This document shows, piece after piece, positions 1 through 64,000 of a stretch of DNA of 64,000 bases. The notes beneath the pieces are model-generated. The model did not search any database. It worked only from the letters and a program-made list of their open reading frames with translations, and was not told the DNA's origin. The stretch comes from Clostridia bacterium. Its GTDB lineage: Bacteria > Bacillota > Clostridia > Oscillospirales > Butyricicoccaceae. Location of the stretch: positions 1 through 64,000 of the forward strand of contig JAFYPP010000094.1 of NCBI GenBank assembly GCA_017559995.1, given 5' to 3'. Each line of letters starts with the position of its first letter. The first letter of the stretch is position 1. The translations under genes and the position numbers were made by a program.

Positions 1-931
1 CATCGCACAGGCGGCGCACCGAATCGGCGCTCATAGCGCCTTCCAGCAGCAGCACGTCGCCCTGACCGGCGTATTCCTGCGCCTTGCGGGCGCAGTCGGC
101 GGTCTCCAGCGCGGCGCAGCGCAGCTTGATGCCTTCCAGCTCGCCCTGCAGCCGCTCCACAGCGGCGGCGGTCTGCATGGGTTTGGCGCTCAACGCACGG
201 GACACGGCGACATTCTGCTCCCAGACCCCCGACAGATAGTCAAAGGCACGCTTGCCGCACAGCAGCTCGATGCGGACGCCCTCCCGGAACTTCTGGCAGG
301 ACAGCAGCTTGATCAGGCCCACCTGACCGGCCCGCAGCACGTGGGTGCCGCAGCAGGCGCAGCAGTCGGCGCCGGGGAAGGCCACCAGCCGCACCAGACC
401 GGGGATGAACTTCTTGGAGCGGTACTCCGCCTTCTGAAGAGCCTCTCCCTCCAGAAAACGGATGTCGATGGGGGTGTCGCTCCAGATAAAGGCGTTGGCC
501 CGGGCCTCGATGGAGGGCAGGTCAACGGGGTCGATGTCGTGGTTGAAATCGATGGTGACCACGTCCTTGCCCATGTGGAAGCCCACGTTGTCGCAGCCGT
601 ACCGGGCGCAGATGATGCCGCTGACGATGTGTTCGCCGCTGTGCTGCTGCATATGGTCGAAGCGCCGCTCCCAGTCGATGACGCCGGTGACGGCGGTGCC
701 TGCAGGCAGTTCCTTGTCGCACTTGTGGAGGATGACGCCCTCCTTTTCCCGCACGTCGGTGACTCTGGCACCGTTCAGCGTGCCGAAGTCGGTGGGCTGG
801 CCGCCCCCTTCGGGATAAAAGGCGGTGCGGTCCAGAGTGACCGTCCAGCCGGTTTTGTCCTGTTCACAGGATAGAACGGTGGCGGTGAACTCCTTCAAAA
901 ACGGGTCGGTATAGTACAGTTTTTCAGTCAT
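1..931 (-). CDS. AlaX-type alanyl-tRNA editing protein (partial, 3' end outside window)
   Basis: Translating the minus strand from the ATG at 929-931 gives 310 uninterrupted codons that run off base 1. The first ~85 residues match the N-terminal barrel of the AlaRS editing module, including the motif FYPEGGGQP. A zinc-site HxxxH follows at about residues 97-101 (MQQHSGEH) and a second metal motif (CCGTH) near residue 200, followed by a helical DHHA1-like region. Proteins of this kind hydrolyse mischarged Ser- or Gly-tRNA(Ala) in the cytoplasm. No synthetase catalytic domain precedes it, so it is the free-standing long form (AlaX-L). The start overlaps the stop of the upstream ferredoxin gene by 8 bp, indicating translational coupling as the last visible gene of a minus-strand operon. 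Confidence 0.88.
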   Translation of the reverse strand, partial: MTEKLYYTDPFLKEFTATVLSCEQDKTGWTVTLDRTAFYPEGGGQPTDFGTLNGARVTDVREKEGVILHKCDKELPAGTAVTGVIDWERRFDHMQQHSGEHIVSGIICARYGCDNVGFHMGKDVVTIDFNHDIDPVDLPSIEARANAFIWSDTPIDIRFLEGEALQKAEYRSKKFIPGLVRLVAFPGADCCACCGTHVLRAGQVGLIKLLSCQKFREGVRIELLCGKRAFDYLSGVWEQNVAVSRALSAKPMQTAAAVERLQGELEGIKLRCAALETADCARKAQEYAGQGDVLLLEGAMSADSVRRLCD

Positions 932-1694
932 TGGTTTCGGTTTCCTTCCATTCGGGACACAGATAGCGGGGTTTGCCCACACTCTTTCTGCCGTATTCGA
1001 TGGCCTTGGTGGGACAGTGGCTGATGCAGGCCATGCAGTGAATGCACTCGTCGGTCCAAACCGGTCGTCCGGAAGCGAGGCTGATGTTGCTGCGGGGGCA
1101 AATACGGGCGCACTTGCCGCAGCCCATGCAGGCGGCGGTGGTGCGGAAGGGCTTCGCCGTCACCACGCCGCGGGTAAAGACCGTGTTGACGATACCGGAC
1201 ATGGCCTTACCGCCCAAACCGGCCTTGACGGTGGGCAGGGACAGGCCCTGGGCCATCAGCGGCACTGTCCGCTCCAGCCGCTTGTCGGCTTTTTTGATGA
1301 TGACGGTGGCCGCCCGCTCGTCGGGCACGGGGAACATGGCAATGTAGTTTTCCGGCATCACCAGAGGCTGCAGACCCTTGAAGGTCAGGCCTTTTTTGGC
1401 GCACAGCTGCCGCAGATGCTGTTCGGCGTTGCCCACGCCGCTGCCGCAGGTCATGACGAAATAGGCTTCCTTGCTGCCCTGCAGGTCGGCGTTCAGAATG
1501 AGATCCCGGAACACGTGGGGCAGCTGCCAGCCGTAGGTAGGCGCCACGAAGATCCACGGCGTGTCCGACTGCAGCTCCAGCCGCTTGCCCTCACGGATAT
1601 AGGGCGTGGCGTCGGTCAGCGGCCGGTTCAAACGGCTGCCCAGCAGCTGGGCAGCACGGCGGCTGTTGCCGGTACCGGTGAAATAAACGATCAT
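924..1694 (-). CDS. EFR1-type flavodoxin/4Fe-4S ferredoxin protein
   Basis: This 256-residue protein begins with a flavodoxin-like FMN phosphate loop (YFTGTGNSRR, residues 4-13). It ends with two 4Fe-4S cluster motifs, CMGCGKCARICP and CIHCMACISHCP, in the last ~70 residues. That order is typical of EFR1-family ferredoxins, cytoplasmic electron carriers of anaerobic Firmicutes whose partners are mostly unknown. The start overlaps the stop of the preceding amidohydrolase by 4 bp (ATGA). Placement between amidohydrolases and a tRNA-editing protein gives no clear clue to its partner. Family assignment is firm; function is not. Confidence 0.87.
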   Translation of the reverse strand: MIVYFTGTGNSRRAAQLLGSRLNRPLTDATPYIREGKRLELQSDTPWIFVAPTYGWQLPHVFRDLILNADLQGSKEAYFVMTCGSGVGNAEQHLRQLCAKKGLTFKGLQPLVMPENYIAMFPVPDERAATVIIKKADKRLERTVPLMAQGLSLPTVKAGLGGKAMSGIVNTVFTRGVVTAKPFRTTAACMGCGKCARICPRSNISLASGRPVWTDECIHCMACISHCPTKAIEYGRKSVGKPRYLCPEWKETETND

Positions 1695-3322
1695 GCGTTG
1701 TCCTTTCTCCAGGCAACTTCACCGTTCACCACAGTGAGAACGGGCAGGATGTCGCGGATCTTCATGGGATCGCAGGTGAAAATATCGGTGTCCAGCACCA
1801 CCAGGTCGGCGAAATAACCGGGCTTCAGGCGGCCCTTGTCGGCCTCGTGGAACTCCACGAAGGCGGAACCGGCGGTATAGGCGTCAATGGCGGTCTCCAC
1901 GTCCACGCACTCCTGGGGGAAGAAGCCGCCTTCGGGCCAGCCGTTCTTGTCCTTGCGGGTGACGGCGGAATAGATGTTGGGGAAGGGGTTGCAGTCCTCC
2001 ACGGGGCTGTCGGTGCCGTAGGACACGCTGCCGCCCAGATCCTCCACCGTCTTGAAGGCGTAGGAAGTGGAAGACAGTTCCTCACCGCAGCGGGGGATGA
2101 CGGCGTGCATATCGTAATCCAGGAAGATGGGCTGGTACATCACGGGGATCTCCGCCTTGACGATGCGCTCCAGCAGGGGACGGTCGGTGATCTGGCAGTG
2201 GATGAGGGCGTGGCGCAAGGGGTTTTTGCCCTCCCGCAGCACCTTTTCATAGTTGCCCACGGTGTCCTCCACCGCCTTGTCGCCGATGACGTGGGTGGTC
2301 ACCTGCAGGCCGTACTTGTCGGCCACCCGGCAGAAGGCGTCCATCTCGGCGTCGGAGGTGCTTTCCACGCCGTAGTTGCCGGGATCGTCCAGATATTCGT
2401 GGCGCATGGTGCCGGTGCGGCCGCCCAGCGAGCCGTCCTTGAACAGCTTGATGGAGCCCAGGGTAAAACGGTTGGGATCGCAGCCCTCCGGCTGGTCAAA
2501 ACCGCCGGCGGCGGCAAAAGTCTCCAGCTCTTCGGGAGAGCCGAAGCTGACCTGGGCACGGTAGCGCAGGGGCATCTTGCCCTGGCGGCACAGATCGGCC
2601 AGCATTTCGATGACCACCGGCTTGGGATAGGAAGAGTTGCCGGCATCGTTGGACTGCACCGAGGTGATACCGTGGGACAGGGCGTACTGGCTGGCGATCT
2701 CAAAATCACGCACCATGGCGGCCTGATCGACCTTGGGGATCAGGGTGTAGGGAATGCCGGTGCATCCTTCGGTGAAAATGCCGTTGGGCACACCGTTTTT
2801 GTCGGTTTCGATGGTGCCGCCTTCCACCGGGCGGCCTTCCTTGTCCAGACCCAGCAGCTCCAGCGCCTTGGAGTTGGCGGAAGCCACGTGGCCGCAGATG
2901 CGGCTGAGCACCACGGGGATGTCGGTGGAGATACGGTCCAGATCGTAACGGTTGGGGATGCGCTTTTCATCGGTGAACAGATCCTGGTTCCAGCCGGTGG
3001 AGGAAATGCCGTTGGCACAGGCTTCGGGGTTGGCGGCGATGTAATCCCGCATCCGCTGCACCAGGTCGTCCATGGAATTGGCACCGGTAATGTTGGGCTG
3101 TCCCAGACGGGTGCCGATCTTGATGAGATGCAGATGACTGTCGTTGAGGCCGGGGATCACCGTGCGGCCCTGGCAGTCGATCACTTCAAAGGCGTGGAAC
3201 ACGGCAGGGACGTCCTCGTTGCGGCCTACGCCTACGATGACGCCGTCCTCGGCCCACAGTGCCTGGGCATAAACGCCCTTTTCTACATAAATTTTTCCGT
3301 TGAACAGTGCCAGTTTACCCAT
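1691..3322 (-). CDS. YtcJ-like amidohydrolase (metal-dependent, amidohydrolase family 3)
   Basis: A 543-residue amidohydrolase of the YtcJ type. Visible marks are the N-terminal composite domain ending VIPGLNDSHLHL with the HxH metal pair, a central HCQITD segment, and GTDSPVE near the C-terminus carrying the conserved Asp. The C-terminal MKIRDILPVLTVVNGE strand closes the beta-sandwich. The family hydrolyses amides, N-formyl or N-acyl compounds; the substrate cannot be read from sequence. It is a clear paralogue of the next gene upstream (same architecture and motifs), 12 bp away, so the pair likely arose by tandem duplication. No signal peptide, so it is probably cytoplasmic. Confidence 0.88.
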   Translation of the reverse strand: MGKLALFNGKIYVEKGVYAQALWAEDGVIVGVGRNEDVPAVFHAFEVIDCQGRTVIPGLNDSHLHLIKIGTRLGQPNITGANSMDDLVQRMRDYIAANPEACANGISSTGWNQDLFTDEKRIPNRYDLDRISTDIPVVLSRICGHVASANSKALELLGLDKEGRPVEGGTIETDKNGVPNGIFTEGCTGIPYTLIPKVDQAAMVRDFEIASQYALSHGITSVQSNDAGNSSYPKPVVIEMLADLCRQGKMPLRYRAQVSFGSPEELETFAAAGGFDQPEGCDPNRFTLGSIKLFKDGSLGGRTGTMRHEYLDDPGNYGVESTSDAEMDAFCRVADKYGLQVTTHVIGDKAVEDTVGNYEKVLREGKNPLRHALIHCQITDRPLLERIVKAEIPVMYQPIFLDYDMHAVIPRCGEELSSTSYAFKTVEDLGGSVSYGTDSPVEDCNPFPNIYSAVTRKDKNGWPEGGFFPQECVDVETAIDAYTAGSAFVEFHEADKGRLKPGYFADLVVLDTDIFTCDPMKIRDILPVLTVVNGEVAWRKDNA

Positions 3323-3334
3323 AATGCTCCTCCT

Positions 3335-4972
3335 TTATCTGGAAAACACGCATTCGCCGTTGATATAGGTCGAAAGAACGTTGGCGGTGAGAATGTCCTT
3401 TGCGGGACAGGTCAGCAGATCGGTGTCCCAAACGGCGAAGTCTGCGTACATACCGGGGACGATCTTGCCCTTGACCTGCTCCTCGCCGGAAGCGAAGGCG
3501 CCCGCGGCGGTATAGCCGTACAGCGACTGCTGACGGGACAGCACCTGATCGGGCCACAGGGGGCCGCGGCCCTTGACATCGCAGCCGGTGGCGGCGCAGT
3601 AGATGCCGCGGCGGGGATCGTGCAGCTCCACGGGACAGTCGGTGCCGAAGGAGGTGGGCACGCCGCTTTCGATCAGGGTCTTCCAGGCGTAGGAGGTACG
3701 GCCCAGGGCATCGCCCACACGGTCAAAGACGATGTGCATATCGTAATCGATGAACACCGGCTGGATATAGGCCTGCACGCCCAGATCCTTGAACCGCTTG
3801 AGCAGCGCCTTGTCGGTGATCTGGCAGTGGACGATGCCGTGACGGGGATGTAGGTGGGGCAGAGCCTTCTGGGCCTTTTCGATGGCGTCCAGACACATCT
3901 CGATGGCGGCATCACCGATGGCGTGGATGGCCACGGGCATATTGTTGCCGTGGGCCTTCAGCACCATGGCGTCCAGCGTTTCCTGATCGAACAGGATCAG
4001 GCCGCGGGTGGAGGGATCGTCGGCATAGGGCTTGCGCAGATAGGCGGTGCGGGCGCCCAGAGAGCCGTCGGACAGGATCTTGATGGTGTTGATCTTGAAC
4101 TTGCGGCTGCCGAAGCTGTCGTCCCAGCCGTATTCGTCAAAGAAGGTCTCCATTTCCTTGAGGTCGTACATCAGCGCCTGCTCGGCCATGCGCAGCTTGA
4201 ACACACCGCGGTCGGAGGCCTCCTTGATGCGGTCCATCATGATGTAGGCGCCGCCGTCGGGGAAATACTTGAAGTCGTCACTGTGAACGCTGGTGATGCC
4301 TTCCTCAAACAGGTCGGTCTGATACTCCACCAGCTTGTCCAGCAGCTGCTCCAGACTGGGGGCGGGCAGTTCGCACTTGAGGGCGTCCAGCACCATCTCC
4401 TTCACCACGCCGTTGGGCTCGCCGTTGGGGAACAGGTCGGCGAACTCGCCGTACTTCAACACCGATTCCCGGTCGATGCCCAACAGCTCCATGGCCTTGG
4501 AGTTGAGGGCGCCGATGTGGAAGCAGGTGCGCATGATGAGGATGGGGTACTCGGTGGTCACCTTGTCCAGGTCGGCGCAGTTGGGGAAGCGCTTTTCATC
4601 GGAGAAATAGTCCTGGTTCCAGCCTTCGCCGGTGACCCACAGGCCGGAGTTCTTGTCATAGCGGTTGTTGAAGAAGTCCTGCATACGCTCCACCACTTCG
4701 GCCAGAGAGCCGCAGCCGGACAGATCGGCGCCCATCTTGGCCTTGCAGTAGTGCATGTAATGCATATGCGTATCGTTGATGCCCGGCATCACGAACCGGC
4801 CGCCGCAATCCAGTTCCTTCAGGTCGGTCTGGGGATGCTCCTGCAGAAAGGCGGCGGCGCCGGCTTCGTCACCCACATAGGCGAAAAAGTCGCCGATGAC
4901 CACGGCGGAGGAAGCCTCGGGCTGGGCGTCGTTCATGGTAGCGATCTTGGCGTTTTTGATCCAAAGAGACAT
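3335..4972 (-). CDS. YtcJ-like amidohydrolase, paralogue of the adjacent gene
   Basis: A ~545-residue amidohydrolase with the same motif series as its neighbour: VMPGINDTHMHY for the HxH metal pair, IVHCQITD in the middle and FGTDCPVE near the C-terminus. An in-frame ATG exists at 4990, but AGAGGTG lies just upstream of the ATG at 4972, so the start is set there (protein begins MSLWIKNAKI). It is the first gene of a four-gene minus-strand operon (two amidohydrolases, EFR1 protein, AlaX). A strong sigma-A promoter sits at 5009-5037. The substrate is unknown; the retained tandem copy suggests related but distinct substrates. Confidence 0.88.
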   Translation of the reverse strand: MSLWIKNAKIATMNDAQPEASSAVVIGDFFAYVGDEAGAAAFLQEHPQTDLKELDCGGRFVMPGINDTHMHYMHYCKAKMGADLSGCGSLAEVVERMQDFFNNRYDKNSGLWVTGEGWNQDYFSDEKRFPNCADLDKVTTEYPILIMRTCFHIGALNSKAMELLGIDRESVLKYGEFADLFPNGEPNGVVKEMVLDALKCELPAPSLEQLLDKLVEYQTDLFEEGITSVHSDDFKYFPDGGAYIMMDRIKEASDRGVFKLRMAEQALMYDLKEMETFFDEYGWDDSFGSRKFKINTIKILSDGSLGARTAYLRKPYADDPSTRGLILFDQETLDAMVLKAHGNNMPVAIHAIGDAAIEMCLDAIEKAQKALPHLHPRHGIVHCQITDKALLKRFKDLGVQAYIQPVFIDYDMHIVFDRVGDALGRTSYAWKTLIESGVPTSFGTDCPVELHDPRRGIYCAATGCDVKGRGPLWPDQVLSRQQSLYGYTAAGAFASGEEQVKGKIVPGMYADFAVWDTDLLTCPAKDILTANVLSTYINGECVFSR

Positions 4973-5008
4973 ACTATACACCTCTGACATACAATATTAA
5001 TTAGTACA

Positions 5009-5037
5009 AGTATACCTTGAAAAAGCTCTGTGGGCAA
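5009..5037 (-). promoter_or_regulatory. sigma-A promoter for the amidohydrolase operon
   Basis: On the minus strand, TTGCCC (5032-5037) and TATACT (5009-5014) are separated by 17 bp, about 37 bp upstream of the first start codon. Confidence 0.7.
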
Positions 5038-5061
5038 CGCAAAACTGCAAAAAAATAGGAC

Positions 5062-5090
5062 TTGTTTTTTCATAAAATGTGTATTATACT
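5062..5090 (+). promoter_or_regulatory. sigma-A promoter for tRNA-Leu
   Basis: TTGTTT (5062-5067), a 17-bp spacer and TATACT (5085-5090) lie 17 bp before the tRNA. It is divergent from the amidohydrolase promoter. Confidence 0.7.
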
Positions 5091-5107
5091 ATTATGGTAA
5101 ATACTAT

Positions 5108-5194
5108 GCCGGCGTGATGGAACTGGTAGACGTAGCGGACTCAAAATCCGCCGATGGCAACATCATGTGGGTTCGAGTCCCACCGCCGGCACCA
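5108..5194 (+). tRNA. tRNA-Leu (anticodon CAA)
   Basis: An 87-nt class II tRNA with acceptor stem GCCGGCG pairing CGCCGGC, encoded ACCA end at 5191-5194, T-arm GGGTTCGAGTCCC and a long variable arm. The anticodon stem GCGGA/TCCGC encloses loop CTCAAAA, giving anticodon CAA at 5142-5144, which reads UUG leucine codons. Confidence 0.96.
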
Positions 5195-5197
5195 AAC

Positions 5198-5227
5198 AAA
5201 AGCACCCCAACGGGGTGCTTTTTGTTT
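5198..5227 (+). terminator. bidirectional rho-independent terminator
   Basis: AGCACCCC and GGGGTGCT form a stem around a 3-nt loop, with T-rich tracts on both sides. It can end the tRNA-Leu transcript and, on the other strand, the convergent surface-protein gene at 5251. Confidence 0.85.
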
Positions 5228-5250
5228 TACCTCGATACGTTGTCGGCGGG

Positions 5251-8070
5251 TCAGTTTACTGTTAACGCTGTGGCCTCGCACAGAGGTATATAGTCTTTAT
5301 CCAGCAGGAACGCCTTGTAGGTGTCGCCGGTCTGATGGTCAAAAGTTCCCGCCGGAACGACGGTGTTTATGGCTGTGACAGTGCACGTTTTTGCCGCCAC
5401 CATCCGATCACCATGATATTGGGCCACCAACAAAATGACTTCGTCACCGGGCTGGTTCATCACGGCTACACTGGCGGTGGCCGTGCCGCCGCTGACCGCA
5501 ACGGTGCCGCTGACGGTATAGTTCTCCGTCACGACAAACACAGGGGAATATACAAAGACATAGGAGTAGGACGCAGTGTTCTCGGCAAAGACCTCGTCCA
5601 TTGTCCACTGTTCGCCATCTACGGTGACAGTAAGGCCTTCTTCTGCCAAGACATGGGTTTCTTCATCAATTCTGAGCTGGGCCGTATAACAGTACGTTCC
5701 GGCGGTAAAGGTATCACCCGAATAGTTCTCAAACTTCTCGCCGTTATGCTTCAGCCAACGGTACATGGTGTTGGAAAAATATGCCGGCTCGCCGGTCGTG
5801 ACAGTGAGCTCGGGGCGCACCGTTTCGGCGTTGTATACCGGGGTGATCGTACCGCTTTCAGATTCAGCAATAACGATGCTTACCTTTGTACGGGTATCGG
5901 GATCTGCTTTCGTATCCGCTACAGCGATGGTAATGGTTTTTTCAGCGGCAGCACTGTCGGTAACCTTGACGACAAGGTCAGCGTTGGAGCCCACCTCAAT
6001 GGGTGTGCCGGAGATTTCACCGGCAGACGAAACAGAGATCCAGGAAGGGCCGGAAACTTTAGAAAACGAATAAGGAGCAGTACCGCCTTCTGCGCGGGCC
6101 GCCACAGAGAAGGATGTGATGGCGTGGTTCACAAAGTTTTTGCCAATGTCGATCTCTGCAGAATCATGGAACGTTAGCGGTTGTCCTTCCGGAATTGTCA
6201 CAACAAAATCCGGAGAATGCACAAAGGCATAGGAGTAGGAAGCGTTGCCGGCGGAATAAACATAATCTACCGTCCACGGTACGCCGTCTACGGTGACGGT
6301 GAGACCTTCGTTTGCCAGCCAATAGGCGGCCTCCTCAATTCTCAACTGTGCCTCGTAATGGTATGTGCCTTCGGTAAAGGTATCGCTCCGATAGTACTCA
6401 AATTTCTCGCCGCTATACTTCTTCCAACTGTACATGTTGGCGTGAAAATATGCCGGAGTGCCTAACTTGACAGTGAGTTCGGGCAGTTCCGTTGCGGCGC
6501 CGTATACGGGCGCGATATTGCCGCTTTTGGATTGTGCAGTAACGGTATCGATCTCGCCTTCGTGCCAAACTGCTTTCACGGAGGTGTTGAGAGAAACGGT
6601 AATGGTGTCATAGGGTGCATATTCGATGCCGCCCACGCTCCATGCCTTGAAGATCTTTCCGGCAGGCGGGGTGAAGGTGCACTCCGGCAGGGTGTATTGG
6701 CCACGAATGCCGTACACAGTATCCATGCCGCCACTGCCCCCGTTTCCATCAAAGGTCACCTCGTAGTGACGGATGTATTCGTATTCCACCATTGCCTTTG
6801 CGGACAAGGGGGTATATTCATCGGCGAATGGCTGAACCGAGAAGAGATAGGTGCCTCCTTCCCTGTCGAGAAAAGAAAGCATTTCATTCAGATTCAGAGT
6901 ATCTCCAGGTTCAATCCAATTGGTGACCTCTCCCAAACCGTTGACGGTTCTCAGCCACCATTTGTATTTCGTTGCGCCCTCAACCTGAGTCCAGCTGGCA
7001 ACGCCGTCCTTGATGGTGATGGTGGGCGAATCGAGCCAGGCGGCGCTTGTTTTTCCGCAATAAATACAAATGCCACCGGAGGAGTACTCGTGGCGTCCGA
7101 TGGTCCCCAAATAGTAGATGCTCTTAATTCCGCAACCATCGGCAATGCACTCCCGCCAGTGATGGGTATCATCGCAGCTCCAATCTGTCGACCAGAGGTG
7201 GGTGTGCGTCGTGGTGTATTCGTATTCGATTTCTGACTCCATGAGGACCTCGCTGTCCTTGCATGCACGAACCGTTAACGTATAGGAGCCGCTAAAGTCA
7301 AGGTGTTCTTTGATCCACGCATCCACATCGAAAGTCTCGCTGGGCATGACCCTGGCTACGTACATCGTGTTTGAAACCTTGCACAGATACTCATCCGCAT
7401 CAGGAATCTGAGTCCAACTGGCAATGCCGTCCTTGATGGTAATAGTGATGGAAGTCGGGATATCCTCCCATTGAGCTTTCACGGTGGTGTTGACAGGAAC
7501 TGTGACTTTGCTGCCAGCCGTCTTTTTGCTGCCGCCGACGCTCCAATAATCAAACATCTTTCCGGAAGGCGCGGTAAAGGTGCACTCCGGCAGGATATAT
7601 TGACTGCCCACATTGCAGGTTGCGGATTCCATGGTGCCTGTGCCGCCGTTGGCGTCAAAGGTGATGTTCGCAGTCCACGTGACCACAAAGGTATCACTGG
7701 GCACTTCAACGACCCCGGATAGTTTGTCGAAAACGAGAGCGACGATGCGGTAAGCGCTGTTACCGTCTCTGACGTAGATCTTCGCAGGGTCCGAATTGGG
7801 CCGGTAACCAACCGTGCCGGAAGTGCCGGACAGGGTCTGGAGGTCCTCCCAAGGGTCTTCGCTGTTGGCTAAGTTTGCGATCTGCAGTTTCAGGGACGCC
7901 GGAGTTTGGCCGTTGGCCCAATTGAAGGCATATTCTTCCCCGATATTGGTTGTTCCGCTCTGGGGCTGGGCTGTAAATGTCGCAGATGCCGCCTGTGCCG
8001 GGACGGGCAGCAGGCTCAGCAGCATCATGCAGCAGAGCAGTAAACTGAGCAGCGGCTTCTTTCGATTCAT
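5251..8070 (-). CDS. large secreted repeat protein with InlB-type and Ig-like modules
   Basis: About 939 residues starting MNRKKPLLSLLLCC, a clear Sec signal peptide ending near PAQA. The frame stays open far upstream, but an SD (AAAGGGG) is 8 bp from the ATG at 8070 and a promoter lies inside the upstream open frame, so translation does not begin earlier. Two Listeria/Bacteroides (InlB B-type) repeats are visible (TFDANGGTGTM and TFDGNGGSGGM), each ending FxxWSVGG. There are two copies of a TITIKDGxASWTQ module and two ~120-residue modules around GLTVTVDG. A putative Ig module contains AGEISGTPIEVG. A Cys/His-rich stretch lies between them. No LPXTG or SLH anchor is visible. Likely extracellular adhesin or matrix protein; function unknown. 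Confidence 0.85.
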   Translation of the reverse strand: MNRKKPLLSLLLCCMMLLSLLPVPAQAASATFTAQPQSGTTNIGEEYAFNWANGQTPASLKLQIANLANSEDPWEDLQTLSGTSGTVGYRPNSDPAKIYVRDGNSAYRIVALVFDKLSGVVEVPSDTFVVTWTANITFDANGGTGTMESATCNVGSQYILPECTFTAPSGKMFDYWSVGGSKKTAGSKVTVPVNTTVKAQWEDIPTSITITIKDGIASWTQIPDADEYLCKVSNTMYVARVMPSETFDVDAWIKEHLDFSGSYTLTVRACKDSEVLMESEIEYEYTTTHTHLWSTDWSCDDTHHWRECIADGCGIKSIYYLGTIGRHEYSSGGICIYCGKTSAAWLDSPTITIKDGVASWTQVEGATKYKWWLRTVNGLGEVTNWIEPGDTLNLNEMLSFLDREGGTYLFSVQPFADEYTPLSAKAMVEYEYIRHYEVTFDGNGGSGGMDTVYGIRGQYTLPECTFTPPAGKIFKAWSVGGIEYAPYDTITVSLNTSVKAVWHEGEIDTVTAQSKSGNIAPVYGAATELPELTVKLGTPAYFHANMYSWKKYSGEKFEYYRSDTFTEGTYHYEAQLRIEEAAYWLANEGLTVTVDGVPWTVDYVYSAGNASYSYAFVHSPDFVVTIPEGQPLTFHDSAEIDIGKNFVNHAITSFSVAARAEGGTAPYSFSKVSGPSWISVSSAGEISGTPIEVGSNADLVVKVTDSAAAEKTITIAVADTKADPDTRTKVSIVIAESESGTITPVYNAETVRPELTVTTGEPAYFSNTMYRWLKHNGEKFENYSGDTFTAGTYCYTAQLRIDEETHVLAEEGLTVTVDGEQWTMDEVFAENTASYSYVFVYSPVFVVTENYTVSGTVAVSGGTATASVAVMNQPGDEVILLVAQYHGDRMVAAKTCTVTAINTVVPAGTFDHQTGDTYKAFLLDKDYIPLCEATALTVN

Positions 8071-8260
8071 ATTCATTTCCCCTTTCTTTGTGTATGTTAC
8101 CGGAATGGTGGAGTATGCGGAAACTTTGCGGTAGCGGTTGGACGGCAAAACGCAAAAGGCCACCTGCGCCGTCTGAAGGAGGTCGCTGATGGCCTGTGTG
8201 GATTTCTGCGGATGAAGGTCATCGCTGCCATCCTCCGGAAAATACCAAATACTACTTATA

Positions 8261-8289
8261 ACTATATCATGTTGCGGACACAGATGCAA
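8261..8289 (-). promoter_or_regulatory. sigma-A promoter for the surface repeat protein; rest of 8071-8397 gap
   Basis: Minus-strand TTGCAT (8284-8289), 17-bp spacer, TATAGT (8261-8266). It leaves a leader of about 185 nt before the start at 8070, in which I recognise no known riboswitch. The rest of this 327-bp gap holds the divergent promoter at 8343-8371 and the ribosome-binding site of the MFS gene. Confidence 0.7.
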
Positions 8290-8342
8290 TCCCATTTGCA
8301 AATTGTGTACGGCGCTGCGGCTGTGTGCGTCTCCCGGCAAAC

Positions 8343-8371
8343 TTGTCAAACCCTATTGCCGGTGCTATACT
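8343..8371 (+). promoter_or_regulatory. sigma-A promoter for the MFS gene
   Basis: TTGTCA (8343-8348), 17-bp spacer, TATACT (8366-8371), followed by a strong SD (AAAGGGGGG) before the GTG start at 8398. Confidence 0.75.
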
Positions 8372-8397
8372 GGGAAAGGTGAAAGGGGGGCTTTTGC

Positions 8398-9666
8398 GTG
8401 CCTGACAAAGTGAAACGATGGGACTACAAATGGGTCATTCTGGCGGTCTGCTTTTTGATGGAGCTGATCTGCCTGGGCTTTTGCAGCAGCAATGTGGGCC
8501 TCTACACCAAAGCGGTCACCGAGGCGCTGGACATCAGGCGCAGCGTCTATTCCTTCAGCAGCAGCATCCGCTATATCGTACAGGTGGTAACCGCCCTGTA
8601 TTTCGGCACTTGCATCAAGCGGTTCGGCGTGAAAAAAATGGTGTGCGTAGGCCTTTTGAGCCTCACCGGGTCGGTGCTGGTGCGGGCGTTTGCCACCCAG
8701 ATTTATCACTTATACATCGGCGGCGCCCTCTGGGGTTTGGGCATCGTCTTTTCGGGCGGCACCATGGCCGGAACCATCGTGCGCCGGTGGTTCCACCAGG
8801 ATGTGGGCCGGTATACCGGCATCGTGATGTCCGCCAACGGCATCGGCGGTGCCATCGCGGCGCAGATCATATCGCCCATCATCAACAACGGCGAGGTGTT
8901 CGGCTATCGAAAGGCCTACCTGCTGTCCGCCGCCGTCACTTTCGTCATCGGTGTGGTGGTGATGCTTTTCCTGCGGGAGCAGCCGGACGACCCACGGGAA
9001 CAACCTGTGAGCGGCAAGAAAAAGCCCCGTGGCGCCCGTTGGGTGGGCATCGAATATGCCGTGGCGAAGAAGAAACCGTATTTCTACGCCGTGGCCGCCA
9101 TGGTGTTCCTCACCGGCATCAGCCTGCAGAGCATCGGCAGCATCAGCATCGTGTATATGACCGACCTGGGTCTGCCTGCCGGATTTACGGCCACCTGCGC
9201 CACCGTATCCTCCCTGTGCCTGACCTGCTCCAAGATCGTGGTGGGCACCACCTACGATAAGCGAGGTCTGCGGTTCGCCCTGCTCCTGTGCCAGCTGTCC
9301 GCTATCAGCGCCTTTGTGCTCAAAGCCCTGCTGACCAATACCGTGGCCGGCATGGTGATGGCCATAATTGCCACCGCCTTGTCCGCTGTGGCGCTGCCGC
9401 TGGAGACCGTCATGATCCCGCTGCTCTCCAACGAGCTGTTCGGCTCGGCCTCCTACGACAAAGTGCTGGGCGTGTTCATGGCCATGAACTCCCTGGGCCT
9501 CTGTCTGGGTTCGCCGCTGGGCGACCTGTACTATGACCTGTTCGGCACCTACAGACCCTGCTTCTGGTTCTTCACCGTTTTGATGGCGGTGATCGCCGTG
9601 GGGTATCGGTTCGCGATCCGGGCGGCTCTGCGGGAAAAAGAACTCGTTCTGGAACAAACAGCATGA
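8398..9666 (+). CDS. MFS transporter
   Basis: A 422-residue protein with about 12 predicted transmembrane helices and a GTG start. The loop after helix 2 (GTCIKRFGVKKM) resembles the MFS motif between helices 2 and 3. A basic cytoplasmic loop (SGKKKPRGARW) sits midway, as in 6+6 MFS folds. Overall look is closest to the oxalate/formate or monocarboxylate antiporter branch, but the substrate cannot be assigned. It is monocistronic with its own promoter and a terminator directly after the stop. Confidence 0.85.
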   Translation: MPDKVKRWDYKWVILAVCFLMELICLGFCSSNVGLYTKAVTEALDIRRSVYSFSSSIRYIVQVVTALYFGTCIKRFGVKKMVCVGLLSLTGSVLVRAFATQIYHLYIGGALWGLGIVFSGGTMAGTIVRRWFHQDVGRYTGIVMSANGIGGAIAAQIISPIINNGEVFGYRKAYLLSAAVTFVIGVVVMLFLREQPDDPREQPVSGKKKPRGARWVGIEYAVAKKKPYFYAVAAMVFLTGISLQSIGSISIVYMTDLGLPAGFTATCATVSSLCLTCSKIVVGTTYDKRGLRFALLLCQLSAISAFVLKALLTNTVAGMVMAIIATALSAVALPLETVMIPLLSNELFGSASYDKVLGVFMAMNSLGLCLGSPLGDLYYDLFGTYRPCFWFFTVLMAVIAVGYRFAIRAALREKELVLEQTA

Positions 9667-9696
9667 AAAAAAGCACCCTTTTGGGTGCTTTTTCTT
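9667..9696. terminator. bidirectional terminator between convergent genes
   Basis: AAGCACCC / TTTT loop / GGGTGCTT (9671-9690), flanked by an A tract on the left and a T tract on the right, so it serves both the MFS gene and the Mbeg1-like gene. Confidence 0.88.
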
Positions 9697-10791
9697 TTAT
9701 TCTTTTTTCAGCGATGCCGGCAAGGTCTTTAAACTGAAGGCAGCCAGTTCCTTCAGGGTGCGGAACAAAAACTCCCGGGTGTCCTGATCCAGCTTGGCGG
9801 CCTCCCGGGCCACTGTGGGGATGGTCTTTTGCCAGTCAGCCCGCAGCTGATCCAATGTGCGCACGTCGGTGCTCTCCAGAATACCGAACAGGGCGTCCAC
9901 CAGCCGCTCCCGCTCGCTGTGGTCCATCCGCTGCAGCCAGGCGGTGAGGGTCTGGTCCACGTGCCGGGCATCTCGGGTGAGGTGGTCCAGCGACACGAAG
10001 GCCCCGTCCTTGACCACCCAGTTGAAGGGATCGTGCTGCAGAAGGCTGACGCTTTTGCTTTTCACGATCTTATAGGTCTCCTGCTGCTCCAGCAGCATGC
10101 CCACTACCGAGGATTGGGGCAGGGTCTTTTCCACGCGATCCACGATGGCGGTGAAGCCTTCGCTTTCCAGCACCTCCGGCAGGAAACCGGGGCCGTCGTG
10201 GGAAAAGACCCGCCCGATGCGGGTCTGCAGCCGCTTTCCGCAAAAGGCGGCGGCGTATACCGCCAGATTGCCGCCCTTGGAGTGACCGCCCAGCAGGATC
10301 TGGCCGGGGCAATGGAGGGCGGCGGTGGTAAGGTACACCCGCGCGGCCTGCTGGGCCGGCACCGGCGTGCGGAAGGCCATGTTGAAGTCCTCTTTCCAAC
10401 CCACCAGAGTGGAATCGGTGCCCCGAAAAGCGATGTAGGACAGCTTGGGCGCCAGACGGAAGGTCATGGCGGAAAACTGCTTTTCCCGCAGGACGTCCAG
10501 GGTGGCGGTGTAACCCATCACCCGGATGTCCCGGAACCGGGGGCTGGCCGCCAGCGCGGTCAGCAGCTGCCGGGTCTTTTGTGGGGCGAAGGTCACCGAA
10601 AACAGACGGTCAAAATGCTCCGCACGGTACAGGTCCGCCAGCCGAAGGCCACGCCAGGTGCGGGCGTCTGCCAGCTGGGCGGGAATATCCAGATAGGCCA
10701 GACAGGACAGAACGAGGCTGTCCACGTCGCAGAACGCCTTTTTGTCAAAGGTGTCCAGACAGGTCTCGGCATAGGTGATGATGTTGTCCAT
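9697..10791 (-). CDS. Mbeg1-like (DUF2974) alpha/beta-hydrolase-fold protein
   Basis: A 364-residue protein starting MDNIITYAETC at 10791, set by GAGGAGG five bases upstream; the longer open frame passes through the promoter. Residues ~110-130 contain SYIAFRGTDSTLVGWKEDF, a lipase-3-like strand. The nucleophile-elbow motif GGHSKGGN follows around residue 170, where the Ser would be the nucleophile, and a later SHDGPGF segment fits the acid region. This is the pattern of the DUF2974/Mbeg1-like family in Firmicutes, lipase-like proteins of unknown substrate. No signal peptide is seen. It has its own promoter and ends at a shared terminator. Confidence 0.85.
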   Translation of the reverse strand: MDNIITYAETCLDTFDKKAFCDVDSLVLSCLAYLDIPAQLADARTWRGLRLADLYRAEHFDRLFSVTFAPQKTRQLLTALAASPRFRDIRVMGYTATLDVLREKQFSAMTFRLAPKLSYIAFRGTDSTLVGWKEDFNMAFRTPVPAQQAARVYLTTAALHCPGQILLGGHSKGGNLAVYAAAFCGKRLQTRIGRVFSHDGPGFLPEVLESEGFTAIVDRVEKTLPQSSVVGMLLEQQETYKIVKSKSVSLLQHDPFNWVVKDGAFVSLDHLTRDARHVDQTLTAWLQRMDHSERERLVDALFGILESTDVRTLDQLRADWQKTIPTVAREAAKLDQDTREFLFRTLKELAAFSLKTLPASLKKE

Positions 10792-10822
10792 GGCGGCCTC
10801 CTCGCAAATGTCTTTTTTATCA

Positions 10823-10851
10823 AGTATACTGTGGATCGGATGCAAAATCAA
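10823..10851 (-). promoter_or_regulatory. sigma-A promoter for the Mbeg1-like gene
   Basis: Minus strand: TTGATT (10846-10851), 17-bp spacer, TATACT (10823-10828). Confidence 0.72.
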
Positions 10852-10860
10852 TGAAACCCT

Positions 10861-10892
10861 GTGACAAAATTCTGCGTTCATACGTTCTATAG
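10861..10892 (+). promoter_or_regulatory. possible ECF-type promoter (autoregulation)
   Basis: GTGACA (10861-10866) and CGTTCTATAG (10883-10892) upstream of the ECF sigma gene lack a good sigma-A -35/-10 pair but resemble ECF promoters with a CGT-C-T-type -10. Self-activation is inference. Confidence 0.4.
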
Positions 10893-10923
10893 ATGAAAGC
10901 GGCTTTCACAAAACCCAGAGGAG

Positions 10924-11391
10924 GTGTTCAAACTGGACGATAAACTGCAAGCGCTGATCGCGCGACAGGGCGACCGGGTATATCGAATGGCCTTCAGCAT
11001 CTGCCCCAATGAAGCCGATGACATCTGGCAGGAGGTGTTCCTTCGGTGGCTGCGGACGAAGCCTGATTTTCCTGATGAGAGTCGGGAACGGGCGTGGCTG
11101 CTGAAGGTCACGGCCAACCTGTGCCGGGATCGCCTGCGCACCCCGTGGTACAAAGGTTGGGAGGAACTGCCCGAGGCCATACCCGCACCGGAACGGGAAG
11201 GGGAGTCCCTGCGGGAACTCATCGACCGCCTGCCAAAAGACCTGCGTGCGGCGGTGTATCTGCATTATTACGAGGGGTACAGCACAAAAGAATGCGCGGA
11301 ACTGCTGGGCATCCGGGAAAGCGCCCTGCGGATGCGTTTGCATCGGGCGAGAGCCCTGCTGAAAAACTGGATCGAGGAGGATGAAACATGA
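10924..11391 (+). CDS. ECF-subfamily RNA polymerase sigma factor
   Basis: A ~155-residue sigma factor. Region 2 is seen in the first 65 residues (YRMAFSICPNEADDIWQEVFLRWL), and region 4 with its helix-turn-helix at the end (YYEGYSTKECAELLGIRESALRMRLHRAR). The GTG at 10924 lies inside the Shine-Dalgarno sequence AGAGGAGGTG, so the real start may be the CTG at 10933, six bases after it. The stop overlaps the next start by 4 bp. The downstream membrane protein is the likely cognate anti-sigma factor. Confidence 0.88.
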   Translation: MFKLDDKLQALIARQGDRVYRMAFSICPNEADDIWQEVFLRWLRTKPDFPDESRERAWLLKVTANLCRDRLRTPWYKGWEELPEAIPAPEREGESLRELIDRLPKDLRAAVYLHYYEGYSTKECAELLGIRESALRMRLHRARALLKNWIEEDET

Positions 11392-12260
11392 ATCGCTATC
11401 AAATGGAACTGGATCACATCACCGTGCCTGAAAGTACGGTGGAACAATTGAAGGAACGGGCGGCTGCGCCCCGGAAAAAGGCCAACTGGCACCGCCCTGT
11501 TGCCGTAGCGGCCTGTCTGGCGCTGATGGTTGCCATCCCCGTGGGTGCGGCGGTGGCAAAGTATTTTACGGTGAATCACTACAGCGCGGAAGCGTTTCCG
11601 GAAGACTTGCGATGGGAAAATCTGAAGGATGGCTTCGTGGTGGAGAATCCCAACCATGTTCCGGGGGAAACCTTTTCGGAAGAACTGTGGAAGCAGGTGC
11701 GGCACATTGAGTCGTTGGAAGGGGCTTACGAGCCGCAGGACGGATATTTGTACTTCGACAGCTGGGAGGACGCAGAAGCCTTCATGGGGTACAACGTGCT
11801 GGACAACGGAGTTCTGGAAGGGGCAGAAAAAGGCGTGAGCAGTATGCTGGATGAAGACGGTACGGTGGTCACAACCTATCACTGCAGCCTGTATCTGGCC
11901 GTTCCCAAGTGGGGCGGTCTGAGCGGTGTCAATCTGCGGTCCGGTTATTCCCTGAACGGCGTGCACATCGATCTGGATGCACATCTTTATACGGATGAAG
12001 ATGGCGGTGTTATGCGGTATACCCAGTCGATACCGGAAGATCCGGATATGGAGGCGGCAGAGTACGGGGCGCTGGAAACCCGGATGACAGCCTCCGGTAC
12101 GGAATACACCATCGCCTTCGGCCGGTACCCCGAGCACGGCCTCTGGTGCGCACAGGCATTCCTGAACTGCGGCAATGCCAGCGTATCCGTGCACTTCAGC
12201 GACTATGACGAATCCACCCTGCGGGAAACCGTACAGCAGGTCATGGACGGATTTCAGTAA
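11388..12260 (+). CDS. probable anti-sigma factor, single-pass membrane protein
   Basis: 290 residues: a short charged cytoplasmic N-terminus (1-36), one transmembrane helix at about 37-57 and a ~230-residue external domain rich in acidic and aromatic residues. It overlaps the ECF sigma gene by 4 bp, the usual arrangement for a sigma/anti-sigma pair. The external domain could be a sensor; I recognise no family in it. The role is inferred from position and topology rather than from an anti-sigma motif. Confidence 0.65.
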   Translation: MNRYQMELDHITVPESTVEQLKERAAAPRKKANWHRPVAVAACLALMVAIPVGAAVAKYFTVNHYSAEAFPEDLRWENLKDGFVVENPNHVPGETFSEELWKQVRHIESLEGAYEPQDGYLYFDSWEDAEAFMGYNVLDNGVLEGAEKGVSSMLDEDGTVVTTYHCSLYLAVPKWGGLSGVNLRSGYSLNGVHIDLDAHLYTDEDGGVMRYTQSIPEDPDMEAAEYGALETRMTASGTEYTIAFGRYPEHGLWCAQAFLNCGNASVSVHFSDYDESTLRETVQQVMDGFQ

Positions 12261-12268
12261 ACAAAACA

Positions 12269-12292
12269 CCGCCGCACCGGATGGTGCGGCGG
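12269..12292. terminator. bidirectional terminator hairpin
   Basis: CCGCCGCACC / GGAT loop / GGTGCGGCGG, a perfect 10-bp stem between the convergent anti-sigma gene and the ribbon-helix-helix gene. The T-richness is modest on both sides. Confidence 0.75.
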
Positions 12293-12299
12293 CTGTTTG

Positions 12300-12500
12300 T
12301 TATTCAATATCCAGTTCGATGGGCATATCGATCTCGTCGGAGATGTACTTTCCGTTTTTCTTCCGCTGACGGACGCACTCGGTGAGCAGATACTCGATCT
12401 GGCCGTTCACCGAGCGGAAGTCATCCTCCGCCCAGGCGGCAATGGCTGCGTACAGCTTGGGGGAGAGCCGCAGCGGGATCTGCTTCTTGTTGTCAGCCAT
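12300..12500 (-). CDS. Arc/ribbon-helix-helix-like small protein
   Basis: A 66-residue protein whose [22 protein letters not shown] segment fits the strand-helix start of an Arc-type ribbon-helix-helix domain, followed by a second helix ([13 protein letters not shown]). It starts 4 bp after the stop of the YbjQ gene without a good ribosome-binding site of its own, so it is probably translationally coupled. It is the last gene of the SPFH operon. A DNA-binding, possibly autoregulatory role is inference. Confidence 0.75.
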
Positions 12501-12504
12501 ATGC

Positions 12505-12819
12505 TTACGGACGGAACTTGACGGCGGTGCCGTAAGCGAACACCTCGGCGGCGCCCTGCATAACGGCGGCGGAGCCGTAGCGGACGCCCACGATGGCGTC
12601 GGCACCCATGGCGGCAGCCTCCTGCACCATGCGCTTGGTGGCCAGGGCACGGGCGTCGTTCATCATTTCGGTATAGGCGCTCAACTCACCGCCCACCAGG
12701 GTCTTGAAGCTCTGGGTGATATCCTTGCCCAGATGTTTGGTCTGGATGGTGGCGCCCTTTACCAGCCCCAGCATCTCCAGTTCCTTGCCGGTAATATAAT
12801 CAGTGGTCACGATCAGCAT
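12505..12819 (-). CDS. YbjQ/UPF0145 family protein
   Basis: A 104-residue protein with the YbjQ pattern: [11 protein letters not shown] at the start, a central [17 protein letters not shown] helix and [12 protein letters not shown]. These small proteins form pentamer-like rings in known structures and are often labelled heavy-metal binding, but their role is not settled. It has a good ribosome-binding site (AAGGAGG) and lies between a small membrane protein and a ribbon-helix-helix protein. Confidence 0.9.
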
Positions 12820-12831
12820 AATATATCCTCC

Positions 12832-13056
12832 TTAATACTTGTCCAGGTCGTCGGTCTCATCGCTGTTTAATTCCCGGATGCGCTGTACCAGCACCAGAGC
12901 CGTTACACCGCAAACACCGATGGGCAGCGCGTACAGAAGCACACGGGCCCAGCCGGGGATATCCGGCTCGCCGGCCAGCAGAATCAGCACGCCGCCGTAA
13001 TACAGGATGACGAACAGGGCGGAGAGTACAGCGCCCCAAAATCCTTTCTTCTTCAT
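12832..13056 (-). CDS. small two-helix membrane protein
   Basis: 74 residues with two predicted transmembrane helices (about 8-28 and 38-58) and an acidic C-terminal tail (NSDETDDLDKY). No family is recognised. It starts 3 bp after the stop of the SPFH gene and precedes YbjQ, so it is probably part of the same membrane assembly or its accessory. Confidence 0.75.
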   Translation of the reverse strand: MKKKGFWGAVLSALFVILYYGGVLILLAGEPDIPGWARVLLYALPIGVCGVTALVLVQRIRELNSDETDDLDKY

Positions 13057-13059
13057 GGC

Positions 13060-14082
13060 TTAATACAGGCTGCCGGTGTTGACGATGGGCTGGGCGTCGT
13101 GGTTGCCGCACAGCACCACCAGCAGATTGGACACCATGGCGGCCTTGCGCTCCTCGTCCAGATTGACCAGCTGGCCTTCGTTCAGCCGCTCCAGCGCCAT
13201 TTCCACCATGCCCACGGCACCGTCCACGATCATCTTGCGGGCGTCGATGATGGCGGAAGCCTGCTGCCGCTGCAGCATGACCGCGGCGATCTCGGGCGCA
13301 TAGGCCAGATAGGTGATGCGGGCCTCGAGGATCTCCAGACCGGCCTCGGCCACCTTGGCCTGGATCTCGTCACGGATGCGCTCGGCCACCACTTCGCTGG
13401 AGCCGCGGAGGCTGCCGTCGTCGGCGTGGCCGTCGCCGGTGGTGTCCACGTTGGGGGCCACGTCATAGGGGTAAATACGAACCACATTCCGCAGGGCGCT
13501 GTCGCACTGCAGGGACAGGTATTCCTTATAGTTATCCACGTTAAAGACCGCCTTTGCGGTGTCGGTGACACGCCACATAACAGCGATGCCGATCTCCACG
13601 GGATTGCCCAGACAGTCGTTGATCTTCTGGCGGGCGTTGTTCAGGGTCATGATCTTCAGCGAGATCTTTTTGCTGGGCATTTCCACCTGGGCGCCGTTGG
13701 CGCCGGCCAGGACGATGGGCTTGCTGCCGCCGTCCACGTCACCGCTCTGGTTGAGCTTGGTCTTGGCGGCAGGGTTGACCGCGGTGCAGAAGGGGTTGAC
13801 CCAATAGAAACCCTCGCCCTTGAGGGTACCCACATACTTGCCGAACAGGGTCAGCACCAGAGCCTCCTGGGGCTTGAGCACCTTCAGACCGCACAGCAGG
13901 ATCCAGCCAAGGGCCAGCCACGCGATGCAAACGGCCATCAGCGCGACGGTCAGGGGAGCGGGCAGCGCGCCGCCGAAGGACACCAGAAAGATCACGCCGC
14001 CGACACCGGCCGCATAACCCAGCAGGATGGCCAGCAGCACCAGCATGCCGTTTTTATTCTTGTTCAAAAGTTTCTCGTTCAT
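13060..14082 (-). CDS. SPFH/band 7 domain protein
   Basis: A 340-residue protein with two N-terminal hydrophobic helices (about 12-35 and 44-66), then an SPFH domain starting near [21 protein letters not shown] coiled region with [30 protein letters not shown] is typical of prohibitin/flotillin-like proteins. Such proteins form large oligomers on the inner membrane face and scaffold membrane domains. It heads a four-gene operon (SPFH, small membrane protein, YbjQ, ribbon-helix-helix) with the promoter at 14118-14146 and a good SD (GGAAGGAG). Confidence 0.9.
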
Positions 14083-14117
14083 ATCCCAAACTCCTTCCGG
14101 ATTGTTTTGATATCAAA

Positions 14118-14146
14118 ATCATATCACGATAATAGCGGCTCGTCAA
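14118..14146 (-). promoter_or_regulatory. sigma-A promoter for the SPFH operon
   Basis: Minus strand: TTGACG (14141-14146), 17-bp spacer, TATGAT (14118-14123). Confidence 0.75.
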
Positions 14147-14157
14147 GCGGTTTTTGG

Positions 14158-14186
14158 TTGTGTCCCGGCAAAAAATATGATAGAAT
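14158..14186 (+). promoter_or_regulatory. sigma-A promoter for the rRNA methyltransferase operon
   Basis: TTGTGT (14158-14163), 17-bp spacer, TAGAAT (14181-14186), divergent from the SPFH promoter. Confidence 0.65.
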
Positions 14187-14216
14187 AAAGAAAAATCTGC
14201 GCAAAGGACGATCGTT

Positions 14217-15449
14217 ATGAAAGCACAACGGGAATATCCCCGCTTGATCATTACACAAAAAGGCACCCGCTGGGTGGAGAGCGGCCATCCCTGGATCTAT
14301 GAGGCCGAAGTGGTGCGTGTGGAAGGGGACATCCAAAACGGATGTCTGGCCGACGCCGTGTCCGAAAAGGGCAAGTACCTGGGCACCGGATGGGTGAGCC
14401 TCCAGTCCAAGATCCGCCTGCGTCTGGTGTCCCGCAACGCCAACGACAGGTTTGACACCGCCTTCTGGAAGCGTCGCCTGCAGTACGCCTGGAATTACCG
14501 CAAGACGGTGATGGGGGAGCAGGATGTTTCCTGCTGCCGGGTGATCTTCGGCGAGGCCGACGGCTTCCCCGGCCTGACGGTGGACAAGTTCTCCAATTAT
14601 CTGGTGACCCAGACCCTTTCTGTGGGCCTGGAGAACATCAAAGATATGCTCTTCCCCCTGCTGGTGCAGGTGCTGGAAGAGGACGGACAGGTCATCGACG
14701 GCCTCTTTGAGCGCAACGATGTGGCCATCCGTGCCCTGGAGGGTATGGAACAGAATAAGGGTTGGTTCCCGCTGGAGGGCAAGCCTGTCCCCGAAAGCGC
14801 CGTCACCGAGATCTGTGAGAACGGCGTTTATTATTCGGTGGATGTGGAAAACGGCCAAAAGACCGGCTTTTTCCTGGATCAGAAGTACAACCGCCTTGCC
14901 GTGGCCAAACTGGCCAAAGGCAAAAAGGTGCTGGACTGCTTCACCCACACCGGCTCCTTTGCTCTCAACGCCGCTTACGGCGGCGCGGAGCACGTCACCG
15001 CCGTGGACGTTTCCGCATCCGCCATCGAGATGGCAAAGGCCAATGCCGTCCGCAACGGACTGGAGGGTAGAATGGATTTTGTGGTAGCCGACGTGTTCGA
15101 TCTGCTGCCCAAGCTGGAGGCCGAGGGCAAGAAGCCCTATGACTTTATCATTCTGGATCCGCCCGCATTCACCAAATCCCGTAAGACGGTGAAAAACGCC
15201 GAAAAGGGGTATAAGGAGATCAACCTCCGGGCGCTGCGCCTGCTGCCCCGTGGCGGTTATTTTGCCACCGCCTCCTGCAGCCATTTCATGCCCTCCGAGC
15301 TGTTCGTGAAGATGCTGAAATCGGCGGCGCTGGATGCCGGTGTGGAACTGCGGCAGATCGAGGCACGCCAGCAGTCTCCCGACCATCCCATTCTGTGGAA
15401 TGTGCCCGAGACCGATTATCTCAAATTCTACCTGTTCCAGGTGGTGTAA
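14217..15449 (+). CDS. RlmI-like class I SAM-dependent rRNA (cytosine-5) methyltransferase
   Basis: A 410-residue protein with an N-terminal PUA-like domain (RLIITQKGTRWVESGHPWIY), a central EEHP-like region and a C-terminal Rossmann methyltransferase. Motif I is VLDCFTHTGSFALNAAYGG, the catalytic motif is LDPPAF (residues ~312-317), and a second conserved Cys lies in ASCSHFM. This is the RlmI (YccW) architecture, which makes 5-methylcytosine in 23S rRNA in E. coli. The exact target base here is inference from the family. Two small membrane-protein genes follow closely. Confidence 0.88.
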   Translation: MKAQREYPRLIITQKGTRWVESGHPWIYEAEVVRVEGDIQNGCLADAVSEKGKYLGTGWVSLQSKIRLRLVSRNANDRFDTAFWKRRLQYAWNYRKTVMGEQDVSCCRVIFGEADGFPGLTVDKFSNYLVTQTLSVGLENIKDMLFPLLVQVLEEDGQVIDGLFERNDVAIRALEGMEQNKGWFPLEGKPVPESAVTEICENGVYYSVDVENGQKTGFFLDQKYNRLAVAKLAKGKKVLDCFTHTGSFALNAAYGGAEHVTAVDVSASAIEMAKANAVRNGLEGRMDFVVADVFDLLPKLEAEGKKPYDFIILDPPAFTKSRKTVKNAEKGYKEINLRALRLLPRGGYFATASCSHFMPSELFVKMLKSAALDAGVELRQIEARQQSPDHPILWNVPETDYLKFYLFQVV

Positions 15450-15461
15450 GGAGGCACGTAT

Positions 15462-15890
15462 ATGAGATTTTGGAAAATCGTAAAATGGACCTGGTTTCCT
15501 GTTGCGCTGATGATCCTGATGGCCTACTTTTACGCTCCCGTCACCTTTCTGAAGGGTGTGGATCCTGCCGACATCGATTGCATCACCCTCTTTGACGGCA
15601 ACACCGGCTCGGTGAGCGAGGTCACCAAGCAGAAGGATGTGGCCTATATCGTGGAGAACCTGCAGAGCATCCCCGTGCGCCGCACCGGCATCTCCATTCT
15701 GGAGCCGGGTTATCGCTTCCGTCTGACCTTTACCGACGACAAGGGTACGGTCATCGAGGAACTGATCATCAATTCCCAGGATACCATCCGCAAGGATCCC
15801 TTCTTCCTCACCACCGAGGAGGGCGGTCTGTGCTTTGACTACATCTGGGACCTGATGGATGCCGAGCACGACTTTATCGGAGATTTCTAA
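15462..15890 (+). CDS. small membrane-anchored protein, function unknown
   Basis: 142 residues starting MRFWKIVKWTWFPVALMILM, a single N-terminal signal anchor, then an external ~115-residue domain with alternating strands (YRFRLTFTDDKGTVIEELII). I do not recognise the family. It lies 12 bp after the methyltransferase with SD AAGGAGG and is followed by another small membrane protein, so all three are likely co-transcribed. Confidence 0.65.
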   Translation: MRFWKIVKWTWFPVALMILMAYFYAPVTFLKGVDPADIDCITLFDGNTGSVSEVTKQKDVAYIVENLQSIPVRRTGISILEPGYRFRLTFTDDKGTVIEELIINSQDTIRKDPFFLTTEEGGLCFDYIWDLMDAEHDFIGDF

Positions 15891-15911
15891 ACCTTCGGGA
15901 AAGGAGCGACT

Positions 15912-16445
15912 ATGGACAAGGAGCGATGGATGCTCATCATCGGCATTGCGTTTGTGCTGCTGACGGCATTTTTCTGTTGGTGCTACACCAAAAAGAGCGC
16001 CCGTGCCGAAAAAAACGGTTGGTTGGTCATGGGTCTGCTGGCAGCGGCCTTTGCGGTGTTTTCCGTTTGGTACCATACTCCCGTCATCTGCAGGGATCAT
16101 GTGCAGGTGGTGGAGATGGAAGGGCAGAAAGACTGCGTGATCGAAGTGGAACTGATCATCCAGCGCTCCTATCTGCACGGCACCGAGATCAGCGGATGGA
16201 TCTGCACGCCGCTGGATGTCTATGGCACATACAGTGTGCACGAAGCTTCCCGCAATCATGGACGCTATTTCTGTGGATCGTTCTTCCGCGCGGATACCCT
16301 GACAAATAATTTGAACTTTGCGTACTGCCTGCTTTCGGTTGATGTTGGATTTTCCCGTGGCTTTTCAGACGTGACCTACCTGGATATCGTTGAAAGACGG
16401 GAAAGTGAAACGGACTATTGGTATCGAACGCCCACAAAACCTTGA
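15912..16445 (+). CDS. small two-helix membrane protein, function unknown
   Basis: 177 residues with hydrophobic helices at about 7-25 and 37-55, then a ~120-residue probably external domain with several Cys residues. SD AAAGGAG precedes the ATG. No family is recognised. The last codons overlap the -35 box of the next promoter (16442-16447), showing how closely the next transcription unit is packed. Confidence 0.62.
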   Translation: MDKERWMLIIGIAFVLLTAFFCWCYTKKSARAEKNGWLVMGLLAAAFAVFSVWYHTPVICRDHVQVVEMEGQKDCVIEVELIIQRSYLHGTEISGWICTPLDVYGTYSVHEASRNHGRYFCGSFFRADTLTNNLNFAYCLLSVDVGFSRGFSDVTYLDIVERRESETDYWYRTPTKP

Positions 16446-16470
16446 CAAACTTCGCCGAAAGGCATATTCT
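16442..16470 (+). promoter_or_regulatory. sigma-A promoter for the FUSC-like gene
   Basis: Consensus TTGACA (16442-16447), 17-bp spacer, TATTCT (16465-16470). Confidence 0.8.
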
Positions 16471-16516
16471 AAAAAAGTGTTTTCGATGATTACAGAGATA
16501 AAGTGAGTGAATCCCC

Positions 16517-17125
16517 ATGGAACAGAAAAGATCTTGGATCCAATTTCCTAAGGTGGGCATGCGCACCGTCAAGACGGTGATCTCCGCCACCCTGATCGCC
16601 ATCGTGTACCAGCTGATCAATGACCATACCCCTCTGACCGTCAACCCCTGCTTTGCCTGCATCGGTGCCGTATTCGGCATGGGCAACGTGTGGAAGGGCG
16701 GCCTGCAGAGCGGCGGCAACCGCTTCATCGGCACCCTCATCGGCGGTCTGGTGGTCATTCCGGTCTATTGGGTGACGCACCTGTCCGGTCTGCCCATCCC
16801 CGAGTGGATCGCCGTGGCCGTGGGTCTGTTCCTTGTGCTGTACGCCCACCAGATGTTCCGCGCCAACGGCGCCATTCAGCCCGGCGCGGTGGTGTTTTTC
16901 GTGGTGCTGGACACCGTGGTGCCCGAGCGCTACATCAGCTACACCATTGCGCGTATCATCGACACCGGTATCGGTGTGGCTCTGTCTCTGGCCATCAATA
17001 AGATCTGGCCCAGCCCTCTGGAGCCCAAGGCGGAAGCCGCCATGCTGGAGGCACAGATCGACCAGCTGGAAGAACGGCTGGAGGACGTGCTGGAAGAGAT
17101 CGCCGAAGAAGAAGCAAGCAAATAA
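16517..17125 (+). CDS. aromatic acid exporter/FUSC-like membrane protein
   Basis: A 202-residue membrane protein with about four to five transmembrane helices. The start (VGMRTVKTVISATLIAIVYQL) and GNRFIGTLIGGLV motif are typical of the ArAE_1/DUF939 family related to aromatic-acid efflux proteins. A C-terminal acidic coiled segment (QIDQLEERLEDVLEEIAEEE) follows. It is the short Gram-positive form lacking a large cytosolic domain. The transported compound is unknown. It has its own promoter and terminator. Confidence 0.8.
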   Translation: MEQKRSWIQFPKVGMRTVKTVISATLIAIVYQLINDHTPLTVNPCFACIGAVFGMGNVWKGGLQSGGNRFIGTLIGGLVVIPVYWVTHLSGLPIPEWIAVAVGLFLVLYAHQMFRANGAIQPGAVVFFVVLDTVVPERYISYTIARIIDTGIGVALSLAINKIWPSPLEPKAEAAMLEAQIDQLEERLEDVLEEIAEEEASK

Positions 17126-17130
17126 GCAAG

Positions 17131-17167
17131 ACCACAGTCAGCTCCCGGGTTGGCTGTGGTTTTTTTG
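17131..17167 (+). terminator. rho-independent terminator
   Basis: ACCACAG (17131-17137) pairs with CTGTGGT (17154-17160), with partial inner pairing, followed by a run of six T and TGTTT. Confidence 0.85.
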
Positions 17168-17208
17168 TTTGGATAGCCGGAAAATGGTGTTTTTTTCGGC
17201 AAAAACTG

Positions 17209-17250
17209 TATACTTTATCACTTTACTTTTTTAGCATAATAAAGTATAAT
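17209..17250 (+). promoter_or_regulatory. histidine-operon promoter flanked by a perfect inverted repeat
   Basis: TTTACT (17222-17227), 17-bp spacer, consensus TATAAT (17245-17250). A perfect 10-bp inverted repeat, TATACTTTAT (17209-17218) and ATAAAGTATA (17239-17248), brackets the -35 box and overlaps the -10 box. It is well placed as a repressor operator, possibly for a TrpR/YerC-like histidine regulator (inference). No T-box leader is seen before the start. Confidence 0.7.
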
Positions 17251-17286
17251 GCAGGTATTATCAGTAACAGAAGGATGTACTGCGCT

Positions 17287-18846
17287 ATGAACTTTGACCT
17301 GAATATTCTCAAACGGGCCGAACGCACGGCCCTTCAGCTGCGGGCTTTGGCCGAACGTGCCGGCTACCGCAAATATCACATGGGCCGCTTCGAGGAGTAC
17401 GGCCTGTATCAGCAGAACCGGAGCTTTCTGGCCTCCGAGCAGGTGCTGACCTTTACCGATCTGGACGGACGGCTGCTGGCCCTCAAGCCCGACGTAACCC
17501 TGTCCATCGCCAAAAACGTCCAGCCCGCTCCCGGTAAATGTGAAAAATATTACTACAACGAAAAGGTCTACCGTCCCAGCCGGGAAAGCCACACCTTTGT
17601 GGAGATCGACCAGATGGGCCTGGAGTGCATGGGCACCGTTACCCAGGAGGATGTGCTGGAGCAGCTGCGGCTGGCCCTGGACGCCCTGGCGCTGTGCGGC
17701 ACCCGGTTCCGTCTGGAACTGTCCCATATGGGCTTCCTCACCGGCCTGCTGGACGCGCTGAAGGTGCAGGAACCCCTGCGGCCCGCTCTGCTGGAGCAGA
17801 TCCGCCGCAAGAGCGCCCACGGCCTGCGGCAGGAATGCGCCAAAATCGGTCTGGCTGACGCCGCCGACCTGTGCGCCCTGCTGGAACTGTCCGGCCCGGT
17901 GGAAGAGATCCTCACCCGTGCCGGCGCTCTGGTGAAAAACGACCAGATGGCCCAGGCGCTGGCCGAGCTGGCCGGTCTGTGCCGTCAGCTGCCCCGGGAA
18001 GAGGAGACCGTCACGGTGGATCTCTCTCTGGCCGGCGATATGGAGTACTACAACGGTCTGGTGTTCCAGGGCTACCTGTCCGGTCTGGCCGCTCCCGTGC
18101 TCAAGGGCGGCCGCTACGACCTGCTGGCCCGCAAGTTCACCCCCGGTATCTCTGCCGTGGGCTTTGCCCTTTATCTGGACGATCTGGACCGGCTGGAATC
18201 CGTGCCCGCCGCCGAAGAGCATACCGTGCTCAATGTGGCGCTGCCCAAAGGCCGTCTGGGCGACAAGGTCTACAATCTGCTGGCGCAGGTGGGCTACGGC
18301 TGTGAGGAAAATTACAACGACACCCGCAAGCTGGTGGTGGAAAACCGGGCGGCAGGCATTCGCTATTTCCTGGTGAAGCCCTCCGACGTGGCCATTTACG
18401 TGGAACACGGCGCCGCCGACGTGGGCATCGTGGGCAAGGACATCCTCACCGAGTCCAACCCCGATGTTTACGAACTGCTGGACACCGGCCTGGGCAAGTG
18501 CCGGATGTGCGTGGCGGGCCGCAACGATTTCGTGGACGATCCCGGTCGTGCCCTGCGGGTAGCAACCAAGTTCGTCAACATCGCCAAGGAATATTACGGC
18601 GGCCTTGGTCGGGACATCGATATCATCAAGCTCAACGGCTCCATCGAGCTGGCCCCCATTCTGGGCCTGTCCGACGTCATCGTGGACATCGTGGAGACCG
18701 GCACCACCCTGAAGGAAAACGACCTGAAGGTGCTTACCGAGTTCCTTCCCATCAGCGCCCGGTTCATCGCCAACAAGGCCAGCTACACCTTCAAAAAGCA
18801 GGCGCTGACCACCCTTTTGGAAAAACTGCAGGAGGTGATCGGATGA
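17287..18846 (+). CDS. hisZG: HisZ-HisG fusion: ATP phosphoribosyltransferase regulatory and catalytic subunits
   Basis: A single 519-residue chain that joins two proteins usually made separately. Residues 1-310 are HisZ, the histidyl-tRNA-synthetase-like regulatory subunit (YHMGRFEEYGLY; LKPDVTLSIAKN; GGRYDLLARKF). Residues ~312-519 are short-form HisG, from VLNVALPKGRLGD through VKPSDVAIYVEHGAADVGIVG and the PRPP-loop-like DIVETGTTLKEN. HisG joins ATP and PRPP in the first step of histidine synthesis; short HisG needs HisZ for activity and feedback. The start is set at the ATG 17287, although another ATG lies at 17275. It is the first gene of the his operon and overlaps hisD by 4 bp. Confidence 0.92.
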   Translation: MNFDLNILKRAERTALQLRALAERAGYRKYHMGRFEEYGLYQQNRSFLASEQVLTFTDLDGRLLALKPDVTLSIAKNVQPAPGKCEKYYYNEKVYRPSRESHTFVEIDQMGLECMGTVTQEDVLEQLRLALDALALCGTRFRLELSHMGFLTGLLDALKVQEPLRPALLEQIRRKSAHGLRQECAKIGLADAADLCALLELSGPVEEILTRAGALVKNDQMAQALAELAGLCRQLPREEETVTVDLSLAGDMEYYNGLVFQGYLSGLAAPVLKGGRYDLLARKFTPGISAVGFALYLDDLDRLESVPAAEEHTVLNVALPKGRLGDKVYNLLAQVGYGCEENYNDTRKLVVENRAAGIRYFLVKPSDVAIYVEHGAADVGIVGKDILTESNPDVYELLDTGLGKCRMCVAGRNDFVDDPGRALRVATKFVNIAKEYYGGLGRDIDIIKLNGSIELAPILGLSDVIVDIVETGTTLKENDLKVLTEFLPISARFIANKASYTFKKQALTTLLEKLQEVIG

Positions 18847-20132
18847 TCCCCATTCTGAAACTGAACGACCTTTCCGAGGAGCAGATCCTCAACCGGGACA
18901 TCCGTGCCGAAGAGGATATTTCCGCCGCCGTGGACGCCGTCATTGACAACGTCCGCAAAAACGGCGACGCGGCCCTGCTGGAATACACCGAAAAGTTCGA
19001 CGGCGTGAAGCTGGAGGCCCTGCAGGTCTCCGACGAAGAGATCGCCCTTGCCATGATGCGTGTGGCCCCCGGTCTGGTGGACACCCTGCGGCAGGCCGCC
19101 GCCAACATCGAGGCCTTTCACCGGGCCCAGGTACGGCAGGACGTAGTGCTCACCGACCGTCCCGGCATGGTGCTGGGCCAGCGGTACACCCCCATTGAAA
19201 AGGTGGGCATCTGCGTGCCCCGCAGCCCTGTGGCCTTTCCCTCCACCATCCTGATGAACGTCATCCCCGCCAAGATCGCCGGGGTAAAGGATATCATTCT
19301 GGTGACGCCCCCCGAAAAGGACGGCACCGTCAGCCCCACCGCGCTGGCCGCCGCCTGTATCGCCGGTGTGGATAAGATCTTCAAGGTGGGCGGTGCCCAG
19401 GCCGTGGCCGCGCTGGCCTACGGCACCGAGACCGTCCCCGCCGTGGACAAGATCGTCGGCCCCGGCGGCATCTTCGTGGCCACCGCCAAGCGCAAGGTGT
19501 TCGGCAAGGTGGGCATCGACATGATCGCCGGCCCCAGCGAGATCCTGGTGCTGGCCGACGGCACCTGTGACCCCAAGTGGGTGGCCGCCGACCTGTTGAG
19601 TCAGGCCGAGCACGATGTGATGGCTTCCGCCGTGCTGGCTACCGACAGCGGGGAACTGGCAAAGGCCGTGCAGGCCGAGGTGGAGCGTCAGCTGGCCCTG
19701 CTGCCCCGGGAACCCATCGCACGGAAGAGCATCGAGAACAACTCCAAGATCCTGCTGTGCGACTCGCTGGAGGATGCCGTGGAGGCCGCCAACCGCATCG
19801 CCCCCGAGCATCTGGAGATCTGCACCGACGATCCCTTCGCTATTCTGAGCAAGATCAAAAATGCCGGCAGCATCTTCCTGGGCAAAAACGCCCCCGAGGC
19901 CCTGGGCGATTATTTCGCCGGTCCCAACCACACCCTGCCCACTTCCGGCACCGCCCGGTTCTCCAGCCCCCTGGGTGTGGAGGATTTCATCAAAAAATCC
20001 CAGTTCATTTACTATACCCGTGACGCGCTGGCGCAGGTGGCCGACGGCATCGCCGCCTTTGCCCGGGAAGAGGGCCTGGAGGCCCACGCTCGCAGTGTCA
20101 CCGTGCGCTTTGAAGAGGAGGCGGAGGCATGA
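18843..20132 (+). CDS. hisD: histidinol dehydrogenase
   Basis: A 429-residue enzyme starting [14 protein letters not shown] at 18843, inside an ATGA overlap with the hisZG stop; the longer open frame upstream is only the shadow of hisZG. Visible family marks are [48 protein letters not shown] and the zinc-site region LLSQAEHD. It carries out the last two NAD-dependent oxidations from L-histidinol to L-histidine. Note that PRSP stands where most family members have PRGG or PGG. hisC follows with a 4-bp overlap. Confidence 0.95.
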
Positions 20133-21187
20133 GCCGTTTCTTTACCAAGACCCTGTCGGCGCTGCAGCCCTACACCCCCGGTGAGCAGCCCCAGAATATG
20201 CAGTACATCAAGCTGAACACCAACGAAAGTCCCTTCCCGCCGGCCCCCGGCGTGCTGGATGCCATCAGCGCGGAAGAGGTGTCCAAGCTGTACCTGTACT
20301 CCGATCCCGACTGTAAGGCACTTACCGAGGCCATCGCCAAGCGCTACGGCCTGCGTCCCGAGCAGGTCACCGTGGGCAACGGCAGCGACGAAGTCCTGTG
20401 GTTCACCCTCCGGGCCTTCTGTGACGAACAGACGCCGCTGGCCTACAGCGACATCACCTACGGCTGCTACAAGACCTGGTGCTCCATGCTGAACGTGCCT
20501 TCCAAAATCCTGCCCCTGAAGGACGATTATTCCGTCGATACCGCCCTGTACCGTGGGCTGAACGCCACCGTGATGGTCACCAATCCCAACGCCCCCACCG
20601 GCATCTGCCTGCCTCTGGCTGACATTGAGGATGTGCTGCGGGCCAACCCCGACAACGTAGTCATCGTGGACGAGGCCTACGTGGACTTCGGCGGCGAAAG
20701 CGCCGTGAGCCTGATCGAACGGTACGAAAACCTGCTGGTGGTGCAGACCTGTTCCAAGTCCCGTTCGCTGGCGGGTGCCCGTCTGGGCTTCGCCATGGGC
20801 AACCCCGAGCTGATCGCCGACATCAACCGCATCAAGTTCAGCTTCAACCCCTACAACGTCAACCGCCTCACCTGTCTGGCGGGCATCGCCGCCATGGAGG
20901 ACGAGGACTATTTCCGTGCCTGCACCGGCGCCGTGGCAGCCACCCGTGACCGTGTGGCCGCGGAACTGAAGGAGATGGGCTTCGCCCTCACCGACTCCAG
21001 GGCCAACTTCCTCTTTGCCGAAAGCAGCCGCATCCCCGGCGGCGAGCTGTACCGCAAGCTGAAGGAAAAGGGCATCCTGGTGCGGCATTTTGACAAACCC
21101 CGGTTGGAAAACCGCCTGCGCATCACCGTGGGCTCCGACCGGCAGATGGACGCCCTGCTGGCCGCGCTGCGGGAACTGGGCGCGTAA
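20129..21187 (+). CDS. hisC: histidinol-phosphate aminotransferase
   Basis: 352 residues of a class I/II PLP aminotransferase. N-terminal KLNTNESPFPPAPGV is the HisC signature, VTNPNAPTGICLP holds the conserved Asn, DEAYVDFGG the Asp/Tyr, and QTCSKSRSLAGARLGF the PLP lysine. It converts imidazole-acetol phosphate to histidinol phosphate with glutamate as donor. Start overlaps hisD by 4 bp; hisB follows after 19 bp. Confidence 0.94.
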   Translation: MSRFFTKTLSALQPYTPGEQPQNMQYIKLNTNESPFPPAPGVLDAISAEEVSKLYLYSDPDCKALTEAIAKRYGLRPEQVTVGNGSDEVLWFTLRAFCDEQTPLAYSDITYGCYKTWCSMLNVPSKILPLKDDYSVDTALYRGLNATVMVTNPNAPTGICLPLADIEDVLRANPDNVVIVDEAYVDFGGESAVSLIERYENLLVVQTCSKSRSLAGARLGFAMGNPELIADINRIKFSFNPYNVNRLTCLAGIAAMEDEDYFRACTGAVAATRDRVAAELKEMGFALTDSRANFLFAESSRIPGGELYRKLKEKGILVRHFDKPRLENRLRITVGSDRQMDALLAALRELGA

Positions 21188-21206
21188 ATAACCACAAAAA
21201 GGAGCG

Positions 21207-21803
21207 ATGACCGTGCGTACCGCATCCATCACCCGAAATACAAAAGAAACCAAAATTACCGCTGTCCTCAATCTGGACGGCAGGGGAGAGGCCGATGTCT
21301 GCACCGGCTGCGGCTTTCTGGACCATATGCTGGAACTGTTCGCCCGTCACGGCCGGTTCGACCTGACCCTCCGCTGCGACGGCGACATTCAGGTGGACGC
21401 CCACCACACCGTGGAGGACTGCGCCATCGTGCTGGGCCGCTGCTTTGCCCAGGCGCTGGGCGATATGCGAGGCATCAACCGCTACGGCAGCATGATCCTG
21501 CCCATGGACGAGACCCTCATGCTGTGCGCCGTGGATCTTTCCGGCCGTGCCCATCTGGGCTGGCAGGTCACGCTGCCCGCCGAGCAGATCGGCAACTTCG
21601 ACACCGAGCTGGGTAAGGAGTTCTGGGCCGGTTTCGTCCGCAACTGTCCCGGCGCCATGCATTTCAACCAGATGGCAGGGGAGAACACCCACCACATTCT
21701 GGAGGCCTGCTTCAAGGGCATGGCCCGGGCTCTGCGTCAGGCAGTGGCCTTTGAACCCGGTTTTGAGGACCAGATCCCCAGTACCAAGGGAACCCTCATT
21801 TAA
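21207..21803 (+). CDS. hisB: imidazoleglycerol-phosphate dehydratase
   Basis: A 198-residue monofunctional HisB, the usual length when no phosphatase domain is attached. Two metal-binding repeats are seen: GFLDHMLELFARHG with DAHHTVEDCAIVLG, and AGENTHHILEACFKG near the C-terminus. It dehydrates imidazole-glycerol phosphate with a bound divalent metal. SD AAAGGAG precedes the start. The phosphatase step is supplied separately by the PHP gene at the operon end. Confidence 0.95.
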   Translation: MTVRTASITRNTKETKITAVLNLDGRGEADVCTGCGFLDHMLELFARHGRFDLTLRCDGDIQVDAHHTVEDCAIVLGRCFAQALGDMRGINRYGSMILPMDETLMLCAVDLSGRAHLGWQVTLPAEQIGNFDTELGKEFWAGFVRNCPGAMHFNQMAGENTHHILEACFKGMARALRQAVAFEPGFEDQIPSTKGTLI

Positions 21804-21815
21804 GGAGGAACGACT

Positions 21816-22424
21816 ATGATCGCGATTATCGACTACGGCGTGGGCAACCTGTTCAGCCTGCGCTCCAGTTTGGCCTATCTGGGTCTGGAAAGCAAGATCA
21901 CCGGCGACCCCGACGAGATCCGTGCCGCCGACAAGATCATCCTGCCCGGCGTGGGCGCCTTTGGCGACGCCATGCAGAAGCTGGTGGACACCGGCCTGGT
22001 GCCGCTGATCCGGGAGGAGACCAAGAAAAAGCCCCTGCTGGGCATTTGTCTGGGTATGCAGCTGCTGTTTGATGAAAGCTGCGAGTACGGCCGCCACGAG
22101 GGCCTGGGTTTCGTTTCCGGAAAGATCGCCTCCCTTGCGGAGGATCTGGAGGACAAGACCCTCAAGGTCCCCCATATCGGCTGGAACGCCCTGAAGATCG
22201 TCAAGGACGATCCTCTGTTCAAGTACGTGAAGGACGGCGAGTACGTCTATTACGTCCACAGCTTTTACGGCAAGGACTGCGCCGAAAGCACTCTGGCCAC
22301 CAGCGAGTACGGTCTCACCGTCACCGGCGTGGTGCGGCAGGGTCTGGTGTGGGGCACCCAGTTCCACCCGGAAAAGAGCGGCGAGACCGGCCTGCGCCTG
22401 CTGAAGGCCTTCGGCGAACTGTAA
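21816..22424 (+). CDS. hisH: imidazole glycerol phosphate synthase, glutaminase subunit
   Basis: A 202-residue class I glutamine amidotransferase. The nucleophile Cys lies in LLGICLGMQLLFD, and the catalytic His/Glu in GTQFHPEKSG. It releases ammonia from glutamine and channels it to HisF, made three genes on, for closure of the imidazole ring. It is preceded by AAGGAGG and spaced 12 bp from hisB. Confidence 0.95.
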   Translation: MIAIIDYGVGNLFSLRSSLAYLGLESKITGDPDEIRAADKIILPGVGAFGDAMQKLVDTGLVPLIREETKKKPLLGICLGMQLLFDESCEYGRHEGLGFVSGKIASLAEDLEDKTLKVPHIGWNALKIVKDDPLFKYVKDGEYVYYVHSFYGKDCAESTLATSEYGLTVTGVVRQGLVWGTQFHPEKSGETGLRLLKAFGEL

Positions 22425-22437
22425 GGGAGGACGTTCT

Positions 22438-23166
22438 ATGGAACTGTTACCTGCCATCGACCTGCGGGGCGGCAAAGTGGTCCGCCTGTTCCAGGGCGAT
22501 TACGATAAAATGACGGTGTACGGCGACGACCCTGCCGCCCAGGCCAAAGCCTTTGCCCAGGCCGGCGCCAGAAACCTCCACGTGGTGGATCTGGACGGTG
22601 CCAAGGACGGAACCACCGCCAATTTTGAAACCATTCAGCGCATCGTCCGCGCCACCGGCCTGTCGGTGGAAGTGGGCGGCGGCATCCGCACCGAGGAGCG
22701 CATCCGGCGCTATCTGGATCTGGGCGTGGAGCGGTGCATTCTGGGCACCGTGGCCGTCAAGGATTTTGATTTCACCGCCCGCATGGCGGAAAAATACGGC
22801 AAGCACATTGCCGTGGGCGTGGACGCCCGGGACGGCTTCGTTGCCATCAACGGCTGGAAAGAATTGAGCGCCGAACGGGGCGTGGACTTCTGCCGCAGAC
22901 TGCGGGACGCCGGTGTGCGGACCGTCATTTATACCGATATCAGCCGGGACGGCGCCGAGATGGGCACCAATCTGGAGCTGTACCGGGAACTGACCGCCAT
23001 TGAGGGGCTGAACATCATCGCCTCGGGCGGCATCAGCTTTGAAAGCGAACTGGTGGACCTGGAGCGCATGGGCGCTTGGGGCGCCATTTTGGGCAAAGCC
23101 CTGTATACCGGAAAACTGGACCTGGCCCGTGCCGTGCAGATGGTCCAAAAGGAGGTCCGAGCATGA
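22438..23166 (+). CDS. hisA: ProFAR isomerase (HisA)
   Basis: A 242-residue TIM barrel starting MELLPAIDLRGGKVVRLFQGDY, where the Asp of AIDLRGG is the catalytic acid/base. The second catalytic Asp is in VIYTDISRDGAEMG, and the phosphate-binding loops are SVEVGGGIR and IASGGISF. It performs the Amadori-type ring opening of ProFAR to PRFAR. The stop overlaps the hisF start by 4 bp. Confidence 0.94.
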   Translation: MELLPAIDLRGGKVVRLFQGDYDKMTVYGDDPAAQAKAFAQAGARNLHVVDLDGAKDGTTANFETIQRIVRATGLSVEVGGGIRTEERIRRYLDLGVERCILGTVAVKDFDFTARMAEKYGKHIAVGVDARDGFVAINGWKELSAERGVDFCRRLRDAGVRTVIYTDISRDGAEMGTNLELYRELTAIEGLNIIASGGISFESELVDLERMGAWGAILGKALYTGKLDLARAVQMVQKEVRA

Positions 23167-23918
23167 TCACCAAACGCATCATTCCCTGCCTGGACGTGAA
23201 AAACGGCCGGGTGGTCAAGGGTACCAATTTCGAAGGTCTGCGGGATATGGCCGACCCGGTGGAAATGGCCCGGTTTTACAATACCGCCGGCGCCGACGAG
23301 CTGGTGTTTTACGACATCACCGCCAGCGTGGAGGGCCGGACCCTCTTCACCGACATCCTCACCCGTGTGGCCAGCGAGATCTTCATCCCCCTCACCGTGG
23401 GCGGCGGCATCAACACCCTGGAGGATTTTGACCGGGTGCTGAAGTGCGGCGCCGACAAGGTCAGCGTCAACTCGGGCGCTATCCGCAACCCCGCCATCAT
23501 CGGCGAGGCCGCCAAGAAATACGGCGACCAGTGCGTGGTGCTGTCCTGCGACATCAAGCGGGTGGACGGCAGATTCATGCTGTTCGCCAAGGGCGGCCGG
23601 GAAAACACCGGCATCGACGCGCTGGATTGGATCGTCCGCGGCGTCGGCAACGGCGCCGGTGAACTGGTCATCAACTCCATCGACACCGACGGTGTGAAAA
23701 ACGGTTTTGATCTGGAACTGCTGGACGCCGTAGCCTCCCGTGTCAGCGTGCCCATCATCGCCTCGGGCGGCGCCGGCAAGATGGAGGACTTTGTGGAACT
23801 GTTCAAACACAAGGGCATGGACGCCGGCCTTGCGGCCAGCATCTTCCACTCCAAGCAGGTGGAAATTGCCGACCTGAAGCGGTATTTACGGGAAAACGGC
23901 GTGGAAATGCGCCTGTAA
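23163..23918 (+). CDS. hisF: imidazole glycerol phosphate synthase, cyclase subunit
   Basis: A 251-residue TIM barrel starting [20 protein letters not shown] at 23163; upstream open frame is a shadow of hisA. The catalytic Asp residues are in CLDVKNG and [12 protein letters not shown], with phosphate-binding loops PLTVGGGIN and IASGGAGK. It uses HisH-derived ammonia to make imidazole-glycerol phosphate and AICAR. Start overlaps hisA by 4 bp. Confidence 0.95.
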
Positions 23919-23932
23919 GCGAGGAAATAACT

Positions 23933-24568
23933 ATGGAACTGAAATTTGATGAAAAAGGCTTGATCCCTGCCATCGTGCAGGATCATTATACCAAAGAGGT
24001 GCTGACCCTGGCCTATATGAACGCCGAGACCCTGGCCCTGACCATTGCCGAGGGCCGCACCGTGTTCTGGAGCCGCAGCCGCCAGGAGATCTGGCGCAAG
24101 GGCGAGACCTCCGGCAACGTGCAGAAGGTGGTCTCCATCACCGCCGACTGCGACGGCGACGCTCTGGTGGTGGAAGTGGTCAAAAACGGCCCCGCCTGTC
24201 ACACCGGCGCCGAAAGCTGCTTCTTCAACGAAGTCTACGTCAGCGACGAGGTCAAGCAGTTCAGCTGGGAAGGTCTCTACCGCCTCATCGAAGGCCGCAA
24301 GGCCCAGCCCAAGGAGGGCAGCTACACCACCTACCTCTTTGAGAAGGGAAAGGACAAGATCCTGAAAAAGGTGGGCGAGGAATGCACCGAGGTGCTCATC
24401 GGCGCCGCCAAGAACGACAAGGACGAAACCGTCTACGAGATCGCCGATCTGGCCTATCACATTCTGGTGCTGATGGTGGAAATGGGCATCTCTCTGGAGG
24501 ATATCATCGCCGAGGAGGCCAAGCGCCACGTCATCGACAAGAAGATCAAACAGGAGCGTATGCAATGA
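23933..24568 (+). CDS. hisIE: bifunctional phosphoribosyl-AMP cyclohydrolase/phosphoribosyl-ATP pyrophosphatase
   Basis: A 211-residue fusion of HisI and HisE. The cyclohydrolase half (about 1-110) shows [18 protein letters not shown], a DCDGD metal-binding segment and a GPACHTG cysteine. The pyrophosphohydrolase half (about 115-211) shows [20 protein letters not shown] and [13 protein letters not shown]. It carries out steps two and three of the pathway. The order of domains is the common one. Stop overlaps the next start by 4 bp. Confidence 0.95.
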
Positions 24569-25383
24569 ACTTTCTGGAATGCACCGTCCACTGCCATACC
24601 GATCTGTGTGACGGTAAAAACACCCCGGCGGAAATGGCCGCCGCCGCCGTGGAAAAGGGCATCAGGGTGTTGGGCCTGTCCGGTCACAGCCACACGCCCC
24701 ACGACGACAGCTACTGCATGACGGTGGAAAATACCGCCGCCTACCGTGCCGAGATCGCCCGTCTCAACCGGGAATACGCCGGCAAACTCACCGTTCTCTG
24801 CGGCTTGGAGTGGGACCAGTGGTCGGATGAAGATCCGGCCCACTGGGACTATGTGGTGGGCAGCGCCCACTATGTCACCGGCCCCAGCGGCGTCCGCCAC
24901 TCGGTGGATCATAACATGGAGACCCTGCAGAGCGCCTTTGAGGATTTTGGCGGTGACGGCCTTGCCATGGCGGAAGCGTATTACGACGCCGTGGCAGAGG
25001 TCGCGGAAAAACGCCCCACCGTGCTGGGCCATTTCGATCTGGTGAAAAAGCTCAACGGCGACGGCCGGTTCTTCGACGAAAGTCATCCCCGGTACCGAGC
25101 CGCCGCGCTGGCCGCTTTGGAGGCGGCTGCCGGCAAGGTGCAGGCGCTGGAGATCAACACCGGCGGCGTGGCCCGTGGTTACCGGGAAGAGTTCTATCCG
25201 GCGCCCTTCCTGCTGAAGCGGTGGAAGGAACTGGGCGGACGGGTGATCATCACCGCCGATGCCCACACCGCCGACGGATTGCTGTTTGGATTTGAAGACG
25301 CGGCAGACTATGCTCGTGCCGCCGGATTTACCGAAGCGGCCGTGCTTAACGCTGCGGGAAAAGTGGAAACTTGCGCTCTGTAA
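24565..25383 (+). CDS. hisK: PHP-family histidinol-phosphatase
   Basis: 272 residues starting [20 protein letters not shown] at 24565, a PHP domain with metal ligands HCHTD, a GHSHTPHDD loop and later HFDLVKK and ADAHTAD motifs. This is the HisK-type phosphatase that removes phosphate from histidinol phosphate in Gram-positives that have a monofunctional HisB. Its 4-bp overlap with hisIE as last gene of the operon supports that role and completes the pathway from PRPP to histidine. A terminator follows at once. Confidence 0.88.
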
Positions 25384-25390
25384 AGAGGAG

Positions 25391-25414
25391 AGGCGGCACC
25401 CTGTGCCGCCTTTT
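25391..25414 (+). terminator. his operon terminator
   Basis: AGGCGGCAC / CCT / GTGCCGCCT perfect 9-bp stem followed by TTT and G. Confidence 0.85.
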
Positions 25415-25494
25415 GTTAAAAGTATGACGAATGTGACAAAGGCGGTCGGGTATTTTCTGCAATTCTGCACAACTGCCAAAAAATAGGATTTCTA

Positions 25495-25523
25495 TTGACG
25501 GTTTTCAGTAAAACTGGTATAAT
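25495..25523 (+). promoter_or_regulatory. strong sigma-A promoter for the lipoprotein-ApbE-Rnf operon
   Basis: TTGACG (25495-25500), 17-bp spacer, consensus TATAAT (25518-25523). It lies 190 bp before the lipoprotein start. Confidence 0.85.
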
Positions 25524-25529
25524 CAAAAA

Positions 25530-25713
25530 GCGTGTTTCGATAATTTTTTACCGAGTCTTAACCATACGTTTTTTGTTGTTAAATAACGGTTTTTGAGATC
25601 AGATGGTGGGAAAGTTTTCCAGCAGTTCCGACGCAACCGGGAGCAAATCTGCCGGGAGACCGACTGCCGTTTGGTGGAGGAAACCGAAATATAAAAAGAA
25701 GAGGGATTTTTCA
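25530..25713 (+). promoter_or_regulatory. long 5' leader with a GC-rich structured part, function unknown
   Basis: The 330-bp gap between hisK and the lipoprotein gene holds a terminator, a promoter and this leader. Bases 25600-25690 are GC-rich and can fold: GGAA/TTCC near 25608-25619, and GCAGT (25622-25626) with ACTGC (25663-25667) closing an inner region containing GGGAGACC. This last element recalls the B12-box of cobalamin riboswitches, but the other core segments are absent, so no riboswitch is called. Confidence 0.35.
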
Positions 25714-26742
25714 ATGAAGAAGATCATCGCTATCATGCTGGCCGCCTGCTGCCTGCTGTCTCTGGCCGCTTGCGGTTCCAAGGAAGCCGACTACAAGCTG
25801 GGCATGGGTGTTGAGCTGAGCACTGCCTCCTCCAAGGAGAACAACGCTCAGGTCGACGCTACCGTTGCCACCGTTGTGCTGGATGCCAACGGCAAGATCG
25901 TTATGTGCCGCATCGATGTGGCCCAGAACAAGATGGATGTCACCGGCGGCGCTGTTGACACTGCCAAGACCTTCGAGACCAAGATGGAGCTGGGCTCCCG
26001 CTATGGCATGGAGGGCAAGGTTGACAACAACGGCGACGGCGTCATGAAGGAGTGGGACGCTCAGGCCAAGGCTTTCGAAGAGTACGTCGTGGGCAAGACC
26101 GCTGCTGAGGTCAAGGCCATCAAGACCCAGGAGGCTAACGGCCACCTGATCGCTGTTGACGAGGCTCTGCTGAAGGCCGGCTGCTCCATGCAGATCACCG
26201 ACTTCATCACCGCTGTTGCCAAGGCTTGCGAAGACAAGGCTGCCGTCTCTTTCAAGGCTGCTGAAGGCTTCAAGCTGGGCGTTGCTGCCAAGTCCACCGC
26301 TGCCGAGTCCAAGGCTGCTTCTGCCGAGGGCAACGGTTCCGTCAACATGTACTCTGACTTCGGCGCTGCCGTTGTTGCCGCTGACGGCAAGATCCTGGCC
26401 GCTCTGAACGATGCTACCCAGCCCAAGATCGCCATCGACACCAACGGCGCTATCGTTGAGGCTGCCTTCAAGGGCACCAAGCGTGAGCTGGGCTCTGCCT
26501 ACGGCATGGAGGGCAAGGTTGACAACGACGGCAACGGCGTCATGCTGGAGTGGGACGCTCAGTCCGCTGCCTTCTCCGCCTTCTGCGTTGGCAAGACCGC
26601 TGCTCAGGTTGCCGGTCTGCAGACCCAGGAAGCCGGCGGTCACCTGATCGCTGTTGACAAGGAGCTGCTGGAGGCTGGCTGCTCTATGCAGATCACCGGT
26701 CTGATGGCTGTTGTCGCTCAGGCTGCCAACTACGCTCGCTAA
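25714..26742 (+). CDS. two-repeat lipoprotein, FMN-binding-domain-like
   Basis: 342 residues with a lipoprotein signal peptide (lipobox LAAC, Cys 20). Two homologous ~140-residue units follow. Each runs from a strand pair ending VxxDANGKI-type through KxELGSxYGMEGKVDNxGxGVMxEWDAQ to VGKTAAxV and a Cys-containing AGCSMQIT helix start. The units resemble FMN-binding-domain lipoproteins of Clostridia, but neither has the SGA(T/S)-type flavinylation motif. Codons such as GCT and GTT are far commoner than in neighbouring genes, suggesting high expression. It precedes apbE and rnf genes, so an extracytoplasmic redox or binding role is inferred. SD AGAGGG precedes the ATG. Confidence 0.75.
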   Translation: MKKIIAIMLAACCLLSLAACGSKEADYKLGMGVELSTASSKENNAQVDATVATVVLDANGKIVMCRIDVAQNKMDVTGGAVDTAKTFETKMELGSRYGMEGKVDNNGDGVMKEWDAQAKAFEEYVVGKTAAEVKAIKTQEANGHLIAVDEALLKAGCSMQITDFITAVAKACEDKAAVSFKAAEGFKLGVAAKSTAAESKAASAEGNGSVNMYSDFGAAVVAADGKILAALNDATQPKIAIDTNGAIVEAAFKGTKRELGSAYGMEGKVDNDGNGVMLEWDAQSAAFSAFCVGKTAAQVAGLQTQEAGGHLIAVDKELLEAGCSMQITGLMAVVAQAANYAR

Positions 26743-26784
26743 ATCAAATATTATCTGTACATAACATAGTAGGGGTTGAACCAA

Positions 26785-27843
26785 TTGAATTGGCTGAAAA
26801 AAGGATTGAGCTTGTTTTGCTTGCTGGGGCTGCTGGCCTCTTTTGCAGGCTGCTCCCAGAACGAGGTCAAGCCGACAGACCCAATGGGTAAGGTCTATTT
26901 CAATTGGTTCGACACCGTCTCCTATGTGTATAGCTATGCAGGGGACCCGGCCGAGAGATTCGAAGAACTCTCTGCCGGGATTTCCGGCATTTTGACCGAA
27001 TATCATCAGTTGTTTGATATCTACCATGAATATTCGGGCATCAACAATTTGTGCACCATCAACCGCCTTGCCGGCGGCGATCCGCTGCCGGTGGACCCCA
27101 AACTCATCGAGTTTCTGCGCTATGCGGAGGACCTGTACGCACGGACCGACGGCGAGATGAACATCCTGCTGGGCCCGGTGCTGAAGATCTGGCACGATCA
27201 CCGCACCGCTGCCACCGAGGATCCTTCTGCGGCCTCTCTGCCTGCGCAGGAAGCGCTGGACGAGGCCAACCTGCACACCGATTTCTCCCTGCTGGAGATC
27301 GATGAGGAACGGGGCACCGTCCGGCTCACCGATCCCAACGCGGCCATCGACGTGGGCGCTTTGGGCAAGGGCTACGCCACCGAAAAGGCTGCGCTGTATC
27401 TGGAAGCACAGGGCGCTGCAAGCTACGTGCTGAACATCGGCGGCAACATCCGCATCGTGGGCACCAAACCCGACGGCACCGGCTGGCGCACGGCTGTGAA
27501 GGATCCCGAGGATCCCGAAAACAGCTACGCGGCCATCCTGGATATCGCCGACACCGCCTGCGTCACCTCCGGTGACTACGAGCGGTTCTTCGCGGTGGCG
27601 GGGAAGCAGTACCACCACATCATCGACCCCGATACCCTTTGGCCGGCGGAGCAGTTCGCCTCGGTGACCATCATCACCCGGGACAGCGGTCTGGCCGACG
27701 CTTTGAGCACCGCGCTGTTCTGTATGTCCTACGAGGACGGCCTGGCGCTGGTCAGCGGCATGGGTGGGGTGGAGGTTCTGTGGATCGACCACGACGGTAC
27801 CCTGCGGTATACCGAGGGCATGAAAGCCCTGATGACAAATTGA
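26785..27843 (+). CDS. apbE: FAD:protein FMN transferase (ApbE), lipoprotein
   Basis: About 352 residues with a lipoprotein signal (lipobox FAGC) and the ApbE fold. MGKVYFNWFDTVSYVYSY is an early region, DVGALGKGYATEKAALYLE the FAD-site helix, GGNIRIVGTKPDG the loop after it, and HHIIDPDT with DALSTALFCM the metal-binding end. The start is a TTG; the one at 26785 lies nine bases after TAGGGG and is preferred over the TTG at 26776. ApbE attaches FMN to Thr/Ser of target proteins outside the membrane. RnfG and RnfD, encoded just downstream, carry such target motifs, giving an obvious substrate set. Confidence 0.93.
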   Translation: MNWLKKGLSLFCLLGLLASFAGCSQNEVKPTDPMGKVYFNWFDTVSYVYSYAGDPAERFEELSAGISGILTEYHQLFDIYHEYSGINNLCTINRLAGGDPLPVDPKLIEFLRYAEDLYARTDGEMNILLGPVLKIWHDHRTAATEDPSAASLPAQEALDEANLHTDFSLLEIDEERGTVRLTDPNAAIDVGALGKGYATEKAALYLEAQGAASYVLNIGGNIRIVGTKPDGTGWRTAVKDPEDPENSYAAILDIADTACVTSGDYERFFAVAGKQYHHIIDPDTLWPAEQFASVTIITRDSGLADALSTALFCMSYEDGLALVSGMGGVEVLWIDHDGTLRYTEGMKALMTN

Positions 27844-27900
27844 TGATACCCGAGTGTTTATAATTATTTTTAAAATAAAATCAGAGGAGGAAGGAAACTG

Positions 27901-29238
27901 ATGCAGTTCAGAAAAAACATTTCGACGCTGAAAGTGCACCACAACAAAAACACGGCTGCCTGTGAGCCTGTCCGTGTCGCTCCCCCCAAGGAAGTTCTGC
28001 TCCCCATGAACATGCACTCCGGATCTCCCGCCGAGCCTATCGTGGCCGTGGGTGATCATGTGCGTGTGGGTCAGCTGATCGCCAAACCCGGCGAGGGCAC
28101 TTCCTGCCCCGTCCACGCTACCGTTTCCGGTACCGTCACTGCCATCGAGCCTTATAAGCAGGCCGACGGCCGTTCCGCTCTCACCATCAAGATCGAGAGC
28201 GACGGTAAGATGGAGCGGGATCCCAACCTGAAGCCCCCCGTCTTTGACGACTTGGACGGCTTCCTGGCCGCCGTCAAGGACAGCGGTGTGGTTGGTCTGG
28301 GCGGCGCGGCATATCCCCTGTGGGGCAAGCTGGATGCCGTCCGCAAGAACCAGATCGACACCGTCCTGGTGAACGCCGCCGAGTGCGAGCCCTACATCAC
28401 CTCCGACACCCGTATGATGGTGGATAACACCGAGCTGGTCGTCAAGGGCGTGGAACTGCTGCACAAGTGGATGAACGCCAAGAAGGTGGTCATCTGTATC
28501 GAGGACAACAAGCAGGAGGCCATCAAGAAGCTGAACGAGGCTCTGGCCGACAAGGATTGGGCCGAGCTGTTCATCCTGCCTGCCATCTATCCCCAGGGCG
28601 CCAAGCAGGTCCTGCTGTACAACGTCACCGGTCAGGTGGTCAAGGGCGGCCAGCGTATGGCCTCCATGGGCGTTATCATCATCAACGTCTCTTCCACCGC
28701 CAAGATGGCCGAGTACATGGAGACCGGTATGCCTCTGGTGGACCGTATCGTCACCATCGACGGTTCCGCCGTCAAGGAGCCCAAGAACCTGCTGGCTCCC
28801 ATCGGCACGCCCCTGAGCTATCTGGTGGAGCAGGCCGGCGGCCTGAAGTGCGAGCCCGGCAAGGTGCTCATCGGCGGCCCCATGCTGGGTGCTGCTGTGG
28901 CATCCATGGACGAGCCCTCCAAGAAGGCCACCAACTCCGTGCTGTTCCTCACCGAGAAGGAAGCCAAGATCTATGAGCCCACCGCCTGTATCCGCTGCGG
29001 CCGCTGCGTGGCCAACTGCCCCGTCAGCCTGAATCCCGCCGCTCTGGCCCGTGCCATGGAAAACGAGAATGCCGACGTCCGCTTTGCCAAGCTGCAGGAG
29101 TTCTCCGTTGGCCAGTGCATCGAGTGCGCCTGCTGCTCTTACGTCTGCCCCGCTCACAAGCCTCTGATGGAGAGCAACAAGCAGGGCAAGCGCTTTGTCA
29201 AAAAGTACAAAGCCGAACACGCTGAAGGGGGGAAATAA
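27901..29238 (+). CDS. rnfC: RnfC-like subunit of an Rnf-type membrane complex
   Basis: A 445-residue RnfC. N-terminal barrel-sandwich region VRVGQLIAKPGEG and VHATVSGTV, FMN/NADH-type region GVVGLGGAAYPLWGKL and NAAECEPYI, and two 4Fe-4S motifs CIRCGRCVANCP and CIECACCSYVCP near the C-terminus. RnfC is the peripheral cytoplasmic subunit that exchanges electrons with NADH in standard Rnf complexes. Good SD (GAGGAGG). It is the first of the rnf genes; order here is C-D-G-E-A. Confidence 0.93.
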   Translation: MQFRKNISTLKVHHNKNTAACEPVRVAPPKEVLLPMNMHSGSPAEPIVAVGDHVRVGQLIAKPGEGTSCPVHATVSGTVTAIEPYKQADGRSALTIKIESDGKMERDPNLKPPVFDDLDGFLAAVKDSGVVGLGGAAYPLWGKLDAVRKNQIDTVLVNAAECEPYITSDTRMMVDNTELVVKGVELLHKWMNAKKVVICIEDNKQEAIKKLNEALADKDWAELFILPAIYPQGAKQVLLYNVTGQVVKGGQRMASMGVIIINVSSTAKMAEYMETGMPLVDRIVTIDGSAVKEPKNLLAPIGTPLSYLVEQAGGLKCEPGKVLIGGPMLGAAVASMDEPSKKATNSVLFLTEKEAKIYEPTACIRCGRCVANCPVSLNPAALARAMENENADVRFAKLQEFSVGQCIECACCSYVCPAHKPLMESNKQGKRFVKKYKAEHAEGGK

Positions 29239-29241
29239 ACC

Positions 29242-30162
29242 GTGGCTAAACTGACTGTTTCCGCCGCTCCGCACATTCATAGCGGCGCTTCCACCAACCG
29301 GATCATGCTGGACGTGATCATCGCCCTGCTGCCAGCTACCGTGGCTTCCGTGGTGATCTTCGGTCTGAAGTCCCTGATCGTCATCGCCGCCTGTGTCATC
29401 ACCGCTCTGGTGGGTGAGGCACTGTTCAACATCATCACCAAGAAAAAGCAGACCATCGGCGATCTGTCCGCCGTGGTCACCGGCCTGCTGCTGGCCCTCA
29501 ACCTGAGCACCAACGTGCCCGCCTGGCAGTGTGTCGTGGGCACCCTGTTCGCCATCGTCTGCGTCAAGTGCCTGTTCGGCGGTCTGGGCTGCAACTTCGC
29601 CAACCCCGCCATCACCGGCCGTGTGTTCATGCTGGTGGCCTTCTCCGCCGTTGCCGGCGGTGCCAACCCCACCATCGTGGATCTGACTACCTCCGCCACT
29701 CCTCTGGAGCTGCTGGCCAAGGGTGAGAGCCAGAACCTGATGGATCTGTTCCTGGGCCTCCACGGCGGCGCCATCGGCGAGACCTGTATCCTGGCCCTGA
29801 TCATCGGCTTCGTCTACCTGCTGGTCCGTAAGGTCATCACCTGGCACACTCCCGTGGTGTTCATCGTCACCGTGTTCGCCCTGTACCTGGCCTTCACCGG
29901 CGATGTGATGATGGCTGTCAGCCAGATCCTGGCCGGCGGTCTGTTCATCGGTGCCATCTTCATGGCCACCGACTACGTGACCACCCCCATCACCACCCGC
30001 GGCCGCGTGGTGTTCGCCCTGGGCTGCGGTGTCATCACCTTTATCATCCGCTATTTCTGCGCTTATCCCGAAGGCGTGTCCTTCTCCATCCTGATCATGA
30101 ACATCCTGACTCCCTTCATTGAGAAGTGGACTGCCAAGGAACCCCTGGGAGGTGTGAAGTAA
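29242..30162 (+). CDS. rnfD: RnfD-like flavinylated membrane subunit
   Basis: A 306-residue multi-spanning membrane protein of the NqrB/RnfD family with GTG start. The flavinylation motif DLTTSATPL is present, with Thr 153 the expected FMN acceptor, attached by ApbE. Conserved segments GNFANPAITGRVFM-like (CNFANPAITGRVFML) and ATDYVTTPIT are also seen. It carries electrons across or along the outer face of the membrane. The stop overlaps the rnfG start by one base. Confidence 0.92.
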   Translation: MAKLTVSAAPHIHSGASTNRIMLDVIIALLPATVASVVIFGLKSLIVIAACVITALVGEALFNIITKKKQTIGDLSAVVTGLLLALNLSTNVPAWQCVVGTLFAIVCVKCLFGGLGCNFANPAITGRVFMLVAFSAVAGGANPTIVDLTTSATPLELLAKGESQNLMDLFLGLHGGAIGETCILALIIGFVYLLVRKVITWHTPVVFIVTVFALYLAFTGDVMMAVSQILAGGLFIGAIFMATDYVTTPITTRGRVVFALGCGVITFIIRYFCAYPEGVSFSILIMNILTPFIEKWTAKEPLGGVK

Positions 30163-31448
30163 TGGCTAACAAGCAAACCGGTAAGGCTATTGCGGTGCTG
30201 GCTGCCCTGTTCGTGGTATTCTCCGCCGCCATGTTCGGCCTGAACTTCGTCACCGGCCCCATGATCGAGGCCAACAACGCCTCCCAGGCTTACGGCCCCC
30301 TGTTCGCCGTCATGCCCGAGGCCGATGATTTCGAACCCATCTACATGGCCGACGGCAGCGTGGTCTCCACCCTGGTGGAAGTCCCCGAGACCGTCAAGGC
30401 CGTCTATAAGGAGACCTCCGGTCTGGGTTACGCCCTGAAGATGTCCACCACCAAGGGCTACACCGGCAACGCCATCGAGCTGACCTTCGGCGTCAACAAC
30501 GAGGGCAAGATCTCCGGTATCCAGCTGGATGCGTATCCCGAGTCCAAGGACTTCGGCGCCGAGTATCCCGGCACCTTCGTGGGTCAGGACTCCACTCTGG
30601 CCGGCGTGCAGATCGTTTCCGGCTGTACCTACTCCTCCGTGGCTTTCCGCGATGCCGTTGCTGACGGTATGAACCTGCTGATCGCCAACGATATGATGGC
30701 CGCCGGCGTCAAGAGCGACGACCAGCTGCTGAGCGAGCTGATCCCCACCGTCCACACCGGTCTGGTGAACAACATCGGCGCCGCCCAGTACGAGGAACTG
30801 GAGGGCGACGGTGCTTCCATCGTGAAGATCCTGAAGGCCCGCAACAACTCCGGCTTCGGCTACATGATGAAGGACGGCGACGTCAGCCTGCTGGCTGTTG
30901 TCAACGCCTCCGGCAGCGTGAAGGTCTATAACACCGAGGGCGCCGACGTCACCGCTGACTACGCTGCCGCTGCCGATACCGCCAAGGCACACGCCGAGGC
31001 CAACATCGTCACCAACGTGGACAAGGACACCCAGCGCCTGAACGTGCTGATGGCCGACGCCACCGTCACCGCCATCCCCGTGGAGGGTGTGTTCAACTCC
31101 GTCACCAGCGCCTACAAGCTGGAAAAGGACGGCGCCACCTACTACGGTCTGGTTTCCCGCAGCTACGGCTACGACAACGAGGTCATGGGTGTCTACTACA
31201 TCCTGGACGAGCAGGGCGCCATCGTTGGCATGATGGCCGATGAGCTGATCTTCCACGCCGAGTACTTCAGCACCTACACGCTGGATCCCGCCGCTTACAA
31301 GGCCGGCTTCCAGGGGCTGACCGCTGACACCTGGACCGGTGAGCAGGCCATCATTTCCGGTGCTACCATGACTTCCGACGCCGTGAAGACTTCCACCAAC
31401 GATATCTTCGAGGCTTACAACATCCTGAAGGGAGGCGCTGCAGAATGA
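30162..31448 (+). CDS. rnfG: double-length RnfG-like protein with two FMN-binding domains
   Basis: 428 residues, about twice the usual ~200 of RnfG. The start is the ATG at 30162 (MANKQTGKAIAVL), one base inside the rnfD stop. After an N-terminal membrane anchor (about 8-28) come two FMN-binding units. The first ends with SGCTYSS (Thr 156), a variant of the flavinylation motif in which Ala is replaced by Cys. The second ends with the canonical SGATMTS (Thr 402). RnfG carries covalent FMN on the outer membrane face. A two-flavin version would hold one or two FMNs, depending on whether the variant site is modified. Confidence 0.88.
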   Translation: MANKQTGKAIAVLAALFVVFSAAMFGLNFVTGPMIEANNASQAYGPLFAVMPEADDFEPIYMADGSVVSTLVEVPETVKAVYKETSGLGYALKMSTTKGYTGNAIELTFGVNNEGKISGIQLDAYPESKDFGAEYPGTFVGQDSTLAGVQIVSGCTYSSVAFRDAVADGMNLLIANDMMAAGVKSDDQLLSELIPTVHTGLVNNIGAAQYEELEGDGASIVKILKARNNSGFGYMMKDGDVSLLAVVNASGSVKVYNTEGADVTADYAAAADTAKAHAEANIVTNVDKDTQRLNVLMADATVTAIPVEGVFNSVTSAYKLEKDGATYYGLVSRSYGYDNEVMGVYYILDEQGAIVGMMADELIFHAEYFSTYTLDPAAYKAGFQGLTADTWTGEQAIISGATMTSDAVKTSTNDIFEAYNILKGGAAE

Positions 31449-32083
31449 GCGAGAAAAAACTGTGCTGCGTGATCGCTGAGAATCCTCTGCTGATCCTGTT
31501 CTTGGGCGCCTGTACCGCCATGGGCGCCACCACCACCCTGCTGGGTGCCGTGGCCATGGGCGCTGCCGCCCTCATCGTGATGGTGCTGTCCGCTCTGGTC
31601 ATCACCGCCCTGAAGAAGGTCATTCCTCAGTGCGCCCGCATCCCCGCCGTGGTGATCATCGTCACCGGCTTCGTCTCCATCGTCCAGATGCTGATGAACG
31701 CTCTGCTGCCCGAAGTCTACCAGATGCTGGGCATCTACCTGGCCGTAGCTGCCGTGGATCTGCTGATCTTCGGCACCGCCGACGAGTCCTGTGTGGTCCG
31801 TGCCGTCAAGAACGGCCTGCGCTTCCTGGTGATCCTGGTCATTATGGGCCTGGTTCGCGAGGTGCTGGGCAGCGGCTCCGTGGCCGGCTTCGACATTCCC
31901 TTCCTGGCCGACTACACCATCCCCGTGATGACCAAGGCCCCCGGCGGCTTTGTGGTCTACAGCTTTGTGGCCGCCGTGGTCTCCAAGCTGCACAAGGAAC
32001 CCAAGCTGGAGGGCACCGGCGCTGCCTGGTCCGCCGCCGGCATGGAGTGCTGCTGCTGCAAGAATGAGGAGGTTGAACAGTAA
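31445..32083 (+). CDS. rnfE: RnfE-like membrane subunit with altered cluster site
   Basis: A 212-residue, six-helix membrane protein of the NqrD/RnfE family. In known complexes RnfE and RnfA each give two Cys to one intramembrane [2Fe-2S] cluster. Here the first position is kept (LGACTAMG, Cys 23), but the second (normally TNC before a Gly) reads VDLLIFG, with Leu 106 in place of Cys. An unusual C-terminal tail carries four Cys in a row (MECCCCKNEE). Start overlaps rnfG by 4 bp. The family call is firm; standard electron transfer is doubtful. Confidence 0.88.
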   Translation: MSEKKLCCVIAENPLLILFLGACTAMGATTTLLGAVAMGAAALIVMVLSALVITALKKVIPQCARIPAVVIIVTGFVSIVQMLMNALLPEVYQMLGIYLAVAAVDLLIFGTADESCVVRAVKNGLRFLVILVIMGLVREVLGSGSVAGFDIPFLADYTIPVMTKAPGGFVVYSFVAAVVSKLHKEPKLEGTGAAWSAAGMECCCCKNEEVEQ

Positions 32084-32640
32084 TGGATAAGTCTTTGTTT
32101 GCCATCCTGCTGGGCGGCGTCCTGCTGAACAACTACGCCCTGCAGAGCTTCCTGGGTGTCACCACCTTCCTGGGTGCCTCCCGTGATACCAAAAAGGCCA
32201 CCGTTATGGGTATCGCCGTCACCGTGGTCATGACCCTGGCCGGTTTCTTCACCTGGCTGGTCAACAATTTCGTGCTGGCCGCCTTCGGTCTGGAGTATCT
32301 GCAGACCCTGGTGTTCGTCACCATCATCCTGGCCGTTGCCTATCTGGTGGGCGCTGCCGCCAAGGCCGTCACCAAGAAGGGCCTGGGCATCTTCTTCCCC
32401 CTGGTGGCCCTGAACAGCGCCGTGCTGGGTGTCACCCTGAACAACGTCACCGAGGGTTACAGTCTGCTGCAGGCTCTGGTGTCCTCCGTGGCCGTTGGTC
32501 TGGGCTTCCTGCTGGCCATGGTGGTCTTCTGCGGTGTCCGCTCCAAGATCGAGGAGCAGTACGTGCCCAAAGCCTTCCGCGGCCTGCCCATCCAGCTGAT
32601 GGCTGCTTCCATCCTGGCTCTGGCACTGTTTGCCTTTTAA
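32083..32640 (+). CDS. rnfA: RnfA-like membrane subunit lacking both cluster cysteines
   Basis: A 185-residue, six-helix membrane protein of the NqrE/RnfA family: VLLNNYALQSFLG at the start, MGIAVTVVMTLAG, and ALNSAVLGVTLNN. Standard RnfA reads FLGLCP and TTNCAVLG at the two cluster sites; here they read FLGVTT (Thr 27) and ALNSAVLG (Ser 112). Both [2Fe-2S] ligands are therefore gone. Start overlaps rnfE by one base (TAATG). The next gene is not rnfB, which is absent from the window. Confidence 0.9.
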   Translation: MDKSLFAILLGGVLLNNYALQSFLGVTTFLGASRDTKKATVMGIAVTVVMTLAGFFTWLVNNFVLAAFGLEYLQTLVFVTIILAVAYLVGAAAKAVTKKGLGIFFPLVALNSAVLGVTLNNVTEGYSLLQALVSSVAVGLGFLLAMVVFCGVRSKIEEQYVPKAFRGLPIQLMAASILALALFAF

Positions 32641-33000
32641 ATGAAAAAGCGTTTTTGGGACATCCTGCTCATTGGCGGATGTCTGCTGATGGCCGCCGCC
32701 CTCTTCCTGTTTTCCCACTTGGGCCGGGAAGCGGGCGCCGGCGTCATCGTCCGTGTGGATGGGGAAGAGGTGACCCGTTACAGTCTGTATGACAACGGCA
32801 CCTATCCCCTCAACGGCGGCACCAACACCCTGGTCATCGAAAACGGCGAAGCGTGGCTCAGCCACGCCAACTGCCCCGATGAGCTGTGTGTCAAGCAGGG
32901 CAAAGTCCGTGCCGACGGACAGGTCATCACCTGTCTGCCCAACAAACTGACCGTCACCGTCTTTGGCGGTGAGCAGAACGACGTGGATCTGATCAGCTGA
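32641..33000 (+). CDS. NusG domain II-containing extracytoplasmic protein
   Basis: 119 residues starting directly after the rnfA stop. One N-terminal transmembrane helix (about 7-24), then an external NusG-II-like domain with WLSHANCPDELCVKQG and VITCLPNKL. Three Cys are placed as in other members. Such proteins are commonly found beside ApbE and Gx-transporter genes in Firmicutes. The biochemical role is not known to me. Context suggests an accessory of the flavin-based redox system. Confidence 0.85.
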   Translation: MKKRFWDILLIGGCLLMAAALFLFSHLGREAGAGVIVRVDGEEVTRYSLYDNGTYPLNGGTNTLVIENGEAWLSHANCPDELCVKQGKVRADGQVITCLPNKLTVTVFGGEQNDVDLIS

Positions 33001-33019
33001 ACGAAAGGAGGAATATGGT

Positions 33020-33511
33020 ATGAAAGCGTCCAAACTGTCACTTCTGGCATTGTCTGTGAGCCTTGCCATGATCCTCTCCTTCGTGGAAAGCCAGATCCCG
33101 GCCATGGTGGCCATCCCCGGCGTCAAAGTGGGTCTGGCCAACATCGTGGTGGTGTTCGCTCTGTATAAGCTGGGCTGGAAGCACGCGGCGGTGATCTCGC
33201 TGACCCGTGTGTTTCTGGTGGGCCTGCTGTTCGGTAACGGTATCAGCATCCTGTACAGCTTCACCGGCGCCATCGTCAGTTTCGCGGCCATGCTGCTGCT
33301 GAAAAAAGCCAGGGTGTTTTCCACCATGGCCGTCAGCGTGGCGGGCGGTGTGCTCCACAATCTGGGACAGATCGCCATGGCCTGTGTCATCATGGGCACC
33401 GACGTGCTGCGGTATTATGCCCCATTCCTGATCCTCAGCGGCACGCTGGCCGGTATCGCCATCGGCGTGCTGGCCGCCATTATGATCCGCCGGATCGATG
33501 TCAACGCCTGA
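33020..33511 (+). CDS. Gx transporter/heptaprenyl-diphosphate-synthase component I family membrane protein
   Basis: A 163-residue protein with about five transmembrane helices and the family start (SFVESQIP, then IPGVKVGLANIVVVFALYKLG). The family name is historical: it resembles small S-component-like transporters and often neighbours NusG-II and ApbE genes. A link to import of a flavin or quinone precursor is inference. SD AAAGGAGG precedes the ATG at 33020; an upstream in-frame ATG meets a stop at once. Confidence 0.85.
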   Translation: MKASKLSLLALSVSLAMILSFVESQIPAMVAIPGVKVGLANIVVVFALYKLGWKHAAVISLTRVFLVGLLFGNGISILYSFTGAIVSFAAMLLLKKARVFSTMAVSVAGGVLHNLGQIAMACVIMGTDVLRYYAPFLILSGTLAGIAIGVLAAIMIRRIDVNA

Positions 33512-33536
33512 CGGCGTGACCGATAGGAGATCGAAC

Positions 33537-33995
33537 ATGAAAAAGTTTACAAAGCAGTTTGGTGTAGTTTTGATCGTCGTGCTGGTGGTGCTGGTACTGC
33601 TGGCGGTGTTCCGTTTCGTCGGCGCCGACAGCACCCTCACTCGTGATATGAAAGAGCTGTGGGGCGTAGAACTGCCCGAAGGCTATGCCATCGCCTACCG
33701 CGCGGCTACCGACACCACCATGAAGGACGGCGGTCTGCGGTATCACGTTTTGGCCTACACCGACGATTCGGTGCTGGAAAACTGGCAGGATTGGGGCGAC
33801 GGCACCCAGCCGGCCCGCTTCGCCGCCACCCAGATAGCGGCTGCGGAGGACATCCTGTCCGCCCTGAACGTGCCCAAGGGCGAATGGCCCGAGGCCGATC
33901 AGATGTGGTACACCTCCACCGAAAACGGCTCGGAGCTGGTGATCGTTTACGATTACGTGCTGACCCAGCTGTTCCTTATCGAAAGCTGCAAATAA
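33537..33995 (+). CDS. small membrane-anchored protein at the end of the Rnf operon
   Basis: 152 residues starting MKKFTKQFGVVLIVVLVVLV at 33537 (SD AGGAGA), with a single N-terminal anchor and an external domain of ~120 residues. No family is recognised. It is 25 bp after the Gx gene and directly before a strong terminator, so it closes the operon that starts at 25714. Confidence 0.65.
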   Translation: MKKFTKQFGVVLIVVLVVLVLLAVFRFVGADSTLTRDMKELWGVELPEGYAIAYRAATDTTMKDGGLRYHVLAYTDDSVLENWQDWGDGTQPARFAATQIAAAEDILSALNVPKGEWPEADQMWYTSTENGSELVIVYDYVLTQLFLIESCK

Positions 33996-33998
33996 AAA

Positions 33999-34035
33999 GA
34001 GCGCTGAGAACCAGGTTCTCAGCGCTTTCTTTTTT
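33999..34035 (+). terminator. strong terminator of the Rnf operon
   Basis: AGCGCTGAGAAC / CAG / GTTCTCAGCGCT, a perfect 12-bp stem (34000-34026), followed by a T-rich tract. Confidence 0.92.
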
Positions 34036-34134
34036 CAATTCCCCGAACCCACCCTCACTTTCCCGGCCAACGCGCGGGATGAAACGATACACAAAGGGGA
34101 TGCAGGTGTGCACGGTGGGGCGTAACGATCGGTC

Positions 34135-34147
34135 GGGATTCGAACCC
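34135..34147 (-). other. orphan tRNA T-arm-like sequence
   Basis: On the minus strand, GGGTTCGAATCCC is an exact T-arm consensus. No matching acceptor, D-arm or anticodon arm can be drawn around it and no CCA end follows. It may be a tRNA remnant or an old attachment-site scar. The rest of 34036-34213 shows nothing I recognise. Confidence 0.35.
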
Positions 34148-34213
34148 GCGCCCGCCCTGGGGCGTACCATGCAGCGACTTATTCCTCAGCCGCGGAGGTT
34201 GCGTTCGCTCCGG

Positions 34214-34230
34214 AAAAGCTATCAGCTTTT
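34214..34230 (-). terminator. weak hairpin after the barstar-DIP1984 gene
   Basis: AAAAGCT / 3-nt loop / AGCTTTT just past the stop codon; the U tract is part of the stem, so termination strength is uncertain. Confidence 0.4.
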
Positions 34231-34234
34231 GTTG

Positions 34235-34978
34235 TTACAGTTCGGTGCTCCAGTTCAGCGACTGGATGGTGTTGTCCAGCAGCCGCAGCTCCCGGGACAG
34301 GGTGTCCAGATCTTTCTGCAGGGCCTTCACGTTGACCGTACTGACGATGCGGATCTCGGAGCCGCGGGCACGGCGGCCGGTCTGGCTGGCTTCGTGGACA
34401 AACTCCCGCAGGATGCGCAGGCGGAGGGTGAGGGCATCCCGGCGCGCGATCATCTGGGTGAGGGTCTCCCCCTGGTACACCGTGCGGCTGTTGGCCAGAT
34501 TGATGGCGGCGGTCAGTTCTTCCAGCCGGTCGATGGAACGGTCCAGCTGGGCCAGCAGATCCCGGGGATCTTCGGCAGGGGCCTCGCCCTCCTGGGCGAT
34601 GGCGTTGGCCGCGAGGCGGCTTTCCAGCTGCTGAATGGAGCGGTTCAAATCGGCGCGCTCCTGCAGCGCTTCCGCCAGCTTCATGGAGGGGGCGGTCTGC
34701 TCAGCGGTCATGGGCAGCTCCACATGAAAAAAAGGGTTTTCCGACGCGCAGTGTTCCAGCAGACGGAACAGGCGGTCGGCGTAATCGCCCAGGCTTTCCT
34801 GCAGCGCCTCGGGATGCTCCAGTACCAGACAGGTCTCCTGATGGATCTCGCTGATGCAGTCCGCCAGGGCGTCCAGATTGTTTCCGTAGTATTCGGGCAG
34901 ATTCAGCAGTTCGGTCAGCTGCAGATGCAGACCGGCCTTGGTACCGATCTGGCTGCAATCCAAAGTCAGTTTTCGCAT
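34235..34978 (-). CDS. barstar-DIP1984 fusion protein, probable RNase inhibitor
   Basis: 247 residues in two parts. Residues 1-90 match barstar: LPEYYGNNLDALADCIS holds the two acidic residues that block barnase, in the NLDALxDC setting. From about residue 97 (MKLAEALQERADLNRSIQQL) it matches the DIP1984 family, with EGEAPAEDPRDLLAQLD, MIARRDALTLRLRILREF and the C-terminal LDNTIQSLNWSTEL. It starts 3 bp after the stop of a barnase-family gene with SD GGGGAGG, so the two are co-expressed. The barstar part should neutralise the RNase in the cytoplasm before export. The role of the DIP1984 part, coiled and helical, is unknown. Confidence 0.87.
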   Translation of the reverse strand: MRKLTLDCSQIGTKAGLHLQLTELLNLPEYYGNNLDALADCISEIHQETCLVLEHPEALQESLGDYADRLFRLLEHCASENPFFHVELPMTAEQTAPSMKLAEALQERADLNRSIQQLESRLAANAIAQEGEAPAEDPRDLLAQLDRSIDRLEELTAAINLANSRTVYQGETLTQMIARRDALTLRLRILREFVHEASQTGRRARGSEIRIVSTVNVKALQKDLDTLSRELRLLDNTIQSLNWSTEL

Positions 34979-34981
34979 GGA

Positions 34982-35680
34982 TCATTCCTCCCCGTACAGC
35001 AATTCAAAACTCTCGTAATGGTCGTCGGTGTAATAGATCAAACCGTCGTTGGAAAAGACGATGCGCTTGGCGCCGCGGCTGGACGTGCCGATGGTGCCGA
35101 TGTCACATTCGGTCCACTTCCGGCCTTTGGCGTCGGGCAAAAGGCCTTCGTTGTTGCCGAAATAGTTGCCGCCGATGGCCTTGCCGGGCGCGATCTTGTC
35201 CAGCGCGCCGCCCTGCCAGCCGTAGAGTGTTTCGGCATCCTTCTTGGTCACATAGTTGGAGGGCAGCTTGCCGTACAGGTGGATGTACAGCGCCACGTTG
35301 TCCTTATCGTCATACTGACCGTCCTCGGGCAGCCAGGGTTCGGCTTTGGTGGGCGCTTCGGTAGGCGCGGCAGTGGGGGCTTCCGTGGGAGCCTGTGTGG
35401 GTGCCTGGGTAGGAGCCGCAGTGGGGGCTTCGGTAGGCGCGGCAGTGGGGGCTTCCGTGGGAGCCTGTGTGGGTGTCTGGGTAGGAGCCTCAGCGGGCGG
35501 CGCCTGGCTGGGCGGCTGGGTGTTCTCCGTGGGGGGAACTTCCTGTGCCTGGGTCTCGTCGGGGATCGCCGACGCAACCGCGTCCAGAATTTCCAGAGCG
35601 GTATCCACCTCTTCTGCGGTACAGGCCGCAAAGGAAAGCAGCATCACCGCTGCCAAAAGCAAACCAAGCCATTTTTTCAT
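34982..35680 (-). CDS. barnase-family ribonuclease lipoprotein with Pro/Thr-rich stalk
   Basis: 232 residues. A lipoprotein signal (lipobox SFAAC, Cys 20) is followed by a short acidic segment, then a ~60-residue stalk of PTEAPT/PTQAPT-type repeats. The last ~115 residues are a barnase domain: LYGKLPSNYVTKKDA, GKAIGGNYFGN, then catalytic Glu 191 (TECDI), Arg 206 (KRIVFS) and His 221 (DDHYESF), matching barnase Glu73, Arg87 and His102. All catalytic residues are kept, so an active RNase tethered outside the membrane is predicted. It has its own consensus promoter and is followed by a barstar-domain gene. Confidence 0.9.
   Translation of the reverse strand: MKKWLGLLLAAVMLLSFAACTAEEVDTALEILDAVASAIPDETQAQEVPPTENTQPPSQAPPAEAPTQTPTQAPTEAPTAAPTEAPTAAPTQAPTQAPTEAPTAAPTEAPTKAEPWLPEDGQYDDKDNVALYIHLYGKLPSNYVTKKDAETLYGWQGGALDKIAPGKAIGGNYFGNNEGLLPDAKGRKWTECDIGTIGTSSRGAKRIVFSNDGLIYYTDDHYESFELLYGEE
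35346..35508. repeat. in-frame repeats encoding the Pro/Thr-rich stalk
   Basis: Imperfect 12- to 24-bp units (plus strand gtgggggcttccgtgggagc type) encode PTEAPTAAPT-like repeats of the barnase lipoprotein. A ~50-bp block appears twice almost unchanged, so length could vary by slippage. Confidence 0.8.
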
Positions 35681-35706
35681 AGATGATACACCTCGTTTCT
35701 CTCCTC

Positions 35707-35735
35707 ATTATAAAAAATAACCGCAGAAAAGGCAA
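35707..35735 (-). promoter_or_regulatory. sigma-A promoter for the barnase-barstar pair
   Basis: Minus strand: TTGCCT (35730-35735), 17-bp spacer, consensus TATAAT (35707-35712). Confidence 0.82.
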
Positions 35736-35736
35736 G

Positions 35737-35767
35737 AAAAAAGACGGCACCGAAGTGCCGTCTTTTG
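35737..35767 (-). terminator. arg operon terminator
   Basis: Minus strand: AAGACGGCAC / TTCG / GTGCCGTCTT, a 10-bp stem with a stable UUCG-type loop and T run, directly after argF. Confidence 0.9.
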
Positions 35768-35772
35768 CTGTT

Positions 35773-36768
35773 TTACAGGGTGGCAGCCATGACCGCTTTG
35801 ATGGTATGCATACGGTTTTCGGCCTGCTGGAAAACGATGGACTGGGGACCCTCGAACACTTCGTCGGTGACCTCCAGGCAATCCAGCTCGAACTTCTCAC
35901 AGACCTCCTTGCCCACCACGGTTTTCTTGTCGTGATAAGCGGGCAGGCAGTGCATAAACACGGCCTCGGGACCGGCGATGTCCATCAGCTTCTGGGTGAT
36001 GCGGTAGGGCAGCAGGTCACGGATGCGCTTGGCCCAGATGTAATCGGCCTCGCCCATGGAGACCCACACGTCGGTATACAGCACGTGGGCGCCCTTGGCG
36101 GCCTCTTCGGGATCCTCGGTGAACTCCAGAATGGCACCGGTCTCCTTGGCGATCTCCTGGCACTTGTCGATGAGCCACTGATCGGGGAAGTACTCCTTGG
36201 GAGAGCACACCACGAAGTGCATACCCATCTTGGCGCAGCCTACCATCAGAGAGTTGCCCATGTTGTAGCGGGCATCACCGTAATAGACGTACTTGATGCC
36301 CTTCAGGGTGCCGAAACGCTCCTTGACGGTGAGGAAGTCGGCGAGGATCTGGGTGGGATGGGCTTCGTCGGTGAGGCCGTTCCAGACGGGGACATCGGCG
36401 TACTTGGCCAGTTCTTCCACCATCTCCTGGCCGTAGCCGCGGTACTCGATGCCGTCAAAGATGGAGGACAGCACGCGGGCGGTGTCGGGGATGGACTCTT
36501 TCTTGCCCAACTGGGAGCCGGCGTCCAGATAGGTCACGTGCATACCCAGATCGTGGCCGGCGACCTCAAAGCTGCAGCGGGTACGGGTAGAGGTCTTTTC
36601 GAAAATCAAAGCAATGTTCTTGCCCTCAAAATACTTGTGGGGGATGCCGGCCTTCTTCAAAGCTTTGAAACCGGCGGCGGTGTCCACCAGTTCGCCGATC
36701 TCTTCGGGGGTAACATCCAGCAGCTTGAGGAAGTCCTTGCCCTGCATGGTTTTTTTCAGATTCAGCAT
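35773..36768 (-). CDS. argF: ornithine carbamoyltransferase
   Basis: 331 residues. The carbamoyl-phosphate site STRTRCSFE is near residue 55, GDARYNMGNSL marks the domain interface and FMHCLPAYHD carries the ornithine-site Cys. Cytoplasmic trimer forming citrulline from ornithine and carbamoyl phosphate. It is the third gene of argG-argH-argF, 18 bp after argH. It could also act in the catabolic direction as in arginine deiminase pathways, but neighbours argG and argH support biosynthesis. Confidence 0.94.
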   Translation of the reverse strand: MLNLKKTMQGKDFLKLLDVTPEEIGELVDTAAGFKALKKAGIPHKYFEGKNIALIFEKTSTRTRCSFEVAGHDLGMHVTYLDAGSQLGKKESIPDTARVLSSIFDGIEYRGYGQEMVEELAKYADVPVWNGLTDEAHPTQILADFLTVKERFGTLKGIKYVYYGDARYNMGNSLMVGCAKMGMHFVVCSPKEYFPDQWLIDKCQEIAKETGAILEFTEDPEEAAKGAHVLYTDVWVSMGEADYIWAKRIRDLLPYRITQKLMDIAGPEAVFMHCLPAYHDKKTVVGKEVCEKFELDCLEVTDEVFEGPQSIVFQQAENRMHTIKAVMAATL

Positions 36769-36786
36769 AGATACTCGTCCTTTCTG

Positions 36787-38166
36787 TTACAGACCTTCCA
36801 CGGCGTTGGCCAGGAAAGCGAACTGGGCGTCCAGAGAGGGGGCGCTGACGCTGCCGGGAGAGGTGCGCTGGCTGACGCAGGTCTCCAGAGAAATGGCATC
36901 GAACAGATCCTCGGTGAACAGGTCGGAGTGGGCCTGATAGGCCTCCAGAGGCAGGGTCTCCAGAACCAGCCCCTTGTTGGTGCATTCGGCTACGATCTGG
37001 CCCACGATCTTATAGGCGGAGCGGAAGGGGAGACCCTTGCGCACCAGATAGTCGGCCAGGTCGGTGGCGTTGATGAAGCCCTTGGCGGCGGCCTGCCGCA
37101 TGGACTCACGGTTGATGGACATGGTGGCGATCATGGGGGCCATCACCTGCAGACACATCTTGACGGTGTCCACGCTGTCGAAGATGCCCTCCTTGTCCTC
37201 CTGCATATCCTTGTTGTATGCCAGGGGCAGACCCTTCAGCACGGTGAGGATGCCCATCAGGTTGCCGTAAACGCGGCCGGTCTTTCCGCGGATCAGCTCG
37301 GCCATGTCGGCGTTCTTCTTCTGGGGCATGATGGAGGAGCCGGTGGTATAGGCGTCGTCCAGTTCCACATAGCGGAACTCCCAGGAGCACCACAGGATCA
37401 GCTCTTCGGACAGGCGGGACAGATGGGTCATCAGCAGCGCCAGAGCGGAGCAGGTCTCGGCCACAAAGTCACGGTCGGAAACGCCGTCGATGCTGTTCAG
37501 GGTGTAGCCGTTCATGCCCAGAGCCTTGGCGGTCATTTCACGGTCGATGGGATAGGTGGTGCCGGCCAGAGCGCCGGAACCCAGAGGAGAGATGTTGGTG
37601 CGCTTCGCGGCGTCGGCCAGACGGCCCAGGTCACGCTCCAGCATCATGCCGTAGGCCAGCAGATGGTGGGCGAAAACGATGGGCTGCGCCCGCTGCAGGT
37701 GGGTGTAGCCGGGAACGATGGCGTCACGGCTTTCCTGTGCCTTGTCGCAGATGGCACGGATCAGGTCGGCGGTGAGGGTGCGGATGTTGCCGATCTCCTT
37801 GCGCAGCCACAGGCGCATATCCAGTGCCACCTGATCGTTACGGCTGCGGGCGGTGTGGAGGCGCTTGCCGGCGTCGCCGATACGGCGGGTCAGTTCGGCC
37901 TCGTTGAACATATGGATATCCTCGGCGGCGGGGTCGATCTCCAATGCGCCGCTCTTCAGGTCGGCCAGGATGCTCTCCAGACCGGCCAGGATGGCCTCGG
38001 TATCCTCGGGGGAGTTGATGCCCTTGGCGCCCAGCATGGTGGCGTGGGCCATACTGCCGGTGAGATCCTCTTCGAACATCCGCTGGTCAAAGTGGATGGA
38101 GGAGTTAAAATCGTCCGCGAGCTGATCCAGCTGCTTTGCGGCGCGGCCCGCCCAAAGTTTTTCCAT
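36787..38166 (-). CDS. argH: argininosuccinate lyase
   Basis: 459 residues of the fumarase/aspartase superfamily. The start is the ATG at 38166 (MEKLWAGRAAKQLDQLADDF) with TGAGG just upstream; an in-frame TTG at 38184 is less likely. HTARSRNDQVALDMRLW is the family region, and the signature loop is GSSIMPQKKN. It splits argininosuccinate into arginine and fumarate. It lies between argG and argF, separated from argG by a hairpin-bearing gap of 78 bp. Confidence 0.94.
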   Translation of the reverse strand: MEKLWAGRAAKQLDQLADDFNSSIHFDQRMFEEDLTGSMAHATMLGAKGINSPEDTEAILAGLESILADLKSGALEIDPAAEDIHMFNEAELTRRIGDAGKRLHTARSRNDQVALDMRLWLRKEIGNIRTLTADLIRAICDKAQESRDAIVPGYTHLQRAQPIVFAHHLLAYGMMLERDLGRLADAAKRTNISPLGSGALAGTTYPIDREMTAKALGMNGYTLNSIDGVSDRDFVAETCSALALLMTHLSRLSEELILWCSWEFRYVELDDAYTTGSSIMPQKKNADMAELIRGKTGRVYGNLMGILTVLKGLPLAYNKDMQEDKEGIFDSVDTVKMCLQVMAPMIATMSINRESMRQAAAKGFINATDLADYLVRKGLPFRSAYKIVGQIVAECTNKGLVLETLPLEAYQAHSDLFTEDLFDAISLETCVSQRTSPGSVSAPSLDAQFAFLANAVEGL

Positions 38167-38193
38167 AAAAACCTCACATATCAATAGATTGAC

Positions 38194-38220
38194 GCAAAGC
38201 CGGCTGAGAGCCGGCTTTGC
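38194..38220. repeat. perfect hairpin in the argG-argH gap
   Basis: GCAAAGCCGGCT / GAG / AGCCGGCTTTGC, a 12-bp perfect stem. No T run follows on either strand, so it is more likely an mRNA processing or stability element than a terminator. Confidence 0.7.
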
Positions 38221-38244
38221 GGAAAATGTGTATGAACGAAAAGC

Positions 38245-39489
38245 TTATTCGCCCAGCTTCTTGCCCAGCTTCTTCTCCAGGTTGGCCTTGACGGAGATGG
38301 GCAGACCGAACAGGTTGATGAAGCCGGCAGACTCGGCCTGGTCATAGACGCCGCCGTCCTCACCGAAGGAAGCGATCTCGGCATCGTACAGGGAGTAGGG
38401 AGAGGTGACACCGGCGTTGATCATGTTGCCCTTGTACAGCTTCAGCTTGACGTCACCGGTGACGGTCTGCTGGGTGCTGTCGACGAAGGCGGACAGAGCC
38501 TCGCGCAGGGGAGTGAACCACTGGCCGAAGTACACCAGCTCGGCAAACTTCTGGGCTACCAGGGTCTTGTAGTGCTGGGTGTCACGGTCCAGGGTGATGG
38601 TCTCCAGAACCTCGTGAGCCTTGTACAGGATGGCGCCGCCGGGAGTCTCATAGATACCGCGGGACTTCATGCCAACCAGACGGTTCTCCACGATGTCCAG
38701 CAGGCCGATGCCGTTGGCGCCGCCGATCTCGTTGAGCTTCAGGACGATGTCCACGGGGGACAGCTTCTCGCCGTTGACGGCAACGGGATTGCCCTTCTCA
38801 AAGGACACGGTCACATAGGTGGGAACGTCGGGCGCCTGCTCGGGAGAAACGCACATCTCCAGGAAGCCGGGCTTGTTGTACTGGGGCTCGTTGGCGGGAT
38901 CTTCCAGATCCAGACCCTCGTGGGACAGATGCCACAGGTTCTTGTCCTTGGAGTAGTTGGTCTCACGGGTGATCTTCAGGGGCACGTTGTGGGCCTCGGC
39001 GTAGTCGATCTCTTCGTCACGGGACTTGATCTCCCACTCACGCCAGGGAGCGATGATGGGCATATTGGGGGCGATGGACTTGATGGCCAGCTCGAAACGG
39101 ACCTGGTCGTTGCCCTTGCCGGTGCAGCCGTGGCAGATGGCGTCAGCGCCTTCCTGCAGAGCGATCTTGGCCAGCTCGATACCGATCAGGGGACGGGCAA
39201 AAGCGGTACCCATCAGGTACTCTTCGTACTTGGCGCCGGCCTTGACGGTGGGGAAGATGAAGTCCTCGACGAACTCCTTGGTCAGATCCAGAACGATCAG
39301 CTTGGAAGCGCCGGTCTTGATGGCCTTCTCTTCCAGGCCCTCCAGCTCGTCGGCCTGACCGACGTTACCGGAAACGGCGATGATCTCGGGATTGTTGTAG
39401 TTTTCCTTCAGCCAGGGGATGATGACAGAAGTATCCAGACCGCCGGAATAGGCCAGAACAACTTTCTTGATGTTTTCCTTATTAATCAT
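38245..39489 (-). CDS. argG: argininosuccinate synthase
   Basis: 414 residues starting [21 protein letters not shown] at 39489, eight bases after GGAGG; the open frame further upstream includes the ribosome-binding site. The ATP PP-loop is [22 protein letters not shown] and [14 protein letters not shown] are conserved family segments. It condenses citrulline and aspartate with ATP. First gene of the arg operon, with a promoter at 39542-39571 overlapped by an inverted repeat. Confidence 0.95.
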
Positions 39490-39541
39490 AGTGTATTCCT
39501 CCAATATATCGCAAACTTATTGATATTAGAACGATGGTATG

Positions 39542-39578
39542 ATTATACAAAACTTGTGCATAAATAGTCAATATGCAC
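39542..39578 (-). promoter_or_regulatory. argG promoter with overlapping inverted-repeat operator candidate
   Basis: Minus strand: TTGACT (39566-39571), 18-bp spacer, TATAAT (39542-39547). A perfect 7-bp inverted repeat GTGCATA (39556-39562) / TATGCAC (39572-39578) covers the -35 box. It resembles an ARG box in AT-rich centre and position; ArgR binding is inference. Confidence 0.65.
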
Positions 39579-39615
39579 TGTACACGAAGATAACGGGCAG
39601 ATAGAGAAAATTGTG

Positions 39616-39638
39616 GGTGATTTTTATGAAAAATCACC
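39616..39638. repeat. AT-rich perfect inverted repeat in the argG/ECF intergenic region
   Basis: GGTGATTTTT / ATG-type 3-nt centre / AAAAATCACC, 10-bp arms. It sits between the divergent argG and ECF promoters within the 304-bp gap 39490-39793, which otherwise holds only those promoters. Confidence 0.5.
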
Positions 39639-39661
39639 AAGTTGGAACCCGCGCGGTGCCC

Positions 39662-39690
39662 TTGCGAAAAAGCAAAAAGCCGTTTATACT
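39662..39690 (+). promoter_or_regulatory. sigma-A promoter for the ECF sigma-serpin pair
   Basis: TTGCGA (39662-39667), 17-bp spacer, TATACT (39685-39690). Confidence 0.7.
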
Positions 39691-39793
39691 GAAAGCAGGA
39701 AAAGACACGCTGCATAAATGTACCGAAAAAAGAAAATCCATACAAATATCCCGCTTGATTTTGCGACTTTGTAAGTAGAAGGGAGGCGTGGCC

Positions 39794-40351
39794 GTGGAAG
39801 ACATCGCCATCATTGAACTGTTCTTTCAGCGCTCGGAGCAGGCCCTGACCGAGGCCCAGCAAAAATACGGAGCGTTCTGCCGCAAACTGGCCATGGACTT
39901 GCTGCGGGAGGCACGGGACGCCGAGGAGTGCGTCAACGACACCTGGCAGGCCGCGTGGCAGACCATCCCACCCCAGCGGCCCCGGATGCTCGGCGCCTAT
40001 CTGGGCCGCATCACCCGCAATCTGGCCATCAGCCGTTTCCGAAAAAACACCGCCCAGATCCGCACCGAAGGCCTCACCGTGCTGCTGTCCGAACTGGAAC
40101 AGTGCGTCCCCGCCGGACAGAACACCGAGGCCGCCGTGGAGGCCATCCTGCTGGGGGATTATATTTCCAACTGGCTGGAGACCCTGTCCGCCGATGACCG
40201 GGCGCTGTTTCTGCGGCGCTACTGGTTTGGCGAAAGCCTCCGGGAACTGGCCCGGGAGGCGGGCACCGGCGAAGGCCATCTGGCCCAGCGGATGTACCGA
40301 CTGCGTCTGCAGCTGAAAAAGGCCCTGGAAAAGGAAGGAGTGATCCTGTGA
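39794..40351 (+). CDS. ECF-type RNA polymerase sigma factor
   Basis: About 185 residues. The GTG at 39794, seven bases after GGGAGG, is preferred to the GTG at 39788. Region 2 lies around EECVNDTWQAAWQTIPPQRP and region 4 around LFLRRYWFGESLRELAREAG. Region 2 carries the conserved ECVNDTW seen in Firmicute ECF factors next to membrane proteins. The stop overlaps the next start by 4 bp; that next gene is a membrane serpin rather than a typical anti-sigma factor. Confidence 0.88.
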   Translation: MEDIAIIELFFQRSEQALTEAQQKYGAFCRKLAMDLLREARDAEECVNDTWQAAWQTIPPQRPRMLGAYLGRITRNLAISRFRKNTAQIRTEGLTVLLSELEQCVPAGQNTEAAVEAILLGDYISNWLETLSADDRALFLRRYWFGESLRELAREAGTGEGHLAQRMYRLRLQLKKALEKEGVIL

Positions 40352-41766
40352 GCAAAGCCGATAAGCTTTTTGACGGCATCACCAATGTACGGGAGGACCT
40401 GCTGGAGCAGGCCGAGACCCATGTGTTCAAAACCGGCCGCCGCCGGTACCGGTTCACCGTGGTGGCCGTTGCCGGCCTGCTGATCGCGGCCATCCTTGCC
40501 GGCACCGTGCCGGGACAGCAGGTGAGTTTTTTTGACACCCCCGTCCATGCCGCTACCCGCGCGGAATACCCCGAGATGACGCCCTATCCCGGCGAAAACG
40601 CCGATTGGAAGGACATCGAAAAATGGATGGACGGCCTCAACGCCCAGTACCGGGACGTGGATGCCGCCGCGCTGCAGCCCTATCTGCAGGCATCCATCCC
40701 GCAGTTTTTGCAGGATAACGGCACGGACAACGCGCTGTACTCGCCGCTGAATGTCTATATGGCCCTGGCCATGCTGGCCGAGGTCACCGACGGCGACAGC
40801 CGGCAGCAGATCCTCCACCTGCTGGGCGCTGCCGATATCGACGCCCTGCGGCAGCAGGCCAACGACCTGTGGAACGCCAACTACCGGGATGACGGCATCA
40901 TGCAGCGGGTGCTGGCTAACTCCCTGTGGCTCAGTGAATCGTACACCTTCCGGCAGGAGACCCTCGACCGGCTGGCGGAGCAGTATTTCGCCTCCTCCTT
41001 CTGCGGACAGATGGGTGCCGAGGAGTTCAACACCGCCCTGCGGGACTGGCTTAATGAACAGACCGGCGGTCTGCTCGGTGACCAGATCGACAATCTGGAA
41101 CTGACCCCCGACACCGTGCTGGCGCTGGCTTCCACCGTGTATTTCAAGGCCAAGTGGAACGGCGGCTTTAACGAAGCCAACACGGCCGACGGCCTGTTCC
41201 ACAGCACCAACGGTGACGTGACCTGCCGGATGATGAAGCGGTCGGACATCACGTCCTACTATTGGGCGGACAACTTCACAGCCGTCCGCATGGACTTTGA
41301 AGACGGGGGTATGTGGTTCATCCTGCCCGACGAGGGCTATACCTCCGGCGATCTGCTGGAAGACTGCGCCTTTTTGGAACTGATACAGACCGCCAATAAC
41401 GGATGGGAAAACCAGACCCGCCTGCGGGTGAATATGACCGTTCCCAAGTTTGACGTCAGCAGCCAGATCAAACTGCGGGACGGCCTGCAGGCACTGGGTG
41501 TTACCGATGTGTTTGATGCCGGCAAGGCGGACTTTTCGCCCGTCACCGACGGGGAGGGCCTGTTCGTATCCGAGGCCACCCACGGCGTCCGTGTGAAGAT
41601 CGACGAGGAGGGATGTGAGGCCGCGGCTTACACCATGCTGGCGCTTGCAGGCGCTGCACCCCCGCCCGACGAGGAAGTGGACTTCACCGCCGACCGGCCC
41701 TTCCTGTTCTGCGTCACCGGCGCCAATAACCTGCCCCTCTTCGTGGGTGTCGTCAATCAGCCGTAA
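40348..41766 (+). CDS. membrane-anchored serpin (serine protease inhibitor)
   Basis: 472 residues with GTG start. A 34-residue basic/acidic cytoplasmic tail, one transmembrane helix (about 35-54), then a full serpin domain from ~70: ALYSPLNVYMALAMLAEV, LASTVYFKAKWNGGFNEANT, and the hinge EEGCEAAAYT at the start of the reactive loop. The likely scissile region is ALAGAAPPP, small residues that fit elastase-like proteases (inference by register counting). The end FLFCVTGANNLPLFVGVV is typical. Its tail and helix occupy the position of an anti-sigma factor for the coupled ECF gene. Confidence 0.9.
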   Translation: MSKADKLFDGITNVREDLLEQAETHVFKTGRRRYRFTVVAVAGLLIAAILAGTVPGQQVSFFDTPVHAATRAEYPEMTPYPGENADWKDIEKWMDGLNAQYRDVDAAALQPYLQASIPQFLQDNGTDNALYSPLNVYMALAMLAEVTDGDSRQQILHLLGAADIDALRQQANDLWNANYRDDGIMQRVLANSLWLSESYTFRQETLDRLAEQYFASSFCGQMGAEEFNTALRDWLNEQTGGLLGDQIDNLELTPDTVLALASTVYFKAKWNGGFNEANTADGLFHSTNGDVTCRMMKRSDITSYYWADNFTAVRMDFEDGGMWFILPDEGYTSGDLLEDCAFLELIQTANNGWENQTRLRVNMTVPKFDVSSQIKLRDGLQALGVTDVFDAGKADFSPVTDGEGLFVSEATHGVRVKIDEEGCEAAAYTMLALAGAAPPPDEEVDFTADRPFLFCVTGANNLPLFVGVVNQP

Positions 41767-41768
41767 GA

Positions 41769-41805
41769 AAAAGCGCCTGCCGCCGTGGCAGGCGCTTCTT
41801 TTTTG
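41769..41805 (+). terminator. terminator after the serpin gene
   Basis: AAGCGCCTGCC / GCCGT / GGCAGGCGCTT, 11-bp stem, then TTCTTTTTT. Confidence 0.9.
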
Positions 41806-41818
41806 CGGAAAAACCGTC

Positions 41819-41847
41819 TTGACAAATATCGATGTTCGATATAAACT
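41819..41847 (+). promoter_or_regulatory. PadR-gene promoter with internal palindrome
   Basis: Consensus TTGACA (41819-41824), 17-bp spacer, TAAACT (41842-41847). ATATCGA-TGT-TCGATAT (41826-41842) fills the spacer and ATCGATAT recurs at 41861-41868. Likely the PadR autorepression operator. Confidence 0.7.
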
Positions 41848-41882
41848 TGAATTAACGATAATCGATATAAGGGGGAGTGACC

Positions 41883-42206
41883 GTGCCGAGAGAAAAATTT
41901 CAGACCCTCACCGAGCAGATGTTTTACATCCTGCTGTGCCTCAGGGAAGAGTGCTGCGGCATGGATATCATGGAACGGGTGAAAAACCTTACGGGCGGAC
42001 GCGTGGCTGTGGGCCCCGGCACTCTGTACCATCTGCTGGATCAGTTTTGTGAAAGCGGAATGATTGGGGAGACCCGTGTGGAAGGCCGCCGCCGCAGCTA
42101 TCAGCTGACGGAAAAGGGCCGTGACGCCCTGGACGGAGAGGCTCGCCGCATGGCGGCGCAGCTGAACGATTACGCCGCCGCCTTTGGAAAGGAGGACGAC
42201 CGATGA
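41883..42206 (+). CDS. PadR-family transcriptional regulator
   Basis: 107 residues with a PadR winged-helix domain: LTEQMFYILLCLREECCGMDIMERV, GPGTLYHLLDQF and the wing GRRRSYQLTEKGRDAL. The GTG at 41883, six bases after GGGGGAG, is preferred over the GTG at 41877. It is shorter than PadR proteins with a long C-terminal dimer domain (PadR-s2 type). It overlaps the DUF2812 gene by 4 bp, the usual pairing in Firmicutes, and probably controls that pair through the palindrome in its promoter. Confidence 0.92.
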   Translation: MPREKFQTLTEQMFYILLCLREECCGMDIMERVKNLTGGRVAVGPGTLYHLLDQFCESGMIGETRVEGRRRSYQLTEKGRDALDGEARRMAAQLNDYAAAFGKEDDR

Positions 42207-43495
42207 ACCGACGTTTTGAACTGCCGCTGTTTTCCTTTTACGATCACACCGGCATGACCACCCATTTTGAAGAAATGGCCCAGCGGGGCTGGCTGCTGGA
42301 CAAGCTTGGCGGTCTGTGGCGCTACCGCCGGATCGAACCCCAGCGCCTGCGGTTCGCCGTAGTGTATTTCCCGGAGATCACCGGCTTTGAGTCGGAAACG
42401 CCGCGGGGCCACGCCGCCATGGAAGAACTGTGTGCCGGTACCGGCTGGCAGCTGGCGGCCACCGCAGGAAAGTTTCAGGTCTATTATAACGAAGAAGCCG
42501 ATCCGGTAGATCTGGAGACCGACCCCGTCAGTCAGGTGGCCGTCATCCACCGTGCCATGCGGAAGAACTTTCTGCCCAGTTATGGCATCCTCGCGGCGAC
42601 GGCCGTGCTGCAGCTGGTGATGCAGTTTACCAACCTTACACGGGACTTTGGCCTGCAGCATTCCGGCGCGGTCTATTATCTCAGTGGGGTCTCCTGGATG
42701 ATGATCCCCACGTGGAGCCTGCTGCTGCTGTTCTATCTGTTGGAGATGGGGCGCTATCTCCTGTGGTACCGCAGGGCGAAAAAACGCGCGGAAGAGGGCC
42801 TGATGACACCGTCCGTCAGCTCCCGCCAGGCACAGACACTGGCCCTTCTTCTGCTGCTGATGGTGGTGCTGTCCTGGGTGACCACAGGCGCCTTCACCGG
42901 ATTCGTGGGCCTGTTCTTTGGCGCGATGGCTGCCGCCGGCCTGCTGGCAACACTGGCATCCAAATGGATGAAGCGGATGAAGGTGTCCGCAAAAGTCAAT
43001 GAGCTGGTCACTGTGGGCATCGCCACGCTGCTGATCCTGGCCTTTATGGTAACGCTGATGCCTGCGGTCATTGGCGATACCCGCAGGGAAGCGTCCGGCG
43101 AAGGTGAACCGCCGTTGCGGCTGGAAGATCTGGATTATCCCACCGCGGAGGGACAAGTGCATCTGGACCGGCAGCATTCGCCGCTGGTCACCCGCACCTA
43201 TTGCTGGCAATGGCTGGATCAGCCTTCCAACCTGATAGAACTGGAATACATCGTTGCCGACGTTCACGCGAAGTTCCTGTGGAAAATGTGCGAACGTGAT
43301 TTTCTCAGAAACGGCGCGCAGCCTGTGGAGGCGGCACCCTGGCAGGCCGATTCCGCATGGCTTGTGAACCATCGGTTTTCCTCGGAGGGCGTGGTCTATG
43401 TTCTTTGCTGGGACCGGCGGCTGGTGTGGCTGGATCTGGAGGAAGAACCCACCCCGGCGCAGAAAGCTGCCATCGCAGAGATCCTGAAACCGTAA
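42203..43495 (+). CDS. DUF2812 membrane protein
   Basis: 430 residues. The N-terminal ~110 residues are a DUF2812 domain (FFxFYDxxGMxxHFEEMAxxGW pattern, here SFYDHTGMTTHFEEMAQRGW). About four transmembrane helices follow (near 128-145, 158-180, 210-250 and 275-290), then a C-terminal ~130-residue soluble domain. DUF2812 proteins are almost always paired with PadR regulators; function unknown. The gene starts within the PadR stop and ends at a strong convergent terminator. Confidence 0.87.
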   Translation: MNRRFELPLFSFYDHTGMTTHFEEMAQRGWLLDKLGGLWRYRRIEPQRLRFAVVYFPEITGFESETPRGHAAMEELCAGTGWQLAATAGKFQVYYNEEADPVDLETDPVSQVAVIHRAMRKNFLPSYGILAATAVLQLVMQFTNLTRDFGLQHSGAVYYLSGVSWMMIPTWSLLLLFYLLEMGRYLLWYRRAKKRAEEGLMTPSVSSRQAQTLALLLLLMVVLSWVTTGAFTGFVGLFFGAMAAAGLLATLASKWMKRMKVSAKVNELVTVGIATLLILAFMVTLMPAVIGDTRREASGEGEPPLRLEDLDYPTAEGQVHLDRQHSPLVTRTYCWQWLDQPSNLIELEYIVADVHAKFLWKMCERDFLRNGAQPVEAAPWQADSAWLVNHRFSSEGVVYVLCWDRRLVWLDLEEEPTPAQKAAIAEILKP

Positions 43496-43499
43496 CAAA

Positions 43500-43530
43500 A
43501 AGCGCCCCCGGGTCATTCCCGGGGGCGTTG
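43500..43530. terminator. bidirectional terminator between convergent genes
   Basis: CGCCCCCGGG (43503-43512) / TCATT / CCCGGGGGCG (43518-43527). A tracts on the left serve the minus gene; the plus side has a short T-rich tail. Confidence 0.85.
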
Positions 43531-43531
43531 C

Positions 43532-44911
43532 TTATTTCAAAAAGAACCGCAGCAGCTTTTCGTGGAAAGCGCGGTAAGGCTGGTACCGCATGGGGAGATC
43601 CATCCAGGTTTTCTTGTCCACCATGCTTTTCCGGTGGGAAAAGGCGTCAAAGCCGGCCTTGCCGTGGTAGCAGCCCATGCCGCTTTCGCCTACGCCGCCA
43701 AAGCCCATTTCCGATGTGGCAAGATGGATGACCGCGTCGTTTACGCAGCCGCCGCCGTATTGGCAGCGGGTGGTGATGAAGTCCACGGCCGCTCTGGATT
43801 GGGTGAACAGATAAAGCGCCAGCGGCTTTTCCCGGTTTGCCAGCAGGGTGGGGATATCTTTGAGGTCGTCAAAGGTCAGCACGGGAAGCACCGGCCCGAA
43901 GATCTCCGCCTGCATGACGGCATCCTCCCAGGTGACGTTGTCCATCACCGTGGGGGCAATGCGGCAGGCGGCCTCATCGGCCTCACCGCCGCAGAACACC
44001 TTTTCCCGGTCGATCAGACCGCGGATGCGGTCAAAATGGCGGCGGCTGATGATCTTTCCGTAGTCGGGGTTGTCCAACGGCCGCGCGCCAAACTGCAGCG
44101 TGATCTGCTGCCCGATCTCACGGATCAGCCGGTCCTTTACCGAGGCGTGGCACAGGATGTAATCGGGCGCCACGCAGGTCTGTCCGCAGTTCAGGAACTT
44201 TGCGAACACGATGCGCTTTGCCGCCAACGGGATCTTTGCGCTCTCGTCCACGATGCAGGGGCTTTTGCCGCCCAGTTCCAGTACTGCCGGGGTGAGATGC
44301 TCGGCGCATTTGCGCAGCACTTCCTTGCCCACCGCCTGACTTCCTGTGAAAAACACCAGATCGAACTTCTTTTCCAGCAGAACGGCGTTTTCCGCCCGGC
44401 CGCCCAGCACTACCGCCACGTGTTCCGGCGGAAAGCACTCCGCTACCAGTTCGGCGATGACCTGCCCGGTGGCGGGGGCATAGGCACTGGGCTTGAGGAT
44501 CGCCGTGTTGCCCGCCGCGATGGCATCGGCCAGCGGATCCAGCGCCAGCAGGAAGGGGTAATTCCAGGGCGAGAGGATGAGCACGCTGCCCCGGGGAGAA
44601 GGCTGGGTATAACTGTGGGCGGCAAACTGCGCCAAAGGCGTGGGGACGGTCTTGCGCCGTGCCAGACGCCGTGTGTGCTTCAGCAGCCAGGAGATCTCGG
44701 ACAGCACCAGACCTGCCTCGCACATATAGCTTTCAAAGGCGCTCTTGCCCAGATCGGCCCGCAGCGCGGCGCAGATGCGTTCCTCGTAGCGGACGATGGT
44801 GTCACGCAAACGCCCCAGCGCCTCCAGCCGGGCTTCCACCGGGAGGGTGGCTCCGGTTTGGAAAAAAGTCCGCTGCCGCTCCAACAGGCGATCCATATCG
44901 TAAGTGTTCAT
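43532..44911 (-). CDS. aldehyde dehydrogenase (class 3-like)
   Basis: 459 residues. SPWNYPFLLALDPLADAIAAGN is the NAD-binding start, VFFTGSQAVGK the G-x-x-x-x-G turn, AVLELGGKSP holds the general-base Glu, and NCGQTCVAPDY the catalytic Cys. The length and lack of an N-terminal extension match class 3/fatty-aldehyde dehydrogenases, oxidising medium- or long-chain aldehydes to acids. The gene overlaps the ATPase gene upstream by 4 bp, although a functional link between them is not obvious. Confidence 0.9.
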   Translation of the reverse strand: MNTYDMDRLLERQRTFFQTGATLPVEARLEALGRLRDTIVRYEERICAALRADLGKSAFESYMCEAGLVLSEISWLLKHTRRLARRKTVPTPLAQFAAHSYTQPSPRGSVLILSPWNYPFLLALDPLADAIAAGNTAILKPSAYAPATGQVIAELVAECFPPEHVAVVLGGRAENAVLLEKKFDLVFFTGSQAVGKEVLRKCAEHLTPAVLELGGKSPCIVDESAKIPLAAKRIVFAKFLNCGQTCVAPDYILCHASVKDRLIREIGQQITLQFGARPLDNPDYGKIISRRHFDRIRGLIDREKVFCGGEADEAACRIAPTVMDNVTWEDAVMQAEIFGPVLPVLTFDDLKDIPTLLANREKPLALYLFTQSRAAVDFITTRCQYGGGCVNDAVIHLATSEMGFGGVGESGMGCYHGKAGFDAFSHRKSMVDKKTWMDLPMRYQPYRAFHEKLLRFFLK

Positions 44912-45783
44912 AGGGTGTCTCCTTGCTCGAAGGCGTCGTAATGTTCCTGAAAAAAGTCAAAGTAAACCCGCACGTTGTCCAGCTCTGTCCAGGGCTGCAC
45001 GCATACCGGACGGCTGTCCAAATCGTAGATCCTGGCGCCCGGAATGGCCAGAAAGAACGGGGAGTGGGTGGCGATCACCAACTGGCAGCCGAAAAAACGG
45101 GCGGAATCGGAAAGAAAATCCGCCAACTCCCGCTGATAGGCCGCCGAAAGGCTGTTTTCCGGCTCGTCGATGAGATACAGGGCGTCTTGCCGGATACGCT
45201 CGGTGTAATACCCCATGGCGGTCTCGCCGTTGGAGGTCATGCTGACGTTTTTGCACAGACGGCCCTTCACAAACTTGGAGGAGGTGGTGGTTTTGGCCTC
45301 GGTGGCCTTCTTCCAGCGGTCGTAGTCCTCCAGTGACGCAAGGGGGCGGTCGTCCCATTTCAGCTGATAAAACGCTTCCAGCAGTTCCTCCCGGCGCAGG
45401 TCGATGCCGTCATTCAGCGCCCGCAGATTCAGCAGATAGTCGGAAACGTCATCCGAGGTGAGGATCTGGCTGCCGTCGGGGATATCCCACGCTTCGGCCC
45501 TGCAATCCTTCAAATAAGTAGGGAAGAAGGCGCCGCTGCTGAAGGCGGAATGCCGTTCCAGCCCCAGTTTTTCCGCAAAGATGTTCAGCAGCGTGGTCTT
45601 GCCCGACCCGTTTCCGCCGTACAGGATGGTCACCGGGGCGAACTCCAGCGTCTGCAGTCCCTTGTCGGGGAAAATCTTGAAGGGATAGACACCGCTGTAG
45701 CAGGTGCGTTTCTGGTCCACCAGAAACTTGATCTCCTTCGCGTCCGAAGGCAGGTGGAATCGCTTCAGATAGATCGCCGCCAT
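44908..45783 (-). CDS. AAA/ABC-type ATPase
   Basis: 291 residues starting MAAIYLKRFHLP at 45783, seven bases after AAGGAGG (an ATG two codons earlier is too close). Walker A is LYGGNGSGKTTLLN, Walker B is LYLIDEPENSLS, followed by an H-loop-like IATHSPFFL. This is the SMC/RecF-like single-domain ATPase type without transmembrane segments or an attached nuclease. The role is unknown; no partner such as a TOPRIM nuclease is adjacent, so I do not call a defence system. Confidence 0.85.
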   Translation of the reverse strand: MAAIYLKRFHLPSDAKEIKFLVDQKRTCYSGVYPFKIFPDKGLQTLEFAPVTILYGGNGSGKTTLLNIFAEKLGLERHSAFSSGAFFPTYLKDCRAEAWDIPDGSQILTSDDVSDYLLNLRALNDGIDLRREELLEAFYQLKWDDRPLASLEDYDRWKKATEAKTTTSSKFVKGRLCKNVSMTSNGETAMGYYTERIRQDALYLIDEPENSLSAAYQRELADFLSDSARFFGCQLVIATHSPFFLAIPGARIYDLDSRPVCVQPWTELDNVRVYFDFFQEHYDAFEQGDTL

Positions 45784-45798
45784 GGTCATCCCTCCTTT

Positions 45799-45824
45799 GG
45801 GAAGGATTATACCACAACCTTCCC
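45799..45824 (-). promoter_or_regulatory. probable promoter of the ATPase-aldehyde dehydrogenase pair within an inverted repeat
   Basis: Minus-strand TATAAT (45806-45811) has an extended TGG-type -10 but a poor -35. GGGAAGG and CCTTCCC (45799-45805 and 45818-45824) bracket it as a 7-bp inverted repeat. Confidence 0.5.
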
Positions 45825-45834
45825 AAAAGGAAAA

Positions 45835-45855
45835 GCGGCAGGCCGGGCCTGCCGC
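45835..45855 (-). terminator. terminator of the 45861-46295 gene
   Basis: GCGGCAGGC / CCG / GCCTGCCGC, perfect 9-bp stem, then TTTTCCTTTT on the minus strand. Confidence 0.88.
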
Positions 45856-45860
45856 AAAAT

Positions 45861-46295
45861 TTACAGAAAGCTGCGAATATCCACCGCCAGCTTCTCCTCC
45901 AGATTGATCAGCCGCTTGGCGATGTCCTTGGACACTTCGTCGGCGGCCTCGTACTGATTGAGATATTTGTTCAGTGACTTGACCCCCATGTTGCAGCCGT
46001 CGGTCATCAGGTCGGCGACGGTGGCGTCCGAATCGTCCACCGCCAGCTTCACGTTGGTCTTGACCCAGGACATACTTTTTGCCATGGGGTTGGGGTCCTT
46101 GCCGTCGTCGTGATAGCGGTCCAGCTCGCCGCGGATCTCCCGCTCCAGCTTGCGGTGTTCTGCCTTGCAGGCAGCCAGACGGCTTTTCAGCCGGTCGGCC
46201 TGCACATAGTCCAGCACGTCATCAATGGAGGACACACCCATTTTGCACCCCGCGTCACATTCCCGCAGCAGTCGGACGGTATCCTGTTCGATCAT
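45861..46295 (-). CDS. conserved helical protein with internal repeat, function unknown
   Basis: 144 residues, all-helical, starting MIEQDTVRLLRECD at 46295 with SD GGAAGGAG. Two related segments are seen: CDAGCKMGVSSIDDVLDYV near the start and TDGCNMGVKSLNKYLNQY at ~100, suggesting an internal duplication in a four-helix, ferritin-like bundle. Between them lies SMSWVKTNVKL. I do not recognise a named family. It is monocistronic with its own terminator. The Cys of each repeat could bind metal or form disulfides (inference). Confidence 0.72.
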   Translation of the reverse strand: MIEQDTVRLLRECDAGCKMGVSSIDDVLDYVQADRLKSRLAACKAEHRKLEREIRGELDRYHDDGKDPNPMAKSMSWVKTNVKLAVDDSDATVADLMTDGCNMGVKSLNKYLNQYEAADEVSKDIAKRLINLEEKLAVDIRSFL

Positions 46296-46359
46296 AAAAA
46301 ACACTCCTTCCCATATACGAAGTATGTGCCGTTTTCCGGGAAAAAACCGACGCCTGCCC

Positions 46360-46388
46360 TTGAAATTGGGAAAATAATGCGATAAAAT
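46360..46388 (+). promoter_or_regulatory. sigma-A promoter for the GntR gene
   Basis: TTGAAA (46360-46365), 17-bp spacer, TAAAAT (46383-46388). Confidence 0.7.
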
Positions 46389-46418
46389 ATATTTCCAAAC
46401 CGAAAGGGGATGATAGCC

Positions 46419-47057
46419 GTGAAAAAACAGGACATTCAGGACCACATCTACAATTATGTAAAGGAACAGATCATGACCCGGGCCATCTTCCCCGGCAGCC
46501 GTATCGTGGAGGATGACCTTTCCAACGATTTCGGCGTCAGCAGAGCGGCAGTGCGCAACGTCATGACCCGGCTGCAAAACGACGGCTTCGTGGAGATCAT
46601 CCCCAACAAAGGCACCATCGTCATCAAGCCCACCGATGAGGAGATCCGCAAGGTCTACCACACCCGGCTGCATCTGGAACTGGGCGCGGGCGCGCTGGCC
46701 GTCCAGAACATCACCGACGAGGCCCTGGCGCGGTTGGAGGAAAACTACGCGGCGCAGGTCAAGCTGAAAGATGACTTTTCCATGGAGGCGTACACCGAAC
46801 TGAACCGTGCGTTCCACTGGGAGATCGTCCGTGCCTCCAACAACGACTATTACGCGAAATATTTGAACGAGATCTATACCGTCGTCCACATTTTCATGAT
46901 TTTCTACGACACCGCCAGAGACAATCGCCAGTCGCTGAAAAACCACAGACTTCTGCTGGACGCGCTGAAAGCGCGCGATCCCCAAAAGGTGGAAGAAGCC
47001 ATCCGTCTGGACAACGCCAGCGGTATGGATGACATCAGCCGGGGCTGCGGTGTGTAA
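46419..47057 (+). CDS. GntR-family regulator, FCD/FadR subfamily
   Basis: About 212 residues. The GTG at 46419, nine bases after AAAGGGG, is preferred to the ATG at 46410. N-terminal winged helix (FPGSRIVEDDLSNDFGVSRAAVRNVMTRLQNDGFV) and a C-terminal helical FCD ligand domain (HLELGAGALAV, NRAFHWEIVRAS, NHRLLLDAL). FCD regulators usually respond to small organic or amino acids. A perfect palindrome typical of this group lies in the promoter of the next gene (47144-47155), so it most likely controls the catabolic region that follows. Confidence 0.9.
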   Translation: MKKQDIQDHIYNYVKEQIMTRAIFPGSRIVEDDLSNDFGVSRAAVRNVMTRLQNDGFVEIIPNKGTIVIKPTDEEIRKVYHTRLHLELGAGALAVQNITDEALARLEENYAAQVKLKDDFSMEAYTELNRAFHWEIVRASNNDYYAKYLNEIYTVVHIFMIFYDTARDNRQSLKNHRLLLDALKARDPQKVEEAIRLDNASGMDDISRGCGV

Positions 47058-47080
47058 ATCAAAACTGGCAATATTAATGA

Positions 47081-47120
47081 AATCTCTCTATGTTTTTTGT
47101 GACATAGGGAGATTTTTTTG
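47081..47120 (+). terminator. terminator after the GntR gene
   Basis: AATCTCTCTATG / loop / CATAGGGAGATT, a 12-bp stem with one G-U pair, then a run of seven T. Confidence 0.9.
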
Positions 47121-47138
47121 TGCACAATCAAAAACAAC

Positions 47139-47167
47139 TTTACATTGTCGACAATCTTGCTTACAAT
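47139..47167 (+). promoter_or_regulatory. promoter of the M20 gene with a GntR-type palindrome
   Basis: TTTACA (47139-47144), 17-bp spacer, TACAAT (47162-47167). The perfect palindrome ATTGTCGACAAT (47144-47155) starts at the end of the -35 box and fits FCD-GntR operators of the TTGT-ACAA type. Confidence 0.72.
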
Positions 47168-47212
47168 ATACCTATAATTTATCCTGCGGAGCAGAGGACG
47201 GAGGTGACCGGG

Positions 47213-48388
47213 ATGTGTTCTTCTAAAGACAAGATCCTGCAGACGGTGGAGACCAACGGCACCGAGTTGTTTGCAATGGCCTGTGACATTTTTGACCACC
47301 CGGAGTGCGGCAGGGAAGAGGTTTACGCCTGTCGGCGCATCACCGACTATCTCGAGCAAAAGGGTTTTGCCGTTGAGCGGGGCATCGGCGGGTTGGAAAC
47401 CGCCTTCCGCGCCACCTGGGAGCAGGGAAGCGGCGGCCCTTCCATCGGCCTGATGATGGAGTACGACGCGCTGCGTGACCTGGGTCACGCCTGCGGCCAC
47501 CATCTGCAAGGTCCCACCTGCATCGGCGCCGCGCTGGCACTGAAGGAAACGGTGAAAGAACCCTTCAAGCTGGTGCTTTACGGAACCCCCGACGAAGAAA
47601 GCCGGGGCGGCAAGATCGACATGGTCAACAACGGCTGCTTCCGTGACATCGACGTGATCTTCTCCCACCACACCAAGAGCCAGACCTGTGTTTCCCAAGG
47701 CAGTATGGCGCTGGCACCTCATCACGTGACCTTCCACGGCAAGCCGGCCCACGCGGCAGTTTCCCCCTGGGAAGGCCGCAGCGCTCTGGACGCGCTCATG
47801 CTGGCCTTTCACGGATTGGAGATCATGCGGGAACACGTGAGGGACGGAAGCCGCATCCAGTACACCATTCTGGAGCGCACCGGCCCCGCCAATATCATCC
47901 ACGCCCAGGCACGGGCACACATCACACTGCGCTCCGACGATCGCTTCTATCTGGAAGATATGCAGCGGCGCATGATAAAGGTGCTGAACGGTGCCTGTGA
48001 GATGACCGAGACCACCTACGAGATCAGCTATCTGCCGGTATACTGGAACATGATCCGGATCGAGGCGCTGCGGGAAAAGGCCCTGGGCATCGCCGCGGAG
48101 CTGGGTGTGGAAAAGATCGCCCACAACACCACCGGGTTGTTCGGCTCTACCGATGTGGGCAACGTTTCATGGATCGTACCCAACCTGAACCTGAATACCT
48201 ACTATTGCGATCACAGTGAGCATACTGTGGAGTATTTAAACAACGGTAAGACCGAAAAAGCACGGACCTGTATGCTCAGCGGTTCCAAGATCATCGGTCT
48301 TACGGCCCTGGAGCTCATCCGGGATCCCGCCTTCCTGGCAGAAGTCAAAGCCCAGCACGCGGCGGCCACCGCCGGTGCGAAGCGGTAA
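47213..48388 (+). CDS. M20-family amidohydrolase/peptidase
   Basis: 391 residues starting MCSSKDKILQTVETNGTELF at 47213 with SD GGAGGTGA. Visible metal-site motifs: YDALRDLGHACGHH, GTPDEESRGGKIDM and a later STDVGNVSW. PAHAAVSPWEGRSALDA marks the dimerisation lid. This resembles the AbgB/amidohydrolase branch of M20 enzymes, which cleave aminoacylated aromatic or N-acyl amino acids in the cytoplasm. First gene after the GntR regulator and its operator. Confidence 0.9.
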   Translation: MCSSKDKILQTVETNGTELFAMACDIFDHPECGREEVYACRRITDYLEQKGFAVERGIGGLETAFRATWEQGSGGPSIGLMMEYDALRDLGHACGHHLQGPTCIGAALALKETVKEPFKLVLYGTPDEESRGGKIDMVNNGCFRDIDVIFSHHTKSQTCVSQGSMALAPHHVTFHGKPAHAAVSPWEGRSALDALMLAFHGLEIMREHVRDGSRIQYTILERTGPANIIHAQARAHITLRSDDRFYLEDMQRRMIKVLNGACEMTETTYEISYLPVYWNMIRIEALREKALGIAAELGVEKIAHNTTGLFGSTDVGNVSWIVPNLNLNTYYCDHSEHTVEYLNNGKTEKARTCMLSGSKIIGLTALELIRDPAFLAEVKAQHAAATAGAKR

Positions 48389-48401
48389 CAGCGCTCTCCT
48401 G

Positions 48402-48476
48402 GCGGCGGCGGATTCGCGTTTGCACCAACAGGCTCTCCAACTGTTCATAACGGGTATTGAGCCGCCGCTTTTTTTA
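48402..48476 (+). terminator. long-loop terminator
   Basis: GCGGCGGC (48402-48409) pairs with GCCGCCGC (48461-48468) across a 51-nt loop that can itself fold (AACAG/CTGTT), followed by a T run. Confidence 0.65.
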
Positions 48477-48605
48477 GCAATAATTTTTGAAAATAAATTA
48501 GATTGCCAAAGGGTGATGCCTATTGAAAGGTACTGAAGAGCAGTTTTGTCCCCGGGACGGTAACAACGTCCCCCAGTGAACATCATCTTTGAAAGGAGCA
48601 CTATT

Positions 48606-50456
48606 ATGAGTAAGAAATTGACCGCCCTGCTGCTGGCAGCAATGATGCTGCTGTCCCTGGCCGCCGCCTGCGGCAACAAGGAACCCGCAGCCACCACTCC
48701 CGCAGCCACCACGCCTGCGGCTACTACGCCCGCTGCCACTCAGCCTGCTGCTACCCAGCCCGCTGCTGCCGAGCCCAAGGTCTTTAACTACTATCAGTCC
48801 AAGGACGCCGACACCCTCTACGGTGCCACCACCTCCTATTCCGAAAACGAGCTGGCCATCACCCTGTGCAGCGGCTACCTGTACCGTCAGGTCCCCAATG
48901 ATGACGGCATGGGCTTCCATTTCGAACCCGACCTGGCCATCGAAGAACCCAAGCAGATCGATGAGCTGACCTGGCAGATCGCCCTGCGTCCCGAAGCCAA
49001 GTTCCACAACGGCGATCCCATCACCGCCGACACCTGGATCTTCACCTTCCAGGAGATCCTGAACCCCAAACTGGGTAACGCTCTGGCTTCCTTCCTGTAC
49101 AAGAACTACATCGAGATCGTGAACGCTCAGAACTACTTCTTCCAGGGCACCGATGGCTACCCCGCCACCGTGGCTTGGGAAGAGGTCGGTATCAAGAAGG
49201 TCGACGATTACACCATCGAGATCAATGTGGTCAACCCCGTTAGCGCCAACGACATTGAGAACCATTTCATCATGCGCTGCATGGCCCCCATCCATCCCGA
49301 AACCTATAAGGCCTGCATGAGCGCCGACGGTCTGACCACCACCTACGGTACCAGCCTGGATACCTGGGTTGGCTGCGGCCCCTACTTCTTTGACACCTGG
49401 ACTTATGAGAGCATCGAAACCTACAAGAAGAACGAAGATCACTGGATGGCCGACTGGTACAACTACGATGTGATCAACCTGTACATCATCCCCGAGGAGA
49501 ACCCCCGCGTCCAGATGTTCGAATCCGGAGAGCTGGACTATCTGGCTCCCAGTACCGACGTTCGCGATAACTACATGGACGATCCCCGTATGATCACCTA
49601 TCCCTCCCTGTACATCATGGACTACGACCTGAACACCCGCAACTCCACCAACCCCCTGTCCGGCAACAACAACTATGAAAAGGCTCTGTACCACGCCATC
49701 GACCGTGAGACCATCGCCACCCAGGTTCTGAGAAACATGGAACCCGCCGGTTGGTACGTCAACGGTCAGGCCGGCTCTCTGTCTGACAGCGGCCTGTGTT
49801 ACCGTGACTCTGAATACGGTAATTATGTGGAAGATCTGGTCAACAGCTGGAGCGCCGAAGGCGAGATCTGCGGCTTCAACCCCGATCTGGCTTATGACTA
49901 CCTGATGAAGGCTTATGCCGATGTGGGTCTGTCCGAAGACACCGTGGTCCATCTGAAGAGCCTGCACACCGAGACTTCCGTCAGCGGCCGTCCCATCTGC
50001 GAGTTCCTGATGGCCGAGTTTGAGCGCATCTTCAAGGGCAAGCTCGTCATCGATTGTACTCCCTGCGCTCCCGGTACTACCCTGACCATCATGGAGACCA
50101 TGCCTGACTCTTGGGACTTCACCTTCCAGGATTGGGGCCGTTCCGTCTCCCGTAAGCTGCCTTACGAGGTCTATCATTACCACCGTGAGTCCTACACCGG
50201 CCGTCCCACTCATACCTACACCGACGCCTTCGAGGCCCAGTTCCAGGCCTGCGCAGAGGCTGCCGTCAACGAGTCCTATGAGCGCGTGCTGGAAGAGACC
50301 ATGAAGCTGGAGCTCCAGGCTCTGGAAGACGTCATCAATATCCCCCTCTACCAGGGCGTCAACTTCGAGCTGATTTCTGACCGCATCGAGCTGCCCATGA
50401 AGCAGTACGTTCCCGGCTTCGGTTGGGGCATCTGGTTCGCCGACATCGTCGAGTAA
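48606..50456 (+). CDS. oligopeptide-type ABC transporter substrate-binding lipoprotein
   Basis: 616 residues, starting MSKKLTALLLAAMMLLSLAA at 48606 with a lipobox ending LAAAC (Cys 22) and a TTPAATTPAATQPAA-type linker. The rest is an SBP family 5 (OppA/DppA) fold: WQIALRPEAKFHNGDPITADT and LYHAIDRETIATQVL are typical. It would capture peptides or other amphiphilic solutes on the membrane surface. No permease or ATPase genes are nearby, so it must use a transporter encoded elsewhere. It lies inside the catabolic region, making it the likely uptake component. Confidence 0.9.
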   Translation: MSKKLTALLLAAMMLLSLAAACGNKEPAATTPAATTPAATTPAATQPAATQPAAAEPKVFNYYQSKDADTLYGATTSYSENELAITLCSGYLYRQVPNDDGMGFHFEPDLAIEEPKQIDELTWQIALRPEAKFHNGDPITADTWIFTFQEILNPKLGNALASFLYKNYIEIVNAQNYFFQGTDGYPATVAWEEVGIKKVDDYTIEINVVNPVSANDIENHFIMRCMAPIHPETYKACMSADGLTTTYGTSLDTWVGCGPYFFDTWTYESIETYKKNEDHWMADWYNYDVINLYIIPEENPRVQMFESGELDYLAPSTDVRDNYMDDPRMITYPSLYIMDYDLNTRNSTNPLSGNNNYEKALYHAIDRETIATQVLRNMEPAGWYVNGQAGSLSDSGLCYRDSEYGNYVEDLVNSWSAEGEICGFNPDLAYDYLMKAYADVGLSEDTVVHLKSLHTETSVSGRPICEFLMAEFERIFKGKLVIDCTPCAPGTTLTIMETMPDSWDFTFQDWGRSVSRKLPYEVYHYHRESYTGRPTHTYTDAFEAQFQACAEAAVNESYERVLEETMKLELQALEDVINIPLYQGVNFELISDRIELPMKQYVPGFGWGIWFADIVE

Positions 50457-50535
50457 TTGTAACTTGTCATAGCTATACAGGCTTGCTACTGCGCAACAAA
50501 CGCAGACACAGTGCCTGAAATCCGTTAACGCTTTT

Positions 50536-50569
50536 CGGGCATGGCCATTCGTGGCCATGCCCGATTTTT
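50536..50569 (+). terminator. strong terminator after the binding protein
   Basis: CGGGCATGGCCA / TTCG / TGGCCATGCCCG, perfect 12-bp stem with UUCG tetraloop, followed by ATTTTT. Confidence 0.92.
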
Positions 50570-50606
50570 GTAAAATCGACAAATCCAACGATGGAGGATG
50601 ACTTCC

Positions 50607-51746
50607 ATGAGAGTATACAACGGAAGATTGATCACGATCGAAAACGGTACGTTCCCCTGCGGTTACGTGGATTTTGAAGACGGAAAGATCACCGCCTTCG
50701 GTGCCATGGAGACGGCGCCCGCCTATGACGGTCCCGTTTTGGATGCCAAGGGAGGCTGGATCATGCCCGGCCTGATCGATGCCCACAGCCACATCGCTAT
50801 CTGTGAGCAATCCTCCGGTGGTATGGGCAACGATTGCAACGAAAATAACAGAGATCCGGCCACGCCGGAAATGCGGGCCATCGACGGCATCAATCCGTGG
50901 GACCCGTCCATCAAAACATCCCGGGAGGCCGGCGTCACCACCGTAGCCGTCTGTCCCGGCAGTGCCAACGCCATCGGCGGACAGATTGCCGCCGTCAAAC
51001 TGGCTGGCGAAACGGTGGAAGAAATGGCCATCAAACCCTGCGCCGCCATTAAGATGGCACTGGGTGAAAACCCCAAGCGCTCTTACGGTCAGGCCAAAAA
51101 CCTCTCTCCCAAGACCCGTATGGCCACCGCGGCCATCATTCGCAAGTATTTGACCAACGCCCAGATCTACGGCGAAAAGAAAGCCGCCGGCGAGGATGTC
51201 TGGGATCCCCAGCTGGAGCCGCTGCTGCCCCTGCTGCGGAGAGAGATCCCCCTGCACATCCACTCCCAGGAGGCGGATGACCTGTTCACCGCCATGCAGA
51301 TCGCCCGCGCGTTCAACCTGCGGTACTCCATTGTTCACGCCGCCGACGCCGACCGGATGCTCAAGTACATGGCGGCGGAGGACTCCATCCCCATTTTCGG
51401 CCCTTATGCCTGTTGGTCCAGCCAGCACGAGATGGTCAATCTTTCGCCGGCTACCGCCGGACGCATGGTCGAGGCGGGCATTGAGGTGGCCATCACCACC
51501 GACCACGACGTGACACCTCTGTGGATGCTGACCCACTTTACCGGCCTGGCCGTGCGGGAAGGCATGCCGGAGGACGCCGCCTTCCGCGCCATCACCATCA
51601 ACGGCGCCAAGGCAATGGGCATTGAGGATCGTGTGGGCAGTATCGCGGTTGGAAAGGATGCCGACATCATCGTGTTCAACGGACATCCTTTTGAGTACAT
51701 GACGAAGACAGACGCCGTTTTCATCAACGGAAAACGGTATAAATAA
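50607..51746 (+). CDS. amidohydrolase (imidazolonepropionase-like branch), first tandem copy
   Basis: 379 residues starting MRVYNGRLITIENG at 50607 (GGAGG nine bases upstream). Metal-site motifs: MPGLIDAHSHI, a central HIHSQEADD, SIVHAADA and TTDHDVTP. The closing strand AVFINGKRYK completes the composite domain. Substrate unknown. It is strongly similar to the next gene along its whole length, so the two are a recent tandem duplication. Cytoplasmic, no signal peptide. Confidence 0.88.
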   Translation: MRVYNGRLITIENGTFPCGYVDFEDGKITAFGAMETAPAYDGPVLDAKGGWIMPGLIDAHSHIAICEQSSGGMGNDCNENNRDPATPEMRAIDGINPWDPSIKTSREAGVTTVAVCPGSANAIGGQIAAVKLAGETVEEMAIKPCAAIKMALGENPKRSYGQAKNLSPKTRMATAAIIRKYLTNAQIYGEKKAAGEDVWDPQLEPLLPLLRREIPLHIHSQEADDLFTAMQIARAFNLRYSIVHAADADRMLKYMAAEDSIPIFGPYACWSSQHEMVNLSPATAGRMVEAGIEVAITTDHDVTPLWMLTHFTGLAVREGMPEDAAFRAITINGAKAMGIEDRVGSIAVGKDADIIVFNGHPFEYMTKTDAVFINGKRYK

Positions 51747-51772
51747 ATTGTTTCACAGGAGGCTGAAACGGT

Positions 51773-52909
51773 ATGCGGATTTATAACGGTAAATTGATCA
51801 CCATCGAAAACGGTGTGTTCGAAAAGGGTTATGTAGATTTTGAGGACGGAAAGATCACCGCCTTCGGTGCCATGGATACGGCTCCCGCTTATGACGGCCC
51901 CGCGCTGGATGCCAAGGGCGGCTGGATCATGCCCGGCCTGATCGATGCCCACACCCATATTGGTATCTGCGAAGAATCCTCCGGCGGCATGGGCAACGAC
52001 TGCAACGAAAGCAGCAGCCCCGCTACGCCGGAAATGCGTGCCATTGACGGCGTCAACCCCTGGGATCCCTCCATCCGGAAATCCCGGGAGGCCGGCGTGA
52101 TCACGGTAGGCGTTTGCCCCGGCAGCGCCAACGTCATCGGCGGTCAGATCGCCGCCATGAAGCTGGCCGGTGAGACCGTGGAGGAAATGTCCATCAAGCC
52201 CTGCGCCGCCATCAAAATGGCCATGGGCGAAAACCCCAAAAAGACCTACGGACAGGGCAAGGGCGTCGCCCCCAAGACCCGTATGGCCATTGCCGCCATC
52301 CTGCGCAAGTACCTCACCAACGCCCAGCTTTACGCCGCCAAGAAGGATGCCGGCGAAAAGGTGTTTGAGCCGGATATGGAAGCACTGCTGCCGCTGATTC
52401 GTGGCGAGATCCCTGTGCATTTCCATGCCCATGAGGCGGACGATATCCTCACCGCCATTCGTATCTCTCATGAGTTCAATCTGAAATATTCCATCGTCCA
52501 CGCCACCGATGCCCGCCGCATCATCCCCACCTTCGTGGCCGAGGGCCGCATCCCCATGGTTGGCCCCTATGCCTGTTGGGCCAGCAAGCACGAAATGATG
52601 AACAACTCCCCGACGACCCCCGGTCTGCTGCAGAAAGCGGGCGCCGAGGTGGCCATCACCACCGACCATGACGTCACGCCGCTGTGGCTGCTGCCCATGT
52701 TCGCCGGCCTTGCCGTTCGGGAAGGTCTGGATGAAGAAGCCGCCTTCCGTGCCATCACCATCAACGGCGCCAAGGCGCTGGGCGTGGATGACCGCGTAGG
52801 CAGCATCGCCGTGGGCAAAGACGCCGACATCGTGGTGTATGACGGACATCCCTTCCAGTATTTGACCAAAACCGAGGCTGTTTTCGTCAACGGTAAACAG
52901 TACAAATAA
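51773..52909 (+). CDS. amidohydrolase (imidazolonepropionase-like branch), second tandem copy
   Basis: 378 residues starting MRIYNGKLITIENG. Same motifs as its neighbour, with MPGLIDAHTHI, HFHAHEADD, SIVHATDA and TTDHDVTP. Differences cluster in the barrel interior (for example GKGVAPKTRM against AKNLSPKTRM), which may shift substrate range. SD ACAGGAGG precedes it. Between the GntR operator and the dipeptidase genes it is probably part of a modified-amino-acid degradation route. Confidence 0.88.
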   Translation: MRIYNGKLITIENGVFEKGYVDFEDGKITAFGAMDTAPAYDGPALDAKGGWIMPGLIDAHTHIGICEESSGGMGNDCNESSSPATPEMRAIDGVNPWDPSIRKSREAGVITVGVCPGSANVIGGQIAAMKLAGETVEEMSIKPCAAIKMAMGENPKKTYGQGKGVAPKTRMAIAAILRKYLTNAQLYAAKKDAGEKVFEPDMEALLPLIRGEIPVHFHAHEADDILTAIRISHEFNLKYSIVHATDARRIIPTFVAEGRIPMVGPYACWASKHEMMNNSPTTPGLLQKAGAEVAITTDHDVTPLWLLPMFAGLAVREGLDEEAAFRAITINGAKALGVDDRVGSIAVGKDADIVVYDGHPFQYLTKTEAVFVNGKQYK

Positions 52910-52941
52910 GTTGCCATCCCGGCAGAAAGGAAAGGTTTCGT

Positions 52942-54015
52942 ATGAAAGTCGCAATTCTGGGTTCCGGTAACGGCGCCTGTGCCATGGCTTTTGAATGGGC
53001 GCGGGCAGGACATGAGATTTATCAGTTTGATTTTCCGCAGTTTGACAAGCAGATCAAGCAGATCAACGCCGCCGGCGGCATCACCTGCGAAGGTGAGATG
53101 GAAGGCTTTCAGCCGGTCAAATACGCCGGTCACGACATTGAAACTTGCCTGAAGGGCGCGCAGCTGATCTTTGCCGTAGGCCCGGCCTACAGCACCGAGG
53201 CCTTTGGCAAGGCCTGTAAACCTTACGTGGAGCCCGGCCAGATCTATGTGGTCTGCCCCAGCTCCTGCATGGGCGCCGTGGTGATCAAGAACGCCCTGGG
53301 CCTGTCCGTCGAGGATGACAGCGTCATCGTTTCCGATACCTCCACACTGCCCTATGCGGTGCGTATCGTGGAAAGCGGCAACGTGGCCATCTACAACCGC
53401 CTGAAGGCCGGCTACAAACTGGCCACTCTGCCCAGCAGCAAAAACGATATGGTATACGATCTGCTCAAACCGGTCCATGACGGTTTGGAAAAGGCCAAAA
53501 ATATTCTGGAGACCTGCCTGCAGAACGCCAACCCTGTGCTGCATCCCTGCATCACCACGCTGAACGCCGCCCGTGTGGAAAACCCCGGTGATTTCTTCTT
53601 CTATGAAGAGGGCGTCACGCCCGGTGTAGGCCGCCTGCTGAAGGCCATTGACGATGAGCGTCTGGCCATCGGCAAGGCTCTGGGCCTTGAGATTGAAAAC
53701 GACCCCGATTTGGGTGTCCGTCAGGGCTACATGACCGAGGCGAACTACGATACCGGCTATTCCCGCGCGCCCGGCTTTGCCGGTATCAAGGCGCAGACCC
53801 AGCTGGATTACCGTTATTACAACGAGGATGCCGGCTACGGCCTGGTGTTCTGGCTGAGTCTGGCTGACAAACTGGGCCTGGAAGTCCCCAATATGCGTGC
53901 CATGCTGCAGATCGTCTCCTCCATTATGGGTCGGGACTATAAGGCGGAAAAGGCCCGCACACTGGAGACCCTTGGTCTGGGCGATTACACCGCCGAAGAT
54001 CTTTTCAACATCTAA
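52942..54015 (+). CDS. opine (octopine/nopaline) dehydrogenase family protein
   Basis: 357 residues. N-terminal Rossmann fold with VAILGSGNGACAMAFEWARAGH, then a helical C-terminal domain with NPVLHPCITTLNAARVE and FFFYEEGVTPGVGRLL, the Octopine_DH signature. Such enzymes make or split N-(carboxyalkyl) amino acids with NAD(P)H, joining an amino acid and a keto acid. Location among amidohydrolases and next to alanine-dehydrogenase-like and dipeptidase genes suggests a degradative direction (inference). A long inverted repeat follows the stop. Confidence 0.88.
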   Translation: MKVAILGSGNGACAMAFEWARAGHEIYQFDFPQFDKQIKQINAAGGITCEGEMEGFQPVKYAGHDIETCLKGAQLIFAVGPAYSTEAFGKACKPYVEPGQIYVVCPSSCMGAVVIKNALGLSVEDDSVIVSDTSTLPYAVRIVESGNVAIYNRLKAGYKLATLPSSKNDMVYDLLKPVHDGLEKAKNILETCLQNANPVLHPCITTLNAARVENPGDFFFYEEGVTPGVGRLLKAIDDERLAIGKALGLEIENDPDLGVRQGYMTEANYDTGYSRAPGFAGIKAQTQLDYRYYNEDAGYGLVFWLSLADKLGLEVPNMRAMLQIVSSIMGRDYKAEKARTLETLGLGDYTAEDLFNI

Positions 54016-54032
54016 AACATAAGCACTTTTCC

Positions 54033-54105
54033 GGAAACGGCAGCGTTACGCAAACTCACTTCTTCATAATGGTTTCTCTCCTTTCCCGCGAACGCTGCCG
54101 TTTCC
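54033..54105 (+). repeat. 15-bp perfect inverted repeat with 43-nt loop
   Basis: GGAAACGGCAGCGTT (54033-54047) and AACGCTGCCGTTTCC (54091-54105). Only TTCCC follows, so it is not a typical terminator; it may be an mRNA end or processing structure, or a small mobile-repeat relic. Confidence 0.6.
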
Positions 54106-54135
54106 TTCCCAACTGTACGGAAAAAGAGGCGAACT

Positions 54136-55575
54136 ATGAATAACAGATTGCTGTCCGGCTATGAGCCGAAGGGCTTCTTTCACTGGTTTGAAGAGGTCTC
54201 GAAAATTCCAAGGCCTTCTTATCATGAAGAACAAATAATCGCGTTCCTTGTGCGTTTTGCCGAGGAGCGGGGTCTATGCTGTAAAACTGATCCTTCCGGC
54301 AACGTTTTGATCCGCCTTCCCGCAACGGCCGGGTACGAAGAAAAGCCGTCCATCCTCCTGCAGGGACACATGGATATGGTGTGCGTGAAGGATGAGGGTG
54401 TGGACTTTGATTTCGCCAAAGAACCCATTCGGATGCGCATCGAAGGAAATCTGCTGCGGGCCTGCGGCACCACGCTGGGCGCCGATAACGCCACCGGCGT
54501 GGCGGTCATGATGGCGCTGGCAGACGACAAAACCATTCCCCATCCGCCCATGGAGCTGCTGTTCACCGTAAAGGAAGAGGTGGGCCTGCTGGGCATCCGT
54601 GAGTTTGACATGAGCCAGATCCGATCCCGCAGGATGGTCAATCTGGACTCGGGATATTCCCACGTGCTGTGTGTCAGCGGCGTTGGCTGCGCCAAGTGCG
54701 CCCTCACGGAAACCTTCGCCTGCGTCCCCGCGGAACGGCTGTCCACGATATCTCTGGAGATCTCCGGAGGACAGGGCGGTCACAGCGGTATCCGCATCCA
54801 TCTGGGACGGGTCTGCGCCGGCAATGTGGCAGGCGAACTGCTGCATGGGCTGGCTCGGAAAATGCCGGTGTACCTGCGGAATGTTGTCACCGGAACCGCC
54901 ATCCTGAAGTATGCCAAGGTGACCTTCGCCGTGGATGAAGGAAGGGAGCGGGAGGCGGCGAGTATCCTCGAGGATACCTGGCAGCAGATCAAAAAACGGT
55001 ATGAGATCGCCGACCCGGACGTCGTCTGCAAGGTGGCCGGCGAAGAAGCCGCCTCCGCCGTCCTGTCGCCGGAGGATTCCCGTCGGGTCATCGACCTGCT
55101 GTATCTGTTCCATACCGGCGCCCACAAGCATGACGGAATCGATCCCACCATCGTGGTGGCATCGGGCTGTGTCATTGCCTGCGCGCTGAACGATGGAAAA
55201 CTGGAGTTCCGTTACAACATCCGCTCCACCGACGACACCGTCCGGGAACTGTTGGTGGGCCGATACACCGAGATCGCCGACCTGCTGGGTTTTGAACTGC
55301 GGCTGCTGGATCAGTATCCCGGCTGGCCCGTGCGCCAGACCTCGGAAATGCAGGAACGCTTCAAAGCCGCCCATCGGGGACTGTTCGGTGAAGAAATCAC
55401 CATCCAGCATATGCACGGCGGTGTAGAGGTTGGCGTTGTAATGGGCGCCATCCCCGATATGGACGCTGTGGGTATTTCTCCCACGGCCACCAACGCCCAC
55501 ACCACCATGGAGGATCTGTATCTGGATGAGGTGAAACCCTTCTGGGATCTGTTGTGCAAAGTACTTCGTGACTGA
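54136..55575 (+). CDS. PepD-like aminoacyl-histidine (beta-Ala-His) dipeptidase
   Basis: 479 residues of the M20 dipeptidase PepD type. Typical segments: FHWFEEVSKIPRPSYHEE, ILLQGHMDMVCVKDEGVDFDF, TTLGADNATGVAVMMAL, LLFTVKEEVGLLGI and GGQGGHSGIRIHLGR. It hydrolyses unusual dipeptides such as carnosine in related proteins. The metal residues (His, Asp, Glu-Glu, His) are present. Cytoplasmic. Not fused to other domains and full length for the family. Confidence 0.9.
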   Translation: MNNRLLSGYEPKGFFHWFEEVSKIPRPSYHEEQIIAFLVRFAEERGLCCKTDPSGNVLIRLPATAGYEEKPSILLQGHMDMVCVKDEGVDFDFAKEPIRMRIEGNLLRACGTTLGADNATGVAVMMALADDKTIPHPPMELLFTVKEEVGLLGIREFDMSQIRSRRMVNLDSGYSHVLCVSGVGCAKCALTETFACVPAERLSTISLEISGGQGGHSGIRIHLGRVCAGNVAGELLHGLARKMPVYLRNVVTGTAILKYAKVTFAVDEGREREAASILEDTWQQIKKRYEIADPDVVCKVAGEEAASAVLSPEDSRRVIDLLYLFHTGAHKHDGIDPTIVVASGCVIACALNDGKLEFRYNIRSTDDTVRELLVGRYTEIADLLGFELRLLDQYPGWPVRQTSEMQERFKAAHRGLFGEEITIQHMHGGVEVGVVMGAIPDMDAVGISPTATNAHTTMEDLYLDEVKPFWDLLCKVLRD

Positions 55576-55637
55576 CGTAAAAAGAAGAACCACAAAGAAA
55601 ATCGCTCTGATATTTTGCGACATTGGAGGAAACTGTT

Positions 55638-56756
55638 ATGATTATTGGTGTGCCAAAAGAAATCAAGAACAATGAATATCGAGTGGCTGCTGTACCCTCC
55701 GCTGTGCTGGAACTGACACGCCGCGGCCATCAGGTACTGGTCGAAACCGGTGCGGGTGCCCGTGCCGGCTTCCCCGATGACGAGTATGCCGCCGCCGGCG
55801 CTGTCATCACCGACGCCGATACCATTTACGAAAAGTCCGAGATGATCTACAAGGTAAAGGAAGTCCTGCCGGAGGAATTTGGCCGTTACCACGAGGGGCA
55901 GATCCTGTTCACCTATATCCATTCGGAAAATCGTCCGGAAATGACGGCCGATCTGGTGAACAGCAAGATCATCGGTATCTCCTATGAAGACGTTACCGAC
56001 GACGCGGGCAAACTGCCTCTGCTGGCGCCCATGAGCGAGATGGCCGGCAAGGGCGGCTTCATCAACGCCTTTACCTATATGCAGACCATTCATGGCGGCA
56101 CCGGTAAAATGCTGAGCCGCATTTGCGGTCTGGAAACGCCCCGCATCATGATCATCGGCTGCGGCGGCACCGGTATGGCGGCCGCGGAATACGCCGCGGC
56201 GCTGGGCAATCATGTCACCATGCTGGACATCAACCGCAAAGCCATGGAGAACGCCCAGCATTGCCTTGGCCCCAATGTGGAGGTGCTGTATTCCAACCGT
56301 GCCAACGTGCTGAAGACCCTGAAGGAAGCCGACGTGATCATGAACTGCATCCTGTGGGATCACCGCCGCACCGATCACATCATCTATAAAGAGGACCTCA
56401 AACTGATGAAGCCCACCACCGTGATCGTGGATATCGCCAGCGATGACGAGGGCGCTGTGGAAACCTGCCGCATGACCACCCACGACGATCCCGTTTATTA
56501 TGTGGACGGCATCCTGCACTATTGCGTTCCCAATATTCCTTCCCTGTACGCCAATTCCTCTTCCATTCTGCTGTCTTCCGCCACTCTGCCTTTTGCCATG
56601 CAGATCGCCAACAAGGGCGTAAAGCAGGCGCTGAAGGACAACAAGCATCTGCGTAACGCGCTGACCTTCTGGTACGGTCAGGTCACCTGGCAGGAGACCG
56701 CCGAAATGCACGGTTATCCGTACGTTTCTCCCGAAACGATCGTGGAAAGCTTCTGA
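55638..56756 (+). CDS. alanine dehydrogenase/PNT-family enzyme
   Basis: 372 residues starting MIIGVPKEIKNNEYRVAAVP at 55638; TTGGAGG precedes it. YKVKEVLPEEF and ILFTYIHSENRPE cover the substrate-binding Lys and His of alanine dehydrogenase, although the usual HLAAE-type sequence reads HSENRPE. The Rossmann loop is IIGCGGTGMAAAEYAAALG. The usual enzyme interconverts alanine and pyruvate with NAD. The altered active-site loop makes another 2-amino or opine-type substrate possible. Confidence 0.82.
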   Translation: MIIGVPKEIKNNEYRVAAVPSAVLELTRRGHQVLVETGAGARAGFPDDEYAAAGAVITDADTIYEKSEMIYKVKEVLPEEFGRYHEGQILFTYIHSENRPEMTADLVNSKIIGISYEDVTDDAGKLPLLAPMSEMAGKGGFINAFTYMQTIHGGTGKMLSRICGLETPRIMIIGCGGTGMAAAEYAAALGNHVTMLDINRKAMENAQHCLGPNVEVLYSNRANVLKTLKEADVIMNCILWDHRRTDHIIYKEDLKLMKPTTVIVDIASDDEGAVETCRMTTHDDPVYYVDGILHYCVPNIPSLYANSSSILLSSATLPFAMQIANKGVKQALKDNKHLRNALTFWYGQVTWQETAEMHGYPYVSPETIVESF

Positions 56757-56806
56757 TAAAAACTGCGGATCAATTGCGGCTGCCCGCTTTGCTCGGTAAG
56801 AAAAAC

Positions 56807-56840
56807 GACACCCTGGGGCAGTGTGCCCCGGGGTGTCTTG
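56807..56840 (+). terminator. hairpin after the alanine-dehydrogenase-like gene
   Basis: GACACCCTGGGGCA / GTG / TGCCCCGGGGTGTC, 14-bp stem with one G-U pair. The T run is short (TTGCTATT). Confidence 0.75.
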
Positions 56841-56916
56841 CTATTGGGTGCGTTTGCGCCTTACAAGGGCCGCCGCAACGGATAAACGGCTCCCGTAAAA
56901 AGTTCCTGCGGAATAC

Positions 56917-56945
56917 TTGACGCGGCAACCACAGGGGTTTATGAT
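56917..56945 (+). promoter_or_regulatory. sigma-A promoter for the 57008-60213 group
   Basis: TTGACG (56917-56922), 17-bp spacer, TATGAT (56940-56945). The rest of the ~250-bp gap holds only the preceding hairpin. Confidence 0.72.
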
Positions 56946-57007
56946 GGCGATAAGCGGTTCGCCCCCTGCGGACCGAAGCGAACAGGCTGCATCGATGGAG
57001 GTGCCTT

Positions 57008-57724
57008 ATGAAAAAAGTAATTGGTGTCGTCCCGAAGGGCGAACTGTGGAACATGGAAAAGAGCACCATGGCCGACATTTATCAGGTGGGCAACAACTAC
57101 TGCAAGCGGGTGCTGGAGGCCGGCGCGATCCCCGTGGCGGTCACGCCCGTGGACGGCTGGCTGCCCAAAGAGGCACTTGAACTGTACGACGGATATATCG
57201 TTCAGGGCGGCGCGCAGTTCTTCCCGTACCATTACCAGATCATGCACGACGCCGTGGAAAACGGCAAGCGCTATCTGGGTATTTGCCTCGGTGAGCAGTT
57301 GATCCAGTCCTACTTTGCCCTGCGCCGCGCGGTGGAAGAACAGGGCTATGAGGGCGATCTGCTGGATGCCATCTTCGCCTACCGGGACGCCGCGGGCAAT
57401 CGTTTTTCTTCGCTGGAAAAGGTAGAAGGCCACCGGGCCGGGCCCATGACCCGGGGCGGGGAAGACGAGGCCAAGCACGATGTCAACGTGGTACCCGGCA
57501 CCATCCTCCACCGGCTGCTGGGCCGGGAGACCGTGCGAGCGGCATCCTTCCATAACTATCACGTTCCCGCTGACCGGACGGAACTGACCGTCAATGCCTG
57601 GTCGGCAAGAGGGGACGGTGTGGTGGAAGGCGTGGAACGGGCCCCCAACATTCTTGGTGTCCAGCCCCATCCCGAGGTGGATGACCTGCTGCCTGAGATC
57701 TTTACCTTCCTCACCGAAGAATAA
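57008..57724 (+). CDS. gamma-glutamyl-GABA-hydrolase-like class I amidotransferase (peptidase C26)
   Basis: 238 residues. Nucleophile Cys in YLGICLGEQLIQS, catalytic His/Glu in LGVQPHPEVDD, and the early YIVQGGAQFFPYHY loop in place of the usual GGxD. This is the PuuD/C26 fold, which hydrolyses gamma-glutamyl amides. With neighbours acting on acyl- or peptidyl-amino acids, it probably removes a glutamyl-type group; the substrate is inference. SD GGAGGTGCCTT precedes the ATG. Confidence 0.85.
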   Translation: MKKVIGVVPKGELWNMEKSTMADIYQVGNNYCKRVLEAGAIPVAVTPVDGWLPKEALELYDGYIVQGGAQFFPYHYQIMHDAVENGKRYLGICLGEQLIQSYFALRRAVEEQGYEGDLLDAIFAYRDAAGNRFSSLEKVEGHRAGPMTRGGEDEAKHDVNVVPGTILHRLLGRETVRAASFHNYHVPADRTELTVNAWSARGDGVVEGVERAPNILGVQPHPEVDDLLPEIFTFLTEE

Positions 57725-57750
57725 CCGACCACACAAGGAGGCTTTTACAG

Positions 57751-59301
57751 ATGTATGATTTGCTGATTAAGAACGGAACGATCATCAACGGAACGGGCAG
57801 CCCGTCCTTTTACGCCGACGTGGCGGTGAAAGACGGCAAGATCGCCCGTATCGGCAAGGGTCTGGGCGAAGCCAAGACCGTGATCGACGCCAAGGGCCTT
57901 ACCGTAACGCCCGGTTTTATCGATTCCCACAGCCACTCGGAAAACGCCATCCTGACCTATCCCGGCATGATCGAAAAGGTGGAGCAGGGCATCACCACCT
58001 CGGTTGCCGGTCAGTGCGGCTCTTCTCCCGCCCCCATCAGCCGCGACGCCAATCCCGAAAAGGCCGAGCAGCTGGGCGAGTATGGCAAGAGCACCGATAT
58101 CTACCGTACCTTCGCCACCTTCATTGATACCATCAAAGATGTCCCCAACGGCGCCAATACCGCCCTGCTGGTGGGTCACGGCGCCCTGCGCAAGGCCGCC
58201 ATGGGCATGGATAACCGTGCCCCCACCGAGGCAGAACTGGAAAAGATGAAGGCCCTGCTGGAGGAGGGCATGGAACACGGCGCTCTGGGCCTGTCCTTTG
58301 GCCTGTTCTACACCCCCGGTGCCTATTCCACCACGGAGGAGGCCATCGAACTGGCCAAGGTGGTGGGCCGATACCACGGCATCGTGGCCGCCCACATCCG
58401 TGATGAAAGCGACCGCGTCATTCAGGCCGTGGACGAGTTCCTGTCCATTGTTCGGGCATCGGGCACCCGCGGTGTCATCTCTCACCACAAATCCAGCGGA
58501 AGAACCAACTGGGGCAAGATCCACACCACCCTTCGCATGATCGATCAGGCCAACGCCGAAGGTCTGGACGTTTACTGCGACGTCTATCCCTACGTGGCCT
58601 CCAACACCTCGCTGACCTCCAGCTTTGTGCCTCCTGCCCTGCGGGAAAAGGGCGCCGCCAACGTTCTGCGGGATCCCCAGCTGCGTGCCGAGATCAAAGA
58701 GTGGAACCTGAAGCGCCGTTCCGGCGACCTGTCCTATGTACAGGTGAGCAGCTGCCGCGCCTTCCCCCAGTATGAGGGCCTGCGCATCCCCGAGATCGCC
58801 GAGAAGATGGGCGTGGACCAGTATGAGGCCGTCTTTACCCTCATCGCCGACAGCGATGACAACGCCAACGCCTGCTATTTCACCATGTGCGAAGAGGATG
58901 TGGAGACCGTCATGGCCCATCCCCGCTCCATGATCTGTACCGACTCGGGCGTTGCCCGCCATCTGGTGGTGTATCATCCCCGTCTGCGGGGTTCTTTCCC
59001 CCGGGTCCTGGGCCGATACGTTCGGGAACGCAAGGTCACCACGCTGCCCGAGATGATCCGCAAGATCACCTCCATGCCTGCCGCTGTCTACGGTTTCTCC
59101 ACCAAGGGCCTGCTGTGGGAAGGCATGGATGCCGATATCTGTATTTTTGACGCCGACACCATCTGCGACCGGGCGGAGTATACCGACTGCGGTCAGCGGG
59201 CGGTAGGCCTCAATTATGTCATCGTCAACGGCGAGATCGTCGTAAAGGACGCCGTTTACCAGGGCACGCTGCCCGGTAAAGTGCTGCTTCGCAGCCGATA
59301 A
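57751..59301 (+). CDS. N-acyl-D-amino-acid deacylase (D-aminoacylase family)
   Basis: 516 residues. MYDLLIKNGTIINGTGSP start, metal pair in TPGFIDSHSHSE, GQCGSSPAP with the bridging Cys region, AAHIRDESDRV, VISHHKSSG, and CTDSGVARH-type acid (ICTDSGVARHL). This is the D-aminoacylase/AmidoHase-3 subgroup, which removes acyl groups from D-amino acids. SD AAGGAGG. It is 26 bp after the C26 gene and 24 bp before the beta-lactamase-fold gene, so the three form one operon. Confidence 0.9.
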   Translation: MYDLLIKNGTIINGTGSPSFYADVAVKDGKIARIGKGLGEAKTVIDAKGLTVTPGFIDSHSHSENAILTYPGMIEKVEQGITTSVAGQCGSSPAPISRDANPEKAEQLGEYGKSTDIYRTFATFIDTIKDVPNGANTALLVGHGALRKAAMGMDNRAPTEAELEKMKALLEEGMEHGALGLSFGLFYTPGAYSTTEEAIELAKVVGRYHGIVAAHIRDESDRVIQAVDEFLSIVRASGTRGVISHHKSSGRTNWGKIHTTLRMIDQANAEGLDVYCDVYPYVASNTSLTSSFVPPALREKGAANVLRDPQLRAEIKEWNLKRRSGDLSYVQVSSCRAFPQYEGLRIPEIAEKMGVDQYEAVFTLIADSDDNANACYFTMCEEDVETVMAHPRSMICTDSGVARHLVVYHPRLRGSFPRVLGRYVRERKVTTLPEMIRKITSMPAAVYGFSTKGLLWEGMDADICIFDADTICDRAEYTDCGQRAVGLNYVIVNGEIVVKDAVYQGTLPGKVLLRSR

Positions 59302-59325
59302 AGAGAGAAAAGGGAGGATCTTGAT

Positions 59326-60213
59326 ATGAACATCGAAGCCATTCGAGCCGTAGCGGAAAAATATGATGCCCAGACCACCGGCGATCTGGGATTCCTCTTC
59401 GCCGACCTCAAGACCGGCGAGACCGTCACCGTCAACCCCGACAAGGAACTGCCCGCCGCCTCCACCTTCAAGGTGTTCCTGCTGGCCGAGTTCCTGCGCC
59501 AGTGCGAAGCCGGTAAGTATGACCTGATGGCCCGTCACGAACTGAAGGAAGAGTTCGTCAGTCCCGGCAGCGGCGTTCTGTGCGATCTGCTGCCCGGCAT
59601 GAACCTCACCCTGCTGGACTACGCCCGTCTGATGATGATGCTGTCGGACAACACCGCCACCGACTATCTCTATTCTCTCACCGGCCGTGACAACATCAAG
59701 AACAACGTCATCGACGCCTTCGGCCTCACCATGACCAAGTGCGATTATCCCTGCAAACTGCTGATCGATACCTATTTTGACCCTGCCCATAAGGTGGAAC
59801 CCGGCGAGCGCAACTGGCGCAACACCGACGATTACCGCTGCCTGACGCCCACCAACGACTCCACCTCCTGCAACGACATGGCCAAGGTGCTCAAGATGGC
59901 CTATGAGAAGACCCTGTTCTCCGCTTGGGTGTCCGAGCAGATGATCGACATCATGAAGCGCTGCCACACCAACAGCCGCATCCCCAAGGAGCTGCCCCGA
60001 GGCGTGGAAGTTGCCCACAAGACCGGCACCATGGACAAGGTGGCCAACGATTGCGGCATCGTTTATACCGAAAAGGGCGACTACATCCTGTGCCTGTTCT
60101 ACAACGGCAACGTAGCCACCCAGGAGGAGTACGACGCCAACAAGAAGGGTCGCTTCAGCGACGGTCTGCTGGCGCAGATCTCCAAGGAAGTTTACGAGGC
60201 CTATCTGCAGTAA
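59326..60213 (+). CDS. class A beta-lactamase-fold serine hydrolase, no signal peptide
   Basis: 295 residues with the three penicillin-recognising motifs: AASTFKVF (Ser-x-x-Lys), LMMMLSDNTATDYL (SDN) and AHKTGTMDK (KTG). An EPGERN segment lies where the omega loop with the deacylating Glu is expected. The protein has no export signal, starting MNIEAIRAVAEKYDAQ, so a role in antibiotic resistance is unlikely. Co-transcription with a D-aminoacylase points to a cytoplasmic D-peptidase, amidase or esterase. SD GGGAGGATC. Confidence 0.87.
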   Translation: MNIEAIRAVAEKYDAQTTGDLGFLFADLKTGETVTVNPDKELPAASTFKVFLLAEFLRQCEAGKYDLMARHELKEEFVSPGSGVLCDLLPGMNLTLLDYARLMMMLSDNTATDYLYSLTGRDNIKNNVIDAFGLTMTKCDYPCKLLIDTYFDPAHKVEPGERNWRNTDDYRCLTPTNDSTSCNDMAKVLKMAYEKTLFSAWVSEQMIDIMKRCHTNSRIPKELPRGVEVAHKTGTMDKVANDCGIVYTEKGDYILCLFYNGNVATQEEYDANKKGRFSDGLLAQISKEVYEAYLQ

Positions 60214-60231
60214 AACGCTGTACAACCACAA

Positions 60232-60266
60232 GCCGCCGTGCGAGTTCGCACGGCGGCCTCTTGTTA
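60232..60266 (+). terminator. terminator of the catabolic group
   Basis: GCCGCCGTGCG / AGTT / CGCACGGCGGC, perfect 11-bp stem (60232-60257), then CTCTTGTTATTT. Confidence 0.82.
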
Positions 60267-60289
60267 TTTGCGAAACAAAGCGATATACT
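60261..60289 (+). promoter_or_regulatory. sigma-A promoter for the small protein and two-component genes
   Basis: TTGTTA (60261-60266), 17-bp spacer, TATACT (60284-60289), beginning inside the terminator tail. Confidence 0.7.
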
Positions 60290-60322
60290 GGATGGGAAGG
60301 ATACCCAAAAGGAGAAACCGAT

Positions 60323-60685
60323 ATGTTCCTGTTCAAACGGCGAAAGAAGCGGCAGCCCGGCAAAGACGGGGAGGCCCTTCTGCGCTTTGCCGAAAACTCC
60401 CGTCATTATGAAGTCGCTGCCGAGAGCATGGATCTGATACGCGCGACGCTGAATCCCCGTACTTTTTTTGGAAGGTGCGACGACGTCGCGGCGTGTGAAA
60501 CACGGATCACGGGGCAGCCCTCTGCCTTTCTTGCGGACACGGAGCTGCAAACCGCGCTGCAGATCGAGTTTATCGATCGGGTGATCGCTGCCGGCAGGCA
60601 GGAGACTATGCTGCCGTACATCGAAAGGTTGACGGAGGAAGCGCTGGCGCATTACCGTTCGGTGACCGTTGACCGGAACCGTTAG
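60323..60685 (+). CDS. small protein of unknown function before the two-component system
   Basis: 120 residues, basic N-terminus (MFLFKRRKKRQ), otherwise soluble and helical, no signal or membrane helix. No family recognised. SD AAAGGAG precedes it and the sensor-kinase gene starts 80 bp later, so they probably share the promoter at 60261-60289. Codon use is like neighbours, supporting a real gene. Confidence 0.6.
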   Translation: MFLFKRRKKRQPGKDGEALLRFAENSRHYEVAAESMDLIRATLNPRTFFGRCDDVAACETRITGQPSAFLADTELQTALQIEFIDRVIAAGRQETMLPYIERLTEEALAHYRSVTVDRNR

Positions 60686-60765
60686 GCCGCCCGGGCCACG
60701 ATTCCGTTTGCCGTTGGGATGACGGCACAAAACAACCGTGAAAATCTTTACCCGGAGGAAACCGC

Positions 60766-62574
60766 ATGAAGAGCAAAAAGCGTCTTTTTGACCATATCGG
60801 CTTTGCGCTGCCGCTGCTGCTGGCGGTGATCTGTGTTGTGTCCGTATCACTGCGCAATCATCAGGCGTCGCTGGCCATCCCCATGCCGCAGGAGTTTATC
60901 GGGGAATACAGCCGGGACGGCGAAGTCTGGCAGACTTTGACGGAAGGATCGGATATTTCCGCCCTGAAAGGTGACCTGTATCTTCGGGGCAGCTTCCTTT
61001 GGGAAATGCACGAAGGCTGGCAGTTGAACTTTTACCGCAATCATATTGGCGTGCAGATCTCCGTCAACGGACAGCTGGTCTATCAGGACGACATCTTTGA
61101 CATCCCTGATCTGAAGCCGGAGTTGTTTGCCTCCATGTGCGTGCGGGCGTGGCGGGGTACGCTTGTGCCCGCCATCAGGCCGGAGGACACCGTTGAGATC
61201 TATTTGCACAATCCCCACGTCTGCGGCAACGGGACGGCGTACAGGGATTTCCTCACCACCCTGTGTTCCGACCCGGTGGAATGGAGCATTCTGGAACTGA
61301 ACCTGGCGCCTTACGGGCAACGGTTCAGGCTGGCGGGCGTGCTGTTCGCCGCCATCTCGCTGATGCTGATCGGCGCCGCCATCGCGGCTGTGATCATGCG
61401 TATCCCCGTGGGAGGCACATTGCTGAAACTTGGCCTGCTGACGCTGTTCGCCGGCGGCTATGTGGCCTTTGACAGCATCGACGTTTCCTACTGGAGCGAC
61501 TTGAATATCCTGAACACCTATGCGTGTCAGCTCTGCATGATGCTGGCGACTTTCTGCCTCTGCCACTTTTTGAGTGATCATTTGACCGGAAAGAAGCGGC
61601 GCGCGGCAAAGATCGCCGTGACTCTGTCCGCCTTGCTGAACAGCGTACTCATTGCGCTGTCCTTTGTGGGTGTGACGGTGATCTACGATACACTGCCCTA
61701 TTGGGCGGGCGCGCAGATCCTTCTGTGTCTGCTCTTTCTCATCCTGTACGTGCCGGAAGTGCTGCGCAAAGACACAAAGCGGCTGGTGCCCATATCCGCC
61801 GTCGCGCTGTTTGCCGCCATGCTGCTGGACTTTTTCGGTGTGGGCGCGAACATCGTCTGGCGGGCGCCCTGCTCCAAGATCGTCTTTGCGGTGCTGCTTG
61901 TTATCCATATCGTTGCGGCGGCAAGAGGGGTCGTAACCAACCACCGTGCCTCCATCCGCGCGGCAAAGCTGGAAAAAGAGCTGGAGGACAGCCGCATCGC
62001 CATTATGCTTTCCCAGATCAAGCCCCACTTCCTCTACAACGTGCTCAACGCTATCTACCACCTCTACCGCAAAGAGCCGGAAACGGCACAGGAGGCTGTC
62101 AGCAGCTTCGCGGAGTACCTGCGCTGCAATATGCTGTCCATCGAAAAGAACGAACCCATTCCTTTCCGTGAGGAATATCAGCACATCCAGACCTATCTGT
62201 CGCTGGAACAGATCCGCTTCCGGGAGAAGCTGGACGTGGTGTACGATGTGGACGTCACCGACTTCAAGGTGCCGCCCCTCACTGTAGAGCCGCTGGTGGA
62301 AAACGCGGTGAAGCACGGCGTGACCAAAAAGCGGGGCGGCGGTATCGTTACCATCTCCACCGGCCGGATCGATGGGGCTGTGCGGATCACCGTAGCCGAT
62401 ACCGGCGTGGGCTTCGATCCGGACAACTACATGGCCGACGGAAAACCCCACGTGGGCATCCGCAATGTGCGGGATCGCCTGCAGCATATGGTGGGCGGTA
62501 CGCTTTCCATCACAAGCTCCGAAAACGGCACGGTGGCCGTTGTGACCATCCCTGCAAAGGAGGACGGAAAATAA
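60766..62574 (+). CDS. LytS-like sensor histidine kinase
   Basis: 602 residues: an N-terminal membrane helix (about 11-28), an external ~150-residue domain, about six to seven further helices (190-400), then a His_kinase domain. The phosphorylated His is in SQIKPHFLYNVLNAIYHL, and the ATP-binding N and G boxes are VEPLVENAVKHG and VADTGVGFDP. It belongs to the LytS/7TMR-type kinases that act with a coupled response regulator. The next gene starts directly after its stop. Confidence 0.9.
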   Translation: MKSKKRLFDHIGFALPLLLAVICVVSVSLRNHQASLAIPMPQEFIGEYSRDGEVWQTLTEGSDISALKGDLYLRGSFLWEMHEGWQLNFYRNHIGVQISVNGQLVYQDDIFDIPDLKPELFASMCVRAWRGTLVPAIRPEDTVEIYLHNPHVCGNGTAYRDFLTTLCSDPVEWSILELNLAPYGQRFRLAGVLFAAISLMLIGAAIAAVIMRIPVGGTLLKLGLLTLFAGGYVAFDSIDVSYWSDLNILNTYACQLCMMLATFCLCHFLSDHLTGKKRRAAKIAVTLSALLNSVLIALSFVGVTVIYDTLPYWAGAQILLCLLFLILYVPEVLRKDTKRLVPISAVALFAAMLLDFFGVGANIVWRAPCSKIVFAVLLVIHIVAAARGVVTNHRASIRAAKLEKELEDSRIAIMLSQIKPHFLYNVLNAIYHLYRKEPETAQEAVSSFAEYLRCNMLSIEKNEPIPFREEYQHIQTYLSLEQIRFREKLDVVYDVDVTDFKVPPLTVEPLVENAVKHGVTKKRGGGIVTISTGRIDGAVRITVADTGVGFDPDNYMADGKPHVGIRNVRDRLQHMVGGTLSITSSENGTVAVVTIPAKEDGK

Positions 62575-63354
62575 ATGAAGATCATTGCTGTGGATGACGA
62601 GCGCATTGCCCTGGAAGGCCTGCTGGACGTGATCGCCGAAGCGGCACCCGACGCGGAACTCAACGGCTTCGAATACCCCGAGGATGCCCTGGCGTTTGTG
62701 GATGAACATGATTGCAATATTGCGTTTCTGGACGTGGAAATGGCGGGAATGAGCGGCGTGGAACTGGCCGAGCAGCTGAAACTGCGCAACCCCGACATCA
62801 ACATCATCTTCGCCACCGGCTTTGAAGAATACCGCAAGGAGTCCTACGAGCTGCATGCCAGCGGCTATCTCACCAAACCCATCACGGTGGAAAAGGTAAA
62901 GCGGGAACTGCTCGATCTGCGCCGTCCCATCCCCAAACGCAGACGGCTGCGGGTACAGACCTTTGGTAATTTTGAAGCCTATATCGACGGGAAGCCCATC
63001 TATTTCAAGTACAGCAAGACCAAGGAACTGCTGGCGTATCTTGTGGACCGAAAGGGCGCCCTTTGTACTTCTGCCGAACTGCAGGCGGTGATTTTCGAGG
63101 ATGACGGCAGCCATGAAAGCTATATGAAGAGCCTGCGCCGGGATCTGCTGGAGACACTGGAGGCTGCCGGCTGCGGAAATGTGATCGCCCAGCAGCGAGG
63201 CAAACTGGGCGTGATGCCGGACAATCTGGATTGCGACTATTATGATTGGTGCGACGGCAAACGCATGGGCATTATCTGGCACGGCGAGTACATGGCCCAG
63301 TACAGCTGGAGCGAGTACACCGCCGGTGTGCTGGAACGAATGAGCAAGAACTGA
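62575..63354 (+). CDS. response regulator with SARP/OmpR-like winged-helix output
   Basis: 259 residues. The receiver domain (1-118) has VDDERIALEG acidic pocket, the phosphorylated Asp in IAFLDVEMAGMSG, and GYLTKPITVEKV with the conserved Lys. The output part starts LRVQTFGNFEAYIDG and continues KTKELLAYLVDRKGALC and the BTAD-like end, as in SARP-type transcription factors rather than LytTR. It pairs with the LytS-like kinase and precedes an SLH-protein gene, a possible target (inference). Confidence 0.88.
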   Translation: MKIIAVDDERIALEGLLDVIAEAAPDAELNGFEYPEDALAFVDEHDCNIAFLDVEMAGMSGVELAEQLKLRNPDINIIFATGFEEYRKESYELHASGYLTKPITVEKVKRELLDLRRPIPKRRRLRVQTFGNFEAYIDGKPIYFKYSKTKELLAYLVDRKGALCTSAELQAVIFEDDGSHESYMKSLRRDLLETLEAAGCGNVIAQQRGKLGVMPDNLDCDYYDWCDGKRMGIIWHGEYMAQYSWSEYTAGVLERMSKN

Positions 63355-63360
63355 ACAGAA

Positions 63361-63395
63361 AAAAGTGGACGGAGCATACCGTCCACTTTTTTGCC
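63361..63395 (+). terminator. terminator after the response regulator
   Basis: AAAAGTGGACGG / AGCATA / CCGTCCACTTTT, perfect 12-bp stem then TT. A possible weak promoter (TTGCCC, 18-bp spacer, TATAGT near 63416) for the next gene starts in its tail. Confidence 0.88.
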
Positions 63396-63507
63396 CCCGT
63401 TTTGCACCCTTTTGTATAGTATGATGGGGAAAATTACCCAATGTCCCCCTGTGGGACGTACTGTGCAAACATCCATAAACCGAAAAATGAACATCAGGAG
63501 GTAACAC

Positions 63508-64000
63508 ATGAAAAAACGAGTTCTGAGCATCATGCTCACCCTTGCGCTGACGATGTCCTGTTTTGCAGCCATGGCCGTACCGGCAAATGCCGCAGGTACC
63601 GCCGCCGATCTGTTCGATTTTCCCAACACTTCCGGCTGTCCCCAGGATGATTCCTGCCCCATGTATATGTTCACCGATGTGGAACTGGACGCCTGGTATC
63701 ATGACGGCGTTTGCTTCTGCCTCTCCACAGGTCTGATGAACGGTATGCCCGACGAGCGCTTCGGCCCCAACGAGATGGCCAGTCGCGCCCAGATCCTCTC
63801 CATTCTGTGGAGTCTGGAAGGCGCCCCCCTGGTGCCCGTTGCCGAAGGTTTTAACGATGTGTTTGACAACGACTGGTACTATTATGCCATCCGCTGGGCC
63901 TCTGCCAACAATGTTGCCGGCGGCTACGGCGACGGCTTTTTCGGCCCCAACGATGCCATCACCCGTGAGCAGATGGTGGTCATCCTGTGGCGTTATGCCA
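63508..64000 (+). CDS. S-layer homology domain protein (partial, 3' end outside window)
   Basis: 164 codons visible, starting MKKRVLSIMLTLALTMSCF at 63508 (SD AGGAGG), a Sec signal peptide ending near ANA. Two SLH repeats are under way: YMFTDVELDAWYHDGVCFCL with MPDERFGPNEMASRAQ, and FNDVFDNDWYYYAIRWA with FGPNDAITREQ. These repeats anchor proteins to secondary cell-wall polymers. The remainder lies beyond base 64000, so what the protein displays is unknown. Confidence 0.9.
   Translation, partial: MKKRVLSIMLTLALTMSCFAAMAVPANAAGTAADLFDFPNTSGCPQDDSCPMYMFTDVELDAWYHDGVCFCLSTGLMNGMPDERFGPNEMASRAQILSILWSLEGAPLVPVAEGFNDVFDNDWYYYAIRWASANNVAGGYGDGFFGPNDAITREQMVVILWRYA

Follow-up and report, generated by a model that had tools for sequence, protein, structure and literature searches.

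We describe an Rnf operon from a Clostridia bacterium that has lost rnfB together with three of the four cysteines of the intramembrane RnfA/RnfE cluster, and in which all genes are intact and under purifying selection. Based on which parts are conserved, we suggest, with a probability of about 0.6, that it would encode a one-armed, derived Rnf complex in which the inward arm is gone and the remaining arm, from NADH through RnfC and RnfD to RnfG, exports electrons outward by way of flavins. The variant is a rare new form of Rnf, and our literature search turned up no earlier description of an Rnf that lacks both rnfB and the cluster cysteines.

Gene content of the variant operon

The operon lies in a window of 64,000 nucleotides (the whole stretch of DNA that was analysed; contig JAFYPP010000094.1 of GCA_017559995.1). 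The gene order first noted, rnfC-D-G-E-A followed by genes for a NusG domain II and a Gx protein, was borne out with all of these genes intact (27901-33511), and the operon genes contain no frameshifts or internal stops. The operon is longer than first described, starting upstream of rnfC with a lipoprotein gene and then apbE. No Rfam elements were found in it. The features are as follows:

25495..25523, + strand: promoter-like site TTGACG-17-TATAAT with TG (extended -10), 11/12 matches in a consensus scan and called from this consensus match alone
25714..26742, + strand: tandem-repeat lipoprotein, two repeats each with an AGC[ST] end, without Pfam match
26776..27843, + strand: ApbE, FAD:protein FMN transferase (PF02424, E 4.5e-68), lipoprotein-like N-terminus
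27901..29238, + strand: rnfC, Nuo51-type FMN/NADH domain and SLBB (TIGR01945, 410.5 bits; cut-off 246)
29242..30162, + strand: rnfD (TIGR01946, 293 bits; cut-off 207)
30162..31448, + strand: rnfG, 428 aa (PF04205), under the NCBIfam rnfG cut-off
31445..32083, + strand: rnfE (NCBIfam rnfE, 111 bits), under the cut-off of 213
32083..32640, + strand: rnfA (NCBIfam rnfA, 162 bits), under the cut-off of 229
32641..33000, + strand: NusG domain II protein, EetA homologue (PF07009)
33020..33511, + strand: Gx/Hpre_diP_synt_I protein, EetB homologue (PF07456)
33998..34028, + strand: intrinsic-terminator-like hairpin with a 14-bp stem

By homology to eetA and eetB, the last two genes would be an ApbE-associated flavin-supply pair and not bystanders. 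In Listeria, EetB is an ECF-S subunit that exports FAD for ApbE, and eetB is co-located with Rnf in 572 Clostridia genomes (PMC9973259). The cluster thus combines apbE and eetB with RnfG, a predicted FMN-bearing extracytosolic protein with two flavinylation-type motifs. The tandem-repeat lipoprotein gene is also found in rnfB-bearing EetAB-linked operons; we considered this lipoprotein as a relative of FMN_bind proteins and dropped the idea, as no more than 12 columns aligned when the profiles were compared and the structure of the lipoprotein was predicted with low confidence (pLDDT 51).

Loss of rnfB and of the RnfA/RnfE cluster ligands

When full-length RnfB proteins of 15 other operons were used as queries, neither rnfB nor a remnant of it was seen between rnfA and eetA, which directly adjoin each other (gap 0 bp). 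Besides a hydrogenase/PAS-type sensor protein, the one place in the genome with an RnfB FeS domain is a separate, standard rnfCDGEAB operon on another contig (C8), which has all four cluster cysteines. The original observation that the window has no rnfB holds for the locus; the genome does have one, in this second operon. We rejected the idea that an rnfB elsewhere in the genome groups with the variant operon: the sole copy sits in the C8 operon, whose RnfC, RnfD, RnfE and RnfA are 39% identical to their variant counterparts. That standard Rnf covers ferredoxin:NAD. Among the rnfA genes examined with sequence downstream, rnfB followed all 53 that encode the cysteines and none of the five Cys-poor ones.

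The substitutions first noted proved exact to the residue. In the alignment with C. tetanomorphum Rnf, T27 and S112 of RnfA correspond to Cys25 and Cys113 of 7zc6_A, and in RnfE C23 corresponds to Cys26 of 7zc6_E and is retained while L106 corresponds to Cys109, leaving RnfE C23 as the only one of four cluster cysteines. Cys25 and Cys113 of RnfA and Cys26 and Cys109 of RnfE are reported metal ligands, and their strict conservation is stated for the Rnf/Nqr families (PMC9588780). The motifs VNCIILGRAE and TTNCAVLG are remodelled in the variant. Judged from these residues, formation of the [2Fe-2S] cluster in its normal mode would be impossible at this site; with rnfB missing at the locus, this agrees with the predicted absence of the ferredoxin-RnfB-cluster route. 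Thus, two features of Rnf as a ferredoxin:NAD+ oxidoreductase, the ferredoxin-accepting subunit RnfB and the full set of four RnfA/RnfE ligands, are missing from the operon.

RnfC, RnfD and RnfG

The degree of conservation splits by arm. Counting residues that are invariant among rnfB-bearing sets, RnfD keeps 57 of 59 and RnfC 50 of 59, versus 26 of 55 in RnfA and 21 of 46 in RnfE; RnfC and RnfD pass the NCBIfam cut-offs, which RnfA, RnfE and RnfG miss. RnfC has the FMN/NADH domain and both CxxCxxCxxxCP [4Fe-4S] motifs typical of Rnf. RnfD, a stand-alone PF03116 protein of 306 aa, keeps the Thr for covalent FMN (Thr153 in TSATPL) and, mapped on 7zc6, the Na+/riboflavin residues N87, N121, E180 and D244. 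RnfG contains two flavinylation-type motifs, SGCT (T156) and SGAT (T402); its predicted model is poor (pLDDT 56) with RnfG chains as best fold matches.

NADH as the donor to RnfC is uncertain because every Cys-poor copy compared carries E235K near the nucleotide site. The substitution is indecisive because RnfC of A. vinelandii has Ala at this position, and for the same reason we dropped E235K as a mark of NADPH use.

Proposed electron route

We propose that the ancestor was an ordinary six-subunit Rnf within an EetAB-linked operon, and that rnfB was then deleted and three of the four RnfA/RnfE cluster ligands were lost. Because of these losses, the crossing of electrons between ferredoxin and RnfG would no longer exist. 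In the retained route, NADH would be oxidised and electrons would pass via the FMN and two [4Fe-4S] clusters of RnfC and the riboflavin and covalent FMN of RnfD to the two putative covalent FMN of RnfG, and from there outward to an extracytosolic acceptor, perhaps through the tandem-repeat lipoprotein. ApbE and EetB would supply the covalent flavins, and RnfA/RnfE may now serve RnfG and RnfD as a scaffold without a cluster, or possibly as an ion path. We infer the electron direction, the acceptor and the role of RnfA/RnfE in this scheme. No extracellular acceptor enzyme was identified in the genome, in which FMN_bind is confined to the two RnfG proteins.

The same parts list fits equally well with flow in reverse, from a reduced extracellular or periplasmic donor via RnfG, RnfD and RnfC to NAD+, which is the direction of this arm in ferredoxin-driven Rnf (PMC9588780). 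We consider this unlikely: the operon has no candidate periplasmic dehydrogenase or cytochrome, and the eetA/eetB/apbE setting is known from outward electron transfer.

We also considered that RnfA/RnfE hold a metal centre bound by RnfE C23 with non-Cys groups or RnfA C150 and reduced in trans by RnfB of the standard operon. RnfE C23 and C150, a novel cysteine, are retained in all five variant sets, and a complete RnfB is encoded elsewhere in the genome. However, these two are the only cysteines over both subunits with such conservation, and we therefore rejected a replacement pair of Cys ligands. Moreover, reasoning from sequence, C150 would be close to the GVRSK loop and distant from the mid-membrane kinks; the two ligand motifs are remodelled; and the pattern is never seen in rnfB-bearing relatives. 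Such a centre is accordingly improbable.

Distribution, ancestry and selection

The variant is present in five genomes from two genera of one family, with a common gene order, no rnfB and the same Cys losses. All five are MAGs. Its occurrence is sporadic (3/9 genomes of the host genus and 2/4 of the other). The Cys-poor forms make up one clade (bootstrap 100) on a long stem branch, nested in the clade of EetAB-linked Rnf, whose members carry rnfB between rnfA and eetA/eetB. The suggested new class is thus more aptly a derived variant of Rnf, descended from an rnfB-bearing EetAB-linked form and seen in two genera so far. A DNA pattern with Ser, Thr or Ala at the second RnfA cysteine gave three matches in 391 genomes of the class, being blind to the AGY serine codon that the variant rnfA uses; an AGY-codon pattern gave two further matches in 398 genomes of the phylum, which we dismissed as chance since a stop codon lies inside the motif.

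Every gene of the variant operon is under purifying selection (dN/dS about 0.07-0.43), including rnfA (0.11-0.36; 0.17-0.20 in the standard operon) and rnfE (0.22-0.43; 0.33 in the standard operon). This continued selection on RnfA/RnfE is a point against the one-armed exporter, as the electron path gives no reason for it. As a highly tentative idea, RnfA/RnfE might, without any redox role, form an alternating-access path that lets Na+, H+ or flavin through and is driven mechanically by a swinging two-flavin RnfG; if so, Rnf parts would have given rise to a new type of coupling, between the export of NADH electrons and the movement of ions or flavin.

Decay or silencing of the operon would be in line with its sporadic occurrence and with the loss of about half of the invariant residues of RnfA and RnfE, yet this is very unlikely and, as originally predicted, the operon is not decayed: the dN/dS values, the intact frames, the nearly full conservation of RnfC and RnfD, the 87% identity of RnfD between the two genera, the promoter- and terminator-like sites and the conservation in five genomes all argue against it. 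An assembly or binning artefact, conceivable for a MAG with 5.4% contamination, is rejected as hardly credible given the same arrangement in four other, independent MAGs (sheep, water deer, water buffalo and goat; RnfA identity 65-95%), a recurrence of the same losses far beyond chance.

Implications and comparison with known systems

As a natural complex minus three cysteines and rnfB, with its other parts under selection, the variant separates the two electron arms of Rnf and raises the question of what RnfA/RnfE do beyond carrying electrons. It offers a natural half-complex for testing electron export by RnfC-D-G without the return arm and a possible respiration-like outlet for Clostridia of the herbivore gut.

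Compared with Rnf (RnfABCDGE; C. tetanomorphum 7ZC6, A. woodii 9ERI), the variant has homologous RnfC, D, G, E and A and shares the RnfC cofactor motifs, the RnfD flavinylation Thr and Na+/riboflavin residues and the RnfG FMN motif; it differs by the absence of RnfB and of three of four cluster cysteines, the doubled RnfG motif and strongly diverged RnfA/RnfE. The genome paper of Desulfotignum phosphitoxidans lists rnfCDGEA with a cytochrome-like gene. The direct relatives are the EetAB-linked Rnf of Clostridia (rnfCDGEAB-eetA-eetB, often with the repeat lipoprotein and apbE), which share neighbouring genes and an RnfD 48-63% identical to that of the variant but, unlike it, have all four cysteines and an rnfB that separates rnfA from eetA.

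Na+-NQR is proposed to derive from a duplicated rnf that later lost rnfB (PMC4014512), and the variant, likewise without rnfB, is its mirror image: in Na+-NQR the cluster was retained, NqrF was recruited and RnfC lost its cofactors, whereas the variant kept RnfC and stripped the cluster arm, and no gene for an NqrF electron-input subunit is present in the operon. In the two-subunit "NQR/RNF-like" systems, electrons are proposed to flow in one direction only, towards an FMN domain outside the cytosol (PMC8238504, PMC11334425), as we suggest here; these systems consist of an NqrB/RnfD-NqrF-type fusion and a single FMN_bind subunit and lack the RnfD flavinylation site, in contrast to the variant, which has RnfC, RnfA/RnfE and a full RnfD with its Thr that is not fused to an NqrF-type NAD domain. 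Finally, flavin-based extracellular electron transfer in Listeria (Ndh2, PplA, EetA, EetB, FmnA, FmnB) shares EetA, EetB and ApbE homologues and a lipoprotein with the variant, in which the membrane would be crossed by RnfC-D-G and not by Ndh2 and quinone.

An rnfB-less operon lacking three of the four cluster ligands

The operon lies in a Clostridia MAG of 2.0 Mb (completeness 97%, contamination 5.4%), and the genes from the lipoprotein through the Gx gene apparently form one transcription unit, judging by the sequence signals that flank them.

25495-25523: promoter-like site with an extended -10 (consensus match only)
Gene order: tandem-repeat lipoprotein, apbE, rnfC, rnfD, rnfG, rnfE, rnfA, NusG_II (eetA homologue), Gx/PF07456 (eetB homologue)
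33998-34028: terminator-like hairpin with a 14-bp stem (consensus match only)

rnfC and rnfD are 3 bp apart, rnfD through rnfA overlap by 1-4 bp, and NusG_II follows rnfA with a gap of 0. A small terminal ORF (about 33537-33995) had no counterpart in the loci of relatives and was left out of the system as defined. The lipoprotein (25714-26742), a candidate new flavin carrier, contains two tandem repeats, each ending AGC[ST], and has no Pfam family; its own family is a frequent neighbour of eetB and apbE in EetAB-linked Rnf operons, the Clostridia operons with rnfB between rnfA and eetA/eetB.

In C. tetanomorphum Rnf, the metal site is formed by RnfA Cys25 and Cys113 and RnfE Cys26 and Cys109 (PMC9588780). 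Alignment to this Rnf entry placed T27 and S112 of the window RnfA at the former pair and C23 and L106 of RnfE at the latter, exactly as originally noted. In the Cys-poor copies, FLGV[TS][TN] replaces FLGxCP at the first RnfA site, ALNSAVLG replaces TTNCAVLG at the second, and the RnfE motif VNCIILGRAE has become V[DN]LL[IV]F. At its C-terminus (residues about 198-205), the window RnfE keeps a Cys run (CCCC). In most EetAB-linked Rnf operons (loci L083-L092, rnfB-bearing), RnfE has a Cys-rich C-terminal tail, CxGCPx4-6C...C, possibly an extra metal or Fe-S site that standard RnfE does not have.

The originally noted absence of rnfB holds at the locus, where neither gene nor remnant was found. 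Elsewhere in the genome a single rnfB lies in a second, standard rnfCDGEAB operon with all Cys on contig C8, an operon that the original prediction had proposed to look for. Contig C8 is only 7 kb, but it is native, since further genomes in the genus carry operons 92-94% identical to it in RnfC-D-E-A. An FeS-domain match on contig C25 turned out to be a hydrogenase/PAS-type sensor protein rather than a second rnfB, and the window's weak RnfB matches came from a flavodoxin-ferredoxin fusion protein (924-1694, minus strand) that is EFR1-like and not RnfB.

Descent from EetAB-linked Rnf

Cys-poor rnfA occurred in 5 of 87 genomes of the family, three in the window's genus (G000, G075, G077) and two in a second genus (G065, G067), with 65-95% identity; the other four carriers are herbivore-gut MAGs (sheep rectum, water deer colon, water buffalo cecum, goat colon). 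All five loci have the identical gene order and lack rnfB, the arrangement that the original prediction had proposed to look for in related genomes. Among all fetched loci having sequence downstream of rnfA, rnfB was present in 53/53 Cys-bearing versus 0/5 Cys-poor loci, the latter being a single clade and not independent events. Across the order (394 genomes), the closest RnfA proteins beyond these five (44-52%) all retain both Cys where read, and most sit in rnfC-D-G-E-A-B-eetA-eetB operons, where the same lipoprotein family and apbE often come next. A pattern search of a sample of 398 phylum genomes, blind to other replacements, returned no further Cys-poor rnfA with the same Ser codon type.

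In a tree of RnfC+D+E+A, the five Cys-poor operons formed one clade (ultrafast bootstrap 100), the grouping for which the original prediction had proposed to test. Its sister is two rnfB-bearing EetAB-linked operons (support 100), and the clade falls within the EetAB-linked group, away from the standard Rnf operons that these genomes also carry. The window operon thus descends from EetAB-linked Rnf: rnfB was cleanly lost from its place between rnfA and eetA, and three ligands were lost as well. A long stem branch leads to the clade, and no intermediates were seen. At locus L087 (genome G206), an EetAB-linked Rnf, the match to RnfB spans just 87-107 aa or so, as though nothing but the membrane helix and the first ferredoxin domain were left; a different lineage may here be on its way to losing RnfB.

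One arm kept and a proposed electron route

Using residues invariant across 16 rnfB-bearing sets as reference, the Cys-poor copies retain 57/59 in RnfD, 50/59 in RnfC, 26/55 in RnfA and 21/46 in RnfE. RnfC and RnfD score above the NCBIfam cut-offs; RnfA, RnfE and RnfG score below. RnfD still has its flavinylated Thr, as well as the riboflavin and Na+ residues proposed from the C. tetanomorphum structure 7ZC6, and RnfC retains both four-Cys motifs. At double length, the window RnfG carries two flavinylation-type motifs; because rnfB-bearing relatives also have double-length RnfG, the doubling predates rnfB loss. dN/dS is well under 1 for every gene, with rnfA and rnfE values resembling those of the standard operon. 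This and the conservation split between the arms speak against operon decay, a reading that was also rejected originally, and point to one arm dispensed with and the other kept.

At residue 235 of RnfC (27901-29238), the Glu of PQGGEK, a motif close to the nucleotide site, is replaced by Lys in all Cys-poor copies compared and present in 16/16 rnfB-bearing ones; this E235K change may shift the NADH/NADPH preference.

In the established Rnf/Nqr mechanism, electrons move between ferredoxin and RnfG by way of RnfB and the RnfA/E cluster, and between RnfG and NAD by way of RnfD and RnfC (PMC9588780, PMC12174285). With the ferredoxin arm gone, the remaining chain can join only NAD(H) to RnfG and its outside partner. 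The proposed flavin-based transmembrane electron carrier agrees with the lost ferredoxin arm and the flavin features kept in RnfC, RnfD and RnfG, and as a role it is our favoured reading: outward, one-way electron transfer from NADH (probability about 0.6). Electrons would pass from NADH (or NADPH, given RnfC E235K) through RnfC, RnfD and RnfG to an outside acceptor. Because Listeria EetB exports FAD for ApbE and eetB often adjoins Rnf genes in Clostridia (PMC9973259), eetAB and apbE would most simply serve covalent flavin loading. RnfA/E may be retained as a structural need of the complex or as ion conductors; in 7ZC6, helices of RnfG and RnfB pack on RnfA/E (PMC9588780). Predicted single-chain models were too poor for use.

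Comparison with known systems

Two defining Rnf features, RnfB and the full set of four cluster Cys, are missing, and we therefore do not call the complex Rnf. Because it descends from EetAB-linked Rnf and has so far turned up in two genera only, the suggested new class is better described as an Rnf-derived variant. No earlier description of such a variant was found in the literature searched, subscription titles lying outside its coverage. Two-subunit NQR/RNF-like systems, also proposed to be one-way (PMC8238504, PMC11334425), differ from the window complex. Na+-NQR has been proposed to originate through rnfB loss (PMC4014512), and the window complex mirrors that origin but retains the opposite arm.
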